The translations under genes and the position numbers were made by a program. Shown one piece after another: positions 1 through 64,000 of a DNA stretch of 64,000 nt. The stretch covers positions 1-64,000 of the IMG/VR virus record IMGVR_UViG_3300001041_000002; one strand, written 5' to 3'. Within the stretch, counting starts at the first letter, position 1, and the number at the start of each line of letters is the position of its first letter. Source of the DNA: a virus. The notes below the pieces were generated by a model. It saw only the letters and a list, made by a program, of their open reading frames with translations, made no database searches and was not told the DNA's origin.

Positions 1-522
1 AATGCCACCATAGTCAATTGAACTCACGTATGGCGATGAGAACGACACCTCTGGAACAGCATCAAATAAGGTAGCGTCTTGATCAGAATAACCATCTGAT
101 ATAATATTTATATGCCGAAGTTGATTAACTCCATCAACCCAATATACTTTTTGAATATCGTCGGACTCATAATACACTTCCGTTTCAATAAAATTATCAG
201 TACTGAAATTTAGAGATCCTGAGTATAACTCTACTCCTTCGTATGTTGTTAAATTAATTCTAGTTATAATATCTACACTATTATTATCTGTACTGAACGT
301 TATTAGATAATCATTCAGTACGGCATGACCAATGATAACCTGATCAACTGGTAGTGTATATACCAGAACATTACCGTTATCGTTTGATACAGATCCAGTA
401 GTGCCATTATCAGTGGCCATTATCCTGATGTTTCCAGCATCAAAATAAAACTCAGGAGATCTCTTTGATTTAGTTATATCCTGATTGATTCCTCTATATG
501 AAAGTTTTGCTTTTTTAAGCAT
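1..522 (-). CDS. tail stabilisation/nozzle-type virion protein, N-terminus only
   Basis: The frame starts with ATG at 522 and stays open through the left edge, so 174 N-terminal residues are visible and the C-terminus lies outside. The opening (MLKKAKLSYRGINQDITKSK, then PEFYFDAGNIRI) resembles the start of the crAss-like stabilisation or nozzle protein, distantly related to P22 gp10. It is rich in beta-strand-like segments with no membrane segment. It follows the neck genes in the same direction, which fits a protein closing the distal end of the tail. The family call rests on the N-terminal pattern and position only. Confidence 0.6.
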   Translation of the reverse strand, partial: MLKKAKLSYRGINQDITKSKRSPEFYFDAGNIRIMATDNGTTGSVSNDNGNVLVYTLPVDQVIIGHAVLNDYLITFSTDNNSVDIITRINLTTYEGVELYSGSLNFSTDNFIETEVYYESDDIQKVYWVDGVNQLRHINIISDGYSDQDATLFDAVPEVSFSSPYVSSIDYGGI

Positions 523-524
523 AA

Positions 525-764
525 TTATATATGTCTCTTAAGTTTTCTTAGATACTTAATATTTTTGCGAATATCTTTTTTGCCAATAACGACACTTTTC
601 ACAATAATCGTATTCACAAGATCAGACTTACAATCACTTGGAGTCTCGAAATTTTGTGAAAACTCAACATTAGCATCTCTAAACATTTTATCAAATCTAC
701 TATTTTTAGAGAATGAGTTTGTACTTAGAGTTAATAAAAATAACAATATTATAAATTTAATCAT
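525..764 (-). CDS. small secreted protein, unknown function
   Basis: 79 residues with an N-terminal hydrophobic segment (MIKFIILLFLLTLSTNSFSK) typical of a Sec signal peptide, followed by a basic C-terminus. An upstream start at 833 exists, but it would overlap the previous gene by about 70 bases and bury the signal peptide, so the ATG at 764 is preferred; it lies directly after the stop at 766-768. The mature part has one Cys and no recognisable domain. A spanin or envelope role is possible but nothing shows it. Confidence 0.55.
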   Translation of the reverse strand: MIKFIILLFLLTLSTNSFSKNSRFDKMFRDANVEFSQNFETPSDCKSDLVNTIIVKSVVIGKKDIRKNIKYLRKLKRHI

Positions 765-765
765 A

Positions 766-1503
766 TTATCGTATATTACGAAGATACTCTTTATCACCAA
801 GATTTCTAAATCCATCCTGTTGAAAATCTTCATTCCACATCAACCTGTGAGCAGCGTTGCTAATAGATTGTCTTTCATCAAGACTGACATTCATAACTGA
901 ATTCTGAGCCTGTGCTATATACCACATATATTCAGCCTTAGACTCCTCAAAAACAGACTTTGATAACTTATCTATCTCATACAGCCCTCGAAAATGTTCT
1001 TGCTTTATATAGGCTAAAATGGCCTTATATAAGGATGTATTTGTTGGGAGCATAATGATACCATCATCATCTGTATATAATGTTTTAAATGCAACTTCTA
1101 GAAGGCCTTTTTCGAATGATGTATAAACCCAGTCACCCTGATTCTTCCAAGTATCCATCTGAGTATTTTTTGTGTAGCTTTCAGGATACTTGTTATATGA
1201 CGGATGGAATGTATCGGTAGCGTATGTCATAGATGAGTATTGTAAATTACCAAGACTACCACCACCAGATACTCTTCGGCATTGCTCTATTCTTATTATA
1301 CCATTAGGTAGCTTCCCTCTATGATTGCTGATTATAACAGTTTGCCTATCGTCTTTATATAAGTCGTAACTACCAACAAGGCCCATCACATCTACAGCCC
1401 ACCTTACAGCAGACTCGTACGATAGGTCTCTCATTGATGGATATTGCATCAATCCATCTACAACTTCTTTAACTGAAACGTAATTATTGATATTTGTTTC
1501 CAT
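766..1503 (-). CDS. conserved crAss-like neck/tail structural protein
   Basis: 245 residues. The start (VKEVVDGLMQYPSMRDLSYE) and the mixed alpha/beta body look like a structural protein conserved next to the tail-tube genes of crAss-like phages. No catalytic motif or membrane segment. It overlaps the upstream gene by 20 bases and ends 1 base before the next start, consistent with co-translation in the neck/tail operon. The inferred role is a ring or adaptor protein between portal and tail; the exact ring cannot be named from sequence. Confidence 0.6.
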   Translation of the reverse strand: METNINNYVSVKEVVDGLMQYPSMRDLSYESAVRWAVDVMGLVGSYDLYKDDRQTVIISNHRGKLPNGIIRIEQCRRVSGGGSLGNLQYSSMTYATDTFHPSYNKYPESYTKNTQMDTWKNQGDWVYTSFEKGLLEVAFKTLYTDDDGIIMLPTNTSLYKAILAYIKQEHFRGLYEIDKLSKSVFEESKAEYMWYIAQAQNSVMNVSLDERQSISNAAHRLMWNEDFQQDGFRNLGDKEYLRNIR

Positions 1504-2014
1504 CTGAAAATTTAGGTTTTTCTACTAATGCATCTAATTCAAACCCTCCAAATATTTTCCTAGCCAGCTCCCTCTTAATCCATCTATTAACTTGAACGCT
1601 ATAGACAGATTTGTTTTTGAACGTAGCATAAAATCTATTAAAGGCAATCTTATAGATGTATCCATTAGAATGTTTATTGAGATATCTAACCAACTTCTTC
1701 TGCTCCTTAGCCTCTGGATACTCTGCCCACAAGTCCATCGTTGCTTTGAAATTTATTGGTCTATTTGTAACTGCCTTGCCATCCTTATAATCAACGAACT
1801 CCTTCTTTTTTGTTATAGATAAAACACCCATTCTTGACGGCATCTTAAATGAATAGCCATCTAATATCTTCTCACCAATAGCAAGATTGAGGTCTTTAAG
1901 TATGTTCCCAAAATCTGTCCGATTAAGAGTTCCACCATTCTTAACATAATAGGTATAATACTCATTGGCGCCAAAGTCACTATGTACCTTATGATTGCGA
2001 GTCTGTACTGTCAT
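1484..2014 (-). CDS. conserved crAss-like structural protein
   Basis: 176 residues, basic. The N-terminal part (YYVKNGGTLNRTDFGNILKD, then ILDGYSFKMPSRMGVLSI) matches a pattern I associate with a small protein conserved beside the neck genes of crAss-like and other Bacteroidetes phages. No enzymatic motif is visible. It overlaps both neighbours (26 and 20 bases), so the three genes are translationally coupled. Function unknown; a virion or assembly role is inferred from position. Confidence 0.6.
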   Translation of the reverse strand: MTVQTRNHKVHSDFGANEYYTYYVKNGGTLNRTDFGNILKDLNLAIGEKILDGYSFKMPSRMGVLSITKKKEFVDYKDGKAVTNRPINFKATMDLWAEYPEAKEQKKLVRYLNKHSNGYIYKIAFNRFYATFKNKSVYSVQVNRWIKRELARKIFGGFELDALVEKPKFSDGNKYQ

Positions 2015-2666
2015 TTATTTTGTCTTCTGGTTGATTAATCATTCCCGAAAGCTTTTTAACTATTAAGTCCGTTAAAATAGTTATCATATCTTCCTCAATG
2101 TGATATGGAGCATCCCAATAGTCAACAGCAGCGTTATAATAAATTGTCTCTGGGTATGCTGCTTCGGGATCTTCAGTGACGTAACTTAATTTGACATTTT
2201 CAAGCAGTTTAACCGCAGGGTTATTTGATGTAAAGTATAGTCTAAAATCACTCCCGATAGTTACATAAATATGATTGGCGACCCACTTATTTTGACCTAC
2301 GAATGGGAATCTATCTGCTGATACTAATGTAAAATTAATGTCTGTATATGAACCACTATTAATCCTCAAGTTGGATTTAAAATTGAATGGTTCTAGTGGA
2401 TTAACTATCGGATCTGATGTGCGTAAGATAGTTCCTATACCATCGACAAACTCATTCTCCTTAGATAATTCTAGTGTTTTATAGAAATGTTGTCTAAGTT
2501 TCTGTGGAATTATATATGATCTATTTGAGAACTTCTGAGCCAATAACATTGCTCGTCCATTCTTTACCAAAAAGGCAATGTACTCCAACGACACATCTGC
2601 GTCATCAGAGTACAGTTTAAGATTTTCTTTGATCGAATAAACGATCTCCCTAAGTGTTGTTGCCAT
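1989..2666 (-). CDS. conserved crAss-like neck/tail-tube protein
   Basis: 225 residues. The opening (TLREIVYSIKENLKLYSDD, then YIAFLVKNGRAMLLAQKFSN) is characteristic of a structural protein common in crAss-like and related Bacteroidetes phages. The middle is beta-rich and the C-terminus acidic and polar, probably disordered. It is first in a tight cluster of three overlapping genes. The inferred role is a ring or tail-tube subunit. Confidence 0.65.
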   Translation of the reverse strand: MATTLREIVYSIKENLKLYSDDADVSLEYIAFLVKNGRAMLLAQKFSNRSYIIPQKLRQHFYKTLELSKENEFVDGIGTILRTSDPIVNPLEPFNFKSNLRINSGSYTDINFTLVSADRFPFVGQNKWVANHIYVTIGSDFRLYFTSNNPAVKLLENVKLSYVTEDPEAAYPETIYYNAAVDYWDAPYHIEEDMITILTDLIVKKLSGMINQPEDKINDSTDSQS

Positions 2667-2668
2667 TA

Positions 2669-3625
2669 TTATCTACCTGTGCTTATTAAAAGATTTTTCT
2701 TTATTTCTTTGGGAACGATTGATGTCCTCATTCTATTAAGCGCACCACATTCACATCTATATGTTTCATATTTACCAGTCTGCGTATAATAGTTTCCAAC
2801 GTAAGATAAATGCGATCCACCACAATTTGCACATACTGGCTCAGTAGATTCGACGTATAAACCAACGTTTGGATGAGCTTTGATCCAAGGCCTAAGTCTC
2901 AAATAAACTTCCTCAAGTAGCTCAACATCATGACGATTGTATATTTCCATGTACTTAAGGGATTCATCATCACCCTTCATACACCTATCCCATAGGCTAA
3001 AATCAGTATCCAGTTTAACATCAAATCCAAAATATCCAGCAAGTGCATCCAGCTTATTTGAACTAAACCCAAATTGTTTTGAGGCAATCACCTTTGTGTC
3101 AATACTTTGGTATGGAGTTGTTGGTGGAAGTCCATTTAATAAAAATCTAGCATTAAGTTTCTTTTCGTCAAAAGCTAGACCATTGTGTGCAACTACTATG
3201 TCGGCTTCATTAATTAAATTCCATATTGAAGCAGTAATTCTTTTATCATCTTCTGCCAACGCTTCAGCACCAGTTAATCTATCAGACATAACGTCTGGCG
3301 AAAATAAAAATTTTGCACTCCACGAAAGCATGAACCATTCTGATATGGTTTGATCTAAATAAATATTTTGTTTCCATCTAGACCAGATATACGCACGAAG
3401 TGGGCTCGTTTCGATATCAAATATTAATATCTTGGGCAATCTTGGACTTGTAACCTTATTTATATAGCCATAAGCAATTGTTTTCCTGGCTATTTTCTTT
3501 GCAGTCACTACATCTTCTGCTGTTGCTGATAGGTACTTAGCTAGCTTGTTTCGACCCATATCAAGCATATACCGCCTATTTAAGAACTCTTCAACCAACC
3601 TTTGCACCTCTCTGTTATCTTCCAT
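2669..3625 (-). CDS. DnaQ-like/RNase H-fold 3'-5' exonuclease with C-terminal zinc ribbon
   Basis: 318 residues. After a short helical N-terminal region, an RNase H-like exonuclease core is clear: DIETS at residues 70-74 (Exo I), ADIVVAHNG near 141-149 with D153 (Exo II), and YNRHDVELLEEV at 229-240 (Exo III with D233). Cys pairs at 265/268 and 291/293 form a C-terminal zinc ribbon. The family degrades DNA from 3' ends with two metal ions. It lies within the leftward structural block, 3 bases upstream of a neck gene, which is unusual for a replication enzyme; packaging or DNA processing are options. A candidate promoter lies at 3663-3670. Confidence 0.8.
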   Translation of the reverse strand: MEDNREVQRLVEEFLNRRYMLDMGRNKLAKYLSATAEDVVTAKKIARKTIAYGYINKVTSPRLPKILIFDIETSPLRAYIWSRWKQNIYLDQTISEWFMLSWSAKFLFSPDVMSDRLTGAEALAEDDKRITASIWNLINEADIVVAHNGLAFDEKKLNARFLLNGLPPTTPYQSIDTKVIASKQFGFSSNKLDALAGYFGFDVKLDTDFSLWDRCMKGDDESLKYMEIYNRHDVELLEEVYLRLRPWIKAHPNVGLYVESTEPVCANCGGSHLSYVGNYYTQTGKYETYRCECGALNRMRTSIVPKEIKKNLLISTGR

Positions 3626-3662
3626 AAATCATTTAATATTAATTAATAATAAATATATGTTA

Positions 3663-3670
3663 CAAAAGTA
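3663..3670 (-). promoter_or_regulatory. Bacteroidetes-type promoter upstream of the exonuclease gene
   Basis: The minus strand reads TACTTTTG (TAnnTTTG). GTTG lies 19 bases upstream, where consensus would be TTTG. The exonuclease ATG is at 3625, so the leader is about 30 bases. Confidence 0.5.
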
Positions 3671-3677
3671 ATCAATA

Positions 3678-4562
3678 TTATTGATTATACAACATCTTAC
3701 ATCCCTTTTTAAAATTATCAATAGCCCACAATGGCTGTAGATTTGTATAATGACATAATTTCATTAATTCTTCTTCACTATTTGCTGATGATAGTGGTAT
3801 TATATGATCAATGTGCCACTTGCCATGATTTTCCCAATTCATTCCATCTGTAAATAGAGACCCAATATGATTAAGTGCGGTTTCATAATCGCATCCAAGC
3901 ATTTCTTTTGTTTTATTATTTTTATTCCATTTACTATGTTTAAATGCATCTATAGTTCTAATTCTTAAATTAACGGATAATTTAAATAATGGATCTAACT
4001 TTCTTCTAGTCCTAAAATATTTTCTCCTTTGAACCCTGATCATTTCAGAATTTTCCGACTTATATTCTTTAATTCTATCTGAATTGATTTTGTTGTACTT
4101 TCTAGATTTTTCATTTAACATTTCTTTATTCAATTTACGATATTCTTTAAAATATGCCGAGAGCTTATCTTTATTTAATTTCGCATATTCTTTTGCATAT
4201 TGCAATCTTTCTGCTTTATTTTTTAAATAATCGATTTTAGATCTATTATTAATTTTTTCTCTATTGTTGTTACAATAAATCTTAGACTTTTCAGATAAAA
4301 TTAATTTATTCTTCTCTCTATATATCCTATTGTTCTCAGCTATTCTATTTTTATTTTTTAAACAATATTCCTTATACTTAATCTTATCAATTTCTTTTTC
4401 CTCTTCTGTCTTGTTTCTATTTATAATAGAATGTTTTTGATTATAAACATTTGTACATGTTCTACATTGATAAGCCAACCCGTCTTTTGTTGACTTTCTT
4501 TTATTAAAATCAGAAACACTTTTGACCTCTCCACACTTTGAGCATTTTTTAACATCACTCAT
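3678..4562 (-). CDS. free-standing HNH endonuclease with zinc finger and long coiled coil
   Basis: 294 residues, very Lys/Asn-rich. An N-terminal CxxC...CxxC finger (C7, C10, C33, C36) is followed by about 150 residues of imperfect helical repeats (units like EYRKLNKEMLNEKSRKYNKI). A C-terminal HNH fold begins at WHIDHIIPLS near residue 250 with YTNLQPLW downstream. The layout is that of mobile HNH endonucleases that nick or cut recipient genomes. It sits between structural genes with its own promoter-like box (4585-4592) upstream and a strong terminator separating it from the preceding gene, so it looks like an inserted, independently expressed element. Confidence 0.85.
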   Translation of the reverse strand: MSDVKKCSKCGEVKSVSDFNKRKSTKDGLAYQCRTCTNVYNQKHSIINRNKTEEEKEIDKIKYKEYCLKNKNRIAENNRIYREKNKLILSEKSKIYCNNNREKINNRSKIDYLKNKAERLQYAKEYAKLNKDKLSAYFKEYRKLNKEMLNEKSRKYNKINSDRIKEYKSENSEMIRVQRRKYFRTRRKLDPLFKLSVNLRIRTIDAFKHSKWNKNNKTKEMLGCDYETALNHIGSLFTDGMNWENHGKWHIDHIIPLSSANSEEELMKLCHYTNLQPLWAIDNFKKGCKMLYNQ

Positions 4563-4584
4563 TTTTGTATTTTAATATTCTCTA

Positions 4585-4592
4585 CAAAAATA
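4585..4592 (-). promoter_or_regulatory. promoter -7 box for the HNH gene
   Basis: The minus strand reads TATTTTTG, a TAnnTTTG match about 22 bases upstream of the HNH start codon. No good TTTG box is visible at the expected upstream spacing, so this is weaker than the consensus sites elsewhere. Confidence 0.4.
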
Positions 4593-4607
4593 AGCATTAT
4601 ATTTCAA

Positions 4608-4643
4608 TAAAAAAAGGGATGATACCAAAATGATACCATCCCT
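4608..4643 (-). terminator. intrinsic terminator after the 438-residue virion gene
   Basis: On the minus strand, GGGATGGTATCA pairs back through CATCCC, followed directly by a run of seven T. It lies between the gene ending at 4679 and the HNH gene, isolating the two. Confidence 0.8.
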
Positions 4644-4678
4644 GAAATAATTATTGTATATGAGAGAGTAAGGTTAGA

Positions 4679-5995
4679 TTATACCCCAGAAGCTCCTGGT
4701 TCCCAATCTGTGTTAGCGTCAACGTAAGTCAACTGTTCTCCATCACTAACTCCAGTAAGATCGACATCGCTAAGATCTCCAAGAGCAATTGCTGGCAAGT
4801 CTCCAAGTACTAATGAGTGGCTATACAGTTCGTATAATGCATTATAAACACTTGTTGCTACACCACTAGTTGAACATGCAATCTGCAGTACTTTCTGAGA
4901 TGGATGTCCAGATACGGTATTAACATCTTCGACAGCCTGAGAAAATTCTACATTAACAATATAGTAGTTTGTGCTTGTAACTGAGTTATATACAGCGTCA
5001 AAGTTATTTGGATAACCCATGCCACGATAGAAATCTCCAGTATGACCTTTAGTGAAGTTCTCCAACCTGCGGATATTTTTACCTTCTCCTGGGCTAGATA
5101 CGCGACCAACATTAGTTACGGTTATTGCAGATTGTTGATCAAAAGATGTTCCATCAAGAACATTAATCCCAACTTTAAAGTTGATATCATAACCCTGAAG
5201 TTTCATGTCAGTCATAGACTGTTCTTTGGCTATAATATAAATTTTAGGAGTTGCACCATCAAGTTTAATGAAATCAAACCAAGGATTGCCATTCAAATAC
5301 TCTGCAGTTGTAGCAGTTATCTCTGTTGACCAATCTGTTTTAGGTGTTCCTGCGATGAGAACAAATGTTGCGGCAGTTTTATCTAAAACAGTATAAGCTG
5401 CGCCATTAGCGATAACCCAAATAATGTCTCCATTAGTTAGAGATGCTTTACCTGCAATAACAGCGGCCTCAGTTGTCCACACACTAGCATAACCAGTTTT
5501 GAAGTTTACATACTTAGATGAAGCTCCTTCGGCTTTACTGAATTCAAAACTTAAAGATTTAATTAACCCTTCAGTTACAGTGTCTACTGTATCTCCGGTG
5601 ACAAACGTATGAAAGAATGGAGCCGGATATTCATCATAAACAGATTGACTTCCGTAATTCTGAACACGAACCAACCCTTCGTAAACATCACCTGCAGCTA
5701 AACCAGAGACAGACACATCAAATGACGCATATGCTGGGACAACTGTTACTGGATCTGATTTGGTTACGGATTTAATTTGACCAGCTTTAAGCGTGTCAGA
5801 TGAGCGAAGGCGACCGTTAGCTTCCTTCCACAATACATATGCGTCTTCCCCGTAGGCAGCAGCAGCAGTACCATCTTTTTTCAAAACAGCAACTTCACTA
5901 GCAGACGCAGATGCAATAAATGTTGCAGCAGTTGTTTCGCTGGCGTAGCCTGTTGCGATAAACAAGTCCCTCACGGGAGTACTAAATGTTGACAT
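4679..5995 (-). CDS. abundant virion protein candidate (fibre/decoration type)
   Basis: 438 residues, Ala/Ser/Thr/Val-rich and beta-rich, with no signal peptide. The N-terminus is an Ala-rich helical stretch. The C-terminus ends in a motif of the type LGDLSDVDLTGVSDGEQLTY, seen in phage fibre and head-decoration proteins. It follows the capsid and neck genes and is the last gene before a strong terminator, suggesting high expression. I do not recognise the exact family; head fibre, auxiliary capsid protein or tail protein are all possible. Confidence 0.5.
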   Translation of the reverse strand: MSTFSTPVRDLFIATGYASETTAATFIASASASEVAVLKKDGTAAAAYGEDAYVLWKEANGRLRSSDTLKAGQIKSVTKSDPVTVVPAYASFDVSVSGLAAGDVYEGLVRVQNYGSQSVYDEYPAPFFHTFVTGDTVDTVTEGLIKSLSFEFSKAEGASSKYVNFKTGYASVWTTEAAVIAGKASLTNGDIIWVIANGAAYTVLDKTAATFVLIAGTPKTDWSTEITATTAEYLNGNPWFDFIKLDGATPKIYIIAKEQSMTDMKLQGYDINFKVGINVLDGTSFDQQSAITVTNVGRVSSPGEGKNIRRLENFTKGHTGDFYRGMGYPNNFDAVYNSVTSTNYYIVNVEFSQAVEDVNTVSGHPSQKVLQIACSTSGVATSVYNALYELYSHSLVLGDLPAIALGDLSDVDLTGVSDGEQLTYVDANTDWEPGASGV

Positions 5996-6019
5996 AATTC
6001 TAGAGTTTAAAAATTAAAC

Positions 6020-6751
6020 TTAATTGTTTCTATTATTTAATTGGATATTATTTCCTAATGTATTTTCTTTGTAAGCCATTGTGGCTAATTCTACAGCTCT
6101 TTTTAATATTAATCTATGAGCCTCGCTGTTGAGAGCGCAATTTGTTGTTGTATTAATTCCATTTATTGAAAGGCCATATCCAGGAAATTCAGTATCAAAG
6201 TCTGATAAAATTATTGGAGTTGGCTCTACAAGATACCTGTATGTATAAGATGTCGGCGTGACTGTTGTTATAATTTCAACAACTTTATCAGTCGTCTCAG
6301 TATTTTTGACATCAATCCTCCAAGCCTTCTTACTGTTGGGTTCTTTAAATGGATTACCCTCATTCATACTATACTGATCAAGTGCAGTTGGCACTATATA
6401 TAGTCTCGACGTAGCAGTATTAATCCTTTCATAAGTTATATACCAAACATCGTCCTCGATCTTAAAAAACCTCGAATTACTTGATATTTTAATGTCAGAT
6501 AAAGAAGAATTTAGCACTGAATTATATTGAGATACTTGTGGAATAGAGAGCTCGTCTAAACGTCTCCTAATCATCTCAGATGACTCGAACGATGTCTTGC
6601 TCTTTTTATCTGAATATGCCTCTTTAATAATCTCCTCCTGAGCTTGAGTTAAAAATAAACTCTTCTCATATGAGTTAATCTCTGGAGCACTATTACTTAG
6701 AGCATTATTATATAGTAAATCAAATTCAGCGCTAAAATCTGTTGTTGTCAT
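6020..6751 (-). CDS. conserved crAss-like head-tail connector/neck protein
   Basis: 243 residues. The start (FSAEFDLLYNNALSNSAPEI, then YEKSLFLTQAQEEIIKEAYS) is a pattern I recognise from a protein encoded after the capsid gene in crAss-like and other Bacteroidetes phages. The C-terminal part (HRLILKRAVELATMAYKE) is helical, as in adaptor proteins. It follows the upstream gene by 2 bases. The inferred role is a ring or adaptor of the head-tail interface. Confidence 0.65.
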   Translation of the reverse strand: MTTTDFSAEFDLLYNNALSNSAPEINSYEKSLFLTQAQEEIIKEAYSDKKSKTSFESSEMIRRRLDELSIPQVSQYNSVLNSSLSDIKISSNSRFFKIEDDVWYITYERINTATSRLYIVPTALDQYSMNEGNPFKEPNSKKAWRIDVKNTETTDKVVEIITTVTPTSYTYRYLVEPTPIILSDFDTEFPGYGLSINGINTTTNCALNSEAHRLILKRAVELATMAYKENTLGNNIQLNNRNN

Positions 6752-6753
6752 AA

Positions 6754-7593
6754 TTAGTCTTTCGCAATTTTAATTCTTGCTTCTAACTCTAGGCGTAAGT
6801 CCTGATTCATTGGACTAGCTAGATATTCAGCAGCAGTCTGTTCATTTGCTTTACCTTCATTACATAATTTTCTTCCAGTCTTAACATCGGTGTATTCACC
6901 AGACTTTTCTGTAATTATTCCAAGTTCAAATGCGGTGTTGATAATAACCTTTTCATCTAACAGTGGATCTTGAAGTAATAAATTAAACTTAGCGTGTTTC
7001 TTTCCAAGTATGTCTAAGAATTTTGTTTGTGCATCAACAAGACTGGTTTCTCTACTAATTATCCTACCCTCAATATTTCTGTAAAGATAAGCTAAGATAT
7101 CCCTACTATTCTGCACCCTACCAAAATTGATGTAAGCTTTCTGTTGTCCATCAAGTTGAGTCTTCTTAGAAGTAACTTCGTCATCAGAATTATAAATACA
7201 CCACTGATAAGTTGCTCTCTTTGTTAAGTCTGCTGGATTAGTACATATCTTCGCAGTGTAGTGATGAAGAGCTTTATATTGCAGCATTTGCATTGGGTCT
7301 GAAAGATCGAGAGTCATATCTTCTTTTGTTAAAGATATCCCGAAGTTTTCCCAATATTCTTTATTTGATGATGATATGTCTTCTCCTAACATTTTAGAGA
7401 AAGCCACTGATTCATCTTTAGTTAAAAAATCTTTTACCGTACCAGTACTATTCATGGGTGGGCCAAATCTAGTGTAAGTACCCTGCATTTTACCACCCTC
7501 TAAAACGTGTCCAGGTTGGTTATTAAATCCTCCTTTTCGTCCAACAAATTTAACAGTAACTTTTTTGTTCTGTAAATAATCTTTTTCTTCCAT
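6754..7593 (-). CDS. conserved virion-associated protein next to the capsid gene
   Basis: 279 residues, basic, with a Gly-rich N-terminal region (KFVGRKGGFNNQPGHVLEGG) and a mainly helical remainder. No enzymatic motif is visible. It is the first gene after the major capsid gene and is preceded by its own consensus promoter (7650-7680). Proteins in this position are conserved in crAss-like phages, but I cannot name the function; structural or internal cargo protein are reasonable guesses. Confidence 0.55.
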   Translation of the reverse strand: MEEKDYLQNKKVTVKFVGRKGGFNNQPGHVLEGGKMQGTYTRFGPPMNSTGTVKDFLTKDESVAFSKMLGEDISSSNKEYWENFGISLTKEDMTLDLSDPMQMLQYKALHHYTAKICTNPADLTKRATYQWCIYNSDDEVTSKKTQLDGQQKAYINFGRVQNSRDILAYLYRNIEGRIISRETSLVDAQTKFLDILGKKHAKFNLLLQDPLLDEKVIINTAFELGIITEKSGEYTDVKTGRKLCNEGKANEQTAAEYLASPMNQDLRLELEARIKIAKD

Positions 7594-7621
7594 AAAAAAA
7601 ATTTAAAATTAAAACTAAGTT

Positions 7622-7647
7622 GCCGGAGAGAATTGTATCTCCCCAGC
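7622..7647 (-). terminator. strong hairpin between the capsid gene and the next gene
   Basis: On the minus strand GCTGGGGAGA pairs with TCTCTCCGGC over ten positions (two wobbles) around a 6-base loop, followed by AACTTAGTTTTAATTTT. The T-run is imperfect, so it may be an attenuator or an RNA 3'-end stabiliser for the capsid transcript. Confidence 0.5.
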
Positions 7648-7649
7648 AG

Positions 7650-7680
7650 CAAAGTTAGTAATTTTTATTAAGATGCCAAA
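7650..7680 (-). promoter_or_regulatory. consensus Bacteroidetes promoter at the end of the capsid gene
   Basis: The minus strand reads TTTG (7677-7680), a 19-base spacer, then TAACTTTGC (7650-7657 plus the next C). This is the full -33/-7 consensus. It overlaps the last codons of the capsid gene and would start a transcript inside the hairpin at 7622-7647, feeding the genes at 7593 and below. Confidence 0.7.
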
Positions 7681-9203
7681 TCGTATGGCAAAATAGTTAT
7701 AGTACGAGACGGATCGCGAACAATACAACCAAGAATAGCTTTCTTGTGAACTACTGCAGCATCCTCGTCTGTAGAAGCATACTGAATGTTTTCAGCTCCT
7801 GTGAATGGATTTGCAAATGGCCCTGATTGGTATCCACGGAAGTCCCCTTCGTATCCACGAATCTTAACGATCTGAATATTTGGAGCACCCATACCACCAT
7901 CAAGTTTACCTGCGTAGAAGATATCGTAACGATAAGACTCAGCTACACCCTTTGAAGGATCACCATCTTTGTATTGTTTGTTACGAACTTTATCATCATA
8001 CATTGGATCAACTTCAACTTTAATAACTACGCCATTAGGTGCTTTATATTCTGTGAATTGATATCCAAAGCTGAGAGCGTTATCGTGCAACGGACTCTGA
8101 GTTTTAGTGATGATAGCTGGGTTATTGGCATTACCACCAAGATAACCAAACGAATGCCATCCAGAAGCAATCTCCTGACAAGCTTTATTGAACTGAGCAG
8201 CTCCACGTTCACCAGTCTTCAAAATGAAAGTACGGTTGTCCATACCTAATTTTGATTCTGACAATTGATACAGAGCGTCTTCAATAACTTTTAGTTTGAA
8301 TGTAGAGTAGTAGTGAGTATATGAAACTTCCATTTGCTCACGAATACCGGCACCCTGTTTGATTACGTTTCCAGACTTACCAACATTCTGATATTGACCC
8401 CATTCGTCACGGTTGCTTTTGGCAAACATCAACAGACGATTTTTGTCAGCAGAAAATTCGGCTTCTAATTGATAATCCACATAGTGCATCCACATTGGGA
8501 ATAGTTTCGGTGCGCCACCATTAACTGGGGCTACTGGAATCGGAGTAACAACCTTACGTTTAAGCATCGAACCATAGACTTTATGCTGAATACGAAGATG
8601 TGAGAACTCATTACGCATAGCCAATGGAGATGCAAAATGCAAATCACCAACCTTACGAGATCCTTCAGATTCTACTGGAGAGAATTCTTTAGAGAAACGT
8701 TTACCAGACACCAACTCTTCACCAGGCATTCCATTAGGATTCACACCCATCAGTTCGACTGTGTAAACAGCATTGGTTCCTTCAAACCCAGGTTCACCTA
8801 AAATACGCAATGGGTAAACTTCGTTTTTTTCACCGACAATTACGTCGCCATCTGAAAACCAGTTTTCTCCAAATACTAATTTAAAACTTGAACCAGCAGC
8901 GCCTACATTAAATGTAGCAGCGGTTACAGTACTAGCACCAACGCGAGCCTCAACAAGCTGTAGGTTGCGAGCAGATGATCCAATAAGTTCCCATGTGAAT
9001 TCATCGTCTGACTCCAATACTAATGTTGGAAATTGAGATAATGTTTCTTCAAGAGATTTCCCACGATTGTAGGCCAACAGTTGAACCATATTGCCACCAA
9101 TTTTTTGTGGCTGACGCTGAAATATTGCACCAAGGTGATTCTCTGCTGAGATCAACCCCTTGAAATATTTGGCGTCGTACATCTGAAATTTTTGTAGTTT
9201 CAT
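7668..9203 (-). CDS. major capsid protein (HK97 fold, crAss-like)
   Basis: 511 residues, close to the usual length of crAss-like major capsid proteins. Family-like stretches include KTGERGAAQFNKACQEIASG, GYEGDFRGYQSGPFANPFTG and RKVVTPIPVAP. There is no signal peptide and no membrane segment. It sits directly after the acidic scaffold gene and before conserved neck genes, the usual order for capsid genes. Its codon use (many GCA, ACC and CGT codons) looks more optimised than its AT-rich neighbours, as expected for the most abundant virion protein. It forms the icosahedral shell; no separate maturation protease is evident next to it. Confidence 0.88.
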   Translation of the reverse strand: MKLQKFQMYDAKYFKGLISAENHLGAIFQRQPQKIGGNMVQLLAYNRGKSLEETLSQFPTLVLESDDEFTWELIGSSARNLQLVEARVGASTVTAATFNVGAAGSSFKLVFGENWFSDGDVIVGEKNEVYPLRILGEPGFEGTNAVYTVELMGVNPNGMPGEELVSGKRFSKEFSPVESEGSRKVGDLHFASPLAMRNEFSHLRIQHKVYGSMLKRKVVTPIPVAPVNGGAPKLFPMWMHYVDYQLEAEFSADKNRLLMFAKSNRDEWGQYQNVGKSGNVIKQGAGIREQMEVSYTHYYSTFKLKVIEDALYQLSESKLGMDNRTFILKTGERGAAQFNKACQEIASGWHSFGYLGGNANNPAIITKTQSPLHDNALSFGYQFTEYKAPNGVVIKVEVDPMYDDKVRNKQYKDGDPSKGVAESYRYDIFYAGKLDGGMGAPNIQIVKIRGYEGDFRGYQSGPFANPFTGAENIQYASTDEDAAVVHKKAILGCIVRDPSRTITILPYDLAS

Positions 9204-9221
9204 ATATTGAGCAAATTAATT

Positions 9222-10382
9222 TTATATAAATTGTATATCATCCATGTTCCATGTAGTACTTTCATCTTCATCACCGAATCCAACGGAGCCACCAGAATCT
9301 TTATGCCTCATGGCATTCTCCAAGTCTTTGAATGCATTATTCTTGGCTTTTTTATTTTCCAAAACGTCCATCTTTTTCATCCCATCAGTAACTGTAAGTA
9401 TATAAGCTAACTTAAACCTTCCATCAATTGGATTGTCGTATAGATATTTTGAGATTATATCCAGAGGTCGTTTATCTTCAGTAAAAGCTACTGGCTGTGT
9501 TAATCCTTTGACAATATTGTTTTTTAATGTTTGTGGAATTTGCATCCCTGGAATTAACTCTTTTGTTTCTTTAACAATTTTATTAAGTCTATCGATAGCA
9601 TCTTTATCGGCTTTTTCTTGAGCTTTCTTTGCTGCTATTCTATTCTGCTTATCTGCCTCAAACTGTTTCTTCTCAACTGTCTGAAGCTCTGCTAATGCCT
9701 CTGTGGCTTCACTAACATCTTCTCCTGCATCAAAAATCTTATCAACAAGCTTCTTGGCCCTAGCCTCGACAATGCCTTTTACAATAAAATTGTTTGTTAT
9801 AATTGTTCGACGAAGATCTTCTCCATCAGCAGACTCCTCTGTTAGTGCATCTTCTGTAATCGAATTGTATGCCTCGATATTCCTTTGATGAGCAGCTATC
9901 TCTTCGTGTGGAATTCCAGCTCTAAGAGCCTCTAGATATTCTTTTTGTGTATCGTCTAGATCCGCAAATTCCCTTGCTTTAATACTCTCTTCTAAAACAC
10001 TAAAAAAATCTTCCTGAGATTTTATATCCTTGTCTTCAACGTCTTCTAAAATACCCCCCTCTTTAAGAGCTTGAACTAAGGAAGAAAAAAACTTTGGACT
10101 GAGAGTAGAAGAATTCAAATCAGTATCTTTATCTGTCTTATCGCTCTTTCTAGAGGGGAGCAATACTTCTAGTTCATCTGAATCTTCAGCATCATCATCT
10201 TTATTGTCGTCGTCATCTTCGACCTCTAATTGGTCATTTTTAGGCGATTTAACAGACTTTTGTTTATCGTCTGCGCTATCGTCCACTATGTGGTCTTTCC
10301 CATCGTCTAACAGCGAATTTTCATCATACTCTAAAAAGTCTTCATCAGAGAATTCATCTGCATTAAAAATTTCCATTTTCAT
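9222..10382 (-). CDS. capsid scaffolding protein
   Basis: 386 residues with a highly acidic N-terminal third (runs of Asp/Glu and Ser around residues 20-90), a long charged coiled coil in the centre (near 200-275, ending KKAQEKADKDAIDRL) and a conserved-looking C-terminal segment (IDGRFKLAYILTVTDGMKKM). Size, charge pattern and position immediately upstream of the major capsid gene match phage scaffolding proteins, which template the procapsid and are then lost or cleaved. A -7 type promoter box lies just upstream at 10393-10400. Confidence 0.75.
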   Translation of the reverse strand: MKMEIFNADEFSDEDFLEYDENSLLDDGKDHIVDDSADDKQKSVKSPKNDQLEVEDDDDNKDDDAEDSDELEVLLPSRKSDKTDKDTDLNSSTLSPKFFSSLVQALKEGGILEDVEDKDIKSQEDFFSVLEESIKAREFADLDDTQKEYLEALRAGIPHEEIAAHQRNIEAYNSITEDALTEESADGEDLRRTIITNNFIVKGIVEARAKKLVDKIFDAGEDVSEATEALAELQTVEKKQFEADKQNRIAAKKAQEKADKDAIDRLNKIVKETKELIPGMQIPQTLKNNIVKGLTQPVAFTEDKRPLDIISKYLYDNPIDGRFKLAYILTVTDGMKKMDVLENKKAKNNAFKDLENAMRHKDSGGSVGFGDEDESTTWNMDDIQFI

Positions 10383-10392
10383 AATTCTTCTA

Positions 10393-10400
10393 CAAATTTA
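10393..10400 (-). promoter_or_regulatory. promoter -7 box for scaffold and capsid genes
   Basis: The minus strand reads TAAATTTG, matching TAnnTTTG, about 10 bases upstream of the scaffold ATG. A clear upstream TTTG box is missing, and the distance would give a very short leader. Confidence 0.35.
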
Positions 10401-10474
10401 TAACATTATAATTAATAAAAAATATATCATATACATTTTTGACATGAGTCAAGAGCTTCTATATGGCTATATTA

Positions 10475-10678
10475 TTATTCTGCGTATTTATTATTAATCT
10501 CTTCCTGACTAACAACATTGACTTTAGAGTTTAGAACATTTATCCAATAAAAATACTCATTGAACGCATTTTGATTTTCTTCGATTAGTTTGTTTATCTG
10601 CTTTACAACAAATTCTTTTGATACAGCACATAATTCAACTTCTTTCTCTTCAATTAATTTTTCTTCTTTAGCTTTCAT
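10475..10678 (-). CDS. small charged helical protein
   Basis: 67 residues, strongly helical and Glu/Lys-rich at the N-terminus (KAKEEKLIEEKEVELCAVSK). No known domain. It is 19 bases after the spanin-like gene and may belong to the lysis group or be an unrelated small protein. Confidence 0.5.
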   Translation of the reverse strand: MKAKEEKLIEEKEVELCAVSKEFVVKQINKLIEENQNAFNEYFYWINVLNSKVNVVSQEEINNKYAE

Positions 10679-10697
10679 AAAAATTTAATTTTAATAA

Positions 10698-11375
10698 TTA
10701 TTTAAATAAAAAATATCCACCCACTAGTCCTGCTCCAACATGAATATACCATTTGTTCCAGATGTACGACTTTTTCTTAATCGTTATTGCATTGGCGGTT
10801 GTAAATGTTGCATCCTTATCTGTTAGAGCTAGAGATATTGTTTTGTTTGTTTCTCCTATAACTTTAAAATCTACTGTGTATTTATATTTAAAATCAAGTT
10901 TGTTTAATACTACTTCTGGGTATAATGCTAAATATCCGTTTGACCATGTGCCAACCTGAGCTGTTATAGTGTCAGTCTTTGTTGTTTTAATAGTATCGTG
11001 AAGTATAACTGAACCCGAACCAATAGCCTCAAGTCTTGCGTTTAATGCAAAATTTATTTTACTTAACTTAACATTTCTATCTTTAAGCTCCTGTTTTTCA
11101 AATCCTGCTAGCTCAAGAGCTTTCTTGGCGTTACTAGACTCGATCTCTACAGCCTGAATTTTAGCGGTCAGTAAGCCACTTTTAGACTTATATATAGAAG
11201 TAGAATCTTTATACACACTAAGCTCAACTGATTTTAATTGATAATCATTTTTTAATTTATTGTTCTCAATCTTTAATAACAACAAAAATACTGCTATTAT
11301 AATTGACGCTAAAATAAAGATAGCTAACTTATAATTTGTTTTAAGCCATTTTATGGCTATTTTAATATTACTCAT
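10698..11375 (-). CDS. spanin-like envelope protein (Rz-type)
   Basis: 225 residues. One N-terminal membrane segment (about 15-37, LAIFILASIIIAVFLLLL) is followed by a periplasmic coiled coil (about 38-110), a beta-rich region and a hydrophobic C-terminal end (WYIHVGAGLVGGYFLF). The gene lies 2 bases after the lysozyme gene. Inner-membrane spanins have this architecture, and the C-terminal hydrophobic patch could contact the outer membrane. Many Bacteroidetes phages carry a similar protein beside the endolysin. The role in outer-membrane disruption is inferred. Confidence 0.6.
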   Translation of the reverse strand: MSNIKIAIKWLKTNYKLAIFILASIIIAVFLLLLKIENNKLKNDYQLKSVELSVYKDSTSIYKSKSGLLTAKIQAVEIESSNAKKALELAGFEKQELKDRNVKLSKINFALNARLEAIGSGSVILHDTIKTTKTDTITAQVGTWSNGYLALYPEVVLNKLDFKYKYTVDFKVIGETNKTISLALTDKDATFTTANAITIKKKSYIWNKWYIHVGAGLVGGYFLFK

Positions 11376-11377
11376 AA

Positions 11378-11872
11378 TTATTTTACTAATGATTTTATGA
11401 TGTTACTTAGCCTAACTGCCCTATCGCCAACTTGCCTAGCCCACTTGCTATTAAGCATTTCAATAGAAGCCTCGCTCCACTTGAAGTTTTTTAATAAATC
11501 TAATGTAACTTTGAACCTAAGAAGCCTACCCATGCCAAGATTAAAACACATATTAGATATTACCAGAAGGACTTCATCTGGTACATTCTTCACCCATGGT
11601 AGTTTTTTATTTATATCTGCCATAACCTTAGATATATCGTTATCCAGTAGATACATTGCATCCTCCTTGCTTATTCCAATAGTTCTTATATGAGATATAA
11701 TCTGATCTTTACTACCCTTAAGTTTTAAGAAAAATAATTCTGAATCTGTAAACCAATTATCTCTAATATTTCTACCGACACCAATCGTTTCTATACCTTC
11801 GGTATCTTTGTATAGTTTCAACTTAAGACCCTCATCAATTATTAATTGTTTTTTAAGTTTTTCTCTATCCAT
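11378..11872 (-). CDS. endolysin, T4-type lysozyme (GH24 muramidase)
   Basis: 164 residues, the same length as T4 lysozyme. The N-terminal active site is plain: IDEGLKLKLYKDTEGIETIG with Glu14, Asp23 and Thr29 in the E-8-D-5-T spacing of the family. NMCFNLGMGRLLRFK near residue 110 matches the conserved C-terminal lobe. It hydrolyses the MurNAc-GlcNAc bond of peptidoglycan. There is no signal peptide, so a holin is required; two holin-like genes lie upstream at 20.2-20.8 kb. Confidence 0.93.
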   Translation of the reverse strand: MDREKLKKQLIIDEGLKLKLYKDTEGIETIGVGRNIRDNWFTDSELFFLKLKGSKDQIISHIRTIGISKEDAMYLLDNDISKVMADINKKLPWVKNVPDEVLLVISNMCFNLGMGRLLRFKVTLDLLKNFKWSEASIEMLNSKWARQVGDRAVRLSNIIKSLVK

Positions 11873-11937
11873 AGTACATAAATTTATTGATATATATTAA
11901 CCCTAAACTAATTTATTTATTGTTTTATGTGTTTTTA

Positions 11938-13578
11938 TTATGGATAACATTGAGTTATAGAATCAATCACCCCACTAACTACATGAACAATTTTTAAAAC
12001 AGATACAGTAGGATTAGGAAAATAAATAAAATAACCACTATCTGTTACAATATTACATGGAGAAGTATAATTATATAACTGTTCTCCTACCGTAACTGAT
12101 TCAGCTCTATATATGACTCCAAACATAGATTTATTTCCCCCTAAACCCGCTCCACAACTAATATTAGTGTATTCATCACACGCCTGACTGGCTAATGCTA
12201 AAGATCCATAAAAATCATAAATACCACAAGAACTGTTCATGGAATTGTAAAAAATAAAATAATCTTTATCGCAATTATTATCTAGCAAAGTGGTAAACTC
12301 AATTTGGTTACCATATTCAGTTCCACAGGAATTAACCGCAAAAGCTCTTGCATAGTATTTTGTTCCTTCAGTTAAAGATGCTGCATTGACCTGATATGAA
12401 CCTGTTCCACTTCCGTTAGTCAAGTAATCGTTGGCAGTAGTTGGATTTGTAGAAGTGCTCCAACAAACTCCACGAGAAGTCACGGAATGACCATTTTCTG
12501 ATATTAAATTACCGGATAATGTGGCAGATGTCCCGCCTATATTTGTAGCACTCGCAGTTGTAACCGTTGCAGTACATAGAGTTGTAAAAGTTATATCATT
12601 ACTATATGAAGTTCCAAAACTATTAGAAGCAAATGCCCTGACATGATACATTGTATTTGAACTTAAACCAGAAGCATAACAACTAAACGTACTGATACCT
12701 GAACCACATGATACTACATTATCCTCAATGTCGGGATTTACTGATGTTCCCCAACAAAAACCTCTCACAGTAACAGATGAACTACCAATTGATGTAACTT
12801 CACCTGTACAGTACGCCTGAGTATGTTGTATATCAGTTGTTGAAATATAAACTACAGATGGTGGATCAGAACCACCTAAGGCATCAGTTGTAAAGCTTAC
12901 ATCACTACCATATCCAGTTCTAATGGTATTAACTGCATATGCTCTTAAATGATAAGTTGTGCTTGGACTTAATCCAGTTGCAGCCCCTACAAAAGAAGTG
13001 TAATTACCTGAAAATGCTTGATTAGAATTATCATTAATTGTAGGATTTACTGATGTATCCCAACATACTCCAAAGTCAGTGGGAGTTATTCCACCATCAT
13101 CCGTAACTCCACCACCCCAATAAGCATATTCTGCCCCAATTTCAGTTTCGCTTGCTGCTGTTTGAACTGTTGGTGCATAAAAATTCGTACTTCCAGGGGT
13201 GTCATATGTCCACGAATCTCCATAATTTAAACCTACATTATTTATAACAAAAGTTCGAAAGTAATAATGATTGTTTGGAATTAAATAATTCACGTTAATT
13301 TGACCTTCAGTTTGTCCTAGTTGTAAGCTCGTCCAAGTATCTTGTGGATAAGTTGGGGTTGAATTATTGATACTATATAATACACCAACTAATCTATTTT
13401 TTGAAGCGGATTTTCCCCGTGTTGACGAAATATGAAATACATAAGTGGTAGAATCACTTGAAATTCCATAGTCACGTTGAACAGTTCCAAGTTTTCCTAA
13501 ATCATAAGATCGAAACCATTGTTGTGAATAGCCTTGAATTGTCAAAACTAAAAATAAGAATATTAATATTTTTTTCAT
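11938..13578 (-). CDS. secreted multi-domain adhesin with FN3-like repeats (tail fibre candidate)
   Basis: 546 residues from the ATG at 13578, chosen because it starts a typical signal peptide (KKILIFLFLVLTIQGYSQ) and lies 2 bases after the preceding stop; an upstream in-frame start would overlap that gene. Four FN3-like beta-sandwich repeats follow, with recurring motifs such as GVCWDTS, GFCWGTS and GVCWSTS and YHVRAFASNSFGTSYS. The C-terminus is Cys-rich. These repeats are typical of Bacteroidetes surface proteins. As the third gene of a fibre cluster it is probably a receptor-binding or fibre-tip protein. The signal peptide is odd for a virion protein. Confidence 0.6.
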   Translation of the reverse strand: MKKILIFLFLVLTIQGYSQQWFRSYDLGKLGTVQRDYGISSDSTTYVFHISSTRGKSASKNRLVGVLYSINNSTPTYPQDTWTSLQLGQTEGQINVNYLIPNNHYYFRTFVINNVGLNYGDSWTYDTPGSTNFYAPTVQTAASETEIGAEYAYWGGGVTDDGGITPTDFGVCWDTSVNPTINDNSNQAFSGNYTSFVGAATGLSPSTTYHLRAYAVNTIRTGYGSDVSFTTDALGGSDPPSVVYISTTDIQHTQAYCTGEVTSIGSSSVTVRGFCWGTSVNPDIEDNVVSCGSGISTFSCYASGLSSNTMYHVRAFASNSFGTSYSNDITFTTLCTATVTTASATNIGGTSATLSGNLISENGHSVTSRGVCWSTSTNPTTANDYLTNGSGTGSYQVNAASLTEGTKYYARAFAVNSCGTEYGNQIEFTTLLDNNCDKDYFIFYNSMNSSCGIYDFYGSLALASQACDEYTNISCGAGLGGNKSMFGVIYRAESVTVGEQLYNYTSPCNIVTDSGYFIYFPNPTVSVLKIVHVVSGVIDSITQCYP

Positions 13579-13580
13579 AA

Positions 13581-15257
13581 TTACCAAGATATTCGTGGAC
13601 AATCAAAATTACCATTAATATGTAGAATGCTTCCGTCATAAACGAATGAGAATGAATCAAATTTACTTGATCCGCTGCATAGCATGCCAGATGTATCGTA
13701 ATCTATGTTTGGGCCAAGCTCTACATCATAATTGTAGAACTTCAAGCCATAAATTGTAGCGGGATTTGTTATAAATATTGTCCCTACCGTACCAGTGTTT
13801 ACATTTAGCAACGTAATTACAGTATTGCCAGAAAGAGTGAGCGTGGCATACCTTCCGCTGTCAAGATTCCATGTTGTACTTGTCCCTGATAATGCTTGAA
13901 TAGAGTCATTGTATAATGATGTGTTAATCGTCAAAGTATCCCCACCTTTATACCATGCTGAATTATTGGTGACATAAATACTATCTTTTTCAAGATTATT
14001 ATTAAATTCACTCAAATTTATACTTGATTTTGAAACCCAATCAGGAGTGGTTGCAGTCCCATTCCCTTCATATAAATAACCGGCTGGGCCAAGCGCCCCT
14101 GATTTATGAGCATCTAATTTTAATTCAGTTCCATCTTTTTTATAGCCGGTTGAATTTACAGTTGAATGAAATGTAGCTGCTCCCGAACCTGCAAAAATTA
14201 GGGCATTTAATATTCCCAACCGTCTAATCGCAAGTTCGTTTGTGCTTGGATAATTACTGACAATACCCCACCCATCACCGGTATCGCTACCACCCTTCAT
14301 GTTTAACTGAACATATCCAGAAGAACTATTAATTGCCTGAAAAGAGTTGTTACCCGTTAAAAATGTATTTTGTGCATTAAGTTTTGCATAATTACTATCA
14401 GAAAAACCTAACCCTGCAAGCGTATAATTAGGTACATTCAAAACATTGCTAATCAATGTTGCTGCACCTGAACTGCCTGTCGTTGTGAGCGATGAAATGC
14501 GGTTTGAATAGGCACTATTCCAGTTTGTAGCAGAAGCAATTCTATTATCAGCCAATGTGCCAGTCCATCCCAATGTAAAACTAGCTGAATTAAGCAATGC
14601 GGTAGCATGAGAACCACCTAAAGTCAAAGTAACATTTGTGTCATCAGTTTTTGTAATGGCATTACCAGTAATAGTTGCCGCAGGTATTTTTTCCCAAATA
14701 GTACCGTTATAACTTACATCATCTCCAACAGCAAACGTAATATTTCCACTGCCAAAATCAGTTGTTCCCGCAGTAGTAACACGATAATACCATCCAGCAG
14801 TTCCACTGCCATCTGCTAGCGTTGGTATATTTGTAGTTGCATTCCACGTTCCTTTGTATACTGCCCCAGTAGTTGCAGAGGCCGCATATAACGAACCATC
14901 AGAATGTGTTCTTACTGCATATCCCTCATTTGTAAATCCTGTTATTTTTAAGTCTTGAGTAGCTAACTCTCCATTTATCCAAGCATTAGCTGTTTGCGCA
15001 CTAGTATTTTGATTTTGTATGTAATTATCGGGGCCACTATACCAACCAGACCACTGTCCATTTATATAGTGAAACCGAATTGAGTCTCCTTGCATTTGAA
15101 CATATACAATACTATCTTTTTGCATAATATTGCCTTTCCAAATAAAATCAGTGACTGCTATAAGTTTTTTAGTAGCTTCAACAGTAGCATTTTTAGTTTG
15201 ACCGTAAACTACAAATGACAAGACAGTTATAAATAGTGTAAATAATAATTTTTTCAT
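13581..15257 (-). CDS. tail fibre-like protein with signal peptide
   Basis: 558 residues. A signal peptide (KKLLFTLFITVLSFVVYGQ) is followed by a Ser/Thr/Gly/Asn-rich, beta-rich chain with motifs common in trimeric phage fibres (for example LSTTGSSGAATLISNVLNVP-like turns near residue 255 and GFSDSNYAKLNAQNTFLTGN). The C-terminal part resembles the head domain of structural fibres. It lies 3 bases after the 1256-residue fibre gene. Distal fibre or adhesin function is inferred. Confidence 0.6.
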   Translation of the reverse strand: MKKLLFTLFITVLSFVVYGQTKNATVEATKKLIAVTDFIWKGNIMQKDSIVYVQMQGDSIRFHYINGQWSGWYSGPDNYIQNQNTSAQTANAWINGELATQDLKITGFTNEGYAVRTHSDGSLYAASATTGAVYKGTWNATTNIPTLADGSGTAGWYYRVTTAGTTDFGSGNITFAVGDDVSYNGTIWEKIPAATITGNAITKTDDTNVTLTLGGSHATALLNSASFTLGWTGTLADNRIASATNWNSAYSNRISSLTTTGSSGAATLISNVLNVPNYTLAGLGFSDSNYAKLNAQNTFLTGNNSFQAINSSSGYVQLNMKGGSDTGDGWGIVSNYPSTNELAIRRLGILNALIFAGSGAATFHSTVNSTGYKKDGTELKLDAHKSGALGPAGYLYEGNGTATTPDWVSKSSINLSEFNNNLEKDSIYVTNNSAWYKGGDTLTINTSLYNDSIQALSGTSTTWNLDSGRYATLTLSGNTVITLLNVNTGTVGTIFITNPATIYGLKFYNYDVELGPNIDYDTSGMLCSGSSKFDSFSFVYDGSILHINGNFDCPRISW

Positions 15258-15260
15258 ATT

Positions 15261-18200
15261 TTAATTTGTTCTTTCTATAAAATGATAATCTATAATAACA
15301 CCAGTTAACGTTTCTCCTGAATCAATGACAAGTGAAAAACCTGTAGTTGTTAACCAATTAGAATCTACAAAATGATATTCAACATCCATTCTATTAACAT
15401 ATCCTGCACCTTCAAATGGTTCTCCATAACGATAAACCTGTAATGTTGAAACAACTGGTATAGCATTAAATGATTGTAAAAAAGTTACAGATACATTTGC
15501 ATTAGTAATTCCATCTATAATTCCAGCCTGAGGCCTAATTAGTGTTATTTGATTTTGAAGACTAGTTAAAATAGTAGTAATAGGTGTTTGTCCTCCGCCG
15601 TATGCTTCGTTATCATCGTAATAACACATTGCTTCGGTAGTCAATGCAGCCCAAGTTCCATCTGCTATTGGGGTATAAACTCCACCATCGTATCCTGTTA
15701 TCCACGAACCGTCGCGATATTTGGTCTCGTTAAGATTATCGGCTAACCATTCCTGAGTTCCAATACAAATAGTACGGTATATTTTGCCGTCGTTGCCTGT
15801 GTATGTACCTGATTGACCATTTGTAAGGGTTGTGGATGTTTTTTTTGGTCTGATACTTAGCGCGCTTTTTGTATTATCAGAATTCGTATTTCCTAAATAT
15901 GATATTCTTAGGGTGGTGTCGTTGTAAACCAATTGCGCAATATCGGCTGATATTCCATCAAATCTTAATGTTGATGTCCAAATGGAGTTAAAGTCAAGCA
16001 TGTTTGTAAATGCACCAGTAGAATAAACCCTTGATCCAGCAGCCCTTCCATTAAATTTAGTTATATTATCAGCTCCTGTATTTGGACTATTAAAGAAAAC
16101 AAATCCAGTTTCTTTTAATTTGCCTCCGGCTAAATTTGAGTATCCAAGTCCCGTTGAATCAAGATATAGCATCAGATCAGAAAAGTCTATTTTACTTGGT
16201 ATAACCCATTCATCAGAACTTAATATCTTCCTTGCGTCGGTTGCAGCGTACCAATTATAAAGGGCTCCATATTCAACTGGAGAGCCATCTAAAATGTTAT
16301 CGGTTGAGATATCGCCCAATTCATGCGTATGGCTTGTTGCTGTTAAAGCATTTTCAGTATTTGAATCAATTGTTGAAGGTAATCCTAATACAACTTCACC
16401 AGAAGCATCAATTTCAGCAAAGTCCATTCCATTTCCAGAGGTTATTGAGGATACAGTTCCACCACCAATAGCCTCAACCGTATAAAAACCCTTTATACCA
16501 TCAGAATCTGTTCCATAATATCTCAATGCTCCTGGAGTGGCCTGATCATTTACTAATCTAAGTGACGACGACAAACCAGTCCCTTCGATTGAATCCGCCA
16601 CTTCTACGTCCCAAACCCATGCAAGACCACCAAGATTTAAAGATACGGTATCCTCAACACCTACACCAAATTCATCTGTGATATGAAAGAGCGCAGCATC
16701 ATGATCTCTTTCAACGCTAGTTAATCTATAATCGGTCGGAGATCCTACGGACGTTACGCTTTTTAATGTGTTCGTTGACACATCATAAAATAACCCATCA
16801 CCAATATTTAACTTTGCAATTGACGCTGCAGCAGTTGTTGCTGACGTTCTTATATCAGAAGAAAAATCAGTTGTCCATTGGAGTTCACCATTACCAGGAG
16901 TTGACGGCGTCCACACTGGCGTTTCAATCCAACCAACGTATGGAATTTCTTTATTAACATCAATAAATATCTCATTGCCATTAGTATCAACAGTCGTTGC
17001 TATACCATCAATAAAAGTTCTTTGATTTAAAGAAAAACTATCTGCATCCTGATATGTTACAAATACGCCAGATCCAAGATCTGTTAGTGAAATATCATCA
17101 ACATCAATATTAATATGAAGACCGTCTCCATCAGAAACTACAGTATTATGTAATCCATCATTTATAGATTTAAATCTAAGATCTGCACCAGACTTATCTT
17201 TCCATAGTCCAATACCAGTACCAACATTAGATGCAGTATTGGCCTCTCCGCCACCAGCACCAGTAACCTCAATAAGAACTTGATCAGATGTTTCAGTAAT
17301 CTGTATTGTATCTGATATGAGTGGCTTAATCCATAATTTAGGATTTGCTGTAAGTGGATTTTGTATAGACCCTAATACACTCCCTGAGTATGTTGTCGAA
17401 GTAGATGGCGTTGTGTTTCCTGCAGTTGGATTTAAATCTAGATCAATATCGATAGTTTTATTGGTTCCATTATCTACAAGCAGAATTCTATCATCTATTG
17501 TGTCGATGTTTTTAAGCTGCAAATCTATTCCATCCTTTTGATAGAATAATCCAATTCCAGTTAACCCTATGTTTGTTATTGTATTATTTTGTCCAATTCC
17601 AGATGGGTCTGAATCAAGCTGATTCCACACAAAATTATCATCTGGATCTTTTGTGAACCCATAAATATGGCCATTACTATATCTTATAGCACCTTCTCCC
17701 GACCCAGTAAGATCCATCTCCCCAAGAACTATATCTCCATTGATTGATAAACGAGCGTTAACTTCATCCCATTGTAATGCAGATGAATGTGTGAATCCTC
17801 TATTACCATCATCAATATCTCCAGAAGATAATTGTATATACCCATATGTATCAACCGGTGATGCTAATGGAATAACATCTGAATTGAAAGCATTAGCTCC
17901 AAGCTGAAGAGTTATGTCTGGAACGCCATTCATATCAAAAGTCAACTTGTAATCATCAGACGTGGTGCCAACATCAACAGTGCCTTTGGTTACGTCATCT
18001 AAATAATAATTAGCTCCAGACGCAAAATCTTGCCAAACGGTTCCGTCGTAATACTGTGGTTTATATTCACCAGGAGTCAGTGTTTCAATAAATTGAAGCA
18101 TACCCCAAGACGGGCTATTTGCTACATCAAAGGTTCCAATTTTAATTTCCTGTGGAACCTCTAATCTATTATTAACCCTAAGCCAGCCAGTAGAAAAATC

Positions 18201-19031
18201 TCCATATAATAATGATCCATTTCTGAATTCAGCTTCAGTGCCATAATTTGAATTACCAACATAAAACTTATTATTAGCCGATTCTAGACGTCCAGAATAA
18301 TTTCCTATATAAACAGACCCCTCAATATTATTTGGCCCGCTAGAGCCAGAAAAATGCCCTATTCTGACGTTATTCTGAGCGGTTGTAGACCCACCATCAG
18401 TACTATCTCCAATAAACACGTTATTAACAAGATTAGCAGCGGATACTACAGATCTAGACAGACCGTTACCAATAAGAATATTTTTGTTGCCAAAATACTG
18501 CAGAACTGATTTCTTCGATACGTCAGCATTATTTCTAAACTGTATTCCAGTAAACCCAATTAGATCTATTGTTTTATTAAATCTATCAAAAGTTAGGCTT
18601 GAATCTCCACCGACAGTATCATCTTTATCAAACAATATCATGCCATTTCCAGGAAGAGCAATGTCTGCATCAATAGAGTCCTCCCAAGCCAAAGCTCCAA
18701 GTTGTAGAAACTTGGTTGTTCCACTATTCATTGTGAAAGCAACAGAGTTACCTCCTGGATACCTAGCTACAGATTTAAGATATTCCTCAACTCTCCAAGA
18801 TGGATTCTTATTGGCATCTAACTTCCAGATGTAATTGGCTCCACTAGAACTATCACCCATCGTGACATATCCATTATTTGTTTTGGAGTTTGCTAGTAAG
18901 CTTGTGTATGATACATATTTAACCTTACCAGTATTATTATCCCAAACCAACGCCTTGTCATGCTCGGTAGTACTGGGATTTCTATTAACTCCATCTATAT
19001 GAGACGTTTGTCTTATGCCCCTAAATTCCAT
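15261..19031 (-). CDS. large tail fibre with FISUMP domain
   Basis: 1256 residues. The N-terminus (EFRGIRQTSHIDGVNRNPST) has no signal peptide. A long repetitive beta-rich shaft (about 50-900) contains fibre motifs such as YIWKLDANKNPSW. Residues 919-1065 form a FISUMP-like segment (EYGALYNWYAATD, GGKLKETG, SPNTGADN). Residues 1079-1145 hold the segment that normally begins this domain (GKIYRTICIGTQEWLADNLN, MCYYDDN). The last 110 residues look like a collar or tip. FISUMP modules are common on Bacteroidetes cell surfaces and their phage fibres. It is the main receptor-binding fibre candidate. Confidence 0.8.
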   Translation of the reverse strand: MEFRGIRQTSHIDGVNRNPSTTEHDKALVWDNNTGKVKYVSYTSLLANSKTNNGYVTMGDSSSGANYIWKLDANKNPSWRVEEYLKSVARYPGGNSVAFTMNSGTTKFLQLGALAWEDSIDADIALPGNGMILFDKDDTVGGDSSLTFDRFNKTIDLIGFTGIQFRNNADVSKKSVLQYFGNKNILIGNGLSRSVVSAANLVNNVFIGDSTDGGSTTAQNNVRIGHFSGSSGPNNIEGSVYIGNYSGRLESANNKFYVGNSNYGTEAEFRNGSLLYGDFSTGWLRVNNRLEVPQEIKIGTFDVANSPSWGMLQFIETLTPGEYKPQYYDGTVWQDFASGANYYLDDVTKGTVDVGTTSDDYKLTFDMNGVPDITLQLGANAFNSDVIPLASPVDTYGYIQLSSGDIDDGNRGFTHSSALQWDEVNARLSINGDIVLGEMDLTGSGEGAIRYSNGHIYGFTKDPDDNFVWNQLDSDPSGIGQNNTITNIGLTGIGLFYQKDGIDLQLKNIDTIDDRILLVDNGTNKTIDIDLDLNPTAGNTTPSTSTTYSGSVLGSIQNPLTANPKLWIKPLISDTIQITETSDQVLIEVTGAGGGEANTASNVGTGIGLWKDKSGADLRFKSINDGLHNTVVSDGDGLHINIDVDDISLTDLGSGVFVTYQDADSFSLNQRTFIDGIATTVDTNGNEIFIDVNKEIPYVGWIETPVWTPSTPGNGELQWTTDFSSDIRTSATTAAASIAKLNIGDGLFYDVSTNTLKSVTSVGSPTDYRLTSVERDHDAALFHITDEFGVGVEDTVSLNLGGLAWVWDVEVADSIEGTGLSSSLRLVNDQATPGALRYYGTDSDGIKGFYTVEAIGGGTVSSITSGNGMDFAEIDASGEVVLGLPSTIDSNTENALTATSHTHELGDISTDNILDGSPVEYGALYNWYAATDARKILSSDEWVIPSKIDFSDLMLYLDSTGLGYSNLAGGKLKETGFVFFNSPNTGADNITKFNGRAAGSRVYSTGAFTNMLDFNSIWTSTLRFDGISADIAQLVYNDTTLRISYLGNTNSDNTKSALSIRPKKTSTTLTNGQSGTYTGNDGKIYRTICIGTQEWLADNLNETKYRDGSWITGYDGGVYTPIADGTWAALTTEAMCYYDDNEAYGGGQTPITTILTSLQNQITLIRPQAGIIDGITNANVSVTFLQSFNAIPVVSTLQVYRYGEPFEGAGYVNRMDVEYHFVDSNWLTTTGFSLVIDSGETLTGVIIDYHFIERTN

Positions 19032-19036
19032 AGTTA

Positions 19037-19651
19037 TTAGTTATTGATCAAATATTGAATTTGAATTACATCATCTGTCTTTAAACTATAATATGTATGC
19101 CAATACATTATATTACCAACAAAATGAATACCTTCATCCTCTGGTGCTACAACTAAAACTGGATCATTATCGTTAACGGTAACTCTTATGGTGTCTGGAT
19201 CAACATCTGAAATATCAAATTCAACCTCAAACTCATCAAGATCATCTTCAGTAACAGTTATTAACTGTGATTCCCAGCTTTGATTAAATGTTTGGTATGA
19301 CACGATTATTGGTGGAACAAGTGGACTACTATAATCTTTAACTTTTTTATCTGAATCTAATTCTGCATATACAATTTCTCTGATGTCATAATTAACAAAT
19401 TCTCTAATTAAAGACGTCATTACATTCCAATCATTATCATCTATAACAACGCTACCAACATAGAGTTCATCGTCTTTTATATATACAGATTGCATAGCAT
19501 CTGAAATAAAATATAACTGACATAACTCCTTATACCACTTAATATTAGAACTACTTCCAATTGAAAGCATGTCTGCATACTTGTCTAAGTAGTATAAATA
19601 TATCCTTTTAGCTAAGTCAAGTTCTGAGCTTATGGTTTCCTGTGATATCAT
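19037..19651 (-). CDS. virion protein upstream of the fibre gene
   Basis: 204 residues: a helical N-terminal half (DLAKRIYLYYLDKYADML) and a beta-rich acidic C-terminal half (DLDEFEVEFDISDVDPDTIR). No enzymatic motif. It lies 5 bases before the large fibre gene in the same operon, so a fibre-attachment or baseplate role is plausible. I do not recognise the family. Confidence 0.5.
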   Translation of the reverse strand: MISQETISSELDLAKRIYLYYLDKYADMLSIGSSSNIKWYKELCQLYFISDAMQSVYIKDDELYVGSVVIDDNDWNVMTSLIREFVNYDIREIVYAELDSDKKVKDYSSPLVPPIIVSYQTFNQSWESQLITVTEDDLDEFEVEFDISDVDPDTIRVTVNDNDPVLVVAPEDEGIHFVGNIMYWHTYYSLKTDDVIQIQYLINN

Positions 19652-19652
19652 A

Positions 19653-20183
19653 TTAAATGTTTAGAATCATTTTTTGTAATGCCAGTAACCTCTTATTGAA
19701 TTTTATTTCCCTAGACGATACATTTGTGGTATCTAAATATCCAAGTCCTTTTAAAAACATTGCATATTGACAATACTTCTGTGCATCAAATTTATCCTCT
19801 TCTGGAACATGTAGTCCATTAATTTTACTCCACACTGCATATGTTATATCGGCGTATATCCCGAATCCAGAATAATTACTTACATAAGTACCAGTATTTG
19901 CTGAAATTCTTATAGTCCACCAACCATCATTAATATTTATCAACCCAACAAGATCCGTGAATAATATTTCCACAAACCCATCGGCAATAAAAGCAGCCTC
20001 CTGAAGTTCTGTCATGGTATATACTGGATATGAAGGAGTAGATAATGACGACCCATATACTGATATAGTTATATCATCTAGCACCGACCTGGAAACACCA
20101 AGTCCAGCCCAATCTGTTTGATCAGTAATCTCTATGCCAGTTTGATTTGAATTACTTGAAGCGTATATAGTTATTGTTGCCAT
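19653..20183 (-). CDS. beta-rich virion protein of the fibre operon
   Basis: 176 residues. The N-terminal 120 residues are beta-rich, with a Trp/Ile pattern (DGWWTIRISANTGTY) seen in small fibre-associated proteins of Bacteroidetes phages. The last 50 residues are helical (KYCQYAMFLKGLGYLDTTNV). It is 1 base from both neighbours. Probable structural protein; family not identified. Confidence 0.5.
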   Translation of the reverse strand: MATITIYASSNSNQTGIEITDQTDWAGLGVSRSVLDDITISVYGSSLSTPSYPVYTMTELQEAAFIADGFVEILFTDLVGLININDGWWTIRISANTGTYVSNYSGFGIYADITYAVWSKINGLHVPEEDKFDAQKYCQYAMFLKGLGYLDTTNVSSREIKFNKRLLALQKMILNI

Positions 20184-20184
20184 G

Positions 20185-20448
20185 TTATTTTTTTTTATTT
20201 CTATCCTTTAACCAAAGTAAAAACCTAATAAGAACAGTTACCCCAACCATTATTGATATTCCATAGGAAACCAATGTAAAAACCTCTAAAAGACTAGTCA
20301 TTGCTGATTGTTCTATTGATTTGTTTAAAATTTCTGGATTAACAGCGTTAGCCAATGTTCCAGTTATACTTAATGAAAACGTTGTTAAAACTCTTGTCTG
20401 GATGTCTTTCCAGAAATCAGAGGACATAAAATCTAGGATCATATTCAT
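20185..20448 (-). CDS. small membrane protein, holin candidate 1
   Basis: 87 residues with an amphipathic N-terminal half, a strong membrane segment near 58-79 (LVSYGISIMVGVTVLIRFLL) and a basic tail (WLKDRNKKK). Size, topology and basic C-terminus fit a holin or antiholin. A TAnnTTTG box lies 19 bases upstream of the start. Confidence 0.45.
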   Translation of the reverse strand: MNMILDFMSSDFWKDIQTRVLTTFSLSITGTLANAVNPEILNKSIEQSAMTSLLEVFTLVSYGISIMVGVTVLIRFLLWLKDRNKKK

Positions 20449-20466
20449 TTCTTAAAAAATTAATTA

Positions 20467-20474
20467 CAAAGTTA
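20467..20474 (-). promoter_or_regulatory. promoter -7 box upstream of holin candidate 1
   Basis: The minus strand reads TAACTTTG (TAnnTTTG) about 19 bases before the ATG at 20448. No clear TTTG box lies 19-21 bases upstream, so activity is uncertain. It could start transcription of the fibre operon. Confidence 0.45.
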
Positions 20475-20525
20475 AACTATTATTCTATTGCCTTAATATA
20501 AATTATTTATGTTTATATTTTCTAT

Positions 20526-20798
20526 TCAGTCATCAGTAGAATCCTTTTTGCCTAATTTAAACCCTATTATTTTATCAACCGATTCTTTTGTTATTGCACC
20601 GATAACGAAGGCAATAATTCCAACAATACCCCAAAATATTTGCATATGAATTGAATCGTTTGCCCACTTTCCATCACGGGCAGCAAAAACAATTACTACA
20701 AGTAAATATGATGCTACAAACCCAATTGCCCTCTTTGACGAAGCTACGCCAACGACATCTTCAAAGAATCCGGCGAACCATTTAATTATTGTTTTCAT
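20526..20798 (-). CDS. holin candidate 2
   Basis: 90 residues with two membrane segments (about 27-43 and 52-69, IFWGIVGIIAFVIGAITKES) separated by a short charged loop and followed by a basic then acidic tail. The two-segment layout and size are typical of phage holins in Bacteroidetes phages. Together with the 87-residue neighbour it may form a holin/antiholin pair releasing the lysozyme encoded at 11.4 kb. Confidence 0.55.
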   Translation of the reverse strand: MKTIIKWFAGFFEDVVGVASSKRAIGFVASYLLVVIVFAARDGKWANDSIHMQIFWGIVGIIAFVIGAITKESVDKIIGFKLGKKDSTDD

Positions 20799-20809
20799 GA
20801 TATTAATTT

Positions 20810-22801
20810 TTAACGTAAATTATATACAGGAACATTCTTACCTGACCGTCTATTATGTGTTGCTCTTTTACCTGTTGTTGGAGGTGGAACTGGAATAGAA
20901 GTTGAAAACAATACTTTTGACGAATAAGCATCTAAAGTTATTGAGGGGTAATAAACAGTTCCCGACAGATCCTTCCATGCCCCCGTTAACAAAACTGGTT
21001 GAGAGGTTGACTCTGCATTATAGACTAGCAACAGTTCGTTTTCAGAAGCGATTGTATAAGGCGTACCCGTAGAATTTACATCTAATCCTGAAAAAGATTT
21101 CCAATCAGCCAAAGTTCGATAATCATGTATTACTGACATATTTGGCTGGTAATAAAAAAATGTAAGATTATCATCTATTGGTCTAGCATATATATTATTA
21201 TTAGCTTCAGATATAAACACTTCAATATCATCCTCATTAGCACTTTGAAATCTTGCGGCAGTTTGAGTTGATGTTTTTGCTATGAAAATATTGTTTCTAA
21301 CTATATTGTCATGAGTTGCTCCGTAAGCCTGAAATAAATTGTTAATTGAAATTTGAGCCCTCCCGTTATTGTAACAAGTATTATATTCAATCAAATTATT
21401 ATTTGTTCCAGAACTAAGATAGATTCCGTATGTAGTGTTACCAGAAGATGTGTTATTCCTAATTGTTACATTACTTGAATTACTATCTAGATAAATTCCT
21501 TCTCCACCTGCTGAATAGGTTGTAGTGTACCCGCTTAGATTACCAAGAGTATTTGTGACTATATTTCCTTCTATCAATACATTTGTTCTTGATCCACCAG
21601 AATATATACCACCACCATCACTTAAATTCTGAACGCAATGGTTGATAAAATTATACTTGATGGTTGAAACCATTGCTGGATTAGTTATTCCATTATAACC
21701 GGAATAATCAATAGCATTATTCTGACATAAAACATCTGTTCCTGTGAGTATTATTGCTGACCCTGAGTAGCTCGTTGCATGGACTCCTGGAAACATCGTT
21801 GTATAAGTAACTGTGTTGTTTGTTATAGTATCCCCAACTGAACCACTACCACCAAGTCCAATGCCAATATGATTACAGTGTGAAAATATATTATTGTCAA
21901 CAATTAAAGAATATGCATTATTTGTTCGAAGTCCATAAAGACCCATATAGTCAATTGTGCAATTCTTTATTTCTCCATAATTAGCAGTATTAAAAAACAA
22001 ACCATCTGCATTTCCACCCGTAAAGTGAATGCCATCGAAAACCACATAATGTTTTCCAAAAAAAGAAACCAACGCCGTTACAGAAGAAACTTTGACATCA
22101 GTCGGTTCACTTGTGCTGTAAACACTAATCTTCTTGGTAGTCGGATTATAGTACCATTCGTTTTGAGTGTCCAGTGTCCTTATGTCTGCCTGAAAGAAAA
22201 AACCACAATTATTTTGTTGCTGGCCAGGATAAGCATTGGCTTGTTTATCTGCATAAGTAACAGTACTACCCGACTGACTACTAACTACACCAGCCTGCCA
22301 TAACCAACCGGCCTTTCTGATTACTATATCAGCGCCAGTCCAGTTAGGTGTTCCACTCAAATCACTACTTGTAATTGAAGTGTTACCAGAAAATGTTTGG
22401 TAAGTATAATATGTTCCAAAGTTAGGTGTTCTTCCCATTGGGGTATTTACACCATTTACAAGAACAATATTACAAGTTGTTAGTGTAGATACTGCGCTAG
22501 TACTTTCCCAAATATTTGAACCTAAATTTGTCCATGCTGTTACATCCGTAAAACCAGTAATAACCGGATCATCACCTGTACCATAGGAACCAAAAAAAAT
22601 AGGATTACCAGCCGTTCCAGAATTACTAACAGTAATTGTACCATAGAAACTATTGGAACGCTGAAAAAGAACACTATCACCAGCGACAACACTTGAAAAA
22701 TTAAAAGCGTCTTTTGCTGTTTGATCTGCAATAAGATATGTAGCTGCCTGACTTGCTAAATTTGTAAGCAATATCAGGATTATAACCAATAGTTGTTTCA
22801 T
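20810..22801 (-). CDS. secreted right-handed beta-helix protein (tailspike/depolymerase candidate)
   Basis: 663 residues. A signal peptide (KQLLVIILILLTNLASQA) is followed by a domain beginning with AFNFSSVVAGDSVLFQRSN, as in right-handed beta-helix polysaccharide lyases, and then parallel beta-helix coils (about 250-500) with repeating Asn-rich turns such as NVTIRNNTSSGNTTYGIYL and NLIEYNTCYNNGR. Tailspikes with this fold bind or cleave surface glycans; no catalytic set can be assigned by eye. The basic C-terminus follows a Pro-rich stretch. It overlaps the upstream gene by 4 bases. Confidence 0.65.
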   Translation of the reverse strand: MKQLLVIILILLTNLASQAATYLIADQTAKDAFNFSSVVAGDSVLFQRSNSFYGTITVSNSGTAGNPIFFGSYGTGDDPVITGFTDVTAWTNLGSNIWESTSAVSTLTTCNIVLVNGVNTPMGRTPNFGTYYTYQTFSGNTSITSSDLSGTPNWTGADIVIRKAGWLWQAGVVSSQSGSTVTYADKQANAYPGQQQNNCGFFFQADIRTLDTQNEWYYNPTTKKISVYSTSEPTDVKVSSVTALVSFFGKHYVVFDGIHFTGGNADGLFFNTANYGEIKNCTIDYMGLYGLRTNNAYSLIVDNNIFSHCNHIGIGLGGSGSVGDTITNNTVTYTTMFPGVHATSYSGSAIILTGTDVLCQNNAIDYSGYNGITNPAMVSTIKYNFINHCVQNLSDGGGIYSGGSRTNVLIEGNIVTNTLGNLSGYTTTYSAGGEGIYLDSNSSNVTIRNNTSSGNTTYGIYLSSGTNNNLIEYNTCYNNGRAQISINNLFQAYGATHDNIVRNNIFIAKTSTQTAARFQSANEDDIEVFISEANNNIYARPIDDNLTFFYYQPNMSVIHDYRTLADWKSFSGLDVNSTGTPYTIASENELLLVYNAESTSQPVLLTGAWKDLSGTVYYPSITLDAYSSKVLFSTSIPVPPPTTGKRATHNRRSGKNVPVYNLR

Positions 22802-23634
22802 CCCCTTGCTGTTTTAAAAAATAACTTTACAACAAAAATCAAACTGGTTGTATTTGTCGCCCAATTTCGAGTTATAATTTTTACTTCAATTTTATCTCCC
22901 GCAACAAAATCTGTGTTTAAATTACTCGCATAATAAGTGTTTGGCACATTTGCAGATGCGTTAACTGCAAATGTAGTACCAAGAGGATAATCAGTAGTTG
23001 CATTTTTTCTGACGTACATTGGAAATTGCTCAGTTGATGATGCTGCACTGCCTATAATATAAACAGTATAACCAATTAAAGTACAATCTCTAAATATCAC
23101 AACTGGTCGTCCCCCATCTGATGTAGATGGTACTGTATTTTGTGCACCCATATAATAAATAGTACTATCCAAAGGAGTCGCAATTGCCGAGCCATTAAAA
23201 ATCATTGGAAAAATGTATTTAAAAGTATCTATTTCAGAATCGCTATACCAACTCATAGAATCAATAGTCGAAATAGGCACATATAAACTTTTGGCTAACG
23301 TTGTGTCTAATTTAGCATTGTGATATGTTATCAGGCTATCCAAAGTCTGGGAGCGAGCTAATACTGTATTGTAGATGGAATCTACTTGTGCTTGACGGGC
23401 TTTAAGTAATAATGCAGATTTAATAGAATCTGCCTGTGCTTGCAAAGGACTTTTAGCTCCTACAGCAGCCCTGTTAAGTTCTAGAGTTGTCCCAAGAAAT
23501 CCATGAAGAATGTTAACTTCAACGTAAGTTGCCGTTATATCAACTATTTTTTTCAATGTCATTTGAGTAGGGGGAACTGCGCCTATTAGTACAACTATCG
23601 CTGCTACTATTAATATTTTATACCATGTTTTCAT
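22798..23634 (-). CDS. membrane-anchored or secreted fibre-like protein
   Basis: 278 residues. The N-terminal hydrophobic segment (about 5-20, YKILIVAAIVVLIGAVPP) could be a signal peptide or anchor. A helical region with repeated QADSI/QVDSIYN motifs near 65-110 suggests a trimeric coiled coil, and the C-terminal half is beta-rich. This is the layout of a short fibre or chaperone-like adhesin. It overlaps the beta-helix gene by 4 bases (ATGA), so the two products are probably made together. Confidence 0.5.
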   Translation of the reverse strand: MKTWYKILIVAAIVVLIGAVPPTQMTLKKIVDITATYVEVNILHGFLGTTLELNRAAVGAKSPLQAQADSIKSALLLKARQAQVDSIYNTVLARSQTLDSLITYHNAKLDTTLAKSLYVPISTIDSMSWYSDSEIDTFKYIFPMIFNGSAIATPLDSTIYYMGAQNTVPSTSDGGRPVVIFRDCTLIGYTVYIIGSAASSTEQFPMYVRKNATTDYPLGTTFAVNASANVPNTYYASNLNTDFVAGDKIEVKIITRNWATNTTSLIFVVKLFFKTARG

Positions 23635-23650
23635 GTTTGTTATTTTTTAG

Positions 23651-23755
23651 TTAATATATAAATATTTGTTTTTTTTTAAAACCAGAAAACATTTCTTTTA
23701 AAGTTTTAGTTTCAGATTTAAAAACATAACCATGTCTTACTTTAGAAGTAGCCAT
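23651..23755 (-). CDS. microprotein, 34 residues
   Basis: A 34-codon frame starts with ATG at 23755, sharing its A with the stop of the upstream gene (TAATG), and ends in TAA at 23651. The product is basic (MATSKVRHGYVF, ending KKKQIFIY). The stop-start overlap is repeated at other genes in this block and is the main support. Function unknown. Confidence 0.5.
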   Translation of the reverse strand: MATSKVRHGYVFKSETKTLKEMFSGFKKKQIFIY

Positions 23756-24081
23756 TAAGTTGCTATTTTCGTGTACACAACTAAAGGAAAGTCACCAGTA
23801 ATCGGAGCAGTTGTAAATATTATTTTATTTGTTTCTCCAACCAATGCGGCAGATACCTCTATCTCATATGGATTAAGGGCGAATAAAATATCTCCGGCAA
23901 TATCTAAGTCGGCGGGAGCATCAAAATCAGTTGTTACATCATCACCAGTTAATCTTATCATGCCAAGAGAAACGCCGGCTCCAGTTGATCCACTAATGTT
24001 TGTTTTTAAAATAGATAATTGTTCTAGTATTAGAACAAATACATCTAACGTTCTCCTCTGTAGAGCTGTTATATCACTCAT
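23755..24081 (-). CDS. small structural protein of the fibre cluster
   Basis: 108 residues: a helical first 30 residues (TALQRRTLDVFVLILEQLSI), a Gly-rich linker, then a beta-rich domain (GMIRLTGDDVTTDFDAPADL). This pattern fits a small virion or attachment protein. It lies between the portal gene and the fibre cluster. No known family assigned. Confidence 0.5.
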   Translation of the reverse strand: MSDITALQRRTLDVFVLILEQLSILKTNISGSTGAGVSLGMIRLTGDDVTTDFDAPADLDIAGDILFALNPYEIEVSAALVGETNKIIFTTAPITGDFPLVVYTKIAT

Positions 24082-24087
24082 AACTTT

Positions 24088-24183
24088 TTAAATAAATGAT
24101 TCATTAATTTCAATTAATATAGCTAATATTTGTTCAGCTAATTCCAGTTCTAATATCTGGTTTTTAGTAATTTGGCTTCCCAT
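24088..24183 (-). CDS. microprotein, 31 residues, coupled to the portal stop
   Basis: The ATG at 24183 overlaps the portal stop (TAATG) and the frame ends at 24088, 6 bases before the next ATG. The peptide is one amphipathic helix (ITKNQILELELAEQILAILI). Tight coupling on both sides supports translation. Function unknown. Confidence 0.5.
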   Translation of the reverse strand: MGSQITKNQILELELAEQILAILIEINESFI

Positions 24184-26570
24184 TATTTTGATGTTTTAGG
24201 TTTACTTCTTTGTATAGATTCGGTAGCTTGATTATGTCTTTCAGACTCGTTCAGTTGCCTCATTTTAAGTTGATAATCTTTCTCCATCTGTTCTCTCTGT
24301 AAGCTAATTTTCTCTATTTCCATAGAATTATCTTCAGCAAGTTCTCCTGAGTCTTCATTTGCTTTATTCTTATCAGCAACTTTTAATTTAGTTTCATTAT
24401 CTCTAAGATTTTTAAGATCGTCAAGCTGAAGCTTAAGCTGTTCTAATTTTTCCTGAGACGCTATCTGTGCCTGAGCAATTTTATTATTATCCTCACGTTC
24501 TGATTGTTTTGATTGTGCCATATTGGCCTCATCAGTTTCAATCCTTCTCATTATTGATGTTAATGATGGATCTGTAAATATTTTCATTACTGTAGAGAAC
24601 GATAACATCTGATTTTGAATGCCTGCTTGAGCTAATGATTCAAGTTTTTGTTTTAACTCAAGATCTCCCATATCATTATCAACAATAATATCATAATCCA
24701 TTTCTGAAAATTCATCACCATCAACATCAAGCATTGACATTATTCTGTCATCCGTCATATACTGAAGTTTCTTATTGCGTCCTTTAAGGGCAATTTTAGC
24801 CGTTTCTAGCAACGTTGTTAGGCAACGCTTACGAACATTGTCATGTATTAAAAAAAGCTCCTCAGTGATGTGTGATGACTGCGATACAGCCCTCTCTATT
24901 CCACCAACAGTTTCCCTATTTTCAATCTGTCCTTGTCTTTGCTTGGATACCCCAGAGATCTCATACATTTCTTCTTTGAGGTAATCCAATAGGCCGATGT
25001 ATAACTGTATTGAGTTACCAACCTCTAAATCTAGTGGCCGACCTGATGTTTGGAAATTACCGGCAAGTTTGCCCATTGCAACACCCTTTGTTCCCTCTTT
25101 AAATGAGTCGACAACAGATATGTTATCTTGCTGTATGAAATATAACCATTTTTCATAATCCCATCCCGAAGGCATTCTAGCCTTATCTAATTCAAGAATC
25201 TTTCCGTAGTTCTTTGCAATAGTCTTATTGAGCCTATCTTTAACAGCATCAAACATGTACTGATATGGTTTCATCCTATCCAGAATTGACACTGGCTTGG
25301 CCTGATTTGTGTTGTACACTTGGCCAATTATTCCAGCATGACATTCAGATATGTTATTCATTCTGAGGTACTGTATTGGTCTAGGTCTCATATTAACGTA
25401 AACTTCGGCTCCAATCTTAGTGCCTTCCCATATCTCATTAACCCACAAATCCTCAGATTCTTCTCCTGCAAATTTATTTATTCTATATGTCTCATCCTTA
25501 AATGAATGTAATTCTTCACCAGTCTTTGGATCATATGATTTTATCTTCTTAATTTTACGTTTTGACTTCCAGTAAACCCTAAGAACTCTTATGTTCCCCA
25601 TATTATCAACATACGAAGAGTTCGGTAGTCCAGCAAAATTATTTCCCATCCATACAAATGAATCCACAGAGTTTTCTAAATTATCTTCGGTAATCAATGG
25701 TGAGTATAAAAATGAATTCCTTTCATCAATATTACCCATCTCATCCGTTTGAATAAGATTGGCATTACTGATACTTTCAATATACTCTACATCTTTGTCC
25801 TTTAGTTCATTATAATAAATATCTATAATCTTACTTGGAGACCAATAGTCGTCAAGTATAATAATGTCTGAATCTTCTATTTTTGATGAATAACCACTTC
25901 TCAATGTATAAACCTTTCTTGGATTTAGAACATCCATAGTAGGCTCATTACTTCGAATGTCAAACTGGTATATTTCCTCTGATGCAATTAGAACATCTTT
26001 GAATCCAGTATTCATCTTATCATCAAAATACAACTCCTTAATATAGTGCTTTAGTAGCCAGTTGGCTCTCTTTTCACGAAGATCCTGCCATTTATAATTA
26101 AAGAATTGCTGTATGTTTTCAAGTTCTGATTTTGCTTGTTCTTCGGAAAAACTTTCATTAGTTATAATTTCAGTTATTCTCTGCTGTGCTTCCTGAACTT
26201 TCTGTCTTTCAACAGAAGAAACAGCGTCGTCATTACATACCTTAACTATGTAGTCATGCTTCCTTCTAGACTCTTCGCCTATAAGAACATTTAGTGGATT
26301 GTTTATTATTGAATAATGTTGTATATCTCTAGGTATGAGTCCAACCCGTTTATTCATTGGATTGAGGGTTTTTTTCATATCCTCTTCGTGGAGTATTCCA
26401 TTGAACAGATCGTAGTTTATCTTCTTACCACGCAACGATCTTCGCACGCTATTATTAAATAGATAACTATTCTTATCTGCCCAATCAAGATGAGCCTTGC
26501 GCCAATCTTTACCTTTTTGTGATGATGGTAATTTCTGTCGTGGAAATCCAGACGTTTGAACTGCTGACAT
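24183..26570 (-). CDS. portal protein
   Basis: 795 residues, the usual length of crAss-like portals. The N-terminus (RRSLRGKKINYDLFNGILHE, then PRDIQHYSIINNPLNVLIGE) and the centre (LDYLKEEMYEISGVSKQRQG, then ENRETVGGIERAVSQSSHIT) carry motifs of the portal family. The C-terminal 120 residues are a charged coiled coil. Position 47 bases after the large terminase gene is typical. It forms the dodecameric DNA gate and neck attachment site. A promoter-like box lies at 26592-26599. Confidence 0.88.
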   Translation of the reverse strand: MSAVQTSGFPRQKLPSSQKGKDWRKAHLDWADKNSYLFNNSVRRSLRGKKINYDLFNGILHEEDMKKTLNPMNKRVGLIPRDIQHYSIINNPLNVLIGEESRRKHDYIVKVCNDDAVSSVERQKVQEAQQRITEIITNESFSEEQAKSELENIQQFFNYKWQDLREKRANWLLKHYIKELYFDDKMNTGFKDVLIASEEIYQFDIRSNEPTMDVLNPRKVYTLRSGYSSKIEDSDIIILDDYWSPSKIIDIYYNELKDKDVEYIESISNANLIQTDEMGNIDERNSFLYSPLITEDNLENSVDSFVWMGNNFAGLPNSSYVDNMGNIRVLRVYWKSKRKIKKIKSYDPKTGEELHSFKDETYRINKFAGEESEDLWVNEIWEGTKIGAEVYVNMRPRPIQYLRMNNISECHAGIIGQVYNTNQAKPVSILDRMKPYQYMFDAVKDRLNKTIAKNYGKILELDKARMPSGWDYEKWLYFIQQDNISVVDSFKEGTKGVAMGKLAGNFQTSGRPLDLEVGNSIQLYIGLLDYLKEEMYEISGVSKQRQGQIENRETVGGIERAVSQSSHITEELFLIHDNVRKRCLTTLLETAKIALKGRNKKLQYMTDDRIMSMLDVDGDEFSEMDYDIIVDNDMGDLELKQKLESLAQAGIQNQMLSFSTVMKIFTDPSLTSIMRRIETDEANMAQSKQSEREDNNKIAQAQIASQEKLEQLKLQLDDLKNLRDNETKLKVADKNKANEDSGELAEDNSMEIEKISLQREQMEKDYQLKMRQLNESERHNQATESIQRSKPKTSK

Positions 26571-26591
26571 ATTTTGACTTATATAAGTTTA

Positions 26592-26599
26592 CAAATTTA
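26592..26599 (-). promoter_or_regulatory. promoter -7 box between terminase and portal genes
   Basis: The minus strand reads TAAATTTG about 22 bases upstream of the portal ATG. No good -33 TTTG is present, so it is a weak candidate. Confidence 0.4.
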
Positions 26600-26617
26600 C
26601 ACATTTACTTTTAGGCA

Positions 26618-28912
26618 TTAGGAGAACGTAACGTCTTCTCGCCATTTTACATAGCTATTTGGGTTATCTTGATACGCATTTTTAAAGTTTTCCTCTATAT
26701 ATGAATCAAACTCTTCCTCATTTGTATCTGAAGTTTTATTGGCTAAATATTTTAATCTATCTTCTCGATATATCATTAACATGCCCATGGCCGATACGCG
26801 GTCGGCATTTATATCAATATTCCATGATATAAGCTCTTCTATATACGCTATGTTGCGAATAGTATGCATATTTAGTTTTTCACCGATCTGATTACCCTCT
26901 GAGTCGAAATCCTGAATAGATGCTGGTGACATCATCCAATCTTTTTGCAATCGCCTGCCCCATGGGTTTATCATTTTACCAGAATTAGTTCCAAGGCTCT
27001 TGTTTCCATACGAACCACCCTTAGCATATTCCATATCCTTTAGGATCTGAGGAGTTTCACATAATAGATAAAGACTTCGTTTTTGATCAAAATATGCGAA
27101 GAGGCCTTTTTTGTCTTGTTCATAGTTGGCCTTTGCGTTATAAAATATTAACATTCGCCTACATATTTCGTAATAGTCATTGGCAAATTTTGGCCTTCCT
27201 GTGTACTCAGCTACGATTCGGTCAGTATATAGATCTAAAATCATTATTGAAGCCAGAGATGTTGTACCAGAATGGTCGTCATCTATAGGATCGCAGCCTC
27301 CAATATATCTCAATGGATCAATCTTTCCTTTATGGTCAGTCTTTGGCATCTCGAAGATTTCTATTGCTCCTTCTGGCTTATCTGTGCCAGTAGGGAATCT
27401 TCTTATTGGACTTAGATTAGGATCATTAGATGGCTTCCATTCAACACCTTTAGATGTGAGAATTAGATCTCCTACATAATGTGTGTCGAAATATCTCTGC
27501 CCTTGAATTCTGATTGAATCCCTATAATCCTTTAAGTCTGCTACTGGAAAGATCGTTCCACTAGTTCTCATCATAGCCTCACTTGGAACTATTGGTTCCT
27601 CAGCCATCTTTTGAGTAATAACTTGTGGATCTGATGAGTTGTATTTTACAGTAAATCTATCATTAAGAACTTCTATTAACGCCTTAATAACATCTGGTTC
27701 GCCATTTATATCGTCGTAACATCTAGCCCTATTAAGGTATGCTCCCCAGAAAAATCCACAAAGAGATTCTCCATTAGAATTCTTATCAAATACATTTGGA
27801 ATCCCATATATATTGTAAGCTAAGGGATTTCTAAATAACTTTTCAGAGCCCTCAAAATCAGCTCCTTCGACACCGCCTGTCCCTAAGGCGCACATCAATC
27901 CATAGACTATATCTCCATCCTCAACAGCCTTTCTATTCACAGACCAAGCTTTCTCTAAGTTTGGAAATAATCCATCCTCTTCATAATGAATCAGAGGGCC
28001 TCTCACACCACGGGCTTTATCAGGATTATCCTTAAGTGAAATTCCGTATACTGACGACTTGTAACCCTTACGTGAACCGTCCTCTTCGTATCCTAACTGA
28101 ATCTCTCTAGACCTTGGTGAGTTTACTAATCGAAGTCCACTAAATGGAGTACTATCCTTAATCCAATCTAATACGTCAATAACTTTACCATAAACACCCT
28201 TCTCTCCATCAAGGAATCCCTTGTCAGATGCTAAGTGAAAGTTTGGTAGTCCTGGCTCAACATACATATTCCGTGGCGACATCGATGCTAGTTTATAAGA
28301 CGCACCTACACCCCTGGTTTTTAATATCTTAGCATGAGCTCCGGCCTCTCTGGCCTGCTCTAGATAGTGGAAGAATAGATAGTCTCCTAGCCATACGTTT
28401 GGAAAATGTTTCTTTCTAATACCACGAACTTTCTTTCCATCAGATCCTTTAGACGCCTCGGTGTTTATCCAGATTGGACTATAGTTTAAATAAAAATAGA
28501 ATCCACCAGAGATCCACTCCCCATCAGATTCCCTAGTTAAACCATATTTCCAGCGGTACATCTCTTTCTTCCAAAACTGAGCATACTCAGATTTTGGGTT
28601 TGGATTAGGCCTTATATGCGTGTATTTACCATGCTTCTCAAAGAACAAAGCCCTCTCTCTAAAGAAGTCCATATTCTCCAAGATATGTGGCTTTGTAATA
28701 TCAACAATTATTCTTCCATGTTCATCCCTAGGTCTATTGGCTGCATATCCCCTAATATCCTCTGGTTGAATCAAATGTTGTATAAATTTTACAGATTCGA
28801 TAAAGTCGTTTAGGTCTTGCCACACTTCTTTGTGTAGTGATTTGCGCAACTCTTCTGTAAGTTTCGTTTGATAATTATTTGTCTTCCTAAACTCGTTAAT
28901 TATTTCTTCCAT
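26618..28912 (-). CDS. terL: terminase large subunit
   Basis: 764 residues. The ATPase part has a Walker A-type loop KTRGVGAS (198-205) and Walker B LIHYEEDG (307-314). The nuclease part has GGCDPIDDDHSGTTS with Asp541 and a second acidic position in ANYEQDKKG near 598. These match the crAss-like large terminase. It pumps DNA into the procapsid through the portal and cuts it. It overlaps the HExxH gene by 13 bases. No obvious small terminase was recognised; one of the small upstream genes may play that part. Confidence 0.92.
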   Translation of the reverse strand: MEEIINEFRKTNNYQTKLTEELRKSLHKEVWQDLNDFIESVKFIQHLIQPEDIRGYAANRPRDEHGRIIVDITKPHILENMDFFRERALFFEKHGKYTHIRPNPNPKSEYAQFWKKEMYRWKYGLTRESDGEWISGGFYFYLNYSPIWINTEASKGSDGKKVRGIRKKHFPNVWLGDYLFFHYLEQAREAGAHAKILKTRGVGASYKLASMSPRNMYVEPGLPNFHLASDKGFLDGEKGVYGKVIDVLDWIKDSTPFSGLRLVNSPRSREIQLGYEEDGSRKGYKSSVYGISLKDNPDKARGVRGPLIHYEEDGLFPNLEKAWSVNRKAVEDGDIVYGLMCALGTGGVEGADFEGSEKLFRNPLAYNIYGIPNVFDKNSNGESLCGFFWGAYLNRARCYDDINGEPDVIKALIEVLNDRFTVKYNSSDPQVITQKMAEEPIVPSEAMMRTSGTIFPVADLKDYRDSIRIQGQRYFDTHYVGDLILTSKGVEWKPSNDPNLSPIRRFPTGTDKPEGAIEIFEMPKTDHKGKIDPLRYIGGCDPIDDDHSGTTSLASIMILDLYTDRIVAEYTGRPKFANDYYEICRRMLIFYNAKANYEQDKKGLFAYFDQKRSLYLLCETPQILKDMEYAKGGSYGNKSLGTNSGKMINPWGRRLQKDWMMSPASIQDFDSEGNQIGEKLNMHTIRNIAYIEELISWNIDINADRVSAMGMLMIYREDRLKYLANKTSDTNEEEFDSYIEENFKNAYQDNPNSYVKWREDVTFS

Positions 28913-29310
28913 TTTAATATCTGATCGTACACTCTACTAGCTATATATCCCTCTAAATATGTTAGAGCCTCGTGGTTATCTGCATCTATTTTTATCCCTA
29001 TATAATCCAATATAAACCATGCAGAATGTATTGATTCGTGATGTATCGTGTGGACAACATCCTTTAGTCCTAACGACCTTGGATCTAATGAGTTAACAAA
29101 AAAGAACATATTTATTTCTTTATGCTTACGTCCATGCTTCTCCATAATCGCAGTATACCCGTTACAATAATCATCAAATGTATCAAATTCAATATTAAAT
29201 TTTTCTGCAAGGTACTGCTTAACTTTTGATGGTTTTCCGTAATATAAATCTATAGGCCAATCGTACATTGGAACCATAAATTTCATATTATTAAAATCTT
29301 TTTCTTCCAT
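28900..29310 (-). CDS. HExxH zinc-peptidase-like protein beside terminase
   Basis: 136 residues from the ATG at 29310; an upstream TTG is possible but would overlap the preceding stop. The motif HHESIH gives HExxH at 91-95, followed by DNHEALTYLEGYI, where Glu114 or Glu120 could be the third zinc ligand, as in gluzincin-type metallopeptidases. Similar short HExxH proteins occur near packaging genes in many phages. Substrate unknown; capsid maturation is a possibility because no other prohead protease is evident. Confidence 0.6.
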   Translation of the reverse strand: MEEKDFNNMKFMVPMYDWPIDLYYGKPSKVKQYLAEKFNIEFDTFDDYCNGYTAIMEKHGRKHKEINMFFFVNSLDPRSLGLKDVVHTIHHESIHSAWFILDYIGIKIDADNHEALTYLEGYIASRVYDQILKWKK

Positions 29311-29314
29311 AGTT

Positions 29315-29878
29315 CTATTCAAATTCTAATCCATCCTCGAATATATTCTTACTCTTACTACCAACTTTTTTACCCTCATTATCCTCAATCTGCCTAAGTA
29401 ATTCTTTCTCTGCTTCTTTAAGGTTAGCCATTACCTTAGGAACTTTCTCTAACGCCATAATAACTTTCTGAGTTGCAGCTATCTTATCGTCGCTCTCATT
29501 GATAAGGTTTTTAGCGTCTTTAAAGACATCATTTATAGCAGAGGCTGCGATCATAGCTGAATCATATAAACTATGTATAATCGTCTTAGAACGCTTCTTG
29601 TAGAATTCTATTGCTTCGTCAAGCTGCTTGTCAATCTTCCATGATTTAGGTAGGTCAATGTCTTTCTTGATCTCATCAAGTCTATCATCTAAATCTATAA
29701 TTGCTTGGTACGGGCTCGTTATATCTGCATAGAAGTAAATCATTGTGAGCTCTTTTAGCGCTATAGATTTATCTTTAGTGCGGTCTCTGTCTAGAATTTT
29801 CTTAAAGACAGTTATCATCACTATCTCCTCAGAGAATGTGACTTCGTATGAATCCTTTTTAAATTCAAATAAATTCAC
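29315..29878 (-). CDS. conserved crAss-like protein near terminase
   Basis: 187 residues, mainly helical and charged. The start (NLFEFKKDSYEVTFSEEIVM, then KELTMIYFYADITSPYQAI) is a pattern I recognise from a conserved gene just upstream of terminase in crAss-like phages. The C-terminal half is a predicted coiled coil. No enzymatic motif. A structural or packaging-accessory role (even a small-terminase equivalent) is possible but not shown. Confidence 0.65.
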   Translation of the reverse strand: MNLFEFKKDSYEVTFSEEIVMITVFKKILDRDRTKDKSIALKELTMIYFYADITSPYQAIIDLDDRLDEIKKDIDLPKSWKIDKQLDEAIEFYKKRSKTIIHSLYDSAMIAASAINDVFKDAKNLINESDDKIAATQKVIMALEKVPKVMANLKEAEKELLRQIEDNEGKKVGSKSKNIFEDGLEFE

Positions 29879-29881
29879 GAA

Positions 29882-30175
29882 TTATATTTTACGATTATGT
29901 TCCTTCATTAATTCAAATAGATCAAACAGTTCATCAACAGTCTCAAGCTCTCCATCAAATGACATCAGCCTCATATTAAAGTCTGTCTCTCTCTGTAGTG
30001 TTGACTTAAGTTCGAAATAGTCAGTATCAATTAAATGATCAAGCCTATATGAGTTTACTGTGTTCCTAGGCTTATCATATCTATTTACTATATATACATA
30101 AGAATCAACTATATCACTTGACCAGTTGTCAACCTTAGCGAATCCCAAATTTTCAATCTCCTCCTGGCTTACCAT
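29882..30175 (-). CDS. conserved hypothetical protein
   Basis: 97 residues from the ATG at 30175 (VSQEEIENLGFAKVDNWSSD). An earlier in-frame ATG at 30202 lies inside the promoter at 30200-30230, so the downstream start is chosen. Mixed alpha/beta and acidic, no motif. It is the first gene of the terminase-portal transcript. Confidence 0.6.
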   Translation of the reverse strand: MVSQEEIENLGFAKVDNWSSDIVDSYVYIVNRYDKPRNTVNSYRLDHLIDTDYFELKSTLQRETDFNMRLMSFDGELETVDELFDLFELMKEHNRKI

Positions 30176-30199
30176 TACATTGTATATTAAATTATGATA

Positions 30200-30230
30200 C
30201 AAATGTAGTCATTATTTATTAAACAACAAA
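30200..30230 (-). promoter_or_regulatory. consensus promoter of the terminase-portal operon
   Basis: The minus strand reads TTTG (30227-30230), a 19-base spacer, then TACATTTG (30200-30207), the full Bacteroidetes -33/-7 consensus. It follows directly after an intrinsic terminator, marking an operon boundary. Confidence 0.75.
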
Positions 30231-30245
30231 AGCCCCCGCAGAGGC
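30227..30245 (-). terminator. intrinsic terminator of the small-gene operon
   Basis: On the minus strand GCCTC pairs with GGGGC around the loop TGCG, followed by TTTTGTTGTTT. The T-run overlaps the -33 box of the next promoter. A second hairpin (GTTTCGGCGTTTCTAAAC) and a CCGG-closed hairpin lie just upstream, between 30250 and 30296. Confidence 0.8.
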
Positions 30246-30299
30246 TTAAGTTTAGAAACGCCGAAACGTCGATCCGGTGATACTCTCCAACCGGAGTGG

Positions 30300-30491
30300 T
30301 TATTTAAAAGTCACAGAATATTTCTTATTTAATTCTTCTACAAATGAATCTGCGCATTTGGGTATTGATGGCATATTGATTTTTGATTTATCTTTTGGAG
30401 TATTCTTATATACATCGAAGTAAGCATCAAATACTTTCCACTGTATATTCCATTCTCTAATATCATCAAATAAATTATTTAATTCTTCCAT
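30300..30491 (-). CDS. small hypothetical protein
   Basis: 63 residues, acidic and aromatic in the first half (NNLFDDIREWNIQWKVFDAY), with Lys-rich patches later. Last gene before the terminator at 30227-30245. No family recognised. Confidence 0.5.
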   Translation of the reverse strand: MEELNNLFDDIREWNIQWKVFDAYFDVYKNTPKDKSKINMPSIPKCADSFVEELNKKYSVTFK

Positions 30492-30495
30492 AATA

Positions 30496-30864
30496 TTATT
30501 CTAATCCATTTCTCCAACGTAATCTAACATGACTATCTGGAATTACCATTACTTCAACGCCATCAACATTCTCTACAGGCCAAGCTATAGATATCACATT
30601 CTTTCTTTCCATTTCTTCAACCAAACTGGGATTACTCTGATCCTTCCAATTCTTTACAAAGTATGGTCTAGGATCAATCTCTACAGTATAGCCAGGCTTA
30701 AGACCCCTAACTGAATCCCCAATCTTAATTACATCCTGCTTAACATCGTAAACATCATTAGCTGATGTGATAATTCCACTCTTGCTAATACTTGGCTTTT
30801 TATTACAAGTCAAGAACATAAAATTCCACATCGGCTCGGCACTAATTTTCTTCTGTTGTGTCAT
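30496..30864 (-). CDS. conserved small beta-rich protein (OB-fold or GroES-like shape)
   Basis: 122 residues. The chain (PMWNFMFLTCNK, KQDVIKIGDSVRGLKPGYTV, EIDPRPYF) is beta-rich, and a stretch of the type VIKIGDSVRGLKPGYTVEID resembles the barrel of GroES-like cochaperonins or small OB folds. Resemblance only; a co-chaperonin would fit capsid folding, but the mobile-loop signature is not evident. It overlaps the upstream gene by 23 bases. Confidence 0.5.
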   Translation of the reverse strand: MTQQKKISAEPMWNFMFLTCNKKPSISKSGIITSANDVYDVKQDVIKIGDSVRGLKPGYTVEIDPRPYFVKNWKDQSNPSLVEEMERKNVISIAWPVENVDGVEVMVIPDSHVRLRWRNGLE

Positions 30865-31111
30865 TCTTCTCTAATTTTTTATTAATAGTATTTATTTTAA
30901 ATTCATTCACGTACATTTTAAACAATAGTGGCATGTTAAAATTTGTCTTTAGTGAACTAATATCGCTGTAAGACTTATCATGCAACTCTAGACCTTGAAT
31001 ACGTTCTCTCATCATCTTATATGGCAAGTTTAACACTCGCTCTACTTCCTGTATGTCAGACGAATGCTTATTGGCCACATCCTCTAAAATCTTGGTTAAA
31101 ACTTTATCCAT
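30842..31111 (-). CDS. small helical protein, conserved position
   Basis: 89 residues, helical, with an HTH-like region (SDIQEVERVLNLPYKMMRER) at about 18-37. It shares a base with the upstream stop. It could be a small DNA-binding or packaging accessory protein; not identified. Confidence 0.5.
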   Translation of the reverse strand: MDKVLTKILEDVANKHSSDIQEVERVLNLPYKMMRERIQGLELHDKSYSDISSLKTNFNMPLLFKMYVNEFKINTINKKLEKNDTTEEN

Positions 31112-31500
31112 TAGTCGATCTTAAGTATAAATTCAATCTTGAAAAACTTAGACTCTCTGTTAATATTAGGGATAAAAGCTTTCGATATTTTATCACCATC
31201 ACCAAAGAATCCTTTCTTTCTCAATGCACTTAACATGTTCTGAAATACAGCCATGTTCTTGACGTTTGCAGCCTGCATAATCCCCAATCTAACTTTAGTG
31301 GACTGTAGATATTCATCAATCATTTCCTCGTCTAGAATCTTCTCTTTGAGCTCAATACGCTTGTCTAGAAATCTAGCGGCCAAGATAATCTCTGACTCGG
31401 ATAAGCCATGCAACTCTTTAGTTATCCTCAGCCACTGTTCGCATACGTTATCCTTAGTGCATGGAACTTTAGCTCTATTAGTGTTACTGGGCTGTGTCAT
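31111..31500 (-). CDS. conserved hypothetical protein
   Basis: 129 residues, helical then basic at the C-terminus (KAFIPNINRESKFFKIEFIL). Central LSESEIILAARFLDKRIELK and QAANVKNMAVFQNMLSALRK look like a conserved small phage protein with a winged-helix-like character. Overlaps the upstream gene by 17 bases. Function unknown. Confidence 0.55.
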   Translation of the reverse strand: MTQPSNTNRAKVPCTKDNVCEQWLRITKELHGLSESEIILAARFLDKRIELKEKILDEEMIDEYLQSTKVRLGIMQAANVKNMAVFQNMLSALRKKGFFGDGDKISKAFIPNINRESKFFKIEFILKID

Positions 31501-31702
31501 CCCTGGTTTTGTTTAGAAATTTATCCCCATGAGCCATTATATAATACTCCTCCCATAAACTGATATGTCCTTTACTAATTCTAATTCCACCGCATTCATG
31601 GCAATATGGAGTTCCGTCCTCATCCTCTCTGATGTCAATTGAACAACAAGTTGCCTTACTACAAAACTCTACCGGTGTGTCATTATATTCTTCCTTAGTC
31701 AT
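31484..31702 (-). CDS. small zinc-binding protein
   Basis: 72 residues with FCSKATCCSIDIREDEDG followed by YCHECGG: two Cys pairs and a His that could bind one zinc. It overlaps the downstream gene by 17 bases and lies 1 base from the upstream one. Probably a small zinc ribbon of unknown role. Confidence 0.6.
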   Translation of the reverse strand: MTKEEYNDTPVEFCSKATCCSIDIREDEDGTPYCHECGGIRISKGHISLWEEYYIMAHGDKFLNKTRDDTAQ

Positions 31703-31703
31703 A

Positions 31704-31904
31704 TTAATTTGTTGTTGTTTTTAAAACATCACGATCTCTAGTTATCTCAAAATCCCAGTGCCAACTCTCAGTTGTCGCCTGATTTAGATTGTAGCAAATG
31801 CTATTTAGCTTAATACTAAATCCAGTAACTATCCTTTCAAGCTGATCGCTGTCTGTCTTTAAATAGACAATATCCCCAAGTTCATATTTAGTATTTATTA
31901 CCAT
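31704..31904 (-). CDS. small beta-rich protein
   Basis: 66 residues starting INTKYELGDIVYLKTDSDQL, an SH3-like or small-barrel beginning common in accessory phage proteins (ligand unknown). It overlaps the next gene upstream by 7 bases. Confidence 0.55.
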   Translation of the reverse strand: MVINTKYELGDIVYLKTDSDQLERIVTGFSIKLNSICYNLNQATTESWHWDFEITRDRDVLKTTTN

Positions 31905-32116
31905 TGCTTAGCCATTCTATTTCGTTGATCATTAGTACCTGCAATATAAGTAGTTATACCGTCAGTTCTAACTACCTCTCTGTCTTTACCGCATCCAGGA
32001 CATTCTGTATTATTATCCACAGCTTTACCATCTTTAATCACAATTCTAGCACTGGCCACGCTGTAAACCTCGTCAAACAGTTCACACTCTTTGTTAACAC
32101 ATCTATACTTTGGCAT
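31898..32116 (-). CDS. zinc ribbon protein
   Basis: 72 residues with CVNKEC and CPGCG separated by a beta hairpin, a typical zinc-ribbon fold. Similar small ribbons are common in crAss-like phages; targets unknown. It overlaps both neighbours. Confidence 0.65.
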   Translation of the reverse strand: MPKYRCVNKECELFDEVYSVASARIVIKDGKAVDNNTECPGCGKDREVVRTDGITTYIAGTNDQRNRMAKQW

Positions 32117-32384
32117 ATCTTTTATTTAAATTATTTAGTTCTTTTTGATATTCTTTATCGAGATCTTTTTTGAAATATTTTTTGCTTAAATATTCAATGT
32201 CTTCGTCATCTAGAGTTATTAGATGTCCAAGTCTACCCATTAGTTCGTATTTATAACTATATGCCAAACTAAAAACAACCTCTGGAAAACCATATAAATG
32301 AACCTCGTAGGGCTCCAACTTGCTGTTATGTGCGGCAGCCTTTTTATTGTCATCAATTAAATTCTTAAATCTTATTACACTCAT
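32103..32384 (-). CDS. small hypothetical protein
   Basis: 93 residues. A mixed N-terminal part (IRFKNLIDDNKKAAAHNSKL) is followed by a strongly charged helical C-terminus (KKDLDKEYQKELNNLNKRYA). Coupled to the zinc-ribbon gene by a 14-base overlap. Unknown function. Confidence 0.5.
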   Translation of the reverse strand: MSVIRFKNLIDDNKKAAAHNSKLEPYEVHLYGFPEVVFSLAYSYKYELMGRLGHLITLDDEDIEYLSKKYFKKDLDKEYQKELNNLNKRYAKV

Positions 32385-32387
32385 GTC

Positions 32388-32564
32388 TTATAATTTATTA
32401 ATATAATAATTAGTTTGTAACCTATCAAATGCCTCCCAAAAACTCTTTAGTGCGTTATCAAAATCACGCTGATCTCCTCGCCTATAACATATTCTAATAT
32501 TAGCATAGTGATTTCTAAAACAAATAGCATTATGAGTATCGGTATCAAATTCTATTCTGCACAT
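32388..32564 (-). CDS. microprotein, 58 residues
   Basis: A 58-codon frame from ATG at 32564 to TAA at 32388 fills the gap between its neighbours (3 and 6 bases away). The product (MCRIEFDTDTHNAICFRNHY..., ending YYINKL) is rich in aromatic and charged residues and looks like a real small protein. No family recognised. Confidence 0.6.
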   Translation of the reverse strand: MCRIEFDTDTHNAICFRNHYANIRICYRRGDQRDFDNALKSFWEAFDRLQTNYYINKL

Positions 32565-32570
32565 AATATA

Positions 32571-32816
32571 TTAATTATTATAATCTTTTTCTGATAACAT
32601 ATTCATCAATGAAAATAATTGGTGTTCAGACAAACATATATCAACCATTAACTTTATTTGCTTCCATCTAAAATTTGCATGTGGAATAAACCATTTATCA
32701 CAAAACGAAATCCACTCCCTAATATCAGATGTTTGCATTCCTTTAAACCCTGGCTCCCCAGTCGAACTTCCAAAGCTCATCTTTATTTTATGTCCAAACT
32801 TTTCAACTTCATTCAT
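32571..32816 (-). CDS. small hypothetical protein
   Basis: 81 residues (NEVEKFGHKIKMSFGSSTGE, then IREWISFCDKWFIPHANFRW), Trp-rich, mixed fold. It overlaps the upstream gene by 4 bases (ATGA). Function unknown. Confidence 0.5.
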   Translation of the reverse strand: MNEVEKFGHKIKMSFGSSTGEPGFKGMQTSDIREWISFCDKWFIPHANFRWKQIKLMVDICLSEHQLFSLMNMLSEKDYNN

Positions 32817-33115
32817 ACATGTTTGTTTAAAACTTTCATTTTATTAGCTAACACCCAAGACCCACCCTGAGATTCAGGTCTATTATATTTACTATAATCT
32901 TCAACCTCAACTTTATACCAAGCGCGTCCTCTGATACTTAAATGTGGAGCGACTGGTTCTTCTGTACAATGCCACCCCGGTCTGTAAGCAAATCCTTTGG
33001 TCATGTGAGCTTCTGCATCCATACATTCATTAAGCTTAATCCTTAGCTTTTTATTAATAAATAATGGAGCTATCGAACCATCCTTCATCTCTCTAAATAA
33101 TTTATATGCAATCAT
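32813..33115 (-). CDS. conserved phage protein with RPGWHCT motif
   Basis: 100 residues. The central motif AYRPGWHCTEEPVAPHLS followed by RAWYKVEV is one I recognise from a family of hypothetical proteins in Bacteroidetes phages and mobile elements. The His/Cys cluster could bind metal or RNA but no activity is known to me. Confidence 0.6.
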   Translation of the reverse strand: MIAYKLFREMKDGSIAPLFINKKLRIKLNECMDAEAHMTKGFAYRPGWHCTEEPVAPHLSIRGRAWYKVEVEDYSKYNRPESQGGSWVLANKMKVLNKHV

Positions 33116-33116
33116 A

Positions 33117-33269
33117 TTACCCTAAATAAAAAGTATACCTAACTATTTTTTCGTTATAATCAACAACGACTCCATCTCCATTTGCAAGAGTAGCACTAGC
33201 GACCATTTTATTATCCTCCTCACTCCAATAATATGGAGAAATATTTATTATTCTCTTCATGTCCACCAT
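33117..33269 (-). CDS. microprotein, 50 residues
   Basis: A frame from ATG at 33269 (or an internal ATG at 33260) ends 1 base before the next gene starts. The product (ISPYYWSEEDNKMVASATLA...) is a short beta-rich chain. A promoter box TACATTTG lies 25 bases upstream (33294-33301). Function unknown. Confidence 0.5.
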   Translation of the reverse strand: MVDMKRIINISPYYWSEEDNKMVASATLANGDGVVVDYNEKIVRYTFYLG

Positions 33270-33293
33270 AACTATCACATTTTAATTACAATA

Positions 33294-33325
33294 CAAATGT
33301 ACAAACTATAATTTTACTGTGCAAG
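33294..33325 (-). promoter_or_regulatory. promoter for the 33.3-30.3 kb small-gene operon
   Basis: The minus strand reads CTTG (33322-33325), a 20-base spacer and TACATTTG (33294-33301). The -7 box is a full match and the -33 box is 3 of 4. Confidence 0.6.
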
Positions 33326-33344
33326 AAAAACATCAATTATTTTC

Positions 33345-33381
33345 ATAAAAAAAATCCAGCCAAGCACTGAGCTCAACTGGA
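33345..33381 (-). terminator. intrinsic terminator
   Basis: On the minus strand TCCAG pairs with CTGGA around a 17-base loop (with possible extra pairs), followed by eight T. It ends the transcript of the 75-residue gene at 33406-33633, just upstream of the next promoter. Confidence 0.7.
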
Positions 33382-33405
33382 TCGCTATCTAGATAACTGG
33401 GAGGT

Positions 33406-33633
33406 CTAACTTTCTAGGTTATGTGGCATGACTTCTAGAATCATCTGGAACTTAAACTCATCACTATTTGTAATTATTTCAAAGTTCCTATCATAACCCT
33501 CGTCGGCTGTGGACTTCCACTTATTAAGCATCTCATCCATCTCGGCCAACCCTTCAATGTAATCATTAATGTTCTCAAACTTAAACCAACTCTTTGTCGT
33601 AATACTCTCAGTAATTTTCTTTGCCTCAGTCAT
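33406..33633 (-). CDS. small acidic hypothetical protein
   Basis: 75 residues, helical and acidic (FENINDYIEGLAEMDEMLNK). It forms its own transcription unit: consensus promoter at 33707-33738, a hairpin at the start of the message and a terminator after the gene. Self-contained units like this often encode abundant small regulators or host-takeover proteins; the function here is unknown. Confidence 0.55.
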   Translation of the reverse strand: MTEAKKITESITTKSWFKFENINDYIEGLAEMDEMLNKWKSTADEGYDRNFEIITNSDEFKFQMILEVMPHNLES

Positions 33634-33659
33634 ATTTAATTATTTAAAGTTTCTCAATC

Positions 33660-33697
33660 GTACGGTTACGTTGCTTTCGCAAGAGGCTTGACCGTAC
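33660..33697 (-). promoter_or_regulatory. 5' stem-loop at the start of the small-gene message
   Basis: GTACGGT (33660-33666) pairs with ACCGTAC (33691-33697), with an inner hairpin TTGC-TTTC-GCAA. The predicted start site from the promoter at 33707 falls at about the outer base of the stem, so the RNA would begin with this hairpin (possible 5'-end protection). Confidence 0.55.
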
Positions 33698-33706
33698 ATA
33701 ACGATA

Positions 33707-33738
33707 CAAAGATACAAACTACTTTCTGTATATCCAAA
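33707..33738 (-). promoter_or_regulatory. consensus Bacteroidetes promoter
   Basis: The minus strand reads TTTG (33735-33738), a 20-base spacer and TATCTTTG (33707-33714). Confidence 0.7.
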
Positions 33739-33749
33739 TAAAATGGAGG

Positions 33750-34010
33750 TTATTTTTTAGATATATTTGAGAACGTATTTCCGTCGCTTGTCATAATATA
33801 ATACTGGGAGTTGTTATACAAAGGCATAATTTTCTCACCATCATTATACACCACTACGCCATAGATATTCTTTAAATCATCATCAGACCATAACTTAGTA
33901 GTCTCAATAAATTCATTACCATTCTTTTCTTTCAAAATGAGAATATAATACTCATCTAGCATAGTATTAACCTCTCCGAAACCACAATCTAATCTTCTTA
34001 AAATAAACAT
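33750..34010 (-). CDS. small hypothetical protein
   Basis: 86 residues, beta-rich (YYILILKEKNGNEFIETTKL) with alternating hydrophobic residues. No motif recognised. It is 59 bases downstream of a possible 17-residue frame and ends before the consensus promoter at 33707. Confidence 0.5.
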   Translation of the reverse strand: MFILRRLDCGFGEVNTMLDEYYILILKEKNGNEFIETTKLWSDDDLKNIYGVVVYNDGEKIMPLYNNSQYYIMTSDGNTFSNISKK

Positions 34011-34084
34011 TTGTGTATGTATTTATATATCGGCTACTCTATTAGGTTTTCGCCATCCCCTTGTTAAATTAGCACATTTTTTTC

Positions 34085-34255
34085 TTAGGCTTTGGAGTCG
34101 CCTTCGTTTGTTTCTTTGCCATAATCGTCTTTATTAGTATACATAAATTTTGCAAACTTTAACTCTTGATTTTTTTCAAACTGTTGGCCAGCCTCCCAAT
34201 CTTCTTTTGTAATCCAAACCTTATTCCCGCCAATATCCAATGTTAAATATTCCAT
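34085..34255 (-). CDS. microprotein, 56 residues, coupled to the nuclease gene
   Basis: The ATG at 34255 shares its A with the stop of the 202-residue nuclease gene (TAATG). The product (MEYLTLDIGGNKVWITKEDW..., acidic C-terminus) looks like a folded small domain. The coupling suggests it acts with, or is co-regulated with, the nuclease-like protein. No family recognised. Confidence 0.55.
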   Translation of the reverse strand: MEYLTLDIGGNKVWITKEDWEAGQQFEKNQELKFAKFMYTNKDDYGKETNEGDSKA

Positions 34256-34863
34256 TATTTTATGTCTAATTCTTTAAGTAACCTAGTCTTTACAAAAGTA
34301 TCGACAGTCAAATCTTTATTGTCAAATCGAATAACTCTTTTTACATTATGTAGATGAACTAAATTTTCAGTCCTCAACCTATCGTAAATCTTTGCATTGT
34401 AAGAATAGTGTTGTTGTCCATCAATCTCTACAACCACATTATGCTCTGGCAAATAGAAGTCCACTAAATAAAATGAGAATCCAACAAAATATATTTTCTG
34501 ATACTCATACTTAATACCCATCTCAGTCAACAGCAACTTCATCTTTAATTCAGCAGGAGTGGCATTGTTAATATTTTCATTCTGCAGAAACATAGCGTTT
34601 CTAGCTTTATCACAAGCATTAACTCTAAACCTAGCCAGCTCATCATGTGGCTTACTCACAATATTAGCCAAAATAAAATCATAAGCTTCCTTACTAATCC
34701 CCATATTAAGCAGTCCTCGGACTCCATTAGCATTTAACTCTAAGCACGCATCTGGGCCTACTACATAGGGCTTTCTATTCTCTTTCTTTTCAGAGTCTTT
34801 GTAAACTCTAACCTTAACTTTCTTTCTACTCATCTCTCTATAATTTACTTTGTTGATACTCAT
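34255..34863 (-). CDS. DUF559/Vsr-like PD-(D/E)XK nuclease fold protein
   Basis: 202 residues. A basic N-terminus and a helical middle are followed by a restriction-endonuclease-like core: ATPAELKMKLLLTEMG (Glu105), then FYLVDFYLPEHNVVVEIDGQ with Asp135 and the ExDGQQH motif at 146-151. DUF559 and very-short-patch-repair nucleases share this pattern. Expected activity is metal-dependent DNA nicking or cleavage; the target is unknown. The gene is preceded by a long structured leader (34893-35163) and a consensus promoter. Confidence 0.7.
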   Translation of the reverse strand: MSINKVNYREMSRKKVKVRVYKDSEKKENRKPYVVGPDACLELNANGVRGLLNMGISKEAYDFILANIVSKPHDELARFRVNACDKARNAMFLQNENINNATPAELKMKLLLTEMGIKYEYQKIYFVGFSFYLVDFYLPEHNVVVEIDGQQHYSYNAKIYDRLRTENLVHLHNVKRVIRFDNKDLTVDTFVKTRLLKELDIK

Positions 34864-34892
34864 GACAACATCTCGTACGCAAGTTTCCTACC

Positions 34893-35163
34893 GTATCAAA
34901 GAATCGTTACCGAAACTCTATTTTAACATTATGATGCCATTGGCGTCAGCGTAGTGCGATCTTTTGAATTCCCTGCTAGCTACTGTCATCTCCTCTGCCT
35001 CTGATTCTGGGCCGTAGTCCTATTGCAATACCAAATGATTTTACACCATAATGCCAGTTTGTCTCTACCGGGGATAACTTACCTCTATTTAAGGATTACA
35101 ACCCAATGTCTTTTGCCCTACTAGAATTAACGGTCGAGCCTGAACGCGAGAGTCTTTTGATAC
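34893..35163 (-). ncRNA. structured leader RNA of the nuclease gene (unassigned)
   Basis: The gap of 430 bases between genes holds a GC-enriched segment closed by GTATCAAAGA (34893-34902) and TCTTTTGATAC (35153-35163), ten pairs with one bulged base. A full consensus promoter on the minus strand (35188-35219) would start the RNA about 18 bases outside the closing stem. The RNA ends 30 bases before the nuclease ATG at 34863. Inner pairings were not resolved. It could be a cis-acting leader or an independent small RNA; no terminator separates it from the gene. I could not match it to tmRNA or a riboswitch. Confidence 0.55.
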
Positions 35164-35187
35164 ATCAATAACTCAAGGGAGACGACA

Positions 35188-35219
35188 CAAATATACAACA
35201 TTATTTTATAACCACCAAA
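35188..35219 (-). promoter_or_regulatory. consensus promoter for the leader RNA and nuclease gene
   Basis: The minus strand reads TTTG (35216-35219), a 20-base spacer and TATATTTG (35188-35195), a complete Bacteroidetes promoter. Predicted start near 35180. Confidence 0.75.
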
Positions 35220-35293
35220 CATTTCACAAACTATTTAATCAATCGCTAAACGACTATAAACATAGTCAATCAACTAAAGATTTAGTTTAAATA

Positions 35294-35539
35294 CTATTTT
35301 TTAAACTTCTTGTCAGCAAAGTAATCTTTATAATCAAAAAAACCAACTAAACACAAAGCCCCATTCATAACCAAGTCAAACCATGTATGATTAACGACAG
35401 TCACTAAATTCAACAACACAGCCAGAACTATAGCCCGTCTGATATTCAACCTGTAACAAACCCACTTGTAAAAACCACTGCCCCGAAACTTTGCAAAAAC
35501 ACCGGAAACCCACAACTTAAACTTTGATAAAATAACCAT
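35294..35539 (-). CDS. small membrane protein
   Basis: 81 residues: a basic aromatic N-terminal half (KLWVSGVFAKFRGSGFYKWV) and two hydrophobic stretches (IVLAVLLNLVTVV and LVMNGALCLVGFF). First leftward gene from the divergent hub. Unknown function; inner-membrane location likely. Confidence 0.5.
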   Translation of the reverse strand: MVILSKFKLWVSGVFAKFRGSGFYKWVCYRLNIRRAIVLAVLLNLVTVVNHTWFDLVMNGALCLVGFFDYKDYFADKKFKK

Positions 35540-35903
35540 AATACATGTATTTACCTATCATACGGGAATAACTATAATAAGGTTACATAAATTTTTTGCG
35601 GTGAAAATTTTTCAGAAAAAATATTTTTTTTTGCAAAACTAAAATTATTGAATATCAATGAGTTCACTAACCAACAAGCATAAATCGCGGTGGCTTCGAT
35701 TGAGATTGGGTTCTTCCCCGGGGTCTTTCTCTCTCTGTTTGGTTTGTGGATTCCGTTGGGCGATTTTTCACCTTTACTAACTCTTGGCGTTGATGTTGCA
35801 GTTTCTGCGATGTCATAGCTATATTGTTGCAGCCTCGTTGACTGTATATAGTATTAAAATCCACGCATAGAACCTAACTATCGTGATCTTGTTATAGCCG
35901 TGT
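35540..35903. other. left part of the divergent hub, no supported gene
   Basis: About 360 bases between the leftward and rightward arms. It begins with an AT-rich stretch carrying a TAGTTTTG box on the minus strand (35634-35641) that could serve the gene at 35539. From about 35680 the base composition becomes GC-richer (for example the CCCCGGGG-like patch near 35720), similar to the structured RNA that follows. A 65-codon minus-strand frame here looks accidental. Confidence 0.4.
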
Positions 35904-36343
35904 CGCTACAGCGTGTTGGGCTTATAATAAACATACTGCGGGCAGAGCGAGACTGCCATCATTAATAACCTTTCAGGCTATATACAGAAGTAGACTATCT
36001 ACAACTGTATCATACAGCAAGCGTTCAGTCCGTAAACTCTGTTTAATCCAAGATCGTGTGGAGGTGCACGTGCGTGAAGCCCAGAGGAAAGTTCGGTCAC
36101 TTCGTAGTTGTATAGCTCAATCCATTATGGTCAACCACTACTAGGCTAGGCAGGATATCAGCCAGATAGATAGATTAGGTTGGCCGTAATGTGTTGATTA
36201 ATTTGCCTCGAGGATGCCGCAGTATTGTGGCGCTATATATGTAGTCCGTCAGCCACCAAGCTTTTGGACAGTTTCACCGCGCGACACACTAGTTCTTTAA
36301 TTAAGACGTAAGTGCTCGCCAGATATATGCAGTTAGTGTAGCG
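35904..36343 (+). ncRNA. large structured RNA of the divergent hub, with RNase P RNA-like blocks
   Basis: No frame is open, GC content rises well above the surroundings, and CGCTACA (35904-35910) pairs with TGTAGCG (36337-36343) to enclose about 440 bases. Inside, GAGGAAAGTTCGG (36084-36096) resembles the conserved GAGGAAAGTCCGG block of bacterial RNase P RNA. GCTTTTGGACAGTTTCACC (36260-36278) resembles the 3' end of E. coli rnpB (GCTTATCGGTCAGTTTCACC). AAGTTCGGT (36089-36097) can pair with ACCAAGCTT (36255-36263) as P4 would, with one mismatch, and GTAAACT (36032-36038) with AGTTTCAC (36270-36277, one bulge) as P1. The specificity domain is missing and P2/P3 are not convincing. Strand follows these matches. 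It may instead be an unrelated large phage RNA of the GOLLD/ROOL kind. Confidence 0.45.
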
Positions 36344-36483
36344 GTGTTTATTAGCTAAGTAATTGAGGCAGAGAGCGTGAGAGGAGAGAACTAACCTTCC
36401 ATCCCCCTTAATCGCTCATATCCTAAATCACAATATTTCCTTACATATTAACAATCGCTAATTAACAATCTAAATTATAAGCT
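36344..36483. other. leader region of the first rightward genes
   Basis: 140 bases between the large RNA and the first rightward gene. The first part is GA-rich (GAGGCAGAGAGCGTGAGAGG) and the rest AT-rich. No TAnnTTTG box is present, so early transcription from here may use another promoter type, such as one for a phage RNA polymerase. This is inference only. Confidence 0.35.
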
Positions 36484-36639
36484 ATGGCTAAGATTCTACA
36501 ATTCTACGTGTATGACCGGAAGAATGTCAAGCATGTATACAAGATTAAGGCTGGGAAATATTATTATGATGATAAAGAGATTTCGGCTGATGATTACAAT
36601 GTAGCTCTCGAATGGTTCAATGCCAATCGCAAGAAATAA
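36484..36639 (+). CDS. small basic protein, first gene of the rightward arm
   Basis: 51 residues (AKILQFYVYDRKNVKHVYKI, ending WFNANRKK), a compact basic beta/alpha chain. Preceded by AT-rich sequence with TAACAATC repeats. Function unknown; position suggests very early expression. Confidence 0.6.
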   Translation: MAKILQFYVYDRKNVKHVYKIKAGKYYYDDKEISADDYNVALEWFNANRKK

Positions 36640-36700
36640 AATACTGTCCTAAGCATGACGTTAAAAGGCTCACTAATACTAACAATCTAATCCAATTATC

Positions 36701-36955
36701 ATGATACATAAACTCAACATCAGCCTCAACATTCAAAATGGAGAAAGCAGAAGTAATAATGGAGAACACACTTCGCAAGAAGTAATAAACATACTACTTG
36801 ATTATATAATGGACATAAAAATATGCATGTCTATTGAGGATCAAGAAAACGATGAAAAACAGTTAGCAGTTGATCAAGCTAGAGAATACGCAACCGCCGA
36901 AGAACTTTATATTATTGATCATGGCCAACCTAATCAACCTATCATTAAGTGTTAG
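36701..36955 (+). CDS. small acidic protein
   Basis: 84 residues (MIHKLNISLNIQNGESRSNN, then SQEVINILLDYIMDIKICMS). Acidic and partly helical. No family recognised. Confidence 0.5.
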   Translation: MIHKLNISLNIQNGESRSNNGEHTSQEVINILLDYIMDIKICMSIEDQENDEKQLAVDQAREYATAEELYIIDHGQPNQPIIKC

Positions 36956-37082
36956 CACGTTTAATTGTACTCATGTTAATAGATCTAATTATTCTAGTGC
37001 AAGGCATGAAAGGATTTTGGCTAGATATAATTGGATTCAACAGTTAATAGTATTTAATCAATTAAAAAGCTTTACACAATGA
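36921..37082 (+). CDS. microprotein, 53 residues
   Basis: ATG at 36921 inside the end of the previous gene in another frame. The product is basic (SSARHERILARYNWIQQLIV). It ends in a TGA that overlaps the next ATG (ATGA), which supports translation. Function unknown. Confidence 0.4.
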   Translation: MANLINLSLSVSTFNCTHVNRSNYSSARHERILARYNWIQQLIVFNQLKSFTQ

Positions 37083-37171
37083 AAACATTAAAATATGCTG
37101 CAGCAATTGTCATCGGGGCTATCATCGTTGCCGGAGGAGTTTTCTTCGCTGACTGGTTCATGCCCTTGTGA
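37079..37171 (+). CDS. single-span membrane microprotein, 30 residues
   Basis: MKTLKYAAAIVIGAIIVAGG and a short aromatic end (FFADWFMPL): one membrane segment with a positive-inside N-terminus. It overlaps the previous stop by ATGA. Likely inner-membrane; function unknown. Confidence 0.5.
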   Translation: MKTLKYAAAIVIGAIIVAGGVFFADWFMPL

Positions 37172-37187
37172 TATTAAAGAGAGCCTC

Positions 37188-37254
37188 AAGGATCGGTACT
37201 ATTACACGCCAACCGAGGTAGTAAGATGTATTTAGTGGCAAACAAGCCGATCTT
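37188..37254 (+). ncRNA. short structured RNA element C
   Basis: GATCGG (37191-37196) pairs with CCGATC (37247-37252), extended by two pairs. An inner TACTA/TAGTA stem follows. It lies in the 113-base gap between two microprotein genes. Weaker than the other elements; it could be a small RNA or a message-stability structure. Confidence 0.35.
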
Positions 37255-37284
37255 ATCAATTAAACTAATTTAACAATTATAAGT

Positions 37285-37437
37285 ATGAGAAAATTAACCT
37301 ATTTAATAACTGGATTAGTATTACTTGGATTTCAAATTGCACATTTAATTCAAGGTAATAATACAGATTCAACGGTTTGTATGGTTGGCGCAATGATGTG
37401 TTTTGCGGAATCAATATCAACAGATAAAGACGAGTAA
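37285..37437 (+). CDS. small membrane protein, 50 residues
   Basis: An N-terminal hydrophobic segment (LTYLITGLVLLGFQIAHLI) and a short Cys/Met-containing acidic tail. One membrane span. Unknown function. Confidence 0.55.
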   Translation: MRKLTYLITGLVLLGFQIAHLIQGNNTDSTVCMVGAMMCFAESISTDKDE

Positions 37438-37463
37438 ATCTTAATAATTAACAACTATAATCA

Positions 37464-37610
37464 ATGGCACGAAAATTCCACAGTGTTGTCAGACTGTCAA
37501 ACAGGACGGCAATAGAATTCGATGTATTCGCTTCGAGTAAAATTGAAGCAAACAAAAGTATTGTAAGCCATTTCAATAATGGCAAGATTCAATCCATTAA
37601 AACCTATTAA
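37464..37610 (+). CDS. small basic protein, 48 residues
   Basis: ARKFHSVVRLSNRTAIEFDV, then IEANKSIVSHFNNGKIQSIK: a short beta-alpha-beta-like chain. Ends 2 bases before the next ATG. Unknown function. Confidence 0.55.
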   Translation: MARKFHSVVRLSNRTAIEFDVFASSKIEANKSIVSHFNNGKIQSIKTY

Positions 37611-37612
37611 TC

Positions 37613-37765
37613 ATGACAAGTAAATTAAAATTATCCGTCATAATAGGGTTATTTCTCTCTGTATGTAGTATAATTTCAATTTACCATGAGTCTTATGTGG
37701 CAGCTTTCGTGCTGTTAATTATTCTTGTAGTATCAGTCGACACAATTTACAGAAGAATCAAATGA
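37613..37765 (+). CDS. small membrane protein, 50 residues
   Basis: Two hydrophobic stretches (LSVIIGLFLSVCSIISI and VAAFVLLIILVVSV) and a basic tail. Overlaps the next gene by ATGA. Unknown function. Confidence 0.55.
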   Translation: MTSKLKLSVIIGLFLSVCSIISIYHESYVAAFVLLIILVVSVDTIYRRIK

Positions 37766-37935
37766 CCCTATTAATCATCGTTATCAGTTGGATTGCCTTG
37801 GGTTGTTTCAATGTGTTCAAGCTCTATCAATCAGAGAAATGTGCTGACATAATTGAAACACTCTTTGCAATGCTATTAGCGCCTTTTTACACTATTTTAG
37901 CGTTTATAATTATCTTCATCATTAAAAAGTGGTAG
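37762..37935 (+). CDS. small membrane protein, 57 residues
   Basis: Two membrane segments (TLLIIVISWIALGCFNVF and LLAPFYTILAFIIIFI) separated by a polar loop. Coupled to the previous membrane protein, so the two may form a complex. Unknown function. Confidence 0.55.
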   Translation: MTLLIIVISWIALGCFNVFKLYQSEKCADIIETLFAMLLAPFYTILAFIIIFIIKKW

Positions 37936-37971
37936 TTTATAAGTATTAACAAAAGCAAATAAATAAACAAA

Positions 37972-38442
37972 ATGAAAGCAAAATTAAGTAATTATTATCG
38001 TAAGCCAGGTGGAACTATGGTTTTCGTGTACATCGTTATTGGTACAGACGTTGAATTGGCAAATTTCAAAGCCGCTAAAGAAAAAGAAGTTACCGGCAGT
38101 GGTAAATCAGCTTATGTTGAAAACGAGGCCCGACAACCACTATTCTTCAGTACTCGTCCATTAAGCACCAATCGTGCAGAGTTAATACCATTGACCATCA
38201 CTACCACTGGTAGGGTTGTTGCCGACGATTTAACCAAAGTGTTGACGCAAGAGGCCAAGCTTGATGATTATATCATGCAAGAAAAAGCCAAAATTATGGC
38301 TAAAGCCGCATTGTCCGGTGGGTTGAACAACTTAACCGATCTTACTTCAACTCGTCCGGTTGCCACAGAGCAAGAGGTTGAAGAGGTATTAAACGGCGCA
38401 ATTGACACTCCGGTTGAGGTTGCTGACAATGTGCCATCATAA
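37972..38442 (+). CDS. conserved early protein, nucleic-acid-binding candidate
   Basis: 156 residues. The N-terminal part (KLSNYYRKPGGTMVFVYIVI, then FFSTRPLSTNRAELIPLTIT) is beta-rich, and the C-terminal third is helical, ending in an acidic tail, a layout seen in small phage ssDNA-binding or recombination accessory proteins. That function is a guess. Codon use is less AT-biased than its neighbours, suggesting strong expression. Confidence 0.55.
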   Translation: MKAKLSNYYRKPGGTMVFVYIVIGTDVELANFKAAKEKEVTGSGKSAYVENEARQPLFFSTRPLSTNRAELIPLTITTTGRVVADDLTKVLTQEAKLDDYIMQEKAKIMAKAALSGGLNNLTDLTSTRPVATEQEVEEVLNGAIDTPVEVADNVPS

Positions 38443-38450
38443 GAAGTAAA

Positions 38451-38503
38451 ATAATATGGGTGCCGCAAAGGATTAAATGGACAGCAAATCCAGCCCATAT
38501 TAT
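38451..38503 (+). ncRNA. structured RNA element D upstream of tRNA-Ile
   Basis: ATAATATGGG (38451-38460) pairs perfectly with CCCATATTAT (38494-38503). Inside, GGATT (38470-38474) pairs with AATCC (38487-38491). It ends 6 bases before tRNA-Ile and starts 8 bases after the upstream stop. It lacks a T-run, so it is not an ordinary terminator; a tRNA-processing or leader element is possible. Confidence 0.5.
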
Positions 38504-38509
38504 GATCAT

Positions 38510-38583
38510 TGCCAATTAACTCAGTTGGTCAGAGTTCTAAGCTTATACCTTAGCGGTCACTGGTTCAAGTCCAGTATTGGCAA
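38510..38583 (+). tRNA. tRNA-Ile (anticodon UAU)
   Basis: Full cloverleaf: acceptor TGCCAAT/ATTGGCA, D arm closed by ACTC/GAGT, anticodon arm CTAAG-CTTATAC-CTTAG, T arm ACTGG-TTCAAGT-CCAGT, discriminator A. The anticodon UAU reads the AUA codon, which is frequent in these AT-rich genes. CCA is not encoded. Identity assumes an unmodified anticodon. Confidence 0.93.
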
Positions 38584-38611
38584 CAAATAATAACATTTTA
38601 AAACAATAACT

Positions 38612-38695
38612 ATGAATACAGAATTAATTGCATTTTTAATAGGTGTTGTTATAGGCATATTTATAGCAATATTATGGATATCGGAAAAAAAATAA
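38612..38695 (+). CDS. single-span membrane microprotein, 27 residues
   Basis: NTELIAFLIGVVIGIFIAIL then WISEKK: one membrane segment. Short but similar in style to the other membrane microproteins here. Unknown function. Confidence 0.45.
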   Translation: MNTELIAFLIGVVIGIFIAILWISEKK

Positions 38696-38707
38696 CACTC
38701 CAGCGGC

Positions 38708-38965
38708 ATGAAAGACTATGAAAAGAAAATTAATGATTTTTCATTTAGCTATGCATCATCATTTAAAGAAAATAATGATCAAAGATTAGTTAGAGATGCA
38801 GTAAGGGCTGGGGCCAAGTCAGAAGCAGCTAAAGAATTTCATCAGCAAGGTATGCATACTGAAGAAAATATGTATTTGAATATGCAATACTACATGGAAT
38901 ATTGTGAAAGAAATGGATATACAACTCCAATGGATTGGATTAAAAATCATAAACATTTTAAATGA
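38708..38965 (+). CDS. small helical protein
   Basis: 85 residues, charged and helical (QRLVRDAVRAGAKSEAAKEF, then YYMEYCERNGYTTPMDWIKN). Overlaps the next gene by ATGA. Unknown function. Confidence 0.55.
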   Translation: MKDYEKKINDFSFSYASSFKENNDQRLVRDAVRAGAKSEAAKEFHQQGMHTEENMYLNMQYYMEYCERNGYTTPMDWIKNHKHFK

Positions 38966-39087
38966 AAAAACTCTTCACCATAATAATTATGACATTGATA
39001 TTATCATCATGTGCTAGTTTTAATAAAGCGGCTAAATACCCTAAAGGCACACAAGAAAACACGGATTGGAGGATTAATAAGTTATGA
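38962..39087 (+). CDS. small lipoprotein, 41 residues
   Basis: A short signal sequence ending in a lipobox (TLILSSCASFN, Cys17), then a polar mature part of about 25 residues. Expected to be lipidated and held in the envelope. Small phage lipoproteins can act in superinfection exclusion or as outer-membrane spanins; neither is shown here. Confidence 0.6.
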   Translation: MKKLFTIIIMTLILSSCASFNKAAKYPKGTQENTDWRINKL

Positions 39088-39197
39088 GTAAATTCAATCC
39101 ATATTGCGGAGAAGAATATGAATATCACTCAATATCAGATGATGAATGGTGAAGTTCGTATTTAGAATGGTGTGATGAAAATCTTAATGATGATTAA
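39084..39197 (+). pseudogene. small acidic protein frame interrupted by TGA
   Basis: The frame starts at ATG 39084 (overlapping the lipoprotein stop), runs 22 codons (MSKFNPYCGEEYEYHSISDD then EW) and meets TGA at 39150-39152. The same frame continues for 14 acidic and aromatic codons (SSYLEWCDENLNDD) to TAA at 39197. The continuity suggests a Trp codon changed to TGA, or a short gene followed by chance. Other genes here end in TGA, so code reassignment is unlikely. Confidence 0.4.
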
Positions 39198-39199
39198 CC

Positions 39200-39286
39200 A
39201 TGAAATCATATACTTGCGCTATATGTAAATGTACATATACGGGGATAGTTTGTCCTAATTGCGGATCAATAGTAACATCAGAATAA
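39200..39286 (+). CDS. zinc-ribbon microprotein, 28 residues
   Basis: MKSYTCAICKCTYTGIVCPN and CGSIVTSE: two CxxC pairs (C6/C9 and C18/C21) 8 residues apart, a minimal zinc ribbon. Unknown partner. Confidence 0.55.
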   Translation: MKSYTCAICKCTYTGIVCPNCGSIVTSE

Positions 39287-39288
39287 TT

Positions 39289-39936
39289 ATGAATAGAAAA
39301 CATAAAGTAATACTGCTTTCAGACAATAGAAATGCAAGATATAAAGACATTGTAACATCTCCTAGATACAAGAATAAAATACAGCTATTTGGGACATTTG
39401 AAAATAGTTATGAAAACGAATGTAAAACTCAACATCTTTACATTATTTCTGATAAAGAAATTAAAGAAGGTAATTGGTTTGTTTCAAGCAAAACAATACA
39501 TAAATGTACATACATTATTGAAGATACTAACGAAATAATGTGTAATATATGTGATGGAACTGGTTTTATTCAACTTGGAATAAAAACGAATAAATGTCAT
39601 AAAATTATAGCCTCGACCAACACCTCACTTAACCTTCCACAACTTTCTCAATCATTTATTACTAAATATATTGAAGAATATAACAAAAGTAATATTATTA
39701 CCGAAGTTATGGTTGAATATGATGAAGAACCAACTATTGATGGTGATTCTGACAAGTACGCCGAGTTACATATCAACTCTAAAGACAATACTATAATCAT
39801 TAAAGATGCCAAGACTAATTGGAGTAAAGACGAAATAATTGTTTTAATTAACAAGTTTGCAGAAAGATTTATGCCACACACAGACAAGGTGTTTGTTAAA
39901 GAAGCAATAAATAATTGGATTAATAGAAATACATAA
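39289..39936 (+). CDS. conserved hypothetical phage protein
   Basis: 215 residues from the ATG at 39289, chosen over an upstream start that overlaps the zinc-ribbon gene. Two Cys in CNICDGTG suggest a zinc knuckle at about 92-95. The segment KIIASTNTSLNLPQLSQSFI followed by YIEEYNKSNIITEVMVEYDE is a pattern I recognise from hypothetical proteins in many Bacteroidetes phages. Function unknown. Confidence 0.6.
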   Translation: MNRKHKVILLSDNRNARYKDIVTSPRYKNKIQLFGTFENSYENECKTQHLYIISDKEIKEGNWFVSSKTIHKCTYIIEDTNEIMCNICDGTGFIQLGIKTNKCHKIIASTNTSLNLPQLSQSFITKYIEEYNKSNIITEVMVEYDEEPTIDGDSDKYAELHINSKDNTIIIKDAKTNWSKDEIIVLINKFAERFMPHTDKVFVKEAINNWINRNT

Positions 39937-39940
39937 CATA

Positions 39941-40047
39941 ACTATCAGGAGCCTAGATTTTGAATTTTTACGGTTAGTTTTAGGTTTTTTAAGGTTTGTT
40001 CATAGATGTCAATAAGTACTTCATGTGTTTTATTGGCTCCTGGTAGT
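39941..40047 (+). ncRNA. structured RNA element E
   Basis: ACTATCAGGAGCC (39941-39953) pairs with GGCTCCTGGTAGT (40035-40047): 13 pairs with one wobble. The 80-base interior is U-rich. It begins 5 bases after the upstream stop and is followed by TTTTTAAAAA. It is the first of four consecutive stem-closed elements in the 700-base gene-free interval 39937-40635. Confidence 0.55.
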
Positions 40048-40063
40048 TTTTAAAAACATAAGA

Positions 40064-40229
40064 CATAAATATCTGCATAAGACTCAAATGCGAGTTGAAA
40101 GGAGTTGCATAATGATTAGAATTGATCACTATTTGAGGCTGCAAATTTTATGCGCAGAATCCTGCTCTAAGTTGCAAATTAACAGGTTGGCTTAAGTAAC
40201 CATCTAAAATTCTCGCTTAGATATTTATG
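40064..40229 (+). ncRNA. structured RNA element F
   Basis: CATAAATATCT (40064-40074) pairs with AGATATTTATG (40219-40229), then GCGAG (40090-40094) with CTCGC (40212-40216). Inside are GCAG-AATC-CTGC, a GCATAA/TTATGC stem and GGTT-ggcttaagt-AACC. No open frame. Unassigned. Confidence 0.55.
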
Positions 40230-40243
40230 TTTTTAATAATACA

Positions 40244-40344
40244 ACAACTAATACTACTTAGTCTGTTTTTATTGAAGCTATCAATCTAAACTTAAAGTAC
40301 TGTCTGGTAACTCAGTGATCCTGTATAGTCAGACTATTAGTTGT
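40244..40344 (+). ncRNA. structured RNA element G
   Basis: ACAACTAA (40244-40251) pairs with TTAGTTGT (40337-40344) and, after a 7-base bulge, TAGTCTG (40259-40265) pairs with CAGACTA (40330-40336): 15 pairs in total. The interior is about 64 bases. Unassigned. Confidence 0.55.
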
Positions 40345-40353
40345 TTATAAGAT

Positions 40354-40470
40354 AATAACAATAACACTGTTTACGTATGGTTCGATTCCACGGGGCTCAA
40401 AATAGTGAAATAGTAATAAAGTAACTATAAAAGGGCAGCGCAATAGCTAAGAGGATAGCTTATTGTTATT
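40354..40470 (+). ncRNA. structured RNA element H with tRNA-like fragments
   Basis: AATAACAATAA (40354-40364) pairs perfectly with TTATTGTTATT (40460-40470). Inside are three possible hairpins: CACT/AGTG enclosing a TTCGATT sequence that fits the tRNA T-loop consensus, ATAGT-aataaagta-ACTAT, and AGCT-aagaggat-AGCT, which resembles a D arm. Order and stems do not form a normal tRNA. Unassigned. Confidence 0.5.
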
Positions 40471-40635
40471 TTTAAAGATAATAACGCTCGAAATCACGAG
40501 TGTTTCTGTAATAAAGATATAAACCGGTCAGCATCTAGTATGGATTTATCCAGAAGTTTCAATCCCGTCAGATATTGTATAAAAGCAGTTTTGGAGTGAT
40601 TAAATGACTTAATTTAACAATTAAAATAAAACATC
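40471..40635 (+). other. leader of the 90-residue gene, weak structure
   Basis: 165 bases between element H and the next gene. CTCG-aaatca-CGAG and GGAT-tt-ATCC hairpins and a sequence TTCAATC like a T-loop are visible, but no closing stem was found. No promoter box seen. Confidence 0.3.
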
Positions 40636-40908
40636 ATGAGAGTAAATCAAGAATTAAGAATTCGTTGGAATCACAGTAGAAGTACTCGTGAAACAGTGTG
40701 TCAGATTTTAGATAACGATGATAATGTCGTTGCAGCCGGTATTGCAAGAGCGTTCGTTAAAGACCCATTTTGTAAGGCCAAAGGCAGAAATGCTTCATTA
40801 ACTAAAGCCTTAAAAGCTGAGAATGCTCATGGAGTAAAAAAGCTTAATAAAGAGGCCAGAACTCAGGTGTGGGCTGTTTGCCGTGAAAACCGTGTAAAAC
40901 TATACTAA
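40636..40908 (+). CDS. small basic protein, nucleic-acid-binding candidate
   Basis: 90 residues, basic, with beta then helical parts (QELRIRWNHSRSTRETVCQI, then KGRNASLTKALKAENAHGVK). Codon use is well balanced compared with neighbours. It overlaps the next gene (TAATG). A DNA- or RNA-binding role is possible from charge alone. Confidence 0.55.
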   Translation: MRVNQELRIRWNHSRSTRETVCQILDNDDNVVAAGIARAFVKDPFCKAKGRNASLTKALKAENAHGVKKLNKEARTQVWAVCRENRVKLY

Positions 40909-41084
40909 TGTCACAGAGAATTCAAAACATATTATCAGCTCCAGCCAAGGTGCCAGTAATGATAAAGAAAGGTCGCAAAATGGTTCAGTTGACTAAGACT
41001 ACTAAGAGCGGTCAGGTTAAGAACGTGTGGGAAGATAACCCAGACAGTAAAATCGTTAAACAAGTTAAACATTGGAAAGTCTAA
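40908..41084 (+). CDS. small basic protein, 58 residues
   Basis: SQRIQNILSAPAKVPVMIKK then GRKMVQLTKTTKSGQVKNVW: basic, beta-rich. Coupled to the previous gene by TAATG. Unknown function. Confidence 0.5.
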   Translation: MSQRIQNILSAPAKVPVMIKKGRKMVQLTKTTKSGQVKNVWEDNPDSKIVKQVKHWKV

Positions 41085-41086
41085 TC

Positions 41087-41164
41087 ATGTACACAAAAGA
41101 AGAATTAACTAAAATTATAGATGCCAGGATCAGAGATGATCAGAGTATTTTATACACAGAATAA
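41087..41164 (+). CDS. microprotein, 25 residues
   Basis: MYTKEELTKIIDARIRDDQS then ILYTE, one amphipathic helix, 2 bases after the previous stop and 3 bases before RNA element I. Very short, so uncertain. Confidence 0.35.
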   Translation: MYTKEELTKIIDARIRDDQSILYTE

Positions 41165-41167
41165 TTA

Positions 41168-41287
41168 AATAAATATAGCAAGTAGGATTAGACTCAAATC
41201 CAATACACATCGCTGCACAACAACACTGAAAAGTGGCGGATCGGTTGAGTAACCACCGTAAACCTATGTGTTCTTGCTATATTTATT
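41168..41287 (+). ncRNA. structured RNA element I (15-bp terminal stem)
   Basis: AATAAATATAGCAAG (41168-41182) pairs perfectly with CTTGCTATATTTATT (41273-41287). Inside: GGATT/AATCC hairpin, ACACAT (41205-41210) with ATGTGT (41266-41271), a CACT-GAAA-AGTG hairpin with a GNRA-type loop, and CGG(atc)GGTT-GAGT-AACC(a)CCG. This is a well-formed multi-branched RNA of 120 bases. No tRNA features and no open frame. Unassigned. Confidence 0.65.
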
Positions 41288-41364
41288 AATATAAAATAAT
41301 TACAATTGCCAGAGAGTTGGAATGGCTGAAGCCCGCTAGTACCGAAACGGGGCTGTAACAATAG

Positions 41365-41394
41365 AGCTAGCTTGAGAGATTGAGCTAGCTTGTT
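41365..41394 (+). terminator. intrinsic terminator-like hairpin
   Basis: AGCTAGCT (41365-41372) pairs with AGCTAGCT (41383-41390) across a 10-base loop and is followed by TGTTTT. Between element I and this hairpin lies about 60 bases (41305-41364) with a faint resemblance to the 5' half of a tRNA-Ser. Confidence 0.55.
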
Positions 41395-41427
41395 TTAAAA
41401 ACATTAGCAAATTATAAAATAATAAAA

Positions 41428-41616
41428 ATGGGATCAAACAGTAACAGATCTTTCTCAAAAGAAGAGAAAATTGGATATTATGCCCAAAAAATTTCATCAA
41501 CAAGAGATACATCAAGCTCATCTTTTCAATTGTCTACTGGGGCTAAAATTCGTGGAGAAATGGGTGTTAAAAAAGGCAATGCATTCATAGCTGCAATAAA
41601 AAATGCAAGTAGATAA
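41428..41616 (+). CDS. small basic protein, 62 residues
   Basis: GSNSNRSFSKEEKIGYYAQK, then Ser-rich and basic (GAKIRGEMGVKKGNAFIAAI). Starts 34 bases after the terminator-like hairpin. Unknown function. Confidence 0.5.
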   Translation: MGSNSNRSFSKEEKIGYYAQKISSTRDTSSSSFQLSTGAKIRGEMGVKKGNAFIAAIKNASR

Positions 41617-41648
41617 AACAATCATTAACAAATTATAAAACAAAACAA

Positions 41649-42128
41649 ATGAAAAAACTAATTATTGGGTTATTATTTCTCACAATATCTTAAGTAGGAT
41701 ATACAGAGAATAAAGTGGACGATGCAATTACCGCTGTAGATAACACTACAGAGATAGTGAATAAATCCACAAAAGAAGTGAATGCAACAGTTGTTTATTT
41801 CACAGAGAAGCTTGAAGAACTCGCTAAGTCACTAAAAGTGCCAGCAGAACATGTTTATCAAATATTAGTTAAACAACAAATAGTGCAAGCATATACATCA
41901 TTATTTGCTTTCTTTGGATTATTATTATTTTGTTTAATTATAACCTATTTTTTTATAAAAGCCGATGGATTTGAAGATGATTCTTTTATAAATATTAGTG
42001 GATTTATATTAATATTAATATCAGGGATATTGGTATTAACTTGTGGAGCCAATTTTATTTTTAATGGATTTAGCGGTATTATCAACCCAGAATATGGTGC
42101 TATTAAAGAGATAATGTCGTTGTTTTAA
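41649..42128 (+). pseudogene. membrane protein with an in-frame TAA in its signal peptide
   Basis: ATG at 41649 begins a signal-peptide-like run (MKKLIIGLLFLTIS), then TAA (41691-41693). The same frame continues without break from VGYTENKVDDAITAVDN to 42128. The downstream part (137 codons if started at GTG 41715) has an amphipathic helix and two membrane segments (SLFAFFGLLLFCLIITYFFI and ISGFILILISGILVLTCGA). Without the stop it would be a roughly 159-residue exported membrane protein. Translation may restart at the GTG, or the gene is dead. Confidence 0.55.
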
Positions 42129-42137
42129 TAATAACAT

Positions 42138-42326
42138 AAAATACCCGATGAAGATAAACAATAGGGAAGATCGGTGAATTAACACCCATACGGCGGAGGA
42201 TACGAACAAACGCAACCTATAGTCATGCTAAGATGACGATGTTTATTGTAATACAGCCAAGGAGATAGTTAAAACTTCCCATTATTGTCAATTAAGCTGT
42301 TCCACTTAGAAATGGACGGGTATTTT
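42138..42326 (+). ncRNA. structured RNA element J upstream of tRNA-Tyr
   Basis: AAAATACCCG (42138-42147) pairs with CGGGTATTTT (42317-42326). Nested inside, ACAATAGGGAAG (42158-42169) pairs with CTTCCC-at-TATTGT (42275-42288), 12 pairs with a 2-base bulge. A GGTG/CACC hairpin follows. It ends 8 bases before tRNA-Tyr. Together with that tRNA it fills the gene-free interval 42129-42438. Unassigned. Confidence 0.6.
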
Positions 42327-42334
42327 AAATAAAT

Positions 42335-42415
42335 GGATAGACTGGTAAGTGGGTGAAATCAGCAGACTGTAAATCTGTCGCTTCGGCTATGGGCGTTCAA
42401 ATCGCTCTCTATCCA
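42335..42415 (+). tRNA. tRNA-Tyr (anticodon GUA)
   Basis: Acceptor GGATAGA/TCTATCC, anticodon arm GCAGA-CTGTAAA-TCTGT with anticodon GTA, a long variable arm (about CGCTTCGGCTATG) as expected for bacterial tRNA-Tyr, T arm GGGCG-TTCAAAT-CGCTC, discriminator A. CCA is not encoded. Confidence 0.93.
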
Positions 42416-42438
42416 CAAATCAAATTTTATGTAATATA

Positions 42439-42855
42439 ATGATATTAAAAACGAAAAACCCAGCATATATGTGTTGGAAGATGATGAAAAATAGATGCTC
42501 TAATCCAAATGATCCAAAATTTAAAAACCATGGAGGCAGAGGAATAACTGTATGTAAAGAGTGGGTTGAATCATTTGATAGATTTATCCAAGACATAGGA
42601 GAAAGACCCGAAGGATATACTATAGACAGAATTGACAATAACTTAGGATATTGCAAGGAAAATTGTAAATGGTCATCATATACAGAACAAAACAATAATA
42701 AAAACAACAATATACGATTAACATATAACGGTGAATGTAAAACTGTTTCTGAGTGGGCAAAACACTTAAATATGAATGTACAAACACTATTTTGGAGGAT
42801 AAATAATAATAAAACGGTCTCTGAAATATTATTTAATCATACCCAGAAACAATAA
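42439..42855 (+). CDS. HNH-type homing endonuclease-like protein with NUMOD-like tail
   Basis: 138 residues. The core (AYMCWKMMKNRCSNPNDPKF, HGGRGITVCKEW, GYTIDRIDNNLGYCKENCKW) is the widespread phage pattern associated with mobile HNH endonucleases. The C-terminal part (TVSEWAKHLNMNVQTLFWRI) resembles a NUMOD1/IENR1 DNA-binding repeat. It starts 23 bases after tRNA-Tyr, a common kind of insertion site for such elements. Cleavage activity cannot be judged by eye. Confidence 0.75.
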   Translation: MILKTKNPAYMCWKMMKNRCSNPNDPKFKNHGGRGITVCKEWVESFDRFIQDIGERPEGYTIDRIDNNLGYCKENCKWSSYTEQNNNKNNNIRLTYNGECKTVSEWAKHLNMNVQTLFWRINNNKTVSEILFNHTQKQ

Positions 42856-42868
42856 TAATATTAAAATA

Positions 42869-43060
42869 TACAATTTTTGTTGACGCTTATCGAAAGACCG
42901 AGTGAGACTCGATGGCAGTAATCGACTCCTCCACTTACGCACACCAATTGAACGCTAACCGGTCGCGTTAGAACCGTTCGATGGCAACTATTGAGTTGTA
43001 AAATAAGGGGGAGAAATAGTATTGATCAGCGGAATGATTAAATAAGAAGAGAAAATTGTA
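42869..43060 (+). ncRNA. possible structured RNA K
   Basis: A 315-base gene-free interval (42856-43170) is GC-enriched. TACAATTTT (42869-42877) pairs with AAAATTGTA (43052-43060), a 9-pair AT-rich stem and therefore weaker evidence. Inside are a CGAGT-gag-ACTCG hairpin and two copies of CGATGGCA (42910-42917 and 42979-42986) in similar contexts. Unassigned. Confidence 0.4.
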
Positions 43061-43130
43061 GCTCTCAAAGGGCAAAACTGTTGAACTTTACCGTGAAGTT
43101 GCTATTGCAGCTTAATTAGGTACGTTTCCT

Positions 43131-43150
43131 AGGGTGTACGAAAACACCCT
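43131..43150 (+). terminator. hairpin before the 128-residue gene
   Basis: AGGGTGT (43131-43137) pairs with ACACCCT (43144-43150) around ACGAAA. It is followed by AATCTTTG rather than a T-run, so it may be a weak terminator or a leader structure of the next gene. Confidence 0.4.
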
Positions 43151-43170
43151 AATCTTTGAATTCATATATT

Positions 43171-43557
43171 ATGAAATATACAGAATCCGAAATCAGTCTG
43201 ACTGTGCAAACAGAGGGCTGTCTTGCTTTACGAGGCAAGTACGAATCACACCCAAAACTTGATGATCAGGGTAATCCAGTGTTCTCAATTGAGCGTAATG
43301 CTAAAAATGAGATCGAAAGAAACCCAGTATTTCAAGTAAAAACAGTTCAATTACCCAAGTATCACAACTGTTCTATCGGAACCAAACTGAACAATCATTT
43401 TGTGCAGTGGGCTTTAAGCAATGAAAGTAAGCCGAAGACTTTGTCTGCCGGTTATTGGAATAAGATGTCTGATCGTCAGAGGCTACATTTTCACGTGACC
43501 AAATATGTGTCAGATTTGTATGGTGATGCAAAATTCAATTACACAATCTTGGAATAA
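43171..43557 (+). CDS. hypothetical early protein
   Basis: 128 residues from ATG 43171 (KYTESEISLTVQTEGCLALR). Mixed alpha/beta; the C-terminal half (LHFHVTKYVSDLYGDAKFNY) is aromatic and basic. Balanced codon use suggests strong expression. Family not recognised. Confidence 0.55.
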   Translation: MKYTESEISLTVQTEGCLALRGKYESHPKLDDQGNPVFSIERNAKNEIERNPVFQVKTVQLPKYHNCSIGTKLNNHFVQWALSNESKPKTLSAGYWNKMSDRQRLHFHVTKYVSDLYGDAKFNYTILE

Positions 43558-43558
43558 T

Positions 43559-43774
43559 ATGAATCGAATTTGGAAAACTAAGGTTGAAATTCAGGTTGAT
43601 AAAATTGTTTATCCAATAAACAGCCTTTTAATAGCAGAAGATGTTGAAGTTTTTTATTTATTACATAAAGATGATCAGCTCGAAGATGTAACTTATATTG
43701 ATCTTCAGGATTTTTCTGATGTAATGGATGAACTTGGTATTGACGGAATTGACTTAATCTATTCTAATGAATAA
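43559..43774 (+). CDS. small acidic protein, 71 residues
   Basis: From ATG 43559 (NRIWKTKVEIQVDKIVYPIN, acidic C-terminus). Acidic small proteins of early phage regions sometimes mimic DNA or bind host enzymes; nothing here proves that. Overlaps the next gene by 8 bases. Confidence 0.5.
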   Translation: MNRIWKTKVEIQVDKIVYPINSLLIAEDVEVFYLLHKDDQLEDVTYIDLQDFSDVMDELGIDGIDLIYSNE

Positions 43775-44435
43775 AAATTACACTCATGATTTTAGCTCGG
43801 CTTCGATTAAACACTTAATTGAGGCTGAGTTTTATCAAAAAGCTGGGGAGATGCTTGGCAATGCTGCATCAACAGTCACAATAGTTACAGGGCCGGATTA
43901 TCAAAGACATCTTGACAATGTTAATAAATATATTAAATGTAATAAAACTCGTATTTGTGAGATTAATACTGATATATTTATACACATATATACAGGGTGT
44001 AAAGATAAACCTAAAGTATCTGTTGTTAATAATTCAGTTGAGTTGTATGGCTCCAGATTCATTGATTGTGATCTAACATGCACTTCTGATCTAGCAGTAA
44101 TTAGGAATACTTTGTTTAAACAAATTGATGTCCAAGCTGGATTTTCATGTGTAAATAAGGCTTTTATATTAAGCATTGGACTCAGGGGTTCTGAAAAAAT
44201 GAAATACACTGAAATATTTAATAATATAATTGGATTACTTGGTGCATCTATACAGTCGCCAACTCCGCTATCTCAAAAGCAAATCATTAAATGCGATTTT
44301 GCCAACACGAAAAGTCCTGTTTATCAAAATAGACTTAAATTTCAGATGCTTAAGGGTAGGATTAAAGAATATATTTGTTATTCTTATAATGCTGGAGGAG
44401 GCCCAATGTTAACATGTTTAATTATTTACAAATAA
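43767..44435 (+). CDS. hypothetical protein, 222 residues
   Basis: Not recognised with confidence. The central segment SRFIDCDLTCTSDLAVIRNT, then AFILSIGLRGSEKMKYTEIF, and the C-terminal SYNAGGGPMLTCLIIYK look like a folded alpha/beta domain, possibly Rossmann-like. No clear catalytic motif. Confidence 0.5.
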   Translation: MNKNYTHDFSSASIKHLIEAEFYQKAGEMLGNAASTVTIVTGPDYQRHLDNVNKYIKCNKTRICEINTDIFIHIYTGCKDKPKVSVVNNSVELYGSRFIDCDLTCTSDLAVIRNTLFKQIDVQAGFSCVNKAFILSIGLRGSEKMKYTEIFNNIIGLLGASIQSPTPLSQKQIIKCDFANTKSPVYQNRLKFQMLKGRIKEYICYSYNAGGGPMLTCLIIYK

Positions 44436-44438
44436 CAT

Positions 44439-44645
44439 ATGAGAACACGTAAATCACCAACAGTTATACAAGGACAGATAGTATGTGGTCAGAAAGTGAT
44501 TAATTTCATTAATAAACCACTACATATCGTTAGCCTTGAACTTATCAGAACAGTTATGCCAAATGTTGGTAAAGTTACTGTTCGCAAAGAAGAGGAAGTT
44601 ATCTATCACACAAGGGCTAGAAGGCCACAATTAGCAACAGTATGA
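44439..44645 (+). CDS. small basic protein, 68 residues
   Basis: RTRKSPTVIQGQIVCGQKVI, then VGKVTVRKEEEVIYHTRARR: basic, beta-rich. Overlaps the next gene by ATGA. Unknown function. Confidence 0.5.
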   Translation: MRTRKSPTVIQGQIVCGQKVINFINKPLHIVSLELIRTVMPNVGKVTVRKEEEVIYHTRARRPQLATV

Positions 44646-44956
44646 TAATACAAGTGTGTGGTCATTTAATTGAAACCAAGTACATTTATACAATATCTGA
44701 AGTTTATTCTGATACTGGTTATAATGCTATTATGGTTTATTTTGATGTAAAATTTCTTAATGACAAATCAACGCAAATATCAGTAGAAAAAGAAACTAAT
44801 AATGTATATTACTGCGAAGAATATCAACAAGAAAAAGCTTTGATGATCAAAGAAATGCAGAAGATTAGAGATTGGCTTATTTGTAAATGGAAAGCTAGTC
44901 AATTAGTAATACCTAAAATTGAATTTAATGAAAGCCAAACTACTAAAGAAATGTAG
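44642..44956 (+). CDS. hypothetical protein, 104 residues
   Basis: A beta-rich N-terminal half (IIQVCGHLIETKYIYTISEV) and a helical C-terminal half with Trp (MQKIRDWLICKWKASQLVIP). No family recognised. Confidence 0.5.
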   Translation: MIIQVCGHLIETKYIYTISEVYSDTGYNAIMVYFDVKFLNDKSTQISVEKETNNVYYCEEYQQEKALMIKEMQKIRDWLICKWKASQLVIPKIEFNESQTTKEM

Positions 44957-45179
44957 GTCGGTTATAGTTGTAATCAACATCTATGATCGACCTATTGAGC
45001 CTAATGATAAGAAGATAATGGTTGCGAGAAAGAATGGTAATAGTTGTGATAAATTCATTAACTCTTGGAGGGGAGTTTATTATACTCCAGAGACAGCTAT
45101 CGTTAAACGACGTAAGGAAATTCTTAATCTAGCTCATGAAATATCAAATAAATGGTGGTATAAATTATTAACAATATAA
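44928..45179 (+). CDS. small basic protein, 83 residues
   Basis: From ATG 44928 (KAKLLKKCRSVIVVINIYDR), overlapping the previous gene by 29 bases. Trp-rich C-terminus. Its stop overlaps the next ATG (TAATG). Unknown function. Confidence 0.5.
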   Translation: MKAKLLKKCRSVIVVINIYDRPIEPNDKKIMVARKNGNSCDKFINSWRGVYYTPETAIVKRRKEILNLAHEISNKWWYKLLTI

Positions 45180-45724
45180 TGAAAACAATTATAAACAACA
45201 AATTAATACGATCTTTTGGTTCATGTTATGACCCTAAATCAATTGGAATTCCGGATAGTGAATCATTATCAGTCAGAGAATGGATTGAAAAATATCGAAA
45301 TAAAGTTAAATCAAAAAATGACATTATTTGGCTAATCTGTAGAAATAATTTTCTATCAGATAGAGATTTAAGGTTATTTGCTGTATGGTGTGCCAGAGAA
45401 TCTTTTAAGCTTCAATCTAATGTCGATCCAAGAAGTATTAATGCAGTAAATGTTTCAGAACAGTTTGCAAACGGTAGTTCTACTAAAGAAGATTTACGGT
45501 CAGCAAAGTCAGCAGCAGAGTCAGCAGCAGAGTCAGCAGCATGGTCAGCAGCAGAGTCAGCAGCATGGTCAGCAGCAAAGTCAGCAGCAGAGTCAGCAGC
45601 ATGGTCAGCAGCATGGTCAGCAGCAGAGTCAGCAGCAAAGTCAGCAGCAAAGTCAGCAGCAGAGTCAGCAGCAGAGTCAGCAAGGTTAGCTCAAATAGAT
45701 AAACTTCTAACCTACTTTCTTTAA
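45179..45724 (+). CDS. putative-immunity-type protein with SAAx tandem repeats
   Basis: 181 residues. The first 107 residues (DIIWLICRNNFLSDRDLRLF, AVWCARESFKLQSNVDPRSI, NAVNVSEQFANG) match a family seen in bacteria and phages, often labelled putative immunity or DUF, that carries Ala-rich repeats. Residues 108-168 are 14 copies of a four-residue unit SAAE/SAAW/SAAK forming an amphipathic helix, ending QIDKLLTYFL. Function unknown. The repeat DNA is a 12-base tandem array. Confidence 0.65.
   Translation: MKTIINNKLIRSFGSCYDPKSIGIPDSESLSVREWIEKYRNKVKSKNDIIWLICRNNFLSDRDLRLFAVWCARESFKLQSNVDPRSINAVNVSEQFANGSSTKEDLRSAKSAAESAAESAAWSAAESAAWSAAKSAAESAAWSAAWSAAESAAKSAAKSAAESAAESARLAQIDKLLTYFL
45499..45684 (+). 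repeat. 12-bp tandem repeat array inside a coding region
   Basis: About 15 copies of a unit like TCAGCAGCAGAG, with variable positions giving Glu, Trp or Lys codons. Units are back to back with no spacers, so this is not a CRISPR array. Likely to vary in copy number by slippage. Confidence 0.85.
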
Positions 45725-45948
45725 TGTACTTCACTAAAATAAAGAAAACCAAAGATCAACTTGAAGTGATGATAGGTATTCTAACTAAAGAATATGGTGC
45801 GGTTGATGATGATAAATTGTCAGAATTAATAGCTAAGTATTTTGAGGTAAATATAGAAGATGCTGAATCATCGCTTAAAGCCTATAGGGCATTAGCTGGA
45901 GAAGATTATGAACAACAATCTAAGAAAATAGAATATGCAGGATTATAA
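45724..45948 (+). CDS. small acidic protein, 74 residues
   Basis: YFTKIKKTKDQLEVMIGILT, then YFEVNIEDAESSLKAYRALA: helical, acidic. Its ATG overlaps the previous stop (TAATG). Unknown function. Confidence 0.5.
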   Translation: MYFTKIKKTKDQLEVMIGILTKEYGAVDDDKLSELIAKYFEVNIEDAESSLKAYRALAGEDYEQQSKKIEYAGL

Positions 45949-46840
45949 AATTGTAATACCAAGCGATATTATATCAAGGCAAGTTCAAGAAAAAGCTTTT
46001 ACGCTTGGATATAAATGGGCTTCCGATGACAATATTATTAGATACACAGAGAGGAGATGGCTGGTTATTGGCAATGCTTGGGGTATTTATGCTCCAGACG
46101 AGTCGGTATTTAATAATGCTCCTGGAACATTAATATCATACCAAGATTTCCTTGCAATTGGAGAAGAAATAAACCTTAATAACAACAATATGCCAGATCA
46201 AAACGAAATTGAATTAAAACTGATTAAACAGCCTAGAAGAGCTAAGAATTTAACAGTTGGTAACACCTATAAGGGAATTTTTGTTAATTCAGATGACAAT
46301 CAGGTTGATTCTTATGACGATGCAGAATATTTCCTTTGTACAAATAATAATGACAAAGAGGCTCGTTATGCCATTGAGCTTTTCGATAAACAAGATCTAC
46401 CGGCACCAGTAATAACATATGCAGAAGTAATTGGATCTCTTGAAGTTCAGGAAAATTGCGTTACAAGTGATATTATCAATGAAGATATTGTAAACCTTGG
46501 ATGGGAGAACTTAAATCAGTGTAACAGTCCAATTTCATGCGGAATAGATGAGATAGATTGTCTTGAAGATTTATATGCAGACCTACAAGGCCAAATTGCC
46601 GCCAGTGAATTTCCATTTGCATTTGACCGTGAAACATTTGTAAAAGATTTGTTTAAGGCAATAGTAGAAAAAGCTATTGATGAATGTAGTGCGGCTTTTG
46701 TACTATTATCAACCAAAACTTCAAGTAGAAATATCTGCAATTATGTCGATGAAATTACAGAATCTCGCGGTGGAGTATCTCGTAACAGAGTAAACCCAAA
46801 TTCTCACAACGAAATTTGCTTGTGGGTAATTGATAAGTAA
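45935..46840 (+). CDS. hypothetical protein, 301 residues
   Basis: The N-terminal 80 residues (QEKAFTLGYKWASDDNIIRY, ERRWLVIGNAWGIYAP) resemble a small recurrent phage domain of unknown role. The middle (RRAKNLTVGNTYKGIFVNSD) is a short beta barrel-like segment, and the C-terminal part is acidic and helical. Possibly a multi-domain accessory protein. No enzymatic motif seen. Confidence 0.5.
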   Translation: MQDYKIVIPSDIISRQVQEKAFTLGYKWASDDNIIRYTERRWLVIGNAWGIYAPDESVFNNAPGTLISYQDFLAIGEEINLNNNNMPDQNEIELKLIKQPRRAKNLTVGNTYKGIFVNSDDNQVDSYDDAEYFLCTNNNDKEARYAIELFDKQDLPAPVITYAEVIGSLEVQENCVTSDIINEDIVNLGWENLNQCNSPISCGIDEIDCLEDLYADLQGQIAASEFPFAFDRETFVKDLFKAIVEKAIDECSAAFVLLSTKTSSRNICNYVDEITESRGGVSRNRVNPNSHNEICLWVIDK

Positions 46841-46841
46841 T

Positions 46842-47390
46842 ATGCAGATAATTATTGACTTAGATAAGCTCAATAAAAACAAAATATCCATCAATGAATA
46901 TATAACACTACTATCAGTTTATTACAAGACTAAGGATATTCAAATTGACTATACAGATAGAAAATCTGACTACTTCACTCTTAGAGATAAGGGATTTCTT
47001 GAAATAAATGGTAGTAGTGTTATTTTAACACCTCAATCTATAACTCTATTAGAAGGCCGTGGACGTGATTATGTTCAATTAGCAATATCTATTAGAGAAT
47101 TATTTCCTAAAGGCTCTAAAGCCGGTAAATACCCATGGAAAGGCACAATAAAGTCTATCGTCGAGAAGCTTAAAAAACTTGATAAATCGCATGGGTTAAA
47201 CGACTTCTCTGACGAAGAAATTATTAGTGCTGTTGATAAATATATCAATAGGTTTTCGTTAGCTGATATGGATAGGGGAATGCAGATAGCACCGTTTTTT
47301 ATTGAAAAGGAAGGCAACAGTAGTCTTATGGCATGGTTGTCTATGGAAGAGCAGAGTTTTGAAACTAAAAGTATGGAGATAAAATTATGA
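46842..47390 (+). CDS. conserved hypothetical protein, DNA-binding candidate
   Basis: 182 residues from ATG 46842. The first half has a winged-helix-like shape (ISINEYITLLSVYYKTKDIQ, then LRDKGFLEINGSSVILTPQS). The second half (KGSKAGKYPWKGTIKSIVEK, FSDEEIISAVDKYINRF) is a helical domain I have seen in phage replication or transcription accessory proteins. A loader or replication-initiator role is possible, as the helicase gene follows about 0.9 kb downstream. Confidence 0.5.
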   Translation: MQIIIDLDKLNKNKISINEYITLLSVYYKTKDIQIDYTDRKSDYFTLRDKGFLEINGSSVILTPQSITLLEGRGRDYVQLAISIRELFPKGSKAGKYPWKGTIKSIVEKLKKLDKSHGLNDFSDEEIISAVDKYINRFSLADMDRGMQIAPFFIEKEGNSSLMAWLSMEEQSFETKSMEIKL

Positions 47391-47527
47391 AGCCAAGATG
47401 GTATTTTGTCAAATCATCCATATGGTCAGATTTACGAAATCCAACACAACAATTATTATACTTAACTTTTGAAGAATTAAATTCAAAAATTAAAAGTTGT
47501 AATATAATAATGTTAATTCCACTGTAA
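47387..47527 (+). CDS. small protein, 46 residues
   Basis: KPRWYFVKSSIWSDLRNPTQ then QLLYLTFEELNSKIKS. Overlaps both neighbours (ATGA and TAATG). Unknown function. Confidence 0.5.
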   Translation: MKPRWYFVKSSIWSDLRNPTQQLLYLTFEELNSKIKSCNIIMLIPL

Positions 47528-47628
47528 TGATACAGTTTTTAGTTGCATTTGGAATAGTATTATGTGCTGCTTGTTTAGGAGTTGGATTGGGTTATCTGAT
47601 TTGGATTACATTTTTCGAGGATGATTAA
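47527..47628 (+). CDS. single-span membrane microprotein, 33 residues
   Basis: IQFLVAFGIVLCAACLGVGL then GYLIWITFFEDD: one long membrane segment. Coupled to both neighbours. Unknown function. Confidence 0.5.
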   Translation: MIQFLVAFGIVLCAACLGVGLGYLIWITFFEDD

Positions 47629-47830
47629 ACTAATCTTTGCAATACTAGCTATTACTGGATATATAACCAATATATCAGATCGTAAAACTTTATCCTACTT
47701 TATCTGGCTAGTATCAAATTCAGGATGGGCTATATTGAGTTATTTAAATAATGAGTATGAACTAATGACTATGTTTATAGTCTATAATGCATTTTGCATA
47801 TATGGAATTATCAGTGAAAGAAAAAAGTGA
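47621..47830 (+). CDS. small membrane protein, 69 residues
   Basis: Two to three hydrophobic segments (IKLIFAILAITGYITNI, YFIWLVSNSGWAILSYL, MTMFIVYNAFCIYGII) with an aromatic pattern loosely like half of a small transporter bundle. Function unknown. Confidence 0.55.
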   Translation: MIKLIFAILAITGYITNISDRKTLSYFIWLVSNSGWAILSYLNNEYELMTMFIVYNAFCIYGIISERKK

Positions 47831-48278
47831 TATAGAGGGAGATACTATATATTTAAAAGAACAAAAGTCTCTATATAAAGATGTATCTGAATTATTATCA
47901 GATTATTCAAACAGAGAACATCCGTCAACTTACTGGAGATCAGACGACTCGTTGCAGTGTACTGAAGACAGAAATAGATCTTTTGATGATTTATTATTAC
48001 TATGTAAAAATTACTTTCCAAATACAACAGTAAATGAAATTGTTAAATTTTATGTTAATGAATCAAAATCAGCTAAAAACGAAGACAAAATTGCATATTG
48101 TTCTTATTGTAGTGGGGTTCGGAAACCAGTAGTTCATCCTAAAAATGCAATTAAAAAAAACGTTAAGAACGTAAGTGCTATAAATGATTTCTTCTACTTT
48201 CCATCAATAAGATACGATATTAAAGAAAATTCACAATTCTCTCCACAAGAACTAATTGATATGGTCGATGATGATTAA
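47802..48278 (+). CDS. Cys-containing hypothetical protein, paralogue of the gene at 50655
   Basis: 158 residues from ATG 47802. The segment LQCTEDRNRSFDDLLLLCKN, followed by KIAYCSYCSGVRKPVV, aligns by eye with LECSDGKRRSFSDLKMLCNN and YCSQVRKCVV of the protein at 50655-51104. Both flank the helicase gene. Function unknown; the shared Cys positions may be structural. Confidence 0.55.
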   Translation: MELSVKEKSDIEGDTIYLKEQKSLYKDVSELLSDYSNREHPSTYWRSDDSLQCTEDRNRSFDDLLLLCKNYFPNTTVNEIVKFYVNESKSAKNEDKIAYCSYCSGVRKPVVHPKNAIKKNVKNVSAINDFFYFPSIRYDIKENSQFSPQELIDMVDDD

Positions 48279-49389
48279 TAGGGTAATAAAGCGGTTAGAA
48301 GAGAATAGAGAGCGCAGGTTAAATGGAGATATAATCGCTATACCTTGGAGTTTACCAAGATTATCTAGAGTATTACCTGGGATTATCCAAGGTCGCTTCA
48401 ACTTAATATCGGCTAATGCAAAAGTTGGGAAAACTCAAATTACGGACTTTCTCTATGTATATCAGCCAATCGAGTGGTATATGAATAATCGCACTAAGGG
48501 TGTTAGTTTAAAGATACTCTATTTTTCCTTAGAAATGTCAAAAGAAGAGAAGATTATGGCTGTAATAAGCTATAAGTTATTTAAAGACCATGGTGTTATT
48601 ATATCTCCAGAAAATTTACAATCAATGTTTAATGGATATATTCTTGATGAAAAGATTTTACATATAATAAAATCAGCCACATTCCAAACTTGGCTTGCAG
48701 AATTTGAAAGTATTGTTACATACCATGATTCAACTAGGAATCCATTTGGTATTTACAACGCTGTAAAAACATATGCAGAGAATAATGGTCACTATGAGTA
48801 TAAAGAAATGGATTGGCAAGATCCCACTACTGGAGTAGTTTCTAAAAAAAAAGTTATTGACTATTATGTGCCAAATGATCCAAATGAATACGTTATCATC
48901 ATAGTTGATCATATATCATTATTGGCCCCAGAGAAGGGCGAATCCTTGCGTGAGGCTATGGGTAGATTCAGTAGTGAATACTGTCTTAAAATGCGTGATA
49001 GATGGCGTTATATACCAACTATAGTTCAACAGCAAGCTGCTGATTCTGAGAAGCAAGAGTTTACTAAATCTGGTGGAACTATTATTGATAAAATTAAACC
49101 TAGCGCTGATGGATTGGGAGACAACAAAGCTGTTGGTAGAGATGTAAACCTAATGCTTAGCTTATTTTGGCCTGCAAGATATAGTATTAAGGAGTATAAT
49201 AATTGGGATTTATGTCGAATTGGTCATAATCACCGAGAACTACTCATTAACCTTAATCGTAATGGTATTTCATCAGCATCTATTGATCTACTGTTCTTAG
49301 GCGCCTGTAATTATTTTGAAGAACTACCACGTGAGCCTGATGAAAAAACATATCAAAGAATACAATATTTGAACAATTTGACGGTATAG
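48268..49389 (+). CDS. SF4 (DnaB/RecA-fold) replicative helicase
   Basis: 373 residues from ATG 48268; an upstream TTG lies inside the preceding gene. Walker A is SANAKVGKT (48-56), the H1a-like motif is LYFSLEMSKEE (84-94), and Walker B is YVIIIVDHISLL (208-219). ATVVQQQAAD-like residues (here PTIVQQQAADS) correspond to motif H3. The N-terminal primase-interaction domain of DnaB is missing, as in other phage SF4 helicases. It unwinds DNA 5' to 3' at the fork, with the primase at 53255. Stop and next ATG are adjacent. Confidence 0.85.
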   Translation: MMINRVIKRLEENRERRLNGDIIAIPWSLPRLSRVLPGIIQGRFNLISANAKVGKTQITDFLYVYQPIEWYMNNRTKGVSLKILYFSLEMSKEEKIMAVISYKLFKDHGVIISPENLQSMFNGYILDEKILHIIKSATFQTWLAEFESIVTYHDSTRNPFGIYNAVKTYAENNGHYEYKEMDWQDPTTGVVSKKKVIDYYVPNDPNEYVIIIVDHISLLAPEKGESLREAMGRFSSEYCLKMRDRWRYIPTIVQQQAADSEKQEFTKSGGTIIDKIKPSADGLGDNKAVGRDVNLMLSLFWPARYSIKEYNNWDLCRIGHNHRELLINLNRNGISSASIDLLFLGACNYFEELPREPDEKTYQRIQYLNNLTV

Positions 49390-49959
49390 ATGGAAGGAAT
49401 AGAGTTAATAGAATTAGTGGACGATATAGAAGAAGAGTGGAGGGCTATTCCTGGATTTGAAATGTATTTAGTTAGTAATTATGGAAGAGTTTATACAAAA
49501 CATCGCAATAAACTTCTTTCCCCTGCAGATAATGGTCGTGGATACAAAATGGTGTCAATTAGTAAAAATAACATAGCAAAGTTGCATTTAGTACATAGAT
49601 TAGTTGCAATGTTATTTATACCAAATCCATTAAATCTTCCAGAAGTTAATCATAAAGAAGGATTAAAATATAAAAATAGAGTTTTTGATCTGGAGTGGAT
49701 GACAAAATCCGAGAATATGCAGCACGCTGTAGATAATAAATTGCTTTTGCCACACTGGAAGGGAGTATTTGGTAAAAACCATCATAATAGCATAAAAGTG
49801 GATCAGTTTTCTAAATCTGGAGAATTAATTGCTACTTATGATTGTGGAAAAGAAGCAGAAAGAAAAACTGGTATTTTACAGTCTAATACAAGCTCATGTT
49901 GTACTGGCAAATTAAAGTCTGCTGGAGGATTTATATGGAAACATTCTGTAATTAAATAA
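49390..49959 (+). CDS. NUMOD4-HNH homing endonuclease
   Basis: 189 residues. NUMOD4 motif EEWRAIPGFEMYLVSNYGRV (15-34), HNH_3 core LHLVHRLVAMLFIPNP and EVNHKEGLKYKNRVFDLEWM (about 62-102), then a NUMOD1-like tail (QFSKSGELIATYDCGKEAER). It starts immediately after the helicase stop, so the helicase gene may be its homing target. Confidence 0.9.
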   Translation: MEGIELIELVDDIEEEWRAIPGFEMYLVSNYGRVYTKHRNKLLSPADNGRGYKMVSISKNNIAKLHLVHRLVAMLFIPNPLNLPEVNHKEGLKYKNRVFDLEWMTKSENMQHAVDNKLLLPHWKGVFGKNHHNSIKVDQFSKSGELIATYDCGKEAERKTGILQSNTSSCCTGKLKSAGGFIWKHSVIK

Positions 49960-49974
49960 AAAAACGATAACTAT

Positions 49975-50649
49975 ATGAACGAATTAGTTGATTTAACAAA
50001 AATATTAAAAGTTGGGGATAAAGTTTATTCTGTGATTTTCGGTAAAAATATTGAAATACTTAAGATATCTAAAAATGGATCTTATTGTATTGATTCAACA
50101 GAAGGATTATTTACTGAATTTGGCCAATATAAACCATTAGGAGAATGCTTAATTTTCCCATCCAAAACACAGCGTGACTGGAAAAAATATATCAAAGATC
50201 TTGAGAATGAAAAGAGGAGATCTGAATTATTAGATAAGGCAATAAAAGATTATCCTATTGGAACTAAAATTAATACAATTACGTTTGTAGGGAAGGCAGA
50301 GGTAACAGGAATACCCGAATTTTCCTATTCTGATGATAACAGTATTATTGAGGTCAAGTGCATTGGTGGGGTAAATAGATATCTTTATCATAACGAAAAA
50401 TGGGCTGAAATCATTAAAGAACCGATGTTTATAACGGAGGATAGAGTTGAAATCTACGATATAATGACATTTGTATTTTATATTGACGGAGGCAAGGCAA
50501 AAGCACAACGAGCTAAATTATGTGTCGATGGAGGACTTTATTTTTCATCCGAATCTGCCGCTGAAGACTATGTTTCTAAAAACAAGAAATTATCACTTAC
50601 CCCAGAACAAAAGGCGGAGATAATTGAATTAATAAAATTACATCGTTAA
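49975..50649 (+). CDS. conserved accessory phage protein
   Basis: 224 residues. An SH3-like start (ILKVGDKVYSVIFGKNIEIL), the motif GECLIFPSKTQRDWKKY and the C-terminal LYFSSESAAEDYVSKNKKLS are recurrent in phage proteins that seem to display host or environment-facing barrels. Function unknown. Confidence 0.55.
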   Translation: MNELVDLTKILKVGDKVYSVIFGKNIEILKISKNGSYCIDSTEGLFTEFGQYKPLGECLIFPSKTQRDWKKYIKDLENEKRRSELLDKAIKDYPIGTKINTITFVGKAEVTGIPEFSYSDDNSIIEVKCIGGVNRYLYHNEKWAEIIKEPMFITEDRVEIYDIMTFVFYIDGGKAKAQRAKLCVDGGLYFSSESAAEDYVSKNKKLSLTPEQKAEIIELIKLHR

Positions 50650-50654
50650 TCTAT

Positions 50655-51104
50655 ATGAAATTAAAGCATTCAAATAAAAAGATAGAAAACTCTAAATCAT
50701 TAGTTGAATTTATTGAGAATTATCTTAACGAAGGAAGCCCAGCTACTGTTGAGATAGAGTCTAAATTAGAATGTTCTGATGGTAAAAGACGTTCGTTCTC
50801 TGATCTAAAAATGTTGTGTAATAATTATTTACCAGAACTAAATGTTGAAATGGATGACATCATTAAGTGTCTTCCTGAGATAAAGGTTGAGAATGGAAAA
50901 ATAATTGCAATAAGATATTGTAGTCAGGTTCGAAAATGTGTTGTAACGTTATTTCCGGTAAATCAATGGCATTGGGTTTATCTTGATGATTTTAATATAA
51001 TACTTTGTGGTCTCAAATATAACGAAAGAACAACAGATATAGGTTCAGATGGAATATCAGAGCAGTATATTATTGATTTATTGAGAGAAGAAAGAGTTAA
51101 ATAG
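50655..51104 (+). CDS. Cys-containing hypothetical protein, paralogue of the gene at 47802
   Basis: 149 residues sharing the SF.DL..LC.NY.P core and the YCSQVRK segment with the 158-residue paralogue upstream of the helicase. Role unknown; location within the replication block suggests replication or recombination accessory function. Confidence 0.55.
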   Translation: MKLKHSNKKIENSKSLVEFIENYLNEGSPATVEIESKLECSDGKRRSFSDLKMLCNNYLPELNVEMDDIIKCLPEIKVENGKIIAIRYCSQVRKCVVTLFPVNQWHWVYLDDFNIILCGLKYNERTTDIGSDGISEQYIIDLLREERVK

Positions 51105-51115
51105 TAACTAAATAT

Positions 51116-51121
51116 AGGAGG
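51116..51121 (+). promoter_or_regulatory. strong Shine-Dalgarno site with GTG start
   Basis: AGGAGG at about 51116-51121, followed 7 bases later by the GTG at 51129. Most genes in this window lack such a site, so this one decides the start of the next gene. Confidence 0.7.
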
Positions 51122-51128
51122 AAGATAA

Positions 51129-51905
51129 GTGAGTGAAGAAAAGATTGTGTTACCTACAGAAATTAGAAAGGCTACTGCCATAAACCCATCAGTACAGATG
51201 ATCTATTCCGTAATTAAAGCGGGAAAGACTACAATTTGTGCTCAACTGCCAAATGCATTGCTGGTCGAGATTGGCCCAGAAAAGGCTGATTTTGTTGATG
51301 CAATGACAATTAAAGCCAAGAGTCCAAAAGAATTCGAGGACATTTGTAATGCCATAATCGCACAGGGATGTCCGTATGAATATGTTGTATACGATAGTGT
51401 TACTATTTTAGACGACTGGTCAGAAATAGTGGGTACATTTGATTATATGGATAAAACCCAAGGCAAACGATTTAATCGTGATGCTGCTGGCACTAAATTT
51501 ACGGTTAAAGATCCAAGGTTTGAGACAGTTCACTCTTTTCGCGAAGGATATCAATATTCTCGCAATAAGATGAATGACTGGTATAATTTAATGGCAAGAA
51601 CTGCTAAGCATGTCATCCTATTGGCTCATGTTAAGGATAAATACATTGAGACTAAGACTGGAGATTCAGTTGAGGCTTTGGACATAAATCTTACAGGAAA
51701 AGTCAAGGCCAATTATTGCATTAGAGTTGATGCTGTTGGACATTTTTACCGTAAGGGTAACCAAGGATTCATTAAGTATGACAATGAAAATTCTGTTGTG
51801 TGTGGTGGTAGATGTGATCATTTAACTGGAGATATCTTAATTTCAGAAAAGAATGAAGATAAATCTATCTCTACATATTGGGATAAGATCTATTTAAAAG
51901 AATAG
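51129..51905 (+). CDS. Sak4-like RecA-fold ATPase (single-strand annealing/recombination)
   Basis: 258 residues. Walker A SVIKAGKTT (27-35) and Walker B YEYVVYDSVTIL (83-94) lie in a compact RecA-fold domain typical of phage Sak4/AAA_24 proteins, which promote strand annealing with an SSB. The SSB-like gene follows 278 bases downstream, matching the usual Sak4-SSB pairing. Starts with GTG behind a strong ribosome site. Confidence 0.8.
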   Translation: MSEEKIVLPTEIRKATAINPSVQMIYSVIKAGKTTICAQLPNALLVEIGPEKADFVDAMTIKAKSPKEFEDICNAIIAQGCPYEYVVYDSVTILDDWSEIVGTFDYMDKTQGKRFNRDAAGTKFTVKDPRFETVHSFREGYQYSRNKMNDWYNLMARTAKHVILLAHVKDKYIETKTGDSVEALDINLTGKVKANYCIRVDAVGHFYRKGNQGFIKYDNENSVVCGGRCDHLTGDILISEKNEDKSISTYWDKIYLKE

Positions 51906-51907
51906 TT

Positions 51908-52159
51908 ATGATATTTGGACTAATAAAACCTAATGATTGGATTGTTGTTTATAAAAATGGAGGAGGATATACTACCGCTGAAACCAGAAAGTATAACGCT
52001 CCATCAAAAAAATGGTACTGCTATTTGAATTACTCAAAAAGTAGAAATAAATATAAAATAAGTCATTCTTTAGATTATAATTACGATTGGATAAATGCAT
52101 CTAATCCGTATCAAGCTTGTATGGATAGAATGATTAAATTACAAAGGAAAAATAATTAG
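51908..52159 (+). CDS. small aromatic basic protein, 83 residues
   Basis: NDWIVVYKNGGGYTTAETRK, then Tyr/Trp-rich (KWYCYLNYSKSRNKYKISHS). Starts 3 bases after the ATPase stop. Unknown; charge would allow nucleic-acid binding. Confidence 0.5.
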   Translation: MIFGLIKPNDWIVVYKNGGGYTTAETRKYNAPSKKWYCYLNYSKSRNKYKISHSLDYNYDWINASNPYQACMDRMIKLQRKNN

Positions 52160-52182
52160 TAATAATTTAAATTTAAATATAT

Positions 52183-52827
52183 ATGGGATTTTCAACTAGA
52201 GGTGTGGTAGCAAATGATGGTAATGGTGGTGGTAGTAAATACCTTACCTATGGTGTACAGAAAGCTGCTATTATTGGATATGAGCTCAAAGAAGCTAAGT
52301 CTGGTAAGCAGCAGGTGGTTTTGTTAATGGAGTCTCCAAAAGTTACTGATGCTGGTTTTGAACCAGATGAGTCAGCTAAACTTGGTGGTCGTGTAGGTCG
52401 TGTTCAGTTTACAATTTATTTTGGGCCTGCTGATAAAGAGCAGAATGACACTTTCATTGAGAGAGTTGCCCTGATTGCCAAGAAACTTAATGTTTCAGAA
52501 AAAGTTGATGCCGTTGAGGCTTCTGATCTAAAAGAATACTTGGATAAATTAATTCCAGTTGTTCGTGGTAAGTTCGCATGGTGGGCTATTAATGCCGAAG
52601 AGTATCAGAAGACTGATTCTGACAAAGTTGGTTATAGTCTTGGGTTGCGCCGCTATGGCTTCGTGGCATCATTGGATGAGATGGAAGCCAATCCTAATCA
52701 TATCAAACCGTTTGACAAGACGAATAAATATGATTACAAAGCCTTGGCTATTCCAAGTAAAGATCCTGATGTAGATCCAATTACTGAAGCTTTCGGTAGT
52801 GGAGACGAACTTCCTTGGGATGTATAA
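52183..52827 (+). CDS. single-stranded DNA-binding-like protein
   Basis: 214 residues. A Gly-rich start (GFSTRGVVANDGNGGGSKYL), a beta-rich core and an acidic end (ITEAFGSGDELPWDV). The acidic hydrophobic tip is like the C-terminal peptide by which SSB recruits partners. Position after the Sak4-like ATPase supports an SSB or SSB-like role. A terminator follows the gene. Family assignment is by position and tail, not by a diagnostic OB-fold motif. Confidence 0.65.
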   Translation: MGFSTRGVVANDGNGGGSKYLTYGVQKAAIIGYELKEAKSGKQQVVLLMESPKVTDAGFEPDESAKLGGRVGRVQFTIYFGPADKEQNDTFIERVALIAKKLNVSEKVDAVEASDLKEYLDKLIPVVRGKFAWWAINAEEYQKTDSDKVGYSLGLRRYGFVASLDEMEANPNHIKPFDKTNKYDYKALAIPSKDPDVDPITEAFGSGDELPWDV

Positions 52828-52847
52828 TATTGTTGTTTTATAGTTGT

Positions 52848-52855
52848 TAAATTTG
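52848..52855 (+). promoter_or_regulatory. possible promoter -7 box
   Basis: TAAATTTG on the plus strand, with no TTTG 19-21 bases upstream. It overlaps the leading edge of the terminator hairpin, so it may be fortuitous. Confidence 0.3.
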
Positions 52856-52858
52856 ACT

Positions 52859-52885
52859 GGGCTGCCTACGGGTGGCCCTTTCTAT
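52859..52885 (+). terminator. intrinsic terminator after the SSB-like gene
   Basis: GGGCTGCC (52859-52866) pairs with GGTGGCCC (52871-52878), eight pairs with two wobbles, around a TACG tetraloop, followed by TTTCTATT. Confidence 0.7.
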
Positions 52886-52900
52886 TATCTTTATATAATA

Positions 52901-53086
52901 ATGAATTTCTATAATTACAAAATAGTTCTATGTAGAAAATTTAAAATTGGTGATTTAATTTGTCACAAACACAATTTAGATCGTGGGTTTGTATTCTTTT
53001 CAATAGCAACCGATTATGATGTGGATAATTATTCTGGACGAAATGGTTATTATTACAGAATGACAAAAACTCAAATTAAAAAATAA
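52901..53086 (+). CDS. small basic protein, 61 residues
   Basis: From ATG 52901, just after the terminator (NFYNYKIVLCRKFKIGDLIC, aromatic and basic). Its stop overlaps the next ATG (TAATG). Unknown function. Confidence 0.5.
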   Translation: MNFYNYKIVLCRKFKIGDLICHKHNLDRGFVFFSIATDYDVDNYSGRNGYYYRMTKTQIKK

Positions 53087-53253
53087 TGAGAGAACCTGGA
53101 TATTACTTTGTAAAATGGTTCAAAGATGACGAATGGGAAATTGCATTTAATGATGGGCATAAAATATTTCCATGGTCAATGATTGGATCAGATGAGTCAT
53201 TCAAAGAAGATGCTGTTAGGATAGTTGGAGATAAAATAGAAATACCAAAATAA
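53086..53253 (+). CDS. small acidic protein, 55 residues
   Basis: REPGYYFVKWFKDDEWEIAF then DGHKIFPWSMIGSDESFKED. Coupled to its neighbour by TAATG and ends 1 base before the primase start. A small beta-rich domain of the kind often seen as a phage accessory protein. Confidence 0.55.
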   Translation: MREPGYYFVKWFKDDEWEIAFNDGHKIFPWSMIGSDESFKEDAVRIVGDKIEIPK

Positions 53254-53254
53254 T

Positions 53255-54280
53255 ATGTTTTCAACACGACTTATTCTTAACAAACAAAATCTTCTAGATA
53301 AAGTATCTACTTATCAAATATTTAGTACTTACGCTAGGAATTTTAAGCAGGTGGGTATAGCGTTCAAATCAGAGTTTAGAGATGAAAAGTCTCCTTCGTG
53401 CATGATAGAAATGATCGGTGGAGACCTTTTATACACAGATTTTGGGGAAGGCTCCTTCCGCGCAATAGAATTCGTCATGAGGAAGTTTGGTTATACGTTT
53501 AGAGATGCTATTAGGAAGATAAACAGTGATTTTAATGTTGGACTAATTGACAACGGAGATTCAGTCATTACATCTTCAGAGGGATATATAGCTAATAGAC
53601 TGTTTCAAAAGCAGGATTTTGTAGAAAAGTCAACAACCGAAATAGAAGTGAGATACGCTCCATATAGAGATGAAGATCTTGAATACTGGGGTCAGTTCGG
53701 TTGGACTGAAGAAATGCTTCAGAAGGCTTCTATTAGGCCAATAGACTTTTACTGGTTGACTATGGAACATAAGGATATTAATAGAATGCCATTTGCTGTA
53801 CCACATGAATTGGCATATACTTACGATTACTATCGTCACTCTGGTATTTACAGGAGGAAGTTATACTTCCCATTACGAGACGGCAAGCACAAGTGGATTT
53901 CTAACGTAGATAATACTGTAATACAAAACTGGGATTTACTTCCCAAAAATGGAGGAGATCTACTGTTTATAACTAGTAGCAAGAAGGATACTGGTGGATT
54001 CTTTAGAATATATAATCAATGGAATGCTTGTGCACCAAATAATGAAGGTACGTTTATTCCGGAAAAAATATTTCTAACCAAAATTAAGCCACGATGGAAG
54101 AGAATTATTATTTGGTATGACAATGATAATACTGGAATAATAAACTCGCTTAAATGGGCTAAAAAGCACCAAATTGAGGCCGTATGGAATCCATTAAGAT
54201 GTCCTTATAAAGACCAGAGTGATTTAATCAAAGCTGATGGGCTTAGGGAATTTAATTATCAACTACAAAAACTAATATAA
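53255..54280 (+). CDS. phage DNA primase (TOPRIM type)
   Basis: 341 residues. The N-terminal part (KSEFRDEKSPSCMIEMIGGD, YTDFGEGSFRAIEFVMRKFG) has the fold motif of DnaG-like N-terminal domains but lacks the CHC2 zinc Cys cluster. The TOPRIM catalytic segment is IIIWYDNDNTGI (Asp289, Asp291), followed by KDQSDL near 320. It would make RNA primers with the SF4 helicase at 48268. Confidence 0.8.
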   Translation: MFSTRLILNKQNLLDKVSTYQIFSTYARNFKQVGIAFKSEFRDEKSPSCMIEMIGGDLLYTDFGEGSFRAIEFVMRKFGYTFRDAIRKINSDFNVGLIDNGDSVITSSEGYIANRLFQKQDFVEKSTTEIEVRYAPYRDEDLEYWGQFGWTEEMLQKASIRPIDFYWLTMEHKDINRMPFAVPHELAYTYDYYRHSGIYRRKLYFPLRDGKHKWISNVDNTVIQNWDLLPKNGGDLLFITSSKKDTGGFFRIYNQWNACAPNNEGTFIPEKIFLTKIKPRWKRIIIWYDNDNTGIINSLKWAKKHQIEAVWNPLRCPYKDQSDLIKADGLREFNYQLQKLI

Positions 54281-54292
54281 TAATTAATTATT

Positions 54293-54490
54293 ATGGCGGT
54301 AGAGGCTAAAAACTTATTGAGAATTGGTGATCTTTATTTTCGTGGAAAGGCTAAGAACTCATCAATGCTAATTGGGACATGGGATGATCCATATCAAGAG
54401 ATAGTAAAACTATCTGATTTAAAAATACTAAGGAAATTTATTAACGATTTAATAATGGATATTGAATCCACAACAAAACAAACAAAATGA
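54293..54490 (+). CDS. small hypothetical protein, 65 residues
   Basis: AVEAKNLLRIGDLYFRGKAK, SSMLIGTWDDPYQEIVKLSD: a small beta-rich start and a helical end. Overlaps the next gene by ATGA. Unknown function. Confidence 0.5.
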   Translation: MAVEAKNLLRIGDLYFRGKAKNSSMLIGTWDDPYQEIVKLSDLKILRKFINDLIMDIESTTKQTK

Positions 54491-54720
54491 AATCTAAAAA
54501 ACTTTCTGATTTAAAAGTTGGAGATAATGTGTGGCATGGCGGAGATTCTGGTTTTTGCCACAGTAGCATTGAAACAATTGTTAAAATTGAAACTAAATTT
54601 GACGAAAACACTGGAGTTTCATACAATATTGGAACAATTAATTCTGGACAAAAATTCGACATGCGAACAGGAAGACCAAAAACAACTCCATGGGCATATT
54701 ATATTAAAACATTAAATTAA
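54487..54720 (+). CDS. small hypothetical protein, 77 residues
   Basis: KSKKLSDLKVGDNVWHGGDS, an SH3-like barrel start, and a C-terminal segment rich in Thr/Tyr. No family recognised. Ends 5 bases before the first amide-island enzyme. Confidence 0.5.
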   Translation: MKSKKLSDLKVGDNVWHGGDSGFCHSSIETIVKIETKFDENTGVSYNIGTINSGQKFDMRTGRPKTTPWAYYIKTLN

Positions 54721-54725
54721 TAACT

Positions 54726-55421
54726 ATGACAACTAAAAAAATAGGAATTTGTGCGTGGAAGACTGGAGAAAACTCTGTTGGAGTAACTCTATCTTACATA
54801 TTATTCGCAGAACAGTTTGGTGAAGTAATAATGCTTATGCCAAATCATGAGTTTAGACCAGATCTAGATCTATTATTGCTCCCAGGTGGAGTTGATTGTG
54901 ATCCTAGAACATATGGCGAAAAACCATCATTCATGACGCAAAAACCAGATATTCAAAAGGAATATTTCGATAGAGTGCATTTGCCTAAATACATTAATAA
55001 TCAAACTCCTATTTACGGGATTTGCCGCGGACAACAATCTGTGGCAATCGCCCTAGGAGGAAAACTAATTCAACATATGTATCATGAAACTAATAAACCT
55101 GATGATCCAAGTAAAGCTGTTCATAAAATAAGTATCGATACCACTAATTTCCCTAATTATAGGGATTTCTGTGATAATAATGTTGTTATGGAAGTTAACT
55201 CAAGACACCATCAGGCTGTTAGGGAAAAGTCATTACCAGATGATTTGGTTGTTATAGCTAGGCATAATAAAGATAATCATGTTGAAGCATTAGCTCACAG
55301 AACTCTTCCAATTGTTACAGTTCAGTTTCATTCTGAAGATCTCTATGAACCAGAGCCCTTTGACTTTGCCTATCGGACAATTATGCATTTGATAAATACT
55401 AGAACTTCAATATTAGGGTAA
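54726..55421 (+). CDS. class-I glutamine amidotransferase/peptidase C26-like enzyme 1
   Basis: 231 residues. Catalytic Cys100 lies in the nucleophile elbow YGICRGQQ, and His202 with Glu204 in VQFHSED complete the C-H-E triad. The LLLLPGGVDCDPRTYGE segment (49-64) matches gamma-glutamyl hydrolase/PuuD-type members that release glutamate from gamma-glutamyl amides or supply ammonia. First enzyme of the amide island. Substrate unknown. Confidence 0.85.
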   Translation: MTTKKIGICAWKTGENSVGVTLSYILFAEQFGEVIMLMPNHEFRPDLDLLLLPGGVDCDPRTYGEKPSFMTQKPDIQKEYFDRVHLPKYINNQTPIYGICRGQQSVAIALGGKLIQHMYHETNKPDDPSKAVHKISIDTTNFPNYRDFCDNNVVMEVNSRHHQAVREKSLPDDLVVIARHNKDNHVEALAHRTLPIVTVQFHSEDLYEPEPFDFAYRTIMHLINTRTSILG

Positions 55422-55422
55422 T

Positions 55423-56115
55423 ATGGAATATTTAGCAGACTATGAATATGTTGTTAATGGTATTGTAAAAAAATGTAAATCAATATGTTTTAGTGAAATT
55501 TTTTATCGAAATAATAATACAGACAAATTACCAATAGAGAGTCTCAAAATCAAAATGTATAGAAAATCATACACAGATCAACATAAATTAGAGTTTGATA
55601 AAGATGAGATTAAGTACGTTTTTGAGAGACTTAGCCATATAATAAATCCACCAACTATATCAGATAATTTACTAGAAGAAGATCCTGGGTTAACGTTAGA
55701 TTTTGTATTTAACAAAAACACAGATGCTTACGTTAAGGTGGTGTGTACTATTTCTAGATATTTCTACGAAAGACAAAAGAATAGAAATAAAACATACGCA
55801 GGAATGATGAAGGATTCTATTGAGTGTTCAAAATTAAATCCAGATGTACCTTTTATTGAAATACTTCAATTTATGCATTTCGATGTAGATAGTGGAGGCG
55901 GTCATTCTTTGGTTAATGTGTGTGACGATTGCTGTCTACAGATGATAACGTCTGATGAAACATTTAGGAAAAATATGTTTGACAAAAATGTCCTTAATGT
56001 TTACTCTACTTCATCTGGATCAACAAGTAGTGTGTTTAATAATGGGAATTTAGTCAAAATAACAAATACCAACGAAGAGTATTTAAAAACAATTAACGAA
56101 ATAACACGAATATGA
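55423..56115 (+). CDS. unknown protein of the amide island, 230 residues
   Basis: Not recognised. Lys-rich and acidic patches alternate; a Cys cluster HSLVNVCDDCCLQM near 170 could bind metal. A Ser/Thr/Asn-rich C-terminus (VYSTSSGSTSSVFNNGN) follows. It sits between the two GATase-like genes and is joined to both (1-base gap and ATGA overlap), so it probably acts in the same pathway, perhaps as a substrate-binding or substrate protein. Confidence 0.5.
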   Translation: MEYLADYEYVVNGIVKKCKSICFSEIFYRNNNTDKLPIESLKIKMYRKSYTDQHKLEFDKDEIKYVFERLSHIINPPTISDNLLEEDPGLTLDFVFNKNTDAYVKVVCTISRYFYERQKNRNKTYAGMMKDSIECSKLNPDVPFIEILQFMHFDVDSGGGHSLVNVCDDCCLQMITSDETFRKNMFDKNVLNVYSTSSGSTSSVFNNGNLVKITNTNEEYLKTINEITRI

Positions 56116-56753
56116 AAATATTAGTAGTAGGCGGAGATGTGCATTATGCTTCATGGATAGATAGAGAAATTGAATTCTTAGATTCAAAGATTAAGAATGT
56201 GCAACAAGCCGACTTGGTACTCCTAACAGGAGGCGCTGATTTTAGTCCTAAATATTATGGATGCACAGCAAATAAAAAAACACACTCAGATCCAACCAGA
56301 GATTCAGTAGAAATGGAGTTTTTTAGTGTAGCTAAGGGCTACGGTATACCGATGCTTGGGATTTGTAAAGGTGCTCAGGTTTTAACCGCCTTACAGCCTA
56401 ATGGGTACTTAGTCCAACATGTGAATGGGCACGCTGTTTTTTCTCCACATGAGATACAGTTTAATAATGGTAAAAAAATGCTAGCTACATCAACTCATCA
56501 TCAGATGATGTATCCATGGAATACTAAAAATTATGAAATCATTGCGTGGGCTGCAACAAATTTATCGGATATTTATGAATTTTCAAGCGAAAAAGACAGC
56601 GTGCTTAGACTTCCTGATGGAATAGAGCCAGAGATAGTATATTACAATAATACCAGATGTCTAGCTATACAGCCACATCCTGAGAATATGTCCAAGAGTT
56701 CTCCATTAGTTAGGGAGCTTAATGAATTACTTAAAGAAAAGTTTAATCTATAA
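56112..56753 (+). CDS. class-I glutamine amidotransferase/peptidase C26-like enzyme 2
   Basis: 213 residues. Cys85 in LGICKGAQ, His189 and Glu191 in IQPHPEN. The GGADFSPKYYGC start is shared with PuuD/gamma-glutamyl hydrolase-like enzymes. A paralogue of the enzyme at 54726, so the phage keeps two versions, perhaps for different amide substrates or as an ammonia source for the ligases downstream. Confidence 0.85.
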   Translation: MKILVVGGDVHYASWIDREIEFLDSKIKNVQQADLVLLTGGADFSPKYYGCTANKKTHSDPTRDSVEMEFFSVAKGYGIPMLGICKGAQVLTALQPNGYLVQHVNGHAVFSPHEIQFNNGKKMLATSTHHQMMYPWNTKNYEIIAWAATNLSDIYEFSSEKDSVLRLPDGIEPEIVYYNNTRCLAIQPHPENMSKSSPLVRELNELLKEKFNL

Positions 56754-56762
56754 AATACAACT

Positions 56763-57134
56763 ATGAGAAAGATAATTGTTTACGGTAGTCTTAGAAAAGG
56801 CCATGGTAACCACAGATATTTGCTTAGTGACAGCCAGTTGTTATCTACTGAGGTAATTAATATACCATTCGCTATGATTTCGTTGGGCGGATTTCCTGGT
56901 TTGATTCCGTCGGAAGAACATCATGATATAACCGTAGAGGTGTATGAAGTGACAGATGAGGTTTACCGCAGCGTGGAATCACTGGAGGGCTATCCCCGCT
57001 TCTATCAAAAAGCTATAGTACCAACATCTCTGGGAGACTATGAGATTTATGTATTGGAAGATCAGAGATATCAAACTGACGACATAATAGAACACGGCGA
57101 TTGGAATAAACACTATACTCCTAGATATGCCTAA
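56763..57134 (+). CDS. gamma-glutamylcyclotransferase-like (AIG2/GGCT fold)
   Basis: 123 residues. The YGSLRKG signature (7-13) and the catalytic Glu75 in SVESLEGYP identify the GGCT fold. Such enzymes release 5-oxoproline from gamma-glutamyl amines, a way to remove glutamyl groups. Together with the amidotransferases and ligases here it suggests a make-and-break cycle of gamma-glutamyl bonds. Confidence 0.85.
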   Translation: MRKIIVYGSLRKGHGNHRYLLSDSQLLSTEVINIPFAMISLGGFPGLIPSEEHHDITVEVYEVTDEVYRSVESLEGYPRFYQKAIVPTSLGDYEIYVLEDQRYQTDDIIEHGDWNKHYTPRYA

Positions 57135-57498
57135 ATATAATGATATTTCTGTTAAGGCTAAACCTGGATTTGCTAGATTCACATATACAGTAAGAGTATC
57201 TAATAAGATAATTACTAAGTGGTTTTCTGAAAATAGTAGAGAAGGCGGGGAATATAAACTTAGAAAAGGTGAATTCCCAGAAGAAAGGTTAGCTAGTATA
57301 TATTTATCATGCACTAAAAGCGATGGATTAAATTTTCTCGAAGAAGTTTGTTCTAAAACCAACATAAGACTTTTGGACATCAAGAGTATTATAAATAAAA
57401 GATATAGTGATGAACTCAAAAAGGTTAAAAATCAAGTTAATCGCATGAATACTATTTTTAAGAATAAAATAACACAACTTGAGAATGAGACTATTTAA
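57127..57498 (+). CDS. hypothetical basic protein, 123 residues
   Basis: Basic, with a beta-rich start (VKAKPGFARFTYTVRVSNKI) and a Lys-rich helical C-terminus (ELKKVKNQVNRMNTIFKNKI). Overlaps the GGCT gene by 8 bases and the ATP-grasp gene by 14. Role in the island unknown; a peptide-carrier or RNA-binding role is possible. Confidence 0.5.
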   Translation: MPKYNDISVKAKPGFARFTYTVRVSNKIITKWFSENSREGGEYKLRKGEFPEERLASIYLSCTKSDGLNFLEEVCSKTNIRLLDIKSIINKRYSDELKKVKNQVNRMNTIFKNKITQLENETI

Positions 57499-58312
57499 GC
57501 CCCAGATTAGAACCAAAAATTTCAGTGCTGATGATTTAAAAGCAAGAAATGCTGGTATTGGTGAATTTCCAATGAGAGCTATAGTTAGGTTTGGCAGTAG
57601 GACAACTACTGCTGAAGCCTATCCGAATGCTTACGGAGTCCGACCAATTATTGAAGTAAATACACCAGAGGCTTGTCATAATAGTGGGGATAAAATCCTC
57701 ATGAAAGAATGTTTTGATAGAGCTGGAGTTAAGACTGCAAAATGGAAATTACTTATTTCAACAATAGGCAATATTGATGAATGGGATATCTATCCTGCAA
57801 TAGTAAAGCACAAAAATTCATGTAAGGGTAAGGGAATTTATCTTATTGAAAATAGAGAAGATTTGGTTGAGTTCAATAGGCTTAACAGACTTTCTGATTA
57901 TATCATCGAGCAATATTTACCTTATACTAAGGAGTATAGGCTGCATGTAACTAAAAATGGTTGTTTCTACACTTGCCGTAAAATGCTTAAATCTGATGCA
58001 GAAGAACGCTGGCATCGTCATGACACTAATTCAGTTTGGATCATGGAAGAAAATCAAGCCTTTGATAAGCCGAAGAATTGGGATGATGTAGTCTCTGAAT
58101 GTGTCAAGGCACTGAATGCAGTTGGATTGACAGTAGGTGCTTGTGATATTAAGATTCAGTCTGAGAAGGGTAAGCGTGCTGATTATGTTCCTGATTTTGT
58201 GATACTTGAGATCAACTCAGCACCCAGTTTTGGCACTGTAACATTAGAAAAATATCGTCAAGAATTACCTAAAATTATTAATGACAAAATAGCTAATTAT
58301 GGGAAAGAGTAA
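57485..58312 (+). CDS. ATP-grasp carboxylate-amine ligase
   Basis: 275 residues from ATG 57485. ATP-grasp features: GEFPMRAIVRFGSRTTTA (N-terminal), IVKHKNSCKGKG with Lys108, IIEQYLPYTKEYRLHV with Glu142, ACDIKI with Asp221, and the metal site DFVILEINSAPS (Asp237, Glu242, Asn244). These enzymes join a carboxylate to an amine through an acylphosphate. It is the first of two ligase types in the island. Confidence 0.85.
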   Translation: MRLFKPQIRTKNFSADDLKARNAGIGEFPMRAIVRFGSRTTTAEAYPNAYGVRPIIEVNTPEACHNSGDKILMKECFDRAGVKTAKWKLLISTIGNIDEWDIYPAIVKHKNSCKGKGIYLIENREDLVEFNRLNRLSDYIIEQYLPYTKEYRLHVTKNGCFYTCRKMLKSDAEERWHRHDTNSVWIMEENQAFDKPKNWDDVVSECVKALNAVGLTVGACDIKIQSEKGKRADYVPDFVILEINSAPSFGTVTLEKYRQELPKIINDKIANYGKE

Positions 58313-59468
58313 TTTCACTATATGGGAATTAATTAAAGATAAAAATCCAAAATACATGATTCAAGAGTGCATGATGCACATAGCAAATTGCACTTCAGAT
58401 TTTAAAATAATCATACCACATGAATGGCTTAACGACAAATTAATAAAGGAAGATGTTTATAGGTGGCTAGAAATTGGCAATAAGACACTATTCCCAGCCA
58501 AAATAAGGGAAATAACAATTTCAGAGAAAGACACGAAATTGTCTGTAGGAGCTTGTAGAATGAATGGAATTTACTATGGATTAAACGTTGAACCCAGAAA
58601 ACTGAACCAAAGAGAAAAATATAGATCTTCAGATGTTTTAAGTATGCCATTGGGGGCAATAAGATCTTTTAGTGTTTCAATAGAAGAACTAAAGAGTAGT
58701 TCTTATAGAAGCATAGGATTTAATGTTTCATCTAACAGGCTAAAAGTTAGGTCTATTGGTGGATTAATAGACTTAAACAACTCAAGTGATACGTGGGGAG
58801 CACATGTCGATGATTTATGTGTGTATGGTACAGATGAATTACTTAAAGACTATGTACTTAGAACTTATGATGAACTATCGAACAGAGGGTGGAGGGCTCT
58901 TCCTGCATATGAAGTTACTATTGACTGTAAAAATGTCATAAGTAAAACTCATAGGTTATCAATACTATCTTTCTACAGATATTTATATAGTAGCAGGTAT
59001 CCAGATGTTGTATATAATGCATTAAGGTTGGTATCTATTGGTATCGATCCATGGGAGGCACTGTACGCATCATTAAGCAAAATCAATGGTAATTATTATA
59101 ATTATTATTCACTACTTTCTGCTCCAGGATTCAAATCTATAGAAAAAGTTTCCAAAGATCTTAAAATATATGATTCAGTAAACAAATCTTTTTCAATAGA
59201 TCGACATGATAAGCATTTGTATGTAGATTTAAGTGGATCGGAGGAGAATATTATTGAGAATGTTAATAATTTTGTTGAAAAGTCATTAACAGGAGCTAAA
59301 GCAGAAGATAAATTCAGGTTTATATGTATAAATGCATCCAAAACATTGACTAATAATAAAGTTTATACATCGGCGTGTTTATCATATGATAAGAAAAAAA
59401 ATTTTTTGTGTGGTGATGATTATAAATATAGATACTACTCATCAAGTAGATTTAAGCAAGTAAAATAA
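58299..59468 (+). CDS. unknown large protein of the amide island, 389 residues
   Basis: Not recognised. It has a helical start (IWELIKDKNPKYMIQECMMH), a middle with repeated SS/RS motifs and possible short strands (SDVLSMPLGAIRSFSVSIEE), and a Cys/Tyr-rich C-terminus (FLCGDDYKYRYYSSSRFKQV). It overlaps the ATP-grasp gene by 14 bases, so it is probably made with it. It could be a novel ligase partner, adaptor or substrate. Confidence 0.5.
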   Translation: MGKSNFTIWELIKDKNPKYMIQECMMHIANCTSDFKIIIPHEWLNDKLIKEDVYRWLEIGNKTLFPAKIREITISEKDTKLSVGACRMNGIYYGLNVEPRKLNQREKYRSSDVLSMPLGAIRSFSVSIEELKSSSYRSIGFNVSSNRLKVRSIGGLIDLNNSSDTWGAHVDDLCVYGTDELLKDYVLRTYDELSNRGWRALPAYEVTIDCKNVISKTHRLSILSFYRYLYSSRYPDVVYNALRLVSIGIDPWEALYASLSKINGNYYNYYSLLSAPGFKSIEKVSKDLKIYDSVNKSFSIDRHDKHLYVDLSGSEENIIENVNNFVEKSLTGAKAEDKFRFICINASKTLTNNKVYTSACLSYDKKKNFLCGDDYKYRYYSSSRFKQVK

Positions 59469-59483
59469 CAAAAGTTTAACAAA

Positions 59484-60332
59484 ATGAATTTAATTAACAT
59501 AAACAACATTACGATTGGATCTGATCCAGAGTTTTTTATTGTTACAAAAGATGGAGAAGCATATCCATCAACGGAGTTATTTAAGGGGACTAAAGAGAAT
59601 CCTGAAGATCAAGGTGGCGGATATGCTTTACTTACTGATAATGTTCTTGTAGAAGGTAATATTCCACCAGCTAATAATGAGGCTGAATATGTTGAATATA
59701 TGATTAATCTTCAGAATATGATCAATAGTGTTCTAGAAATTCGTGGCATGAAACTATTCGCATCAGATTCAATGAAATATAAACCAAGATTTCTTGAGCA
59801 TCCAGAAGCTAACGTTTTTGGCTGTAGTTCATACAAAAACGCTTGGGAGTACGGTTCATTTTCTGCTGAAAATATGAGTCATTTGCCTATTCGGGTAGCT
59901 GGTGATCACCAACATGTAGGATACCAATTACTTACAGATAAATACTCCAAGAAAGAAATGAATCGTTATATCGCAAGAGCTTTCGATTATTTCTGCGTAT
60001 GGCCTTCAAGACAGCACTATAATGATGACTTCAGGGCTAAGTATTACGGGCCATATGGGGTATACAGAGATTGTGACTACGGGCTCGAAGTTAGGGCTCT
60101 AGGTGGTCATTTTACGGCTCCTGAGCATCTGTCTTGGGTATATCAGCAAACTATTAAGGCCGTAGAATTTTGTTCTGTAGAGTCTAATTTGATGCTTTTA
60201 GAACGAGTTAATAATCCGATAACTGAAGATATTGAGTCAACTGAACAATACTACAAAATACTAGGTATTGATTATAAAGAATTATTAATAACCGAAGAAT
60301 TATGCAAGACGAGCTCATTGGTTTCGAAGTAG
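59484..60332 (+). CDS. phiEco32-type COOH-NH2 ligase (glutamine-synthetase fold)
   Basis: 282 residues. Metal- and ATP-binding motifs of the GS-like amidoligases are visible: GSDPEF (Glu16), DNVLVEGN (52-59, Glu57), GDHQHVG (His142, His144) and LEVRALGG (Glu202, Arg204). The family joins carboxylates to amines, often building unusual peptides or modifying proteins. It is the clearest hallmark of this island. It overlaps the next gene by 31 bases. Confidence 0.9.
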   Translation: MNLININNITIGSDPEFFIVTKDGEAYPSTELFKGTKENPEDQGGGYALLTDNVLVEGNIPPANNEAEYVEYMINLQNMINSVLEIRGMKLFASDSMKYKPRFLEHPEANVFGCSSYKNAWEYGSFSAENMSHLPIRVAGDHQHVGYQLLTDKYSKKEMNRYIARAFDYFCVWPSRQHYNDDFRAKYYGPYGVYRDCDYGLEVRALGGHFTAPEHLSWVYQQTIKAVEFCSVESNLMLLERVNNPITEDIESTEQYYKILGIDYKELLITEELCKTSSLVSK

Positions 60333-60772
60333 CTAAACTAGCTAAGGAAAAAGGATTTAATGAAGAATGTATTTCTGGATATAGAAAGAAAAAAGATTTA
60401 ATGACTATTGATAGAAGTGAAGAATCTTATTTTGCTGGAGCATCAAGGAAATTTAAAAATTCTGAATTAGAATCTTATAATAAAGATTTTCACGATGACT
60501 GGGTTGTTATATATACAGCACCAACGCAATCCCTTCTTCAGAAATGGCTCAGAGAAGTTCATAAAATTTATATTGAAATAAGAAATTACCAAGAATACAA
60601 AAAGGATAATTATGCTCATACCTTAAATTTTACATATGATTCAAATTACAATGATGATAGTGGAAATAAAATTGGGCAGATTATATCTAGAAAGTATTAT
60701 GATTATTACGAGCTTGCTCTTGAAGCTGGACTTTTAGATGCACTAAAATTAATTAAAACTAAAGAATGTTAG
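60302..60772 (+). CDS. conserved phage protein of the amide island
   Basis: 156 residues. The pattern YTAPTQSLLQKWLREVHKIY and the C-terminal YDYYELALEAGLLDALKLIK is recurrent in Bacteroidetes phage hypotheticals. It overlaps both neighbours (31 and 7 bases). Function unknown; it may not belong to the amide pathway. Confidence 0.6.
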   Translation: MQDELIGFEVAKLAKEKGFNEECISGYRKKKDLMTIDRSEESYFAGASRKFKNSELESYNKDFHDDWVVIYTAPTQSLLQKWLREVHKIYIEIRNYQEYKKDNYAHTLNFTYDSNYNDDSGNKIGQIISRKYYDYYELALEAGLLDALKLIKTKEC

Positions 60773-62739
60773 AATTATTCAATTCAATAATATTAATACT
60801 AATAATTCATACGGCTATATATAGAACACTAGGATATAAAACACCTGGAATACTATTTTGTGGCCTTTTTGGATATATCGGAAAGCGTAATAATCATAAT
60901 TTTAACTGGGATAAATTTAATCATCTCGGCTTAGATAATGATGAGCGCGGCGGAGACTCCGTGGGAAGAGCTGTTGGAGATAATATTGTTAAGTTTGTAA
61001 ATAACAATAAAGTTAAGACAACATATCAAGAGTATGTTATAAATCATAAAAATGATGAGCCATCACACATAGCTATTGGACACACCAGAAAGGCTAGCGT
61101 TGGAGTTGTTAATGTTACTAATGCTCAACCCATAGTAATAGATCTTCCAAATAATCAAAAGTTTGTAATGGTTCATAATGGGACTATATATAACTGGGAG
61201 GATTTAGCTAAAAGTCATGGTGTAGAGAGCGAAGGTAAAACTGATAGCATGGTTCTCGCTGAGATAATAGTAAAAGATGGATATGATGTACTTAGAGAAT
61301 ACAATGGAGCTGCAGCTTTAATAATAAAAGACGATAGAGACGCAGATACATTAAAGGTGTTTAAGGGACAGTCAAAAAACTATTCGTCAAAACTTGAAGA
61401 AGAGAGACCATTGTTTTATTATCAAGAGAACGAAACCAGTATGTATATTTCATCAAAAGAAGATGGACTATATTTTATTGGAGGACTTCCAGATAATATC
61501 GTTGACTTCAATTCAAATATGCTATATACAATCTTTGAAGGACAAATAATCAATCAAGAAGAATACGATAGATCTGATTGTTCTTCATGTAGGATATGGC
61601 CTAAAACCAGTAACACGAACTTCTACGGAACAAGATATAGCGCGTACGATGATTATGAAGATTTGAGAGGTCGTAACGAAGCCGTGCCATATACAAATAA
61701 GCCGAACATGAGGAAAGATACTATTCCGACATCAAGTGATGTTAGAAAGATCATTCAGGCTAAGCTTAGGTATTGGTTTTGTAAATCTGGAAGTAGCCCA
61801 TACTATGCAAATGGTATAATAACTCTCGATGAAGAAGGTCAGCTTTGGGGAAAAACCAGTAAATCTCTGGGTAAAGAATATTATTTTTACGCTGGGATAA
61901 TGCTTAAAGACTCCAAATCATATTATGAAGTAAAGGAGAAGTTTGGCAAGGCAAGGCACTTTATAGACAATGATGTTAATATCTCTGAAATGTGTAAGTA
62001 TTCTGTATATCCAGTATGTACGATTGACTCACAATTACCAGCATATGGGAATATTAAAAGTCACGAATACAAGCTTGGTATCAATGGACAAAAACCGTAT
62101 TGGATAACATCTTTCTATACTGGAACAATTGAACCATTATTTTCTTATAAACGATACCACGTGTATTCAGGGGATCTGGCTAGCACTTTTTTTAATAAAG
62201 ATGCAAAGACACCAAACCATTCAATAATTTCAACTCAAACACCGGCACTACAATCAGAGTTTAAGCCAATTGACATAAATTTAAAAGATGGTATTAGTTC
62301 TGATGTTTCAAGAGAACTAGCAGAAAAAGCAGTAAACAGTGCAATTGAAGTTGTAGGGTTTGCTGGGAATAACGATAAGTCCCCATTTAAAACTCCATAC
62401 AAAAAAGCATTAGAGGAGATCTATGAGGATATCGAAGATGCTGATTACGACTTGAAAAATGATTTCCCAGTAGAAGACGACGACACTATTGACGATGATG
62501 ATATCGATGATTATGATGATTGGGAATCATCAGATTATGTCAGTAAAGTAATCAGCCTTGGTATAGATCAAATATTAAAAAGTATCGATGAAGTAATTCA
62601 GGAGATCGAAATGCTTGGTGTTAGTGGAGAAAATGTTAGTAATGCGTTGTCTAACTTTTATAAACTTCAAGATCCATTTATGAATATAAAAGAATTTAAG
62701 AAAAAACCACTTATAATATCTTACGATGATCAATTCTAA
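60766..62739 (+). CDS. class-II (Ntn) glutamine amidotransferase with hydrophobic leader and long extension
   Basis: 657 residues. The Ntn domain starts at Cys32 (FCGLFGYIGKR); Arg108 (IGHTRKAS), Asn138-Gly139 (VHNGT) and Asp160 (EGKTDS) match the glutamine site of GlmS/asparagine-synthetase N-domains. Residues 1-31 (LELFNSIILILIIHTAIYRT...) are hydrophobic and must be removed to expose Cys32. The 450-residue remainder is not an asparagine-synthetase or GlmS domain; it has a Tyr/Asp-rich stretch and a highly acidic segment (DDDTIDDDDIDDYDDWESSD) near 580. It would release ammonia for amide formation. Confidence 0.75.
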   Translation: MLELFNSIILILIIHTAIYRTLGYKTPGILFCGLFGYIGKRNNHNFNWDKFNHLGLDNDERGGDSVGRAVGDNIVKFVNNNKVKTTYQEYVINHKNDEPSHIAIGHTRKASVGVVNVTNAQPIVIDLPNNQKFVMVHNGTIYNWEDLAKSHGVESEGKTDSMVLAEIIVKDGYDVLREYNGAAALIIKDDRDADTLKVFKGQSKNYSSKLEEERPLFYYQENETSMYISSKEDGLYFIGGLPDNIVDFNSNMLYTIFEGQIINQEEYDRSDCSSCRIWPKTSNTNFYGTRYSAYDDYEDLRGRNEAVPYTNKPNMRKDTIPTSSDVRKIIQAKLRYWFCKSGSSPYYANGIITLDEEGQLWGKTSKSLGKEYYFYAGIMLKDSKSYYEVKEKFGKARHFIDNDVNISEMCKYSVYPVCTIDSQLPAYGNIKSHEYKLGINGQKPYWITSFYTGTIEPLFSYKRYHVYSGDLASTFFNKDAKTPNHSIISTQTPALQSEFKPIDINLKDGISSDVSRELAEKAVNSAIEVVGFAGNNDKSPFKTPYKKALEEIYEDIEDADYDLKNDFPVEDDDTIDDDDIDDYDDWESSDYVSKVISLGIDQILKSIDEVIQEIEMLGVSGENVSNALSNFYKLQDPFMNIKEFKKKPLIISYDDQF

Positions 62740-63292
62740 AGATTTTACTGTTACAAGTGTATCTGGAAAGCAACTTCCAAGAAACAGATGTAGATATATA
62801 AAAAAAGAATACTACGAAATAAACGTAGATTGTTTTCTGATGCCAGATAATTGTTGGCACAGGGTCAATAATGGGAAGATAGCTTTTGATAATGAAATCA
62901 AACAGTATGTCATGATCGAAGGCTCTTCTTTAAGAGAGGGTATTATAGGCATTAAAGAAAATGGCGAATTTTTGTTTGGAATGTTTTCTAGTAATCCTGC
63001 TAAAAATACAGAAATAGATAATATTCCATGTATTTCATATGAAATAGCAGAATCTTTAGGAGCGAAAGAAAGGATCGCCACCGGAACATTTTATACTGAA
63101 GAAAAAGCTAAAACTATCGCTGGATTTAATAATAGGGCCATTCTTAAAAAGTATTCCTTTCCACTAGATTATTCTGCTGGGCCAAGGATAAGAATGTTCT
63201 CGGAAGCATATAATCAACTCTATAAACCAAAAGATTACTATGGTTTAAAACCAGTTTTTGGTAAAGAGCTGGGTAATACTACTTTTGGTTAA
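62726..63292 (+). CDS. candidate substrate/partner protein of the amide island, 188 residues
   Basis: The frame starts inside the end of the amidotransferase gene (14-base overlap). The N-terminal part (VSGKQLPRNRCRYIKKEYYE, then INVDCFLMPDNCWHRVNNG) has Cys residues in a spacing I associate with small proteins encoded next to phage amidoligases. The rest is mixed alpha/beta and it ends ELGNTTFG. It may be the protein modified by the island or an adaptor; this is inference. Confidence 0.5.
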   Translation: MINSKDFTVTSVSGKQLPRNRCRYIKKEYYEINVDCFLMPDNCWHRVNNGKIAFDNEIKQYVMIEGSSLREGIIGIKENGEFLFGMFSSNPAKNTEIDNIPCISYEIAESLGAKERIATGTFYTEEKAKTIAGFNNRAILKKYSFPLDYSAGPRIRMFSEAYNQLYKPKDYYGLKPVFGKELGNTTFG

Positions 63293-63314
63293 AATAAAAA
63301 ACACTGCAATATAT

Positions 63315-63345
63315 TTTGTTTTCTGGGTTTAATATAGTATCTTTG
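63315..63345 (+). promoter_or_regulatory. consensus Bacteroidetes promoter for the LAGLIDADG gene
   Basis: TTTG (63315-63318), a 19-base spacer and TATCTTTG (63338-63345): a full -33/-7 match on the plus strand, 28 bases before the ATG at 63374. Confidence 0.75.
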
Positions 63346-63373
63346 ATACTTATTAATTCATAAACCAGATTAC

Positions 63374-64000
63374 ATGACTTTAAAATTAAAAGAATTACGT
63401 GAATTTACCAATGATGTGTTATTAGATTTTAATGATGGACTTTTAAAAAAGGACATGGCAAAGAAACATAATACATCTATTGACATTATCTCAAAGTTAA
63501 TAACAGAAAACGATCTGTCTTTTGCAAAAAGAAGGCAAATGGTCGACTGGAATCCATTCGAAAATCTGTCAGATCCTAATGTTATGTATTGGCTTGGAAT
63601 ATTGGCTTCAGATGGAGCTATATTTGAAGATAGAGTTACTCTTCAGCTTGCAGAAGTTGATCGTGAGTTGGTAATAAAATACCATAAGTTCTTAAAAGAA
63701 AAGCCAACACTAAGACAAGTTGTCTGGAAGGTTGGTGGAAAAAATTTCAATGGATACATGGTTAGCTTTAGAAATAAAGATGTAGTCGAGTTTCTTGATA
63801 AGTTAGGAATAACTACAAGAAAGTCAAATACAATTAGCATGTCATTCCCAGTAAATTCCCATTTTCTTAGAGGACTAATAGATGGAGATGGAACTTTAGA
63901 GATTAGAAATATTGAAAATAGATTGTTTTCTAGAATAAGATTTGCTACTGCATCTACAGAGATGGCATTAAGTGTAATGAAATTTTATTTGGATAATGAT
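63374..64000 (+). CDS. LAGLIDADG homing endonuclease, C-terminus cut by the window edge
   Basis: 209 codons are visible from ATG 63374 and the frame is open at the end. After a short helix-turn-helix-like start (KDMAKKHNTSIDIISKLITE), the first LAGLIDADG helix is YWLGILASDGAIFEDR (about 76-91) and the second FLRGLIDGDGTLEIRN (about 164-179). With two motifs it should act as a monomer making a site-specific double-strand cut. It has its own promoter, as expected for a mobile gene. Confidence 0.88.
   Translation, partial: MTLKLKELREFTNDVLLDFNDGLLKKDMAKKHNTSIDIISKLITENDLSFAKRRQMVDWNPFENLSDPNVMYWLGILASDGAIFEDRVTLQLAEVDRELVIKYHKFLKEKPTLRQVVWKVGGKNFNGYMVSFRNKDVVEFLDKLGITTRKSNTISMSFPVNSHFLRGLIDGDGTLEIRNIENRLFSRIRFATASTEMALSVMKFYLDND

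Follow-up and report, generated by a model that had tools for sequence, protein, structure and literature searches.

Evidence for a phage RNA family absent from Rfam and linked to terminase genes

The put RNAs of phage HK022 and the nut leaders mediate processive antitermination, and antiterminator sites are often present more than once per genome. Like these leaders, the RNA family described here is structured and promoter-proximal on phage operons, but its members are larger (230–330 nt), have another fold, occur once per record and are tied to the late region, and antitermination is offered as an analogy. The pRNA of phage phi29 is a packaging RNA and resembles the present family in being a phage RNA that has its own promoter and is connected with packaging. 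The family RNA differs from it in being larger, in having no Rfam match and in accompanying the terminases of unrelated phages, and a packaging role is putative. A structured RNA beside a DUF559 gene is also seen for group I introns with DUF559/Vsr homing endonucleases (as at L045), whereas the family RNA has neither an intron core match nor exons and starts right after a promoter-like element. GOLLD and ROOL are large, ornate phage RNAs (PMC12286853). They are likewise conserved and intricate, and a GOLLD-like RNA shares the L197 contig with a family member, but the family RNA is smaller, differs in sequence and structure and has no Rfam match.

The window analysed here is a stretch of 64,000 nt from a virus record of 101,419 bases (IMGVR_UViG_3300001041_000002), a 101-kb crAss-like phage with a terminase that matches those of crAss-like and other Bacteroidota phages. 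The relevant features, with R1 denoting the covariance model described below, are as follows.

35188..35219, minus strand: Bacteroidota-type promoter TTTG-N20-TATATTTG (TTTG 35219-35216, N20, TATATTTG 35195-35188), from sequence and recurrence in relatives
~34864..35183, minus strand: conserved structured RNA, from L002 identity, covariation and the R1 match; ends approximate, start placed from the promoter
35115..35139, minus strand: helix H1, GCUC/GGGC (35139-35136 with 35118-35115), from alignments and the family-level swap control
35067..35111, minus strand: core, from covariation counts over 46 distinct sequences
35111-35108, minus strand: AGAC of the core
35107-35102 with 35072-35067, minus strand: core helix H2, AUUGGG/CCCGGU
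35094-35091 with 35085-35082, minus strand: core hairpin H3, AAAUA loop
34924..35056, minus strand: long-range helix H4, 14 pairs (35056-35043 with 34937-34924), from the L002 comparison and the family-level swap control
34876..34895, minus strand: 3' hairpin UACG/CGUA (34895-34892/34879-34876), covarying in L002 and L003
34255..34833, minus strand: DUF559 (Vsr-like) nuclease gene, 192 aa, from Pfam PF04480 and alignment with L002 and L003
26618..28912, minus strand: large terminase gene (phrog_6681, 1.2e-101)

A sequence-only reading of this region had proposed a structured leader behind a perfect promoter, upstream of a nuclease-like gene. Perfect promoter matches are not rare by chance here (8 observed in the window against 3.4 expected, with a maximum of 8 among 60 simulated sequences), and the match alone is therefore little proof. 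That the promoter is real is borne out by its recurrence. At the equivalent position L002 has TTTG-N20-TATCTTTG with a spacer sequence that differs from the window's, the same promoter region is found in five more relatives (L093, L094, L095, L098 and L099), and the gut phage cr111_1 carries TTTG-N20-TATCTTTG ahead of its RNA copy, with the elements and the N20 spacing of the window. A -10-like element lies immediately 5' of the RNA in nearly all lineages, and the family shares with put- and nut-type RNAs a promoter-proximal position on a phage operon.

The RNA expected from this promoter is 82% identical between the window and L002 across 313 nt, with compensatory changes in the 14-pair H4 (three changes), in one small hairpin and in the 3' hairpin, where UACG/CGUA is replaced by UAUA/UAUA. 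The suggestion of a promoter-driven, structured RNA is upheld, with transcription from the promoter presumed, and the RNA is conserved. The 10-pair closing stem described earlier fared less well. It exists in the window (35163-35156 with 34900-34893, GUAUCAAA/UUUGAUAC) but is not conserved: L002 retains a 6-pair G-U-rich remnant and the stem is not seen in L094. We set it aside as unsupported, for it lacks conservation and clashes with the 3' hairpin, for which there is covariation. Shuffled sequence folds as well as the leader does (z-score of the minimum free energy +1.23; 91 of 100 shuffles fold at least equally well), so folding energy gives no support. The proof of structure is comparative, drawn from aligned sequences, and the folding energy of the window is ordinary.

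A profile built from the first three copies led to further crAss-like members (L094, L098, L147, L095 and L166). They share H1, AGAC, H2 enclosing H3 (with an AAAUA-type loop), UUGUCCCC, the long-range H4 and GUUAAAA. A search pattern made from the H2/H3 core of six members (the window, L002, L094, L098, L147 and L166) matched 78 viral loci, nearly all with the common anatomy; some invariant columns are built in, because a sequence pattern was used to collect the members. R1, a covariance model of H2/H3 trained on 39 sequences including the window, recovered 47 of the 48 loci supplied. It scores the window, a training sequence, at 52.9 bits (35119-35048), and among untrained sequences it scores L094 at 46.7 and cr111_1 at 33.5 bits; L095 reaches only 16.7 bits. 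R1 models the core alone, and diverged copies could be missed.

Over 46 distinct sequences 85.9% of the pairing cells are paired. The covariation score is 0.489 against 0.247 for shuffled data (none of 500 shuffles reaches 0.489) and 0.039–0.166 when the partner is slid. In the swap control H1, the outer stem P1 and H4 all pair better with their own arms than with the arms of other members. H1 is short in the window, which itself scores low in that control, and has 5–6 pairs in most members. The untrained member cr111_1 violates the search pattern, with an H2 (GGAGGG/CCCUUC) that is different and yet pairs. The RNA is ∼230–330 nt long across the family, with an invariant core, and occurs as a single copy in 21 of 21 records.

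Covariance-model searches against Rfam 15, permissive E-values included, gave nothing covering the RNA, and blastn of family members against named phages and plasmids gave no real match; cr111_1 was found by the model. A literature search, limited to the collections searched, gave no description of the family. Relative to this catalogue and literature, the family is new as an RNA family. That the window RNA belongs to a phage RNA family absent from Rfam, and that this family is linked to terminase genes, we regard as very likely. R1 had no match in 10 of 11 named phages or in most terminase relatives, and the RNA is therefore not universal. The whole sequences of the cultured phages crAss001, DAC15, PhiCrAssBcn16, phi14:2 and FpV4 were without a match, and cr111_1 is metagenomic.

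In the window the RNA and the terminase gene share one strand, with the terminase gene ~6 kb downstream. Of the 27 loci for which 6.5 kb or more of sequence is available downstream, related phages included, 26 have a large terminase gene 2.2–6.3 kb downstream on the same strand, and two terminase families are represented. By our own estimate the chance of a terminase this near a random point is very roughly a tenth. PHROGs confirmed the crAss-type terminase family for all ten proteins tested. A genomic link to the packaging motor gene, as looked for in a pRNA, is thus present in 26 of the 27 loci. The cr111_1 copy is located at the divergence point of the two arms, the beginning of the late arm, with the terminase 13.5 kb further on. 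The first downstream gene varies by lineage (amidase, small late genes, tail fibre or DUF559), and a conserved 3' motif is positioned ∼20–30 nt ahead of the first start codon in several of them.

The gene that follows the RNA in the window is indeed a DUF559/Vsr-like gene, as had been read from the sequence. It matches PF04480 at 3.8e-9 and 36.8 bits, above the curated cut-off of 20.6, and alignment with L002 and L003 places its start at 34833 rather than 34863. A DUF559 gene follows the RNA only in the window, L002, L003, L094 and L098. In L095 the RNA has no DUF559 gene but a GIY-YIG gene on its upstream side, L147 and L166 have the RNA and no nuclease there, and other phages also carry the RNA without DUF559. 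In the close relatives L093 and L099 the promoter is kept, and at its end the sequence switches to an unrelated RNA-like stretch, here called type B (L093:4300-4630 and L099:228-463), each followed by a DUF559 gene whose protein is 36% identical to that of the window over 105 residues only. Type B was considered as a widespread family in its own right and rejected, being found only in these two. From the DUF559-free members and the type-B swap the nuclease looks like a movable neighbour. Its occurrence is patchy, it is similar to annotated homing endonucleases, and the homologue in Staphylococcus phage SAP1 is annotated as intron-associated. As judged from these comparisons, the gene probably encodes a nuclease of the homing type and came to lie next to the RNA. 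A DUF805b-like motif (RF02914) lies downstream of the DUF559 gene both in L003 (917-949, 46 bits, above threshold) and, as a weak match of 17.6 bits, in the window (34062-34034, minus strand).

The best explanation of these observations, with a probability of roughly 0.6, is a folded family RNA behind its own promoter that acts on the late programme, with DUF559 a mere neighbour. The earlier proposal that the leader may sense a ligand or protein and so control the nuclease is not supported: L095, L147, L166 and other phages have RNA copies without DUF559, in L147 a promoter-like sequence precedes the next gene, and L093 and L099 have another RNA and another DUF559 behind the same promoter. A nuclease-specific riboswitch or other cis-regulatory leader is extremely improbable even though the RNA sits directly upstream of the gene and the two are probably on one transcript in the window, since the first downstream gene differs between lineages. 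As a riboswitch for the downstream nuclease it was rejected, for the DUF559-free members deny it a constant association with the gene, and control of the nuclease by the RNA is unlikely. The RNA and DUF559 might instead form one functional cassette, an RNA-guided or RNA-regulated nuclease. RNA and nuclease were exchanged together behind the same promoter in L093 and L099, which leaves a partnership possible at low probability, and a scan of DUF559 loci showed that long noncoding stretches precede other DUF559 genes as well. Against this stand the same DUF559-free members, the promoter-like sequence that the L099 nuclease has of its own after the type-B stretch, and the DUF559 loci elsewhere, where R1 found no copy; we consider such a cassette improbable. 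A general RNA-nuclease pairing was also rejected from the scan: a number of the leaders proved to be coding or unremarkable, one contained a group I intron, and R1 gave no match among them. Two other loci (L027:2507-2901, probably cr106_1, and L015:915-1098) combine a Bacteroidota-type promoter, a long noncoding leader and DUF559, with no R1 match. The best fit is the other option raised by the sequence-only reading, a separate RNA transcribed from that promoter.

How a late-acting RNA would work is a matter of several readings. It lies upstream of the packaging and structural genes, oriented with them, and, if transcribed from its own promoter, could act on the late programme. Most plausibly, a promoter-proximal leader would load onto the host RNA polymerase or protect the transcript and thereby secure expression of the long late region, as put or nut leaders do. 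This mechanism agrees with the promoter-proximal position and with the fact that no protein neighbour is constant, and we put it forward tentatively. It is opposed by the promoter-like sequence in L147, which separates the RNA from the next gene, and by the frequent multiplicity of antiterminator sites, as the family RNA occurs once. A free, trans-acting RNA, either a pRNA-like part of the terminase motor in DNA packaging or a binder of a host or phage protein, would accommodate that L147 sequence, and the single copy per record and the linkage to two terminase families fit a packaging role. In several lineages, however, the RNA, like a leader, extends almost to a start codon, inspection by eye showed no terminator behind it, and phages with related terminases lack it; we therefore think this rather unlikely. 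We consider it very improbable that the RNA is a self-processing ribozyme such as a diverged group I intron. The pairings shared by the window and L002 hint at a pseudoknot, and in L045 a DUF559 gene is preceded by a group I intron (L045:2158-2368; Rfam, 86 bits), but no group I match was obtained in the window (RF00028, E up to 5) or its relatives at permissive E-values, and with a -10-like element directly before the RNA there is no upstream exon.

For the leader and the free RNA alike, the absence of an R1 match in most terminase relatives and in 10 of 11 named phages is evidence against an essential part in late expression or packaging. That an undescribed RNA class, spanning two terminase families, is integral to the late-gene or DNA-packaging machinery is quite possible, at a little under even odds. 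If so, it could be a second natural packaging RNA, for example, or an RNA that reprograms host RNA polymerase for late genes; should antitermination be right, the mechanism would be a variant of an already known kind. An RNA that is conserved, present once per record and linked to the terminase genes of many phages from gut, freshwater and marine sources, yet absent from the catalogue searched, points to an unrecognised step in genome expression or packaging, and the family offers a concrete, testable element for phages full of unknown genes, crAss-like phages included.

A pattern scan of a genome collection gave two genuine bacterial copies (L251 and L255) among 13. The L255 copy (L279:9962, minus strand) lies in a restriction-modification locus of a Salinivirgaceae genome, where it is flanked by a C5-methyltransferase locus and a Vsr-like gene, with neighbours that look chromosomal and not phage. 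The RNA is therefore not confined to phages. On the L197 phage contig the family RNA is accompanied by the GOLLD-like RNA (2970-3506, 142.7 bits, slightly under threshold) and by a tmRNA-like match. In the window, ∼800 nt without a listed ORF lie between the divergent arms (35640-36440, plus strand); an Rfam search of this stretch gave no match, and it is possibly another RNA, with a 38-nt island (35759-35796) at 97% identity in L093, L098 and L095. Finally, the crAss-like phage cr106_1 carries a gene annotated as a TROVE-domain RNA-binding protein (L264:16222-17643), a possible RNA-binding partner.
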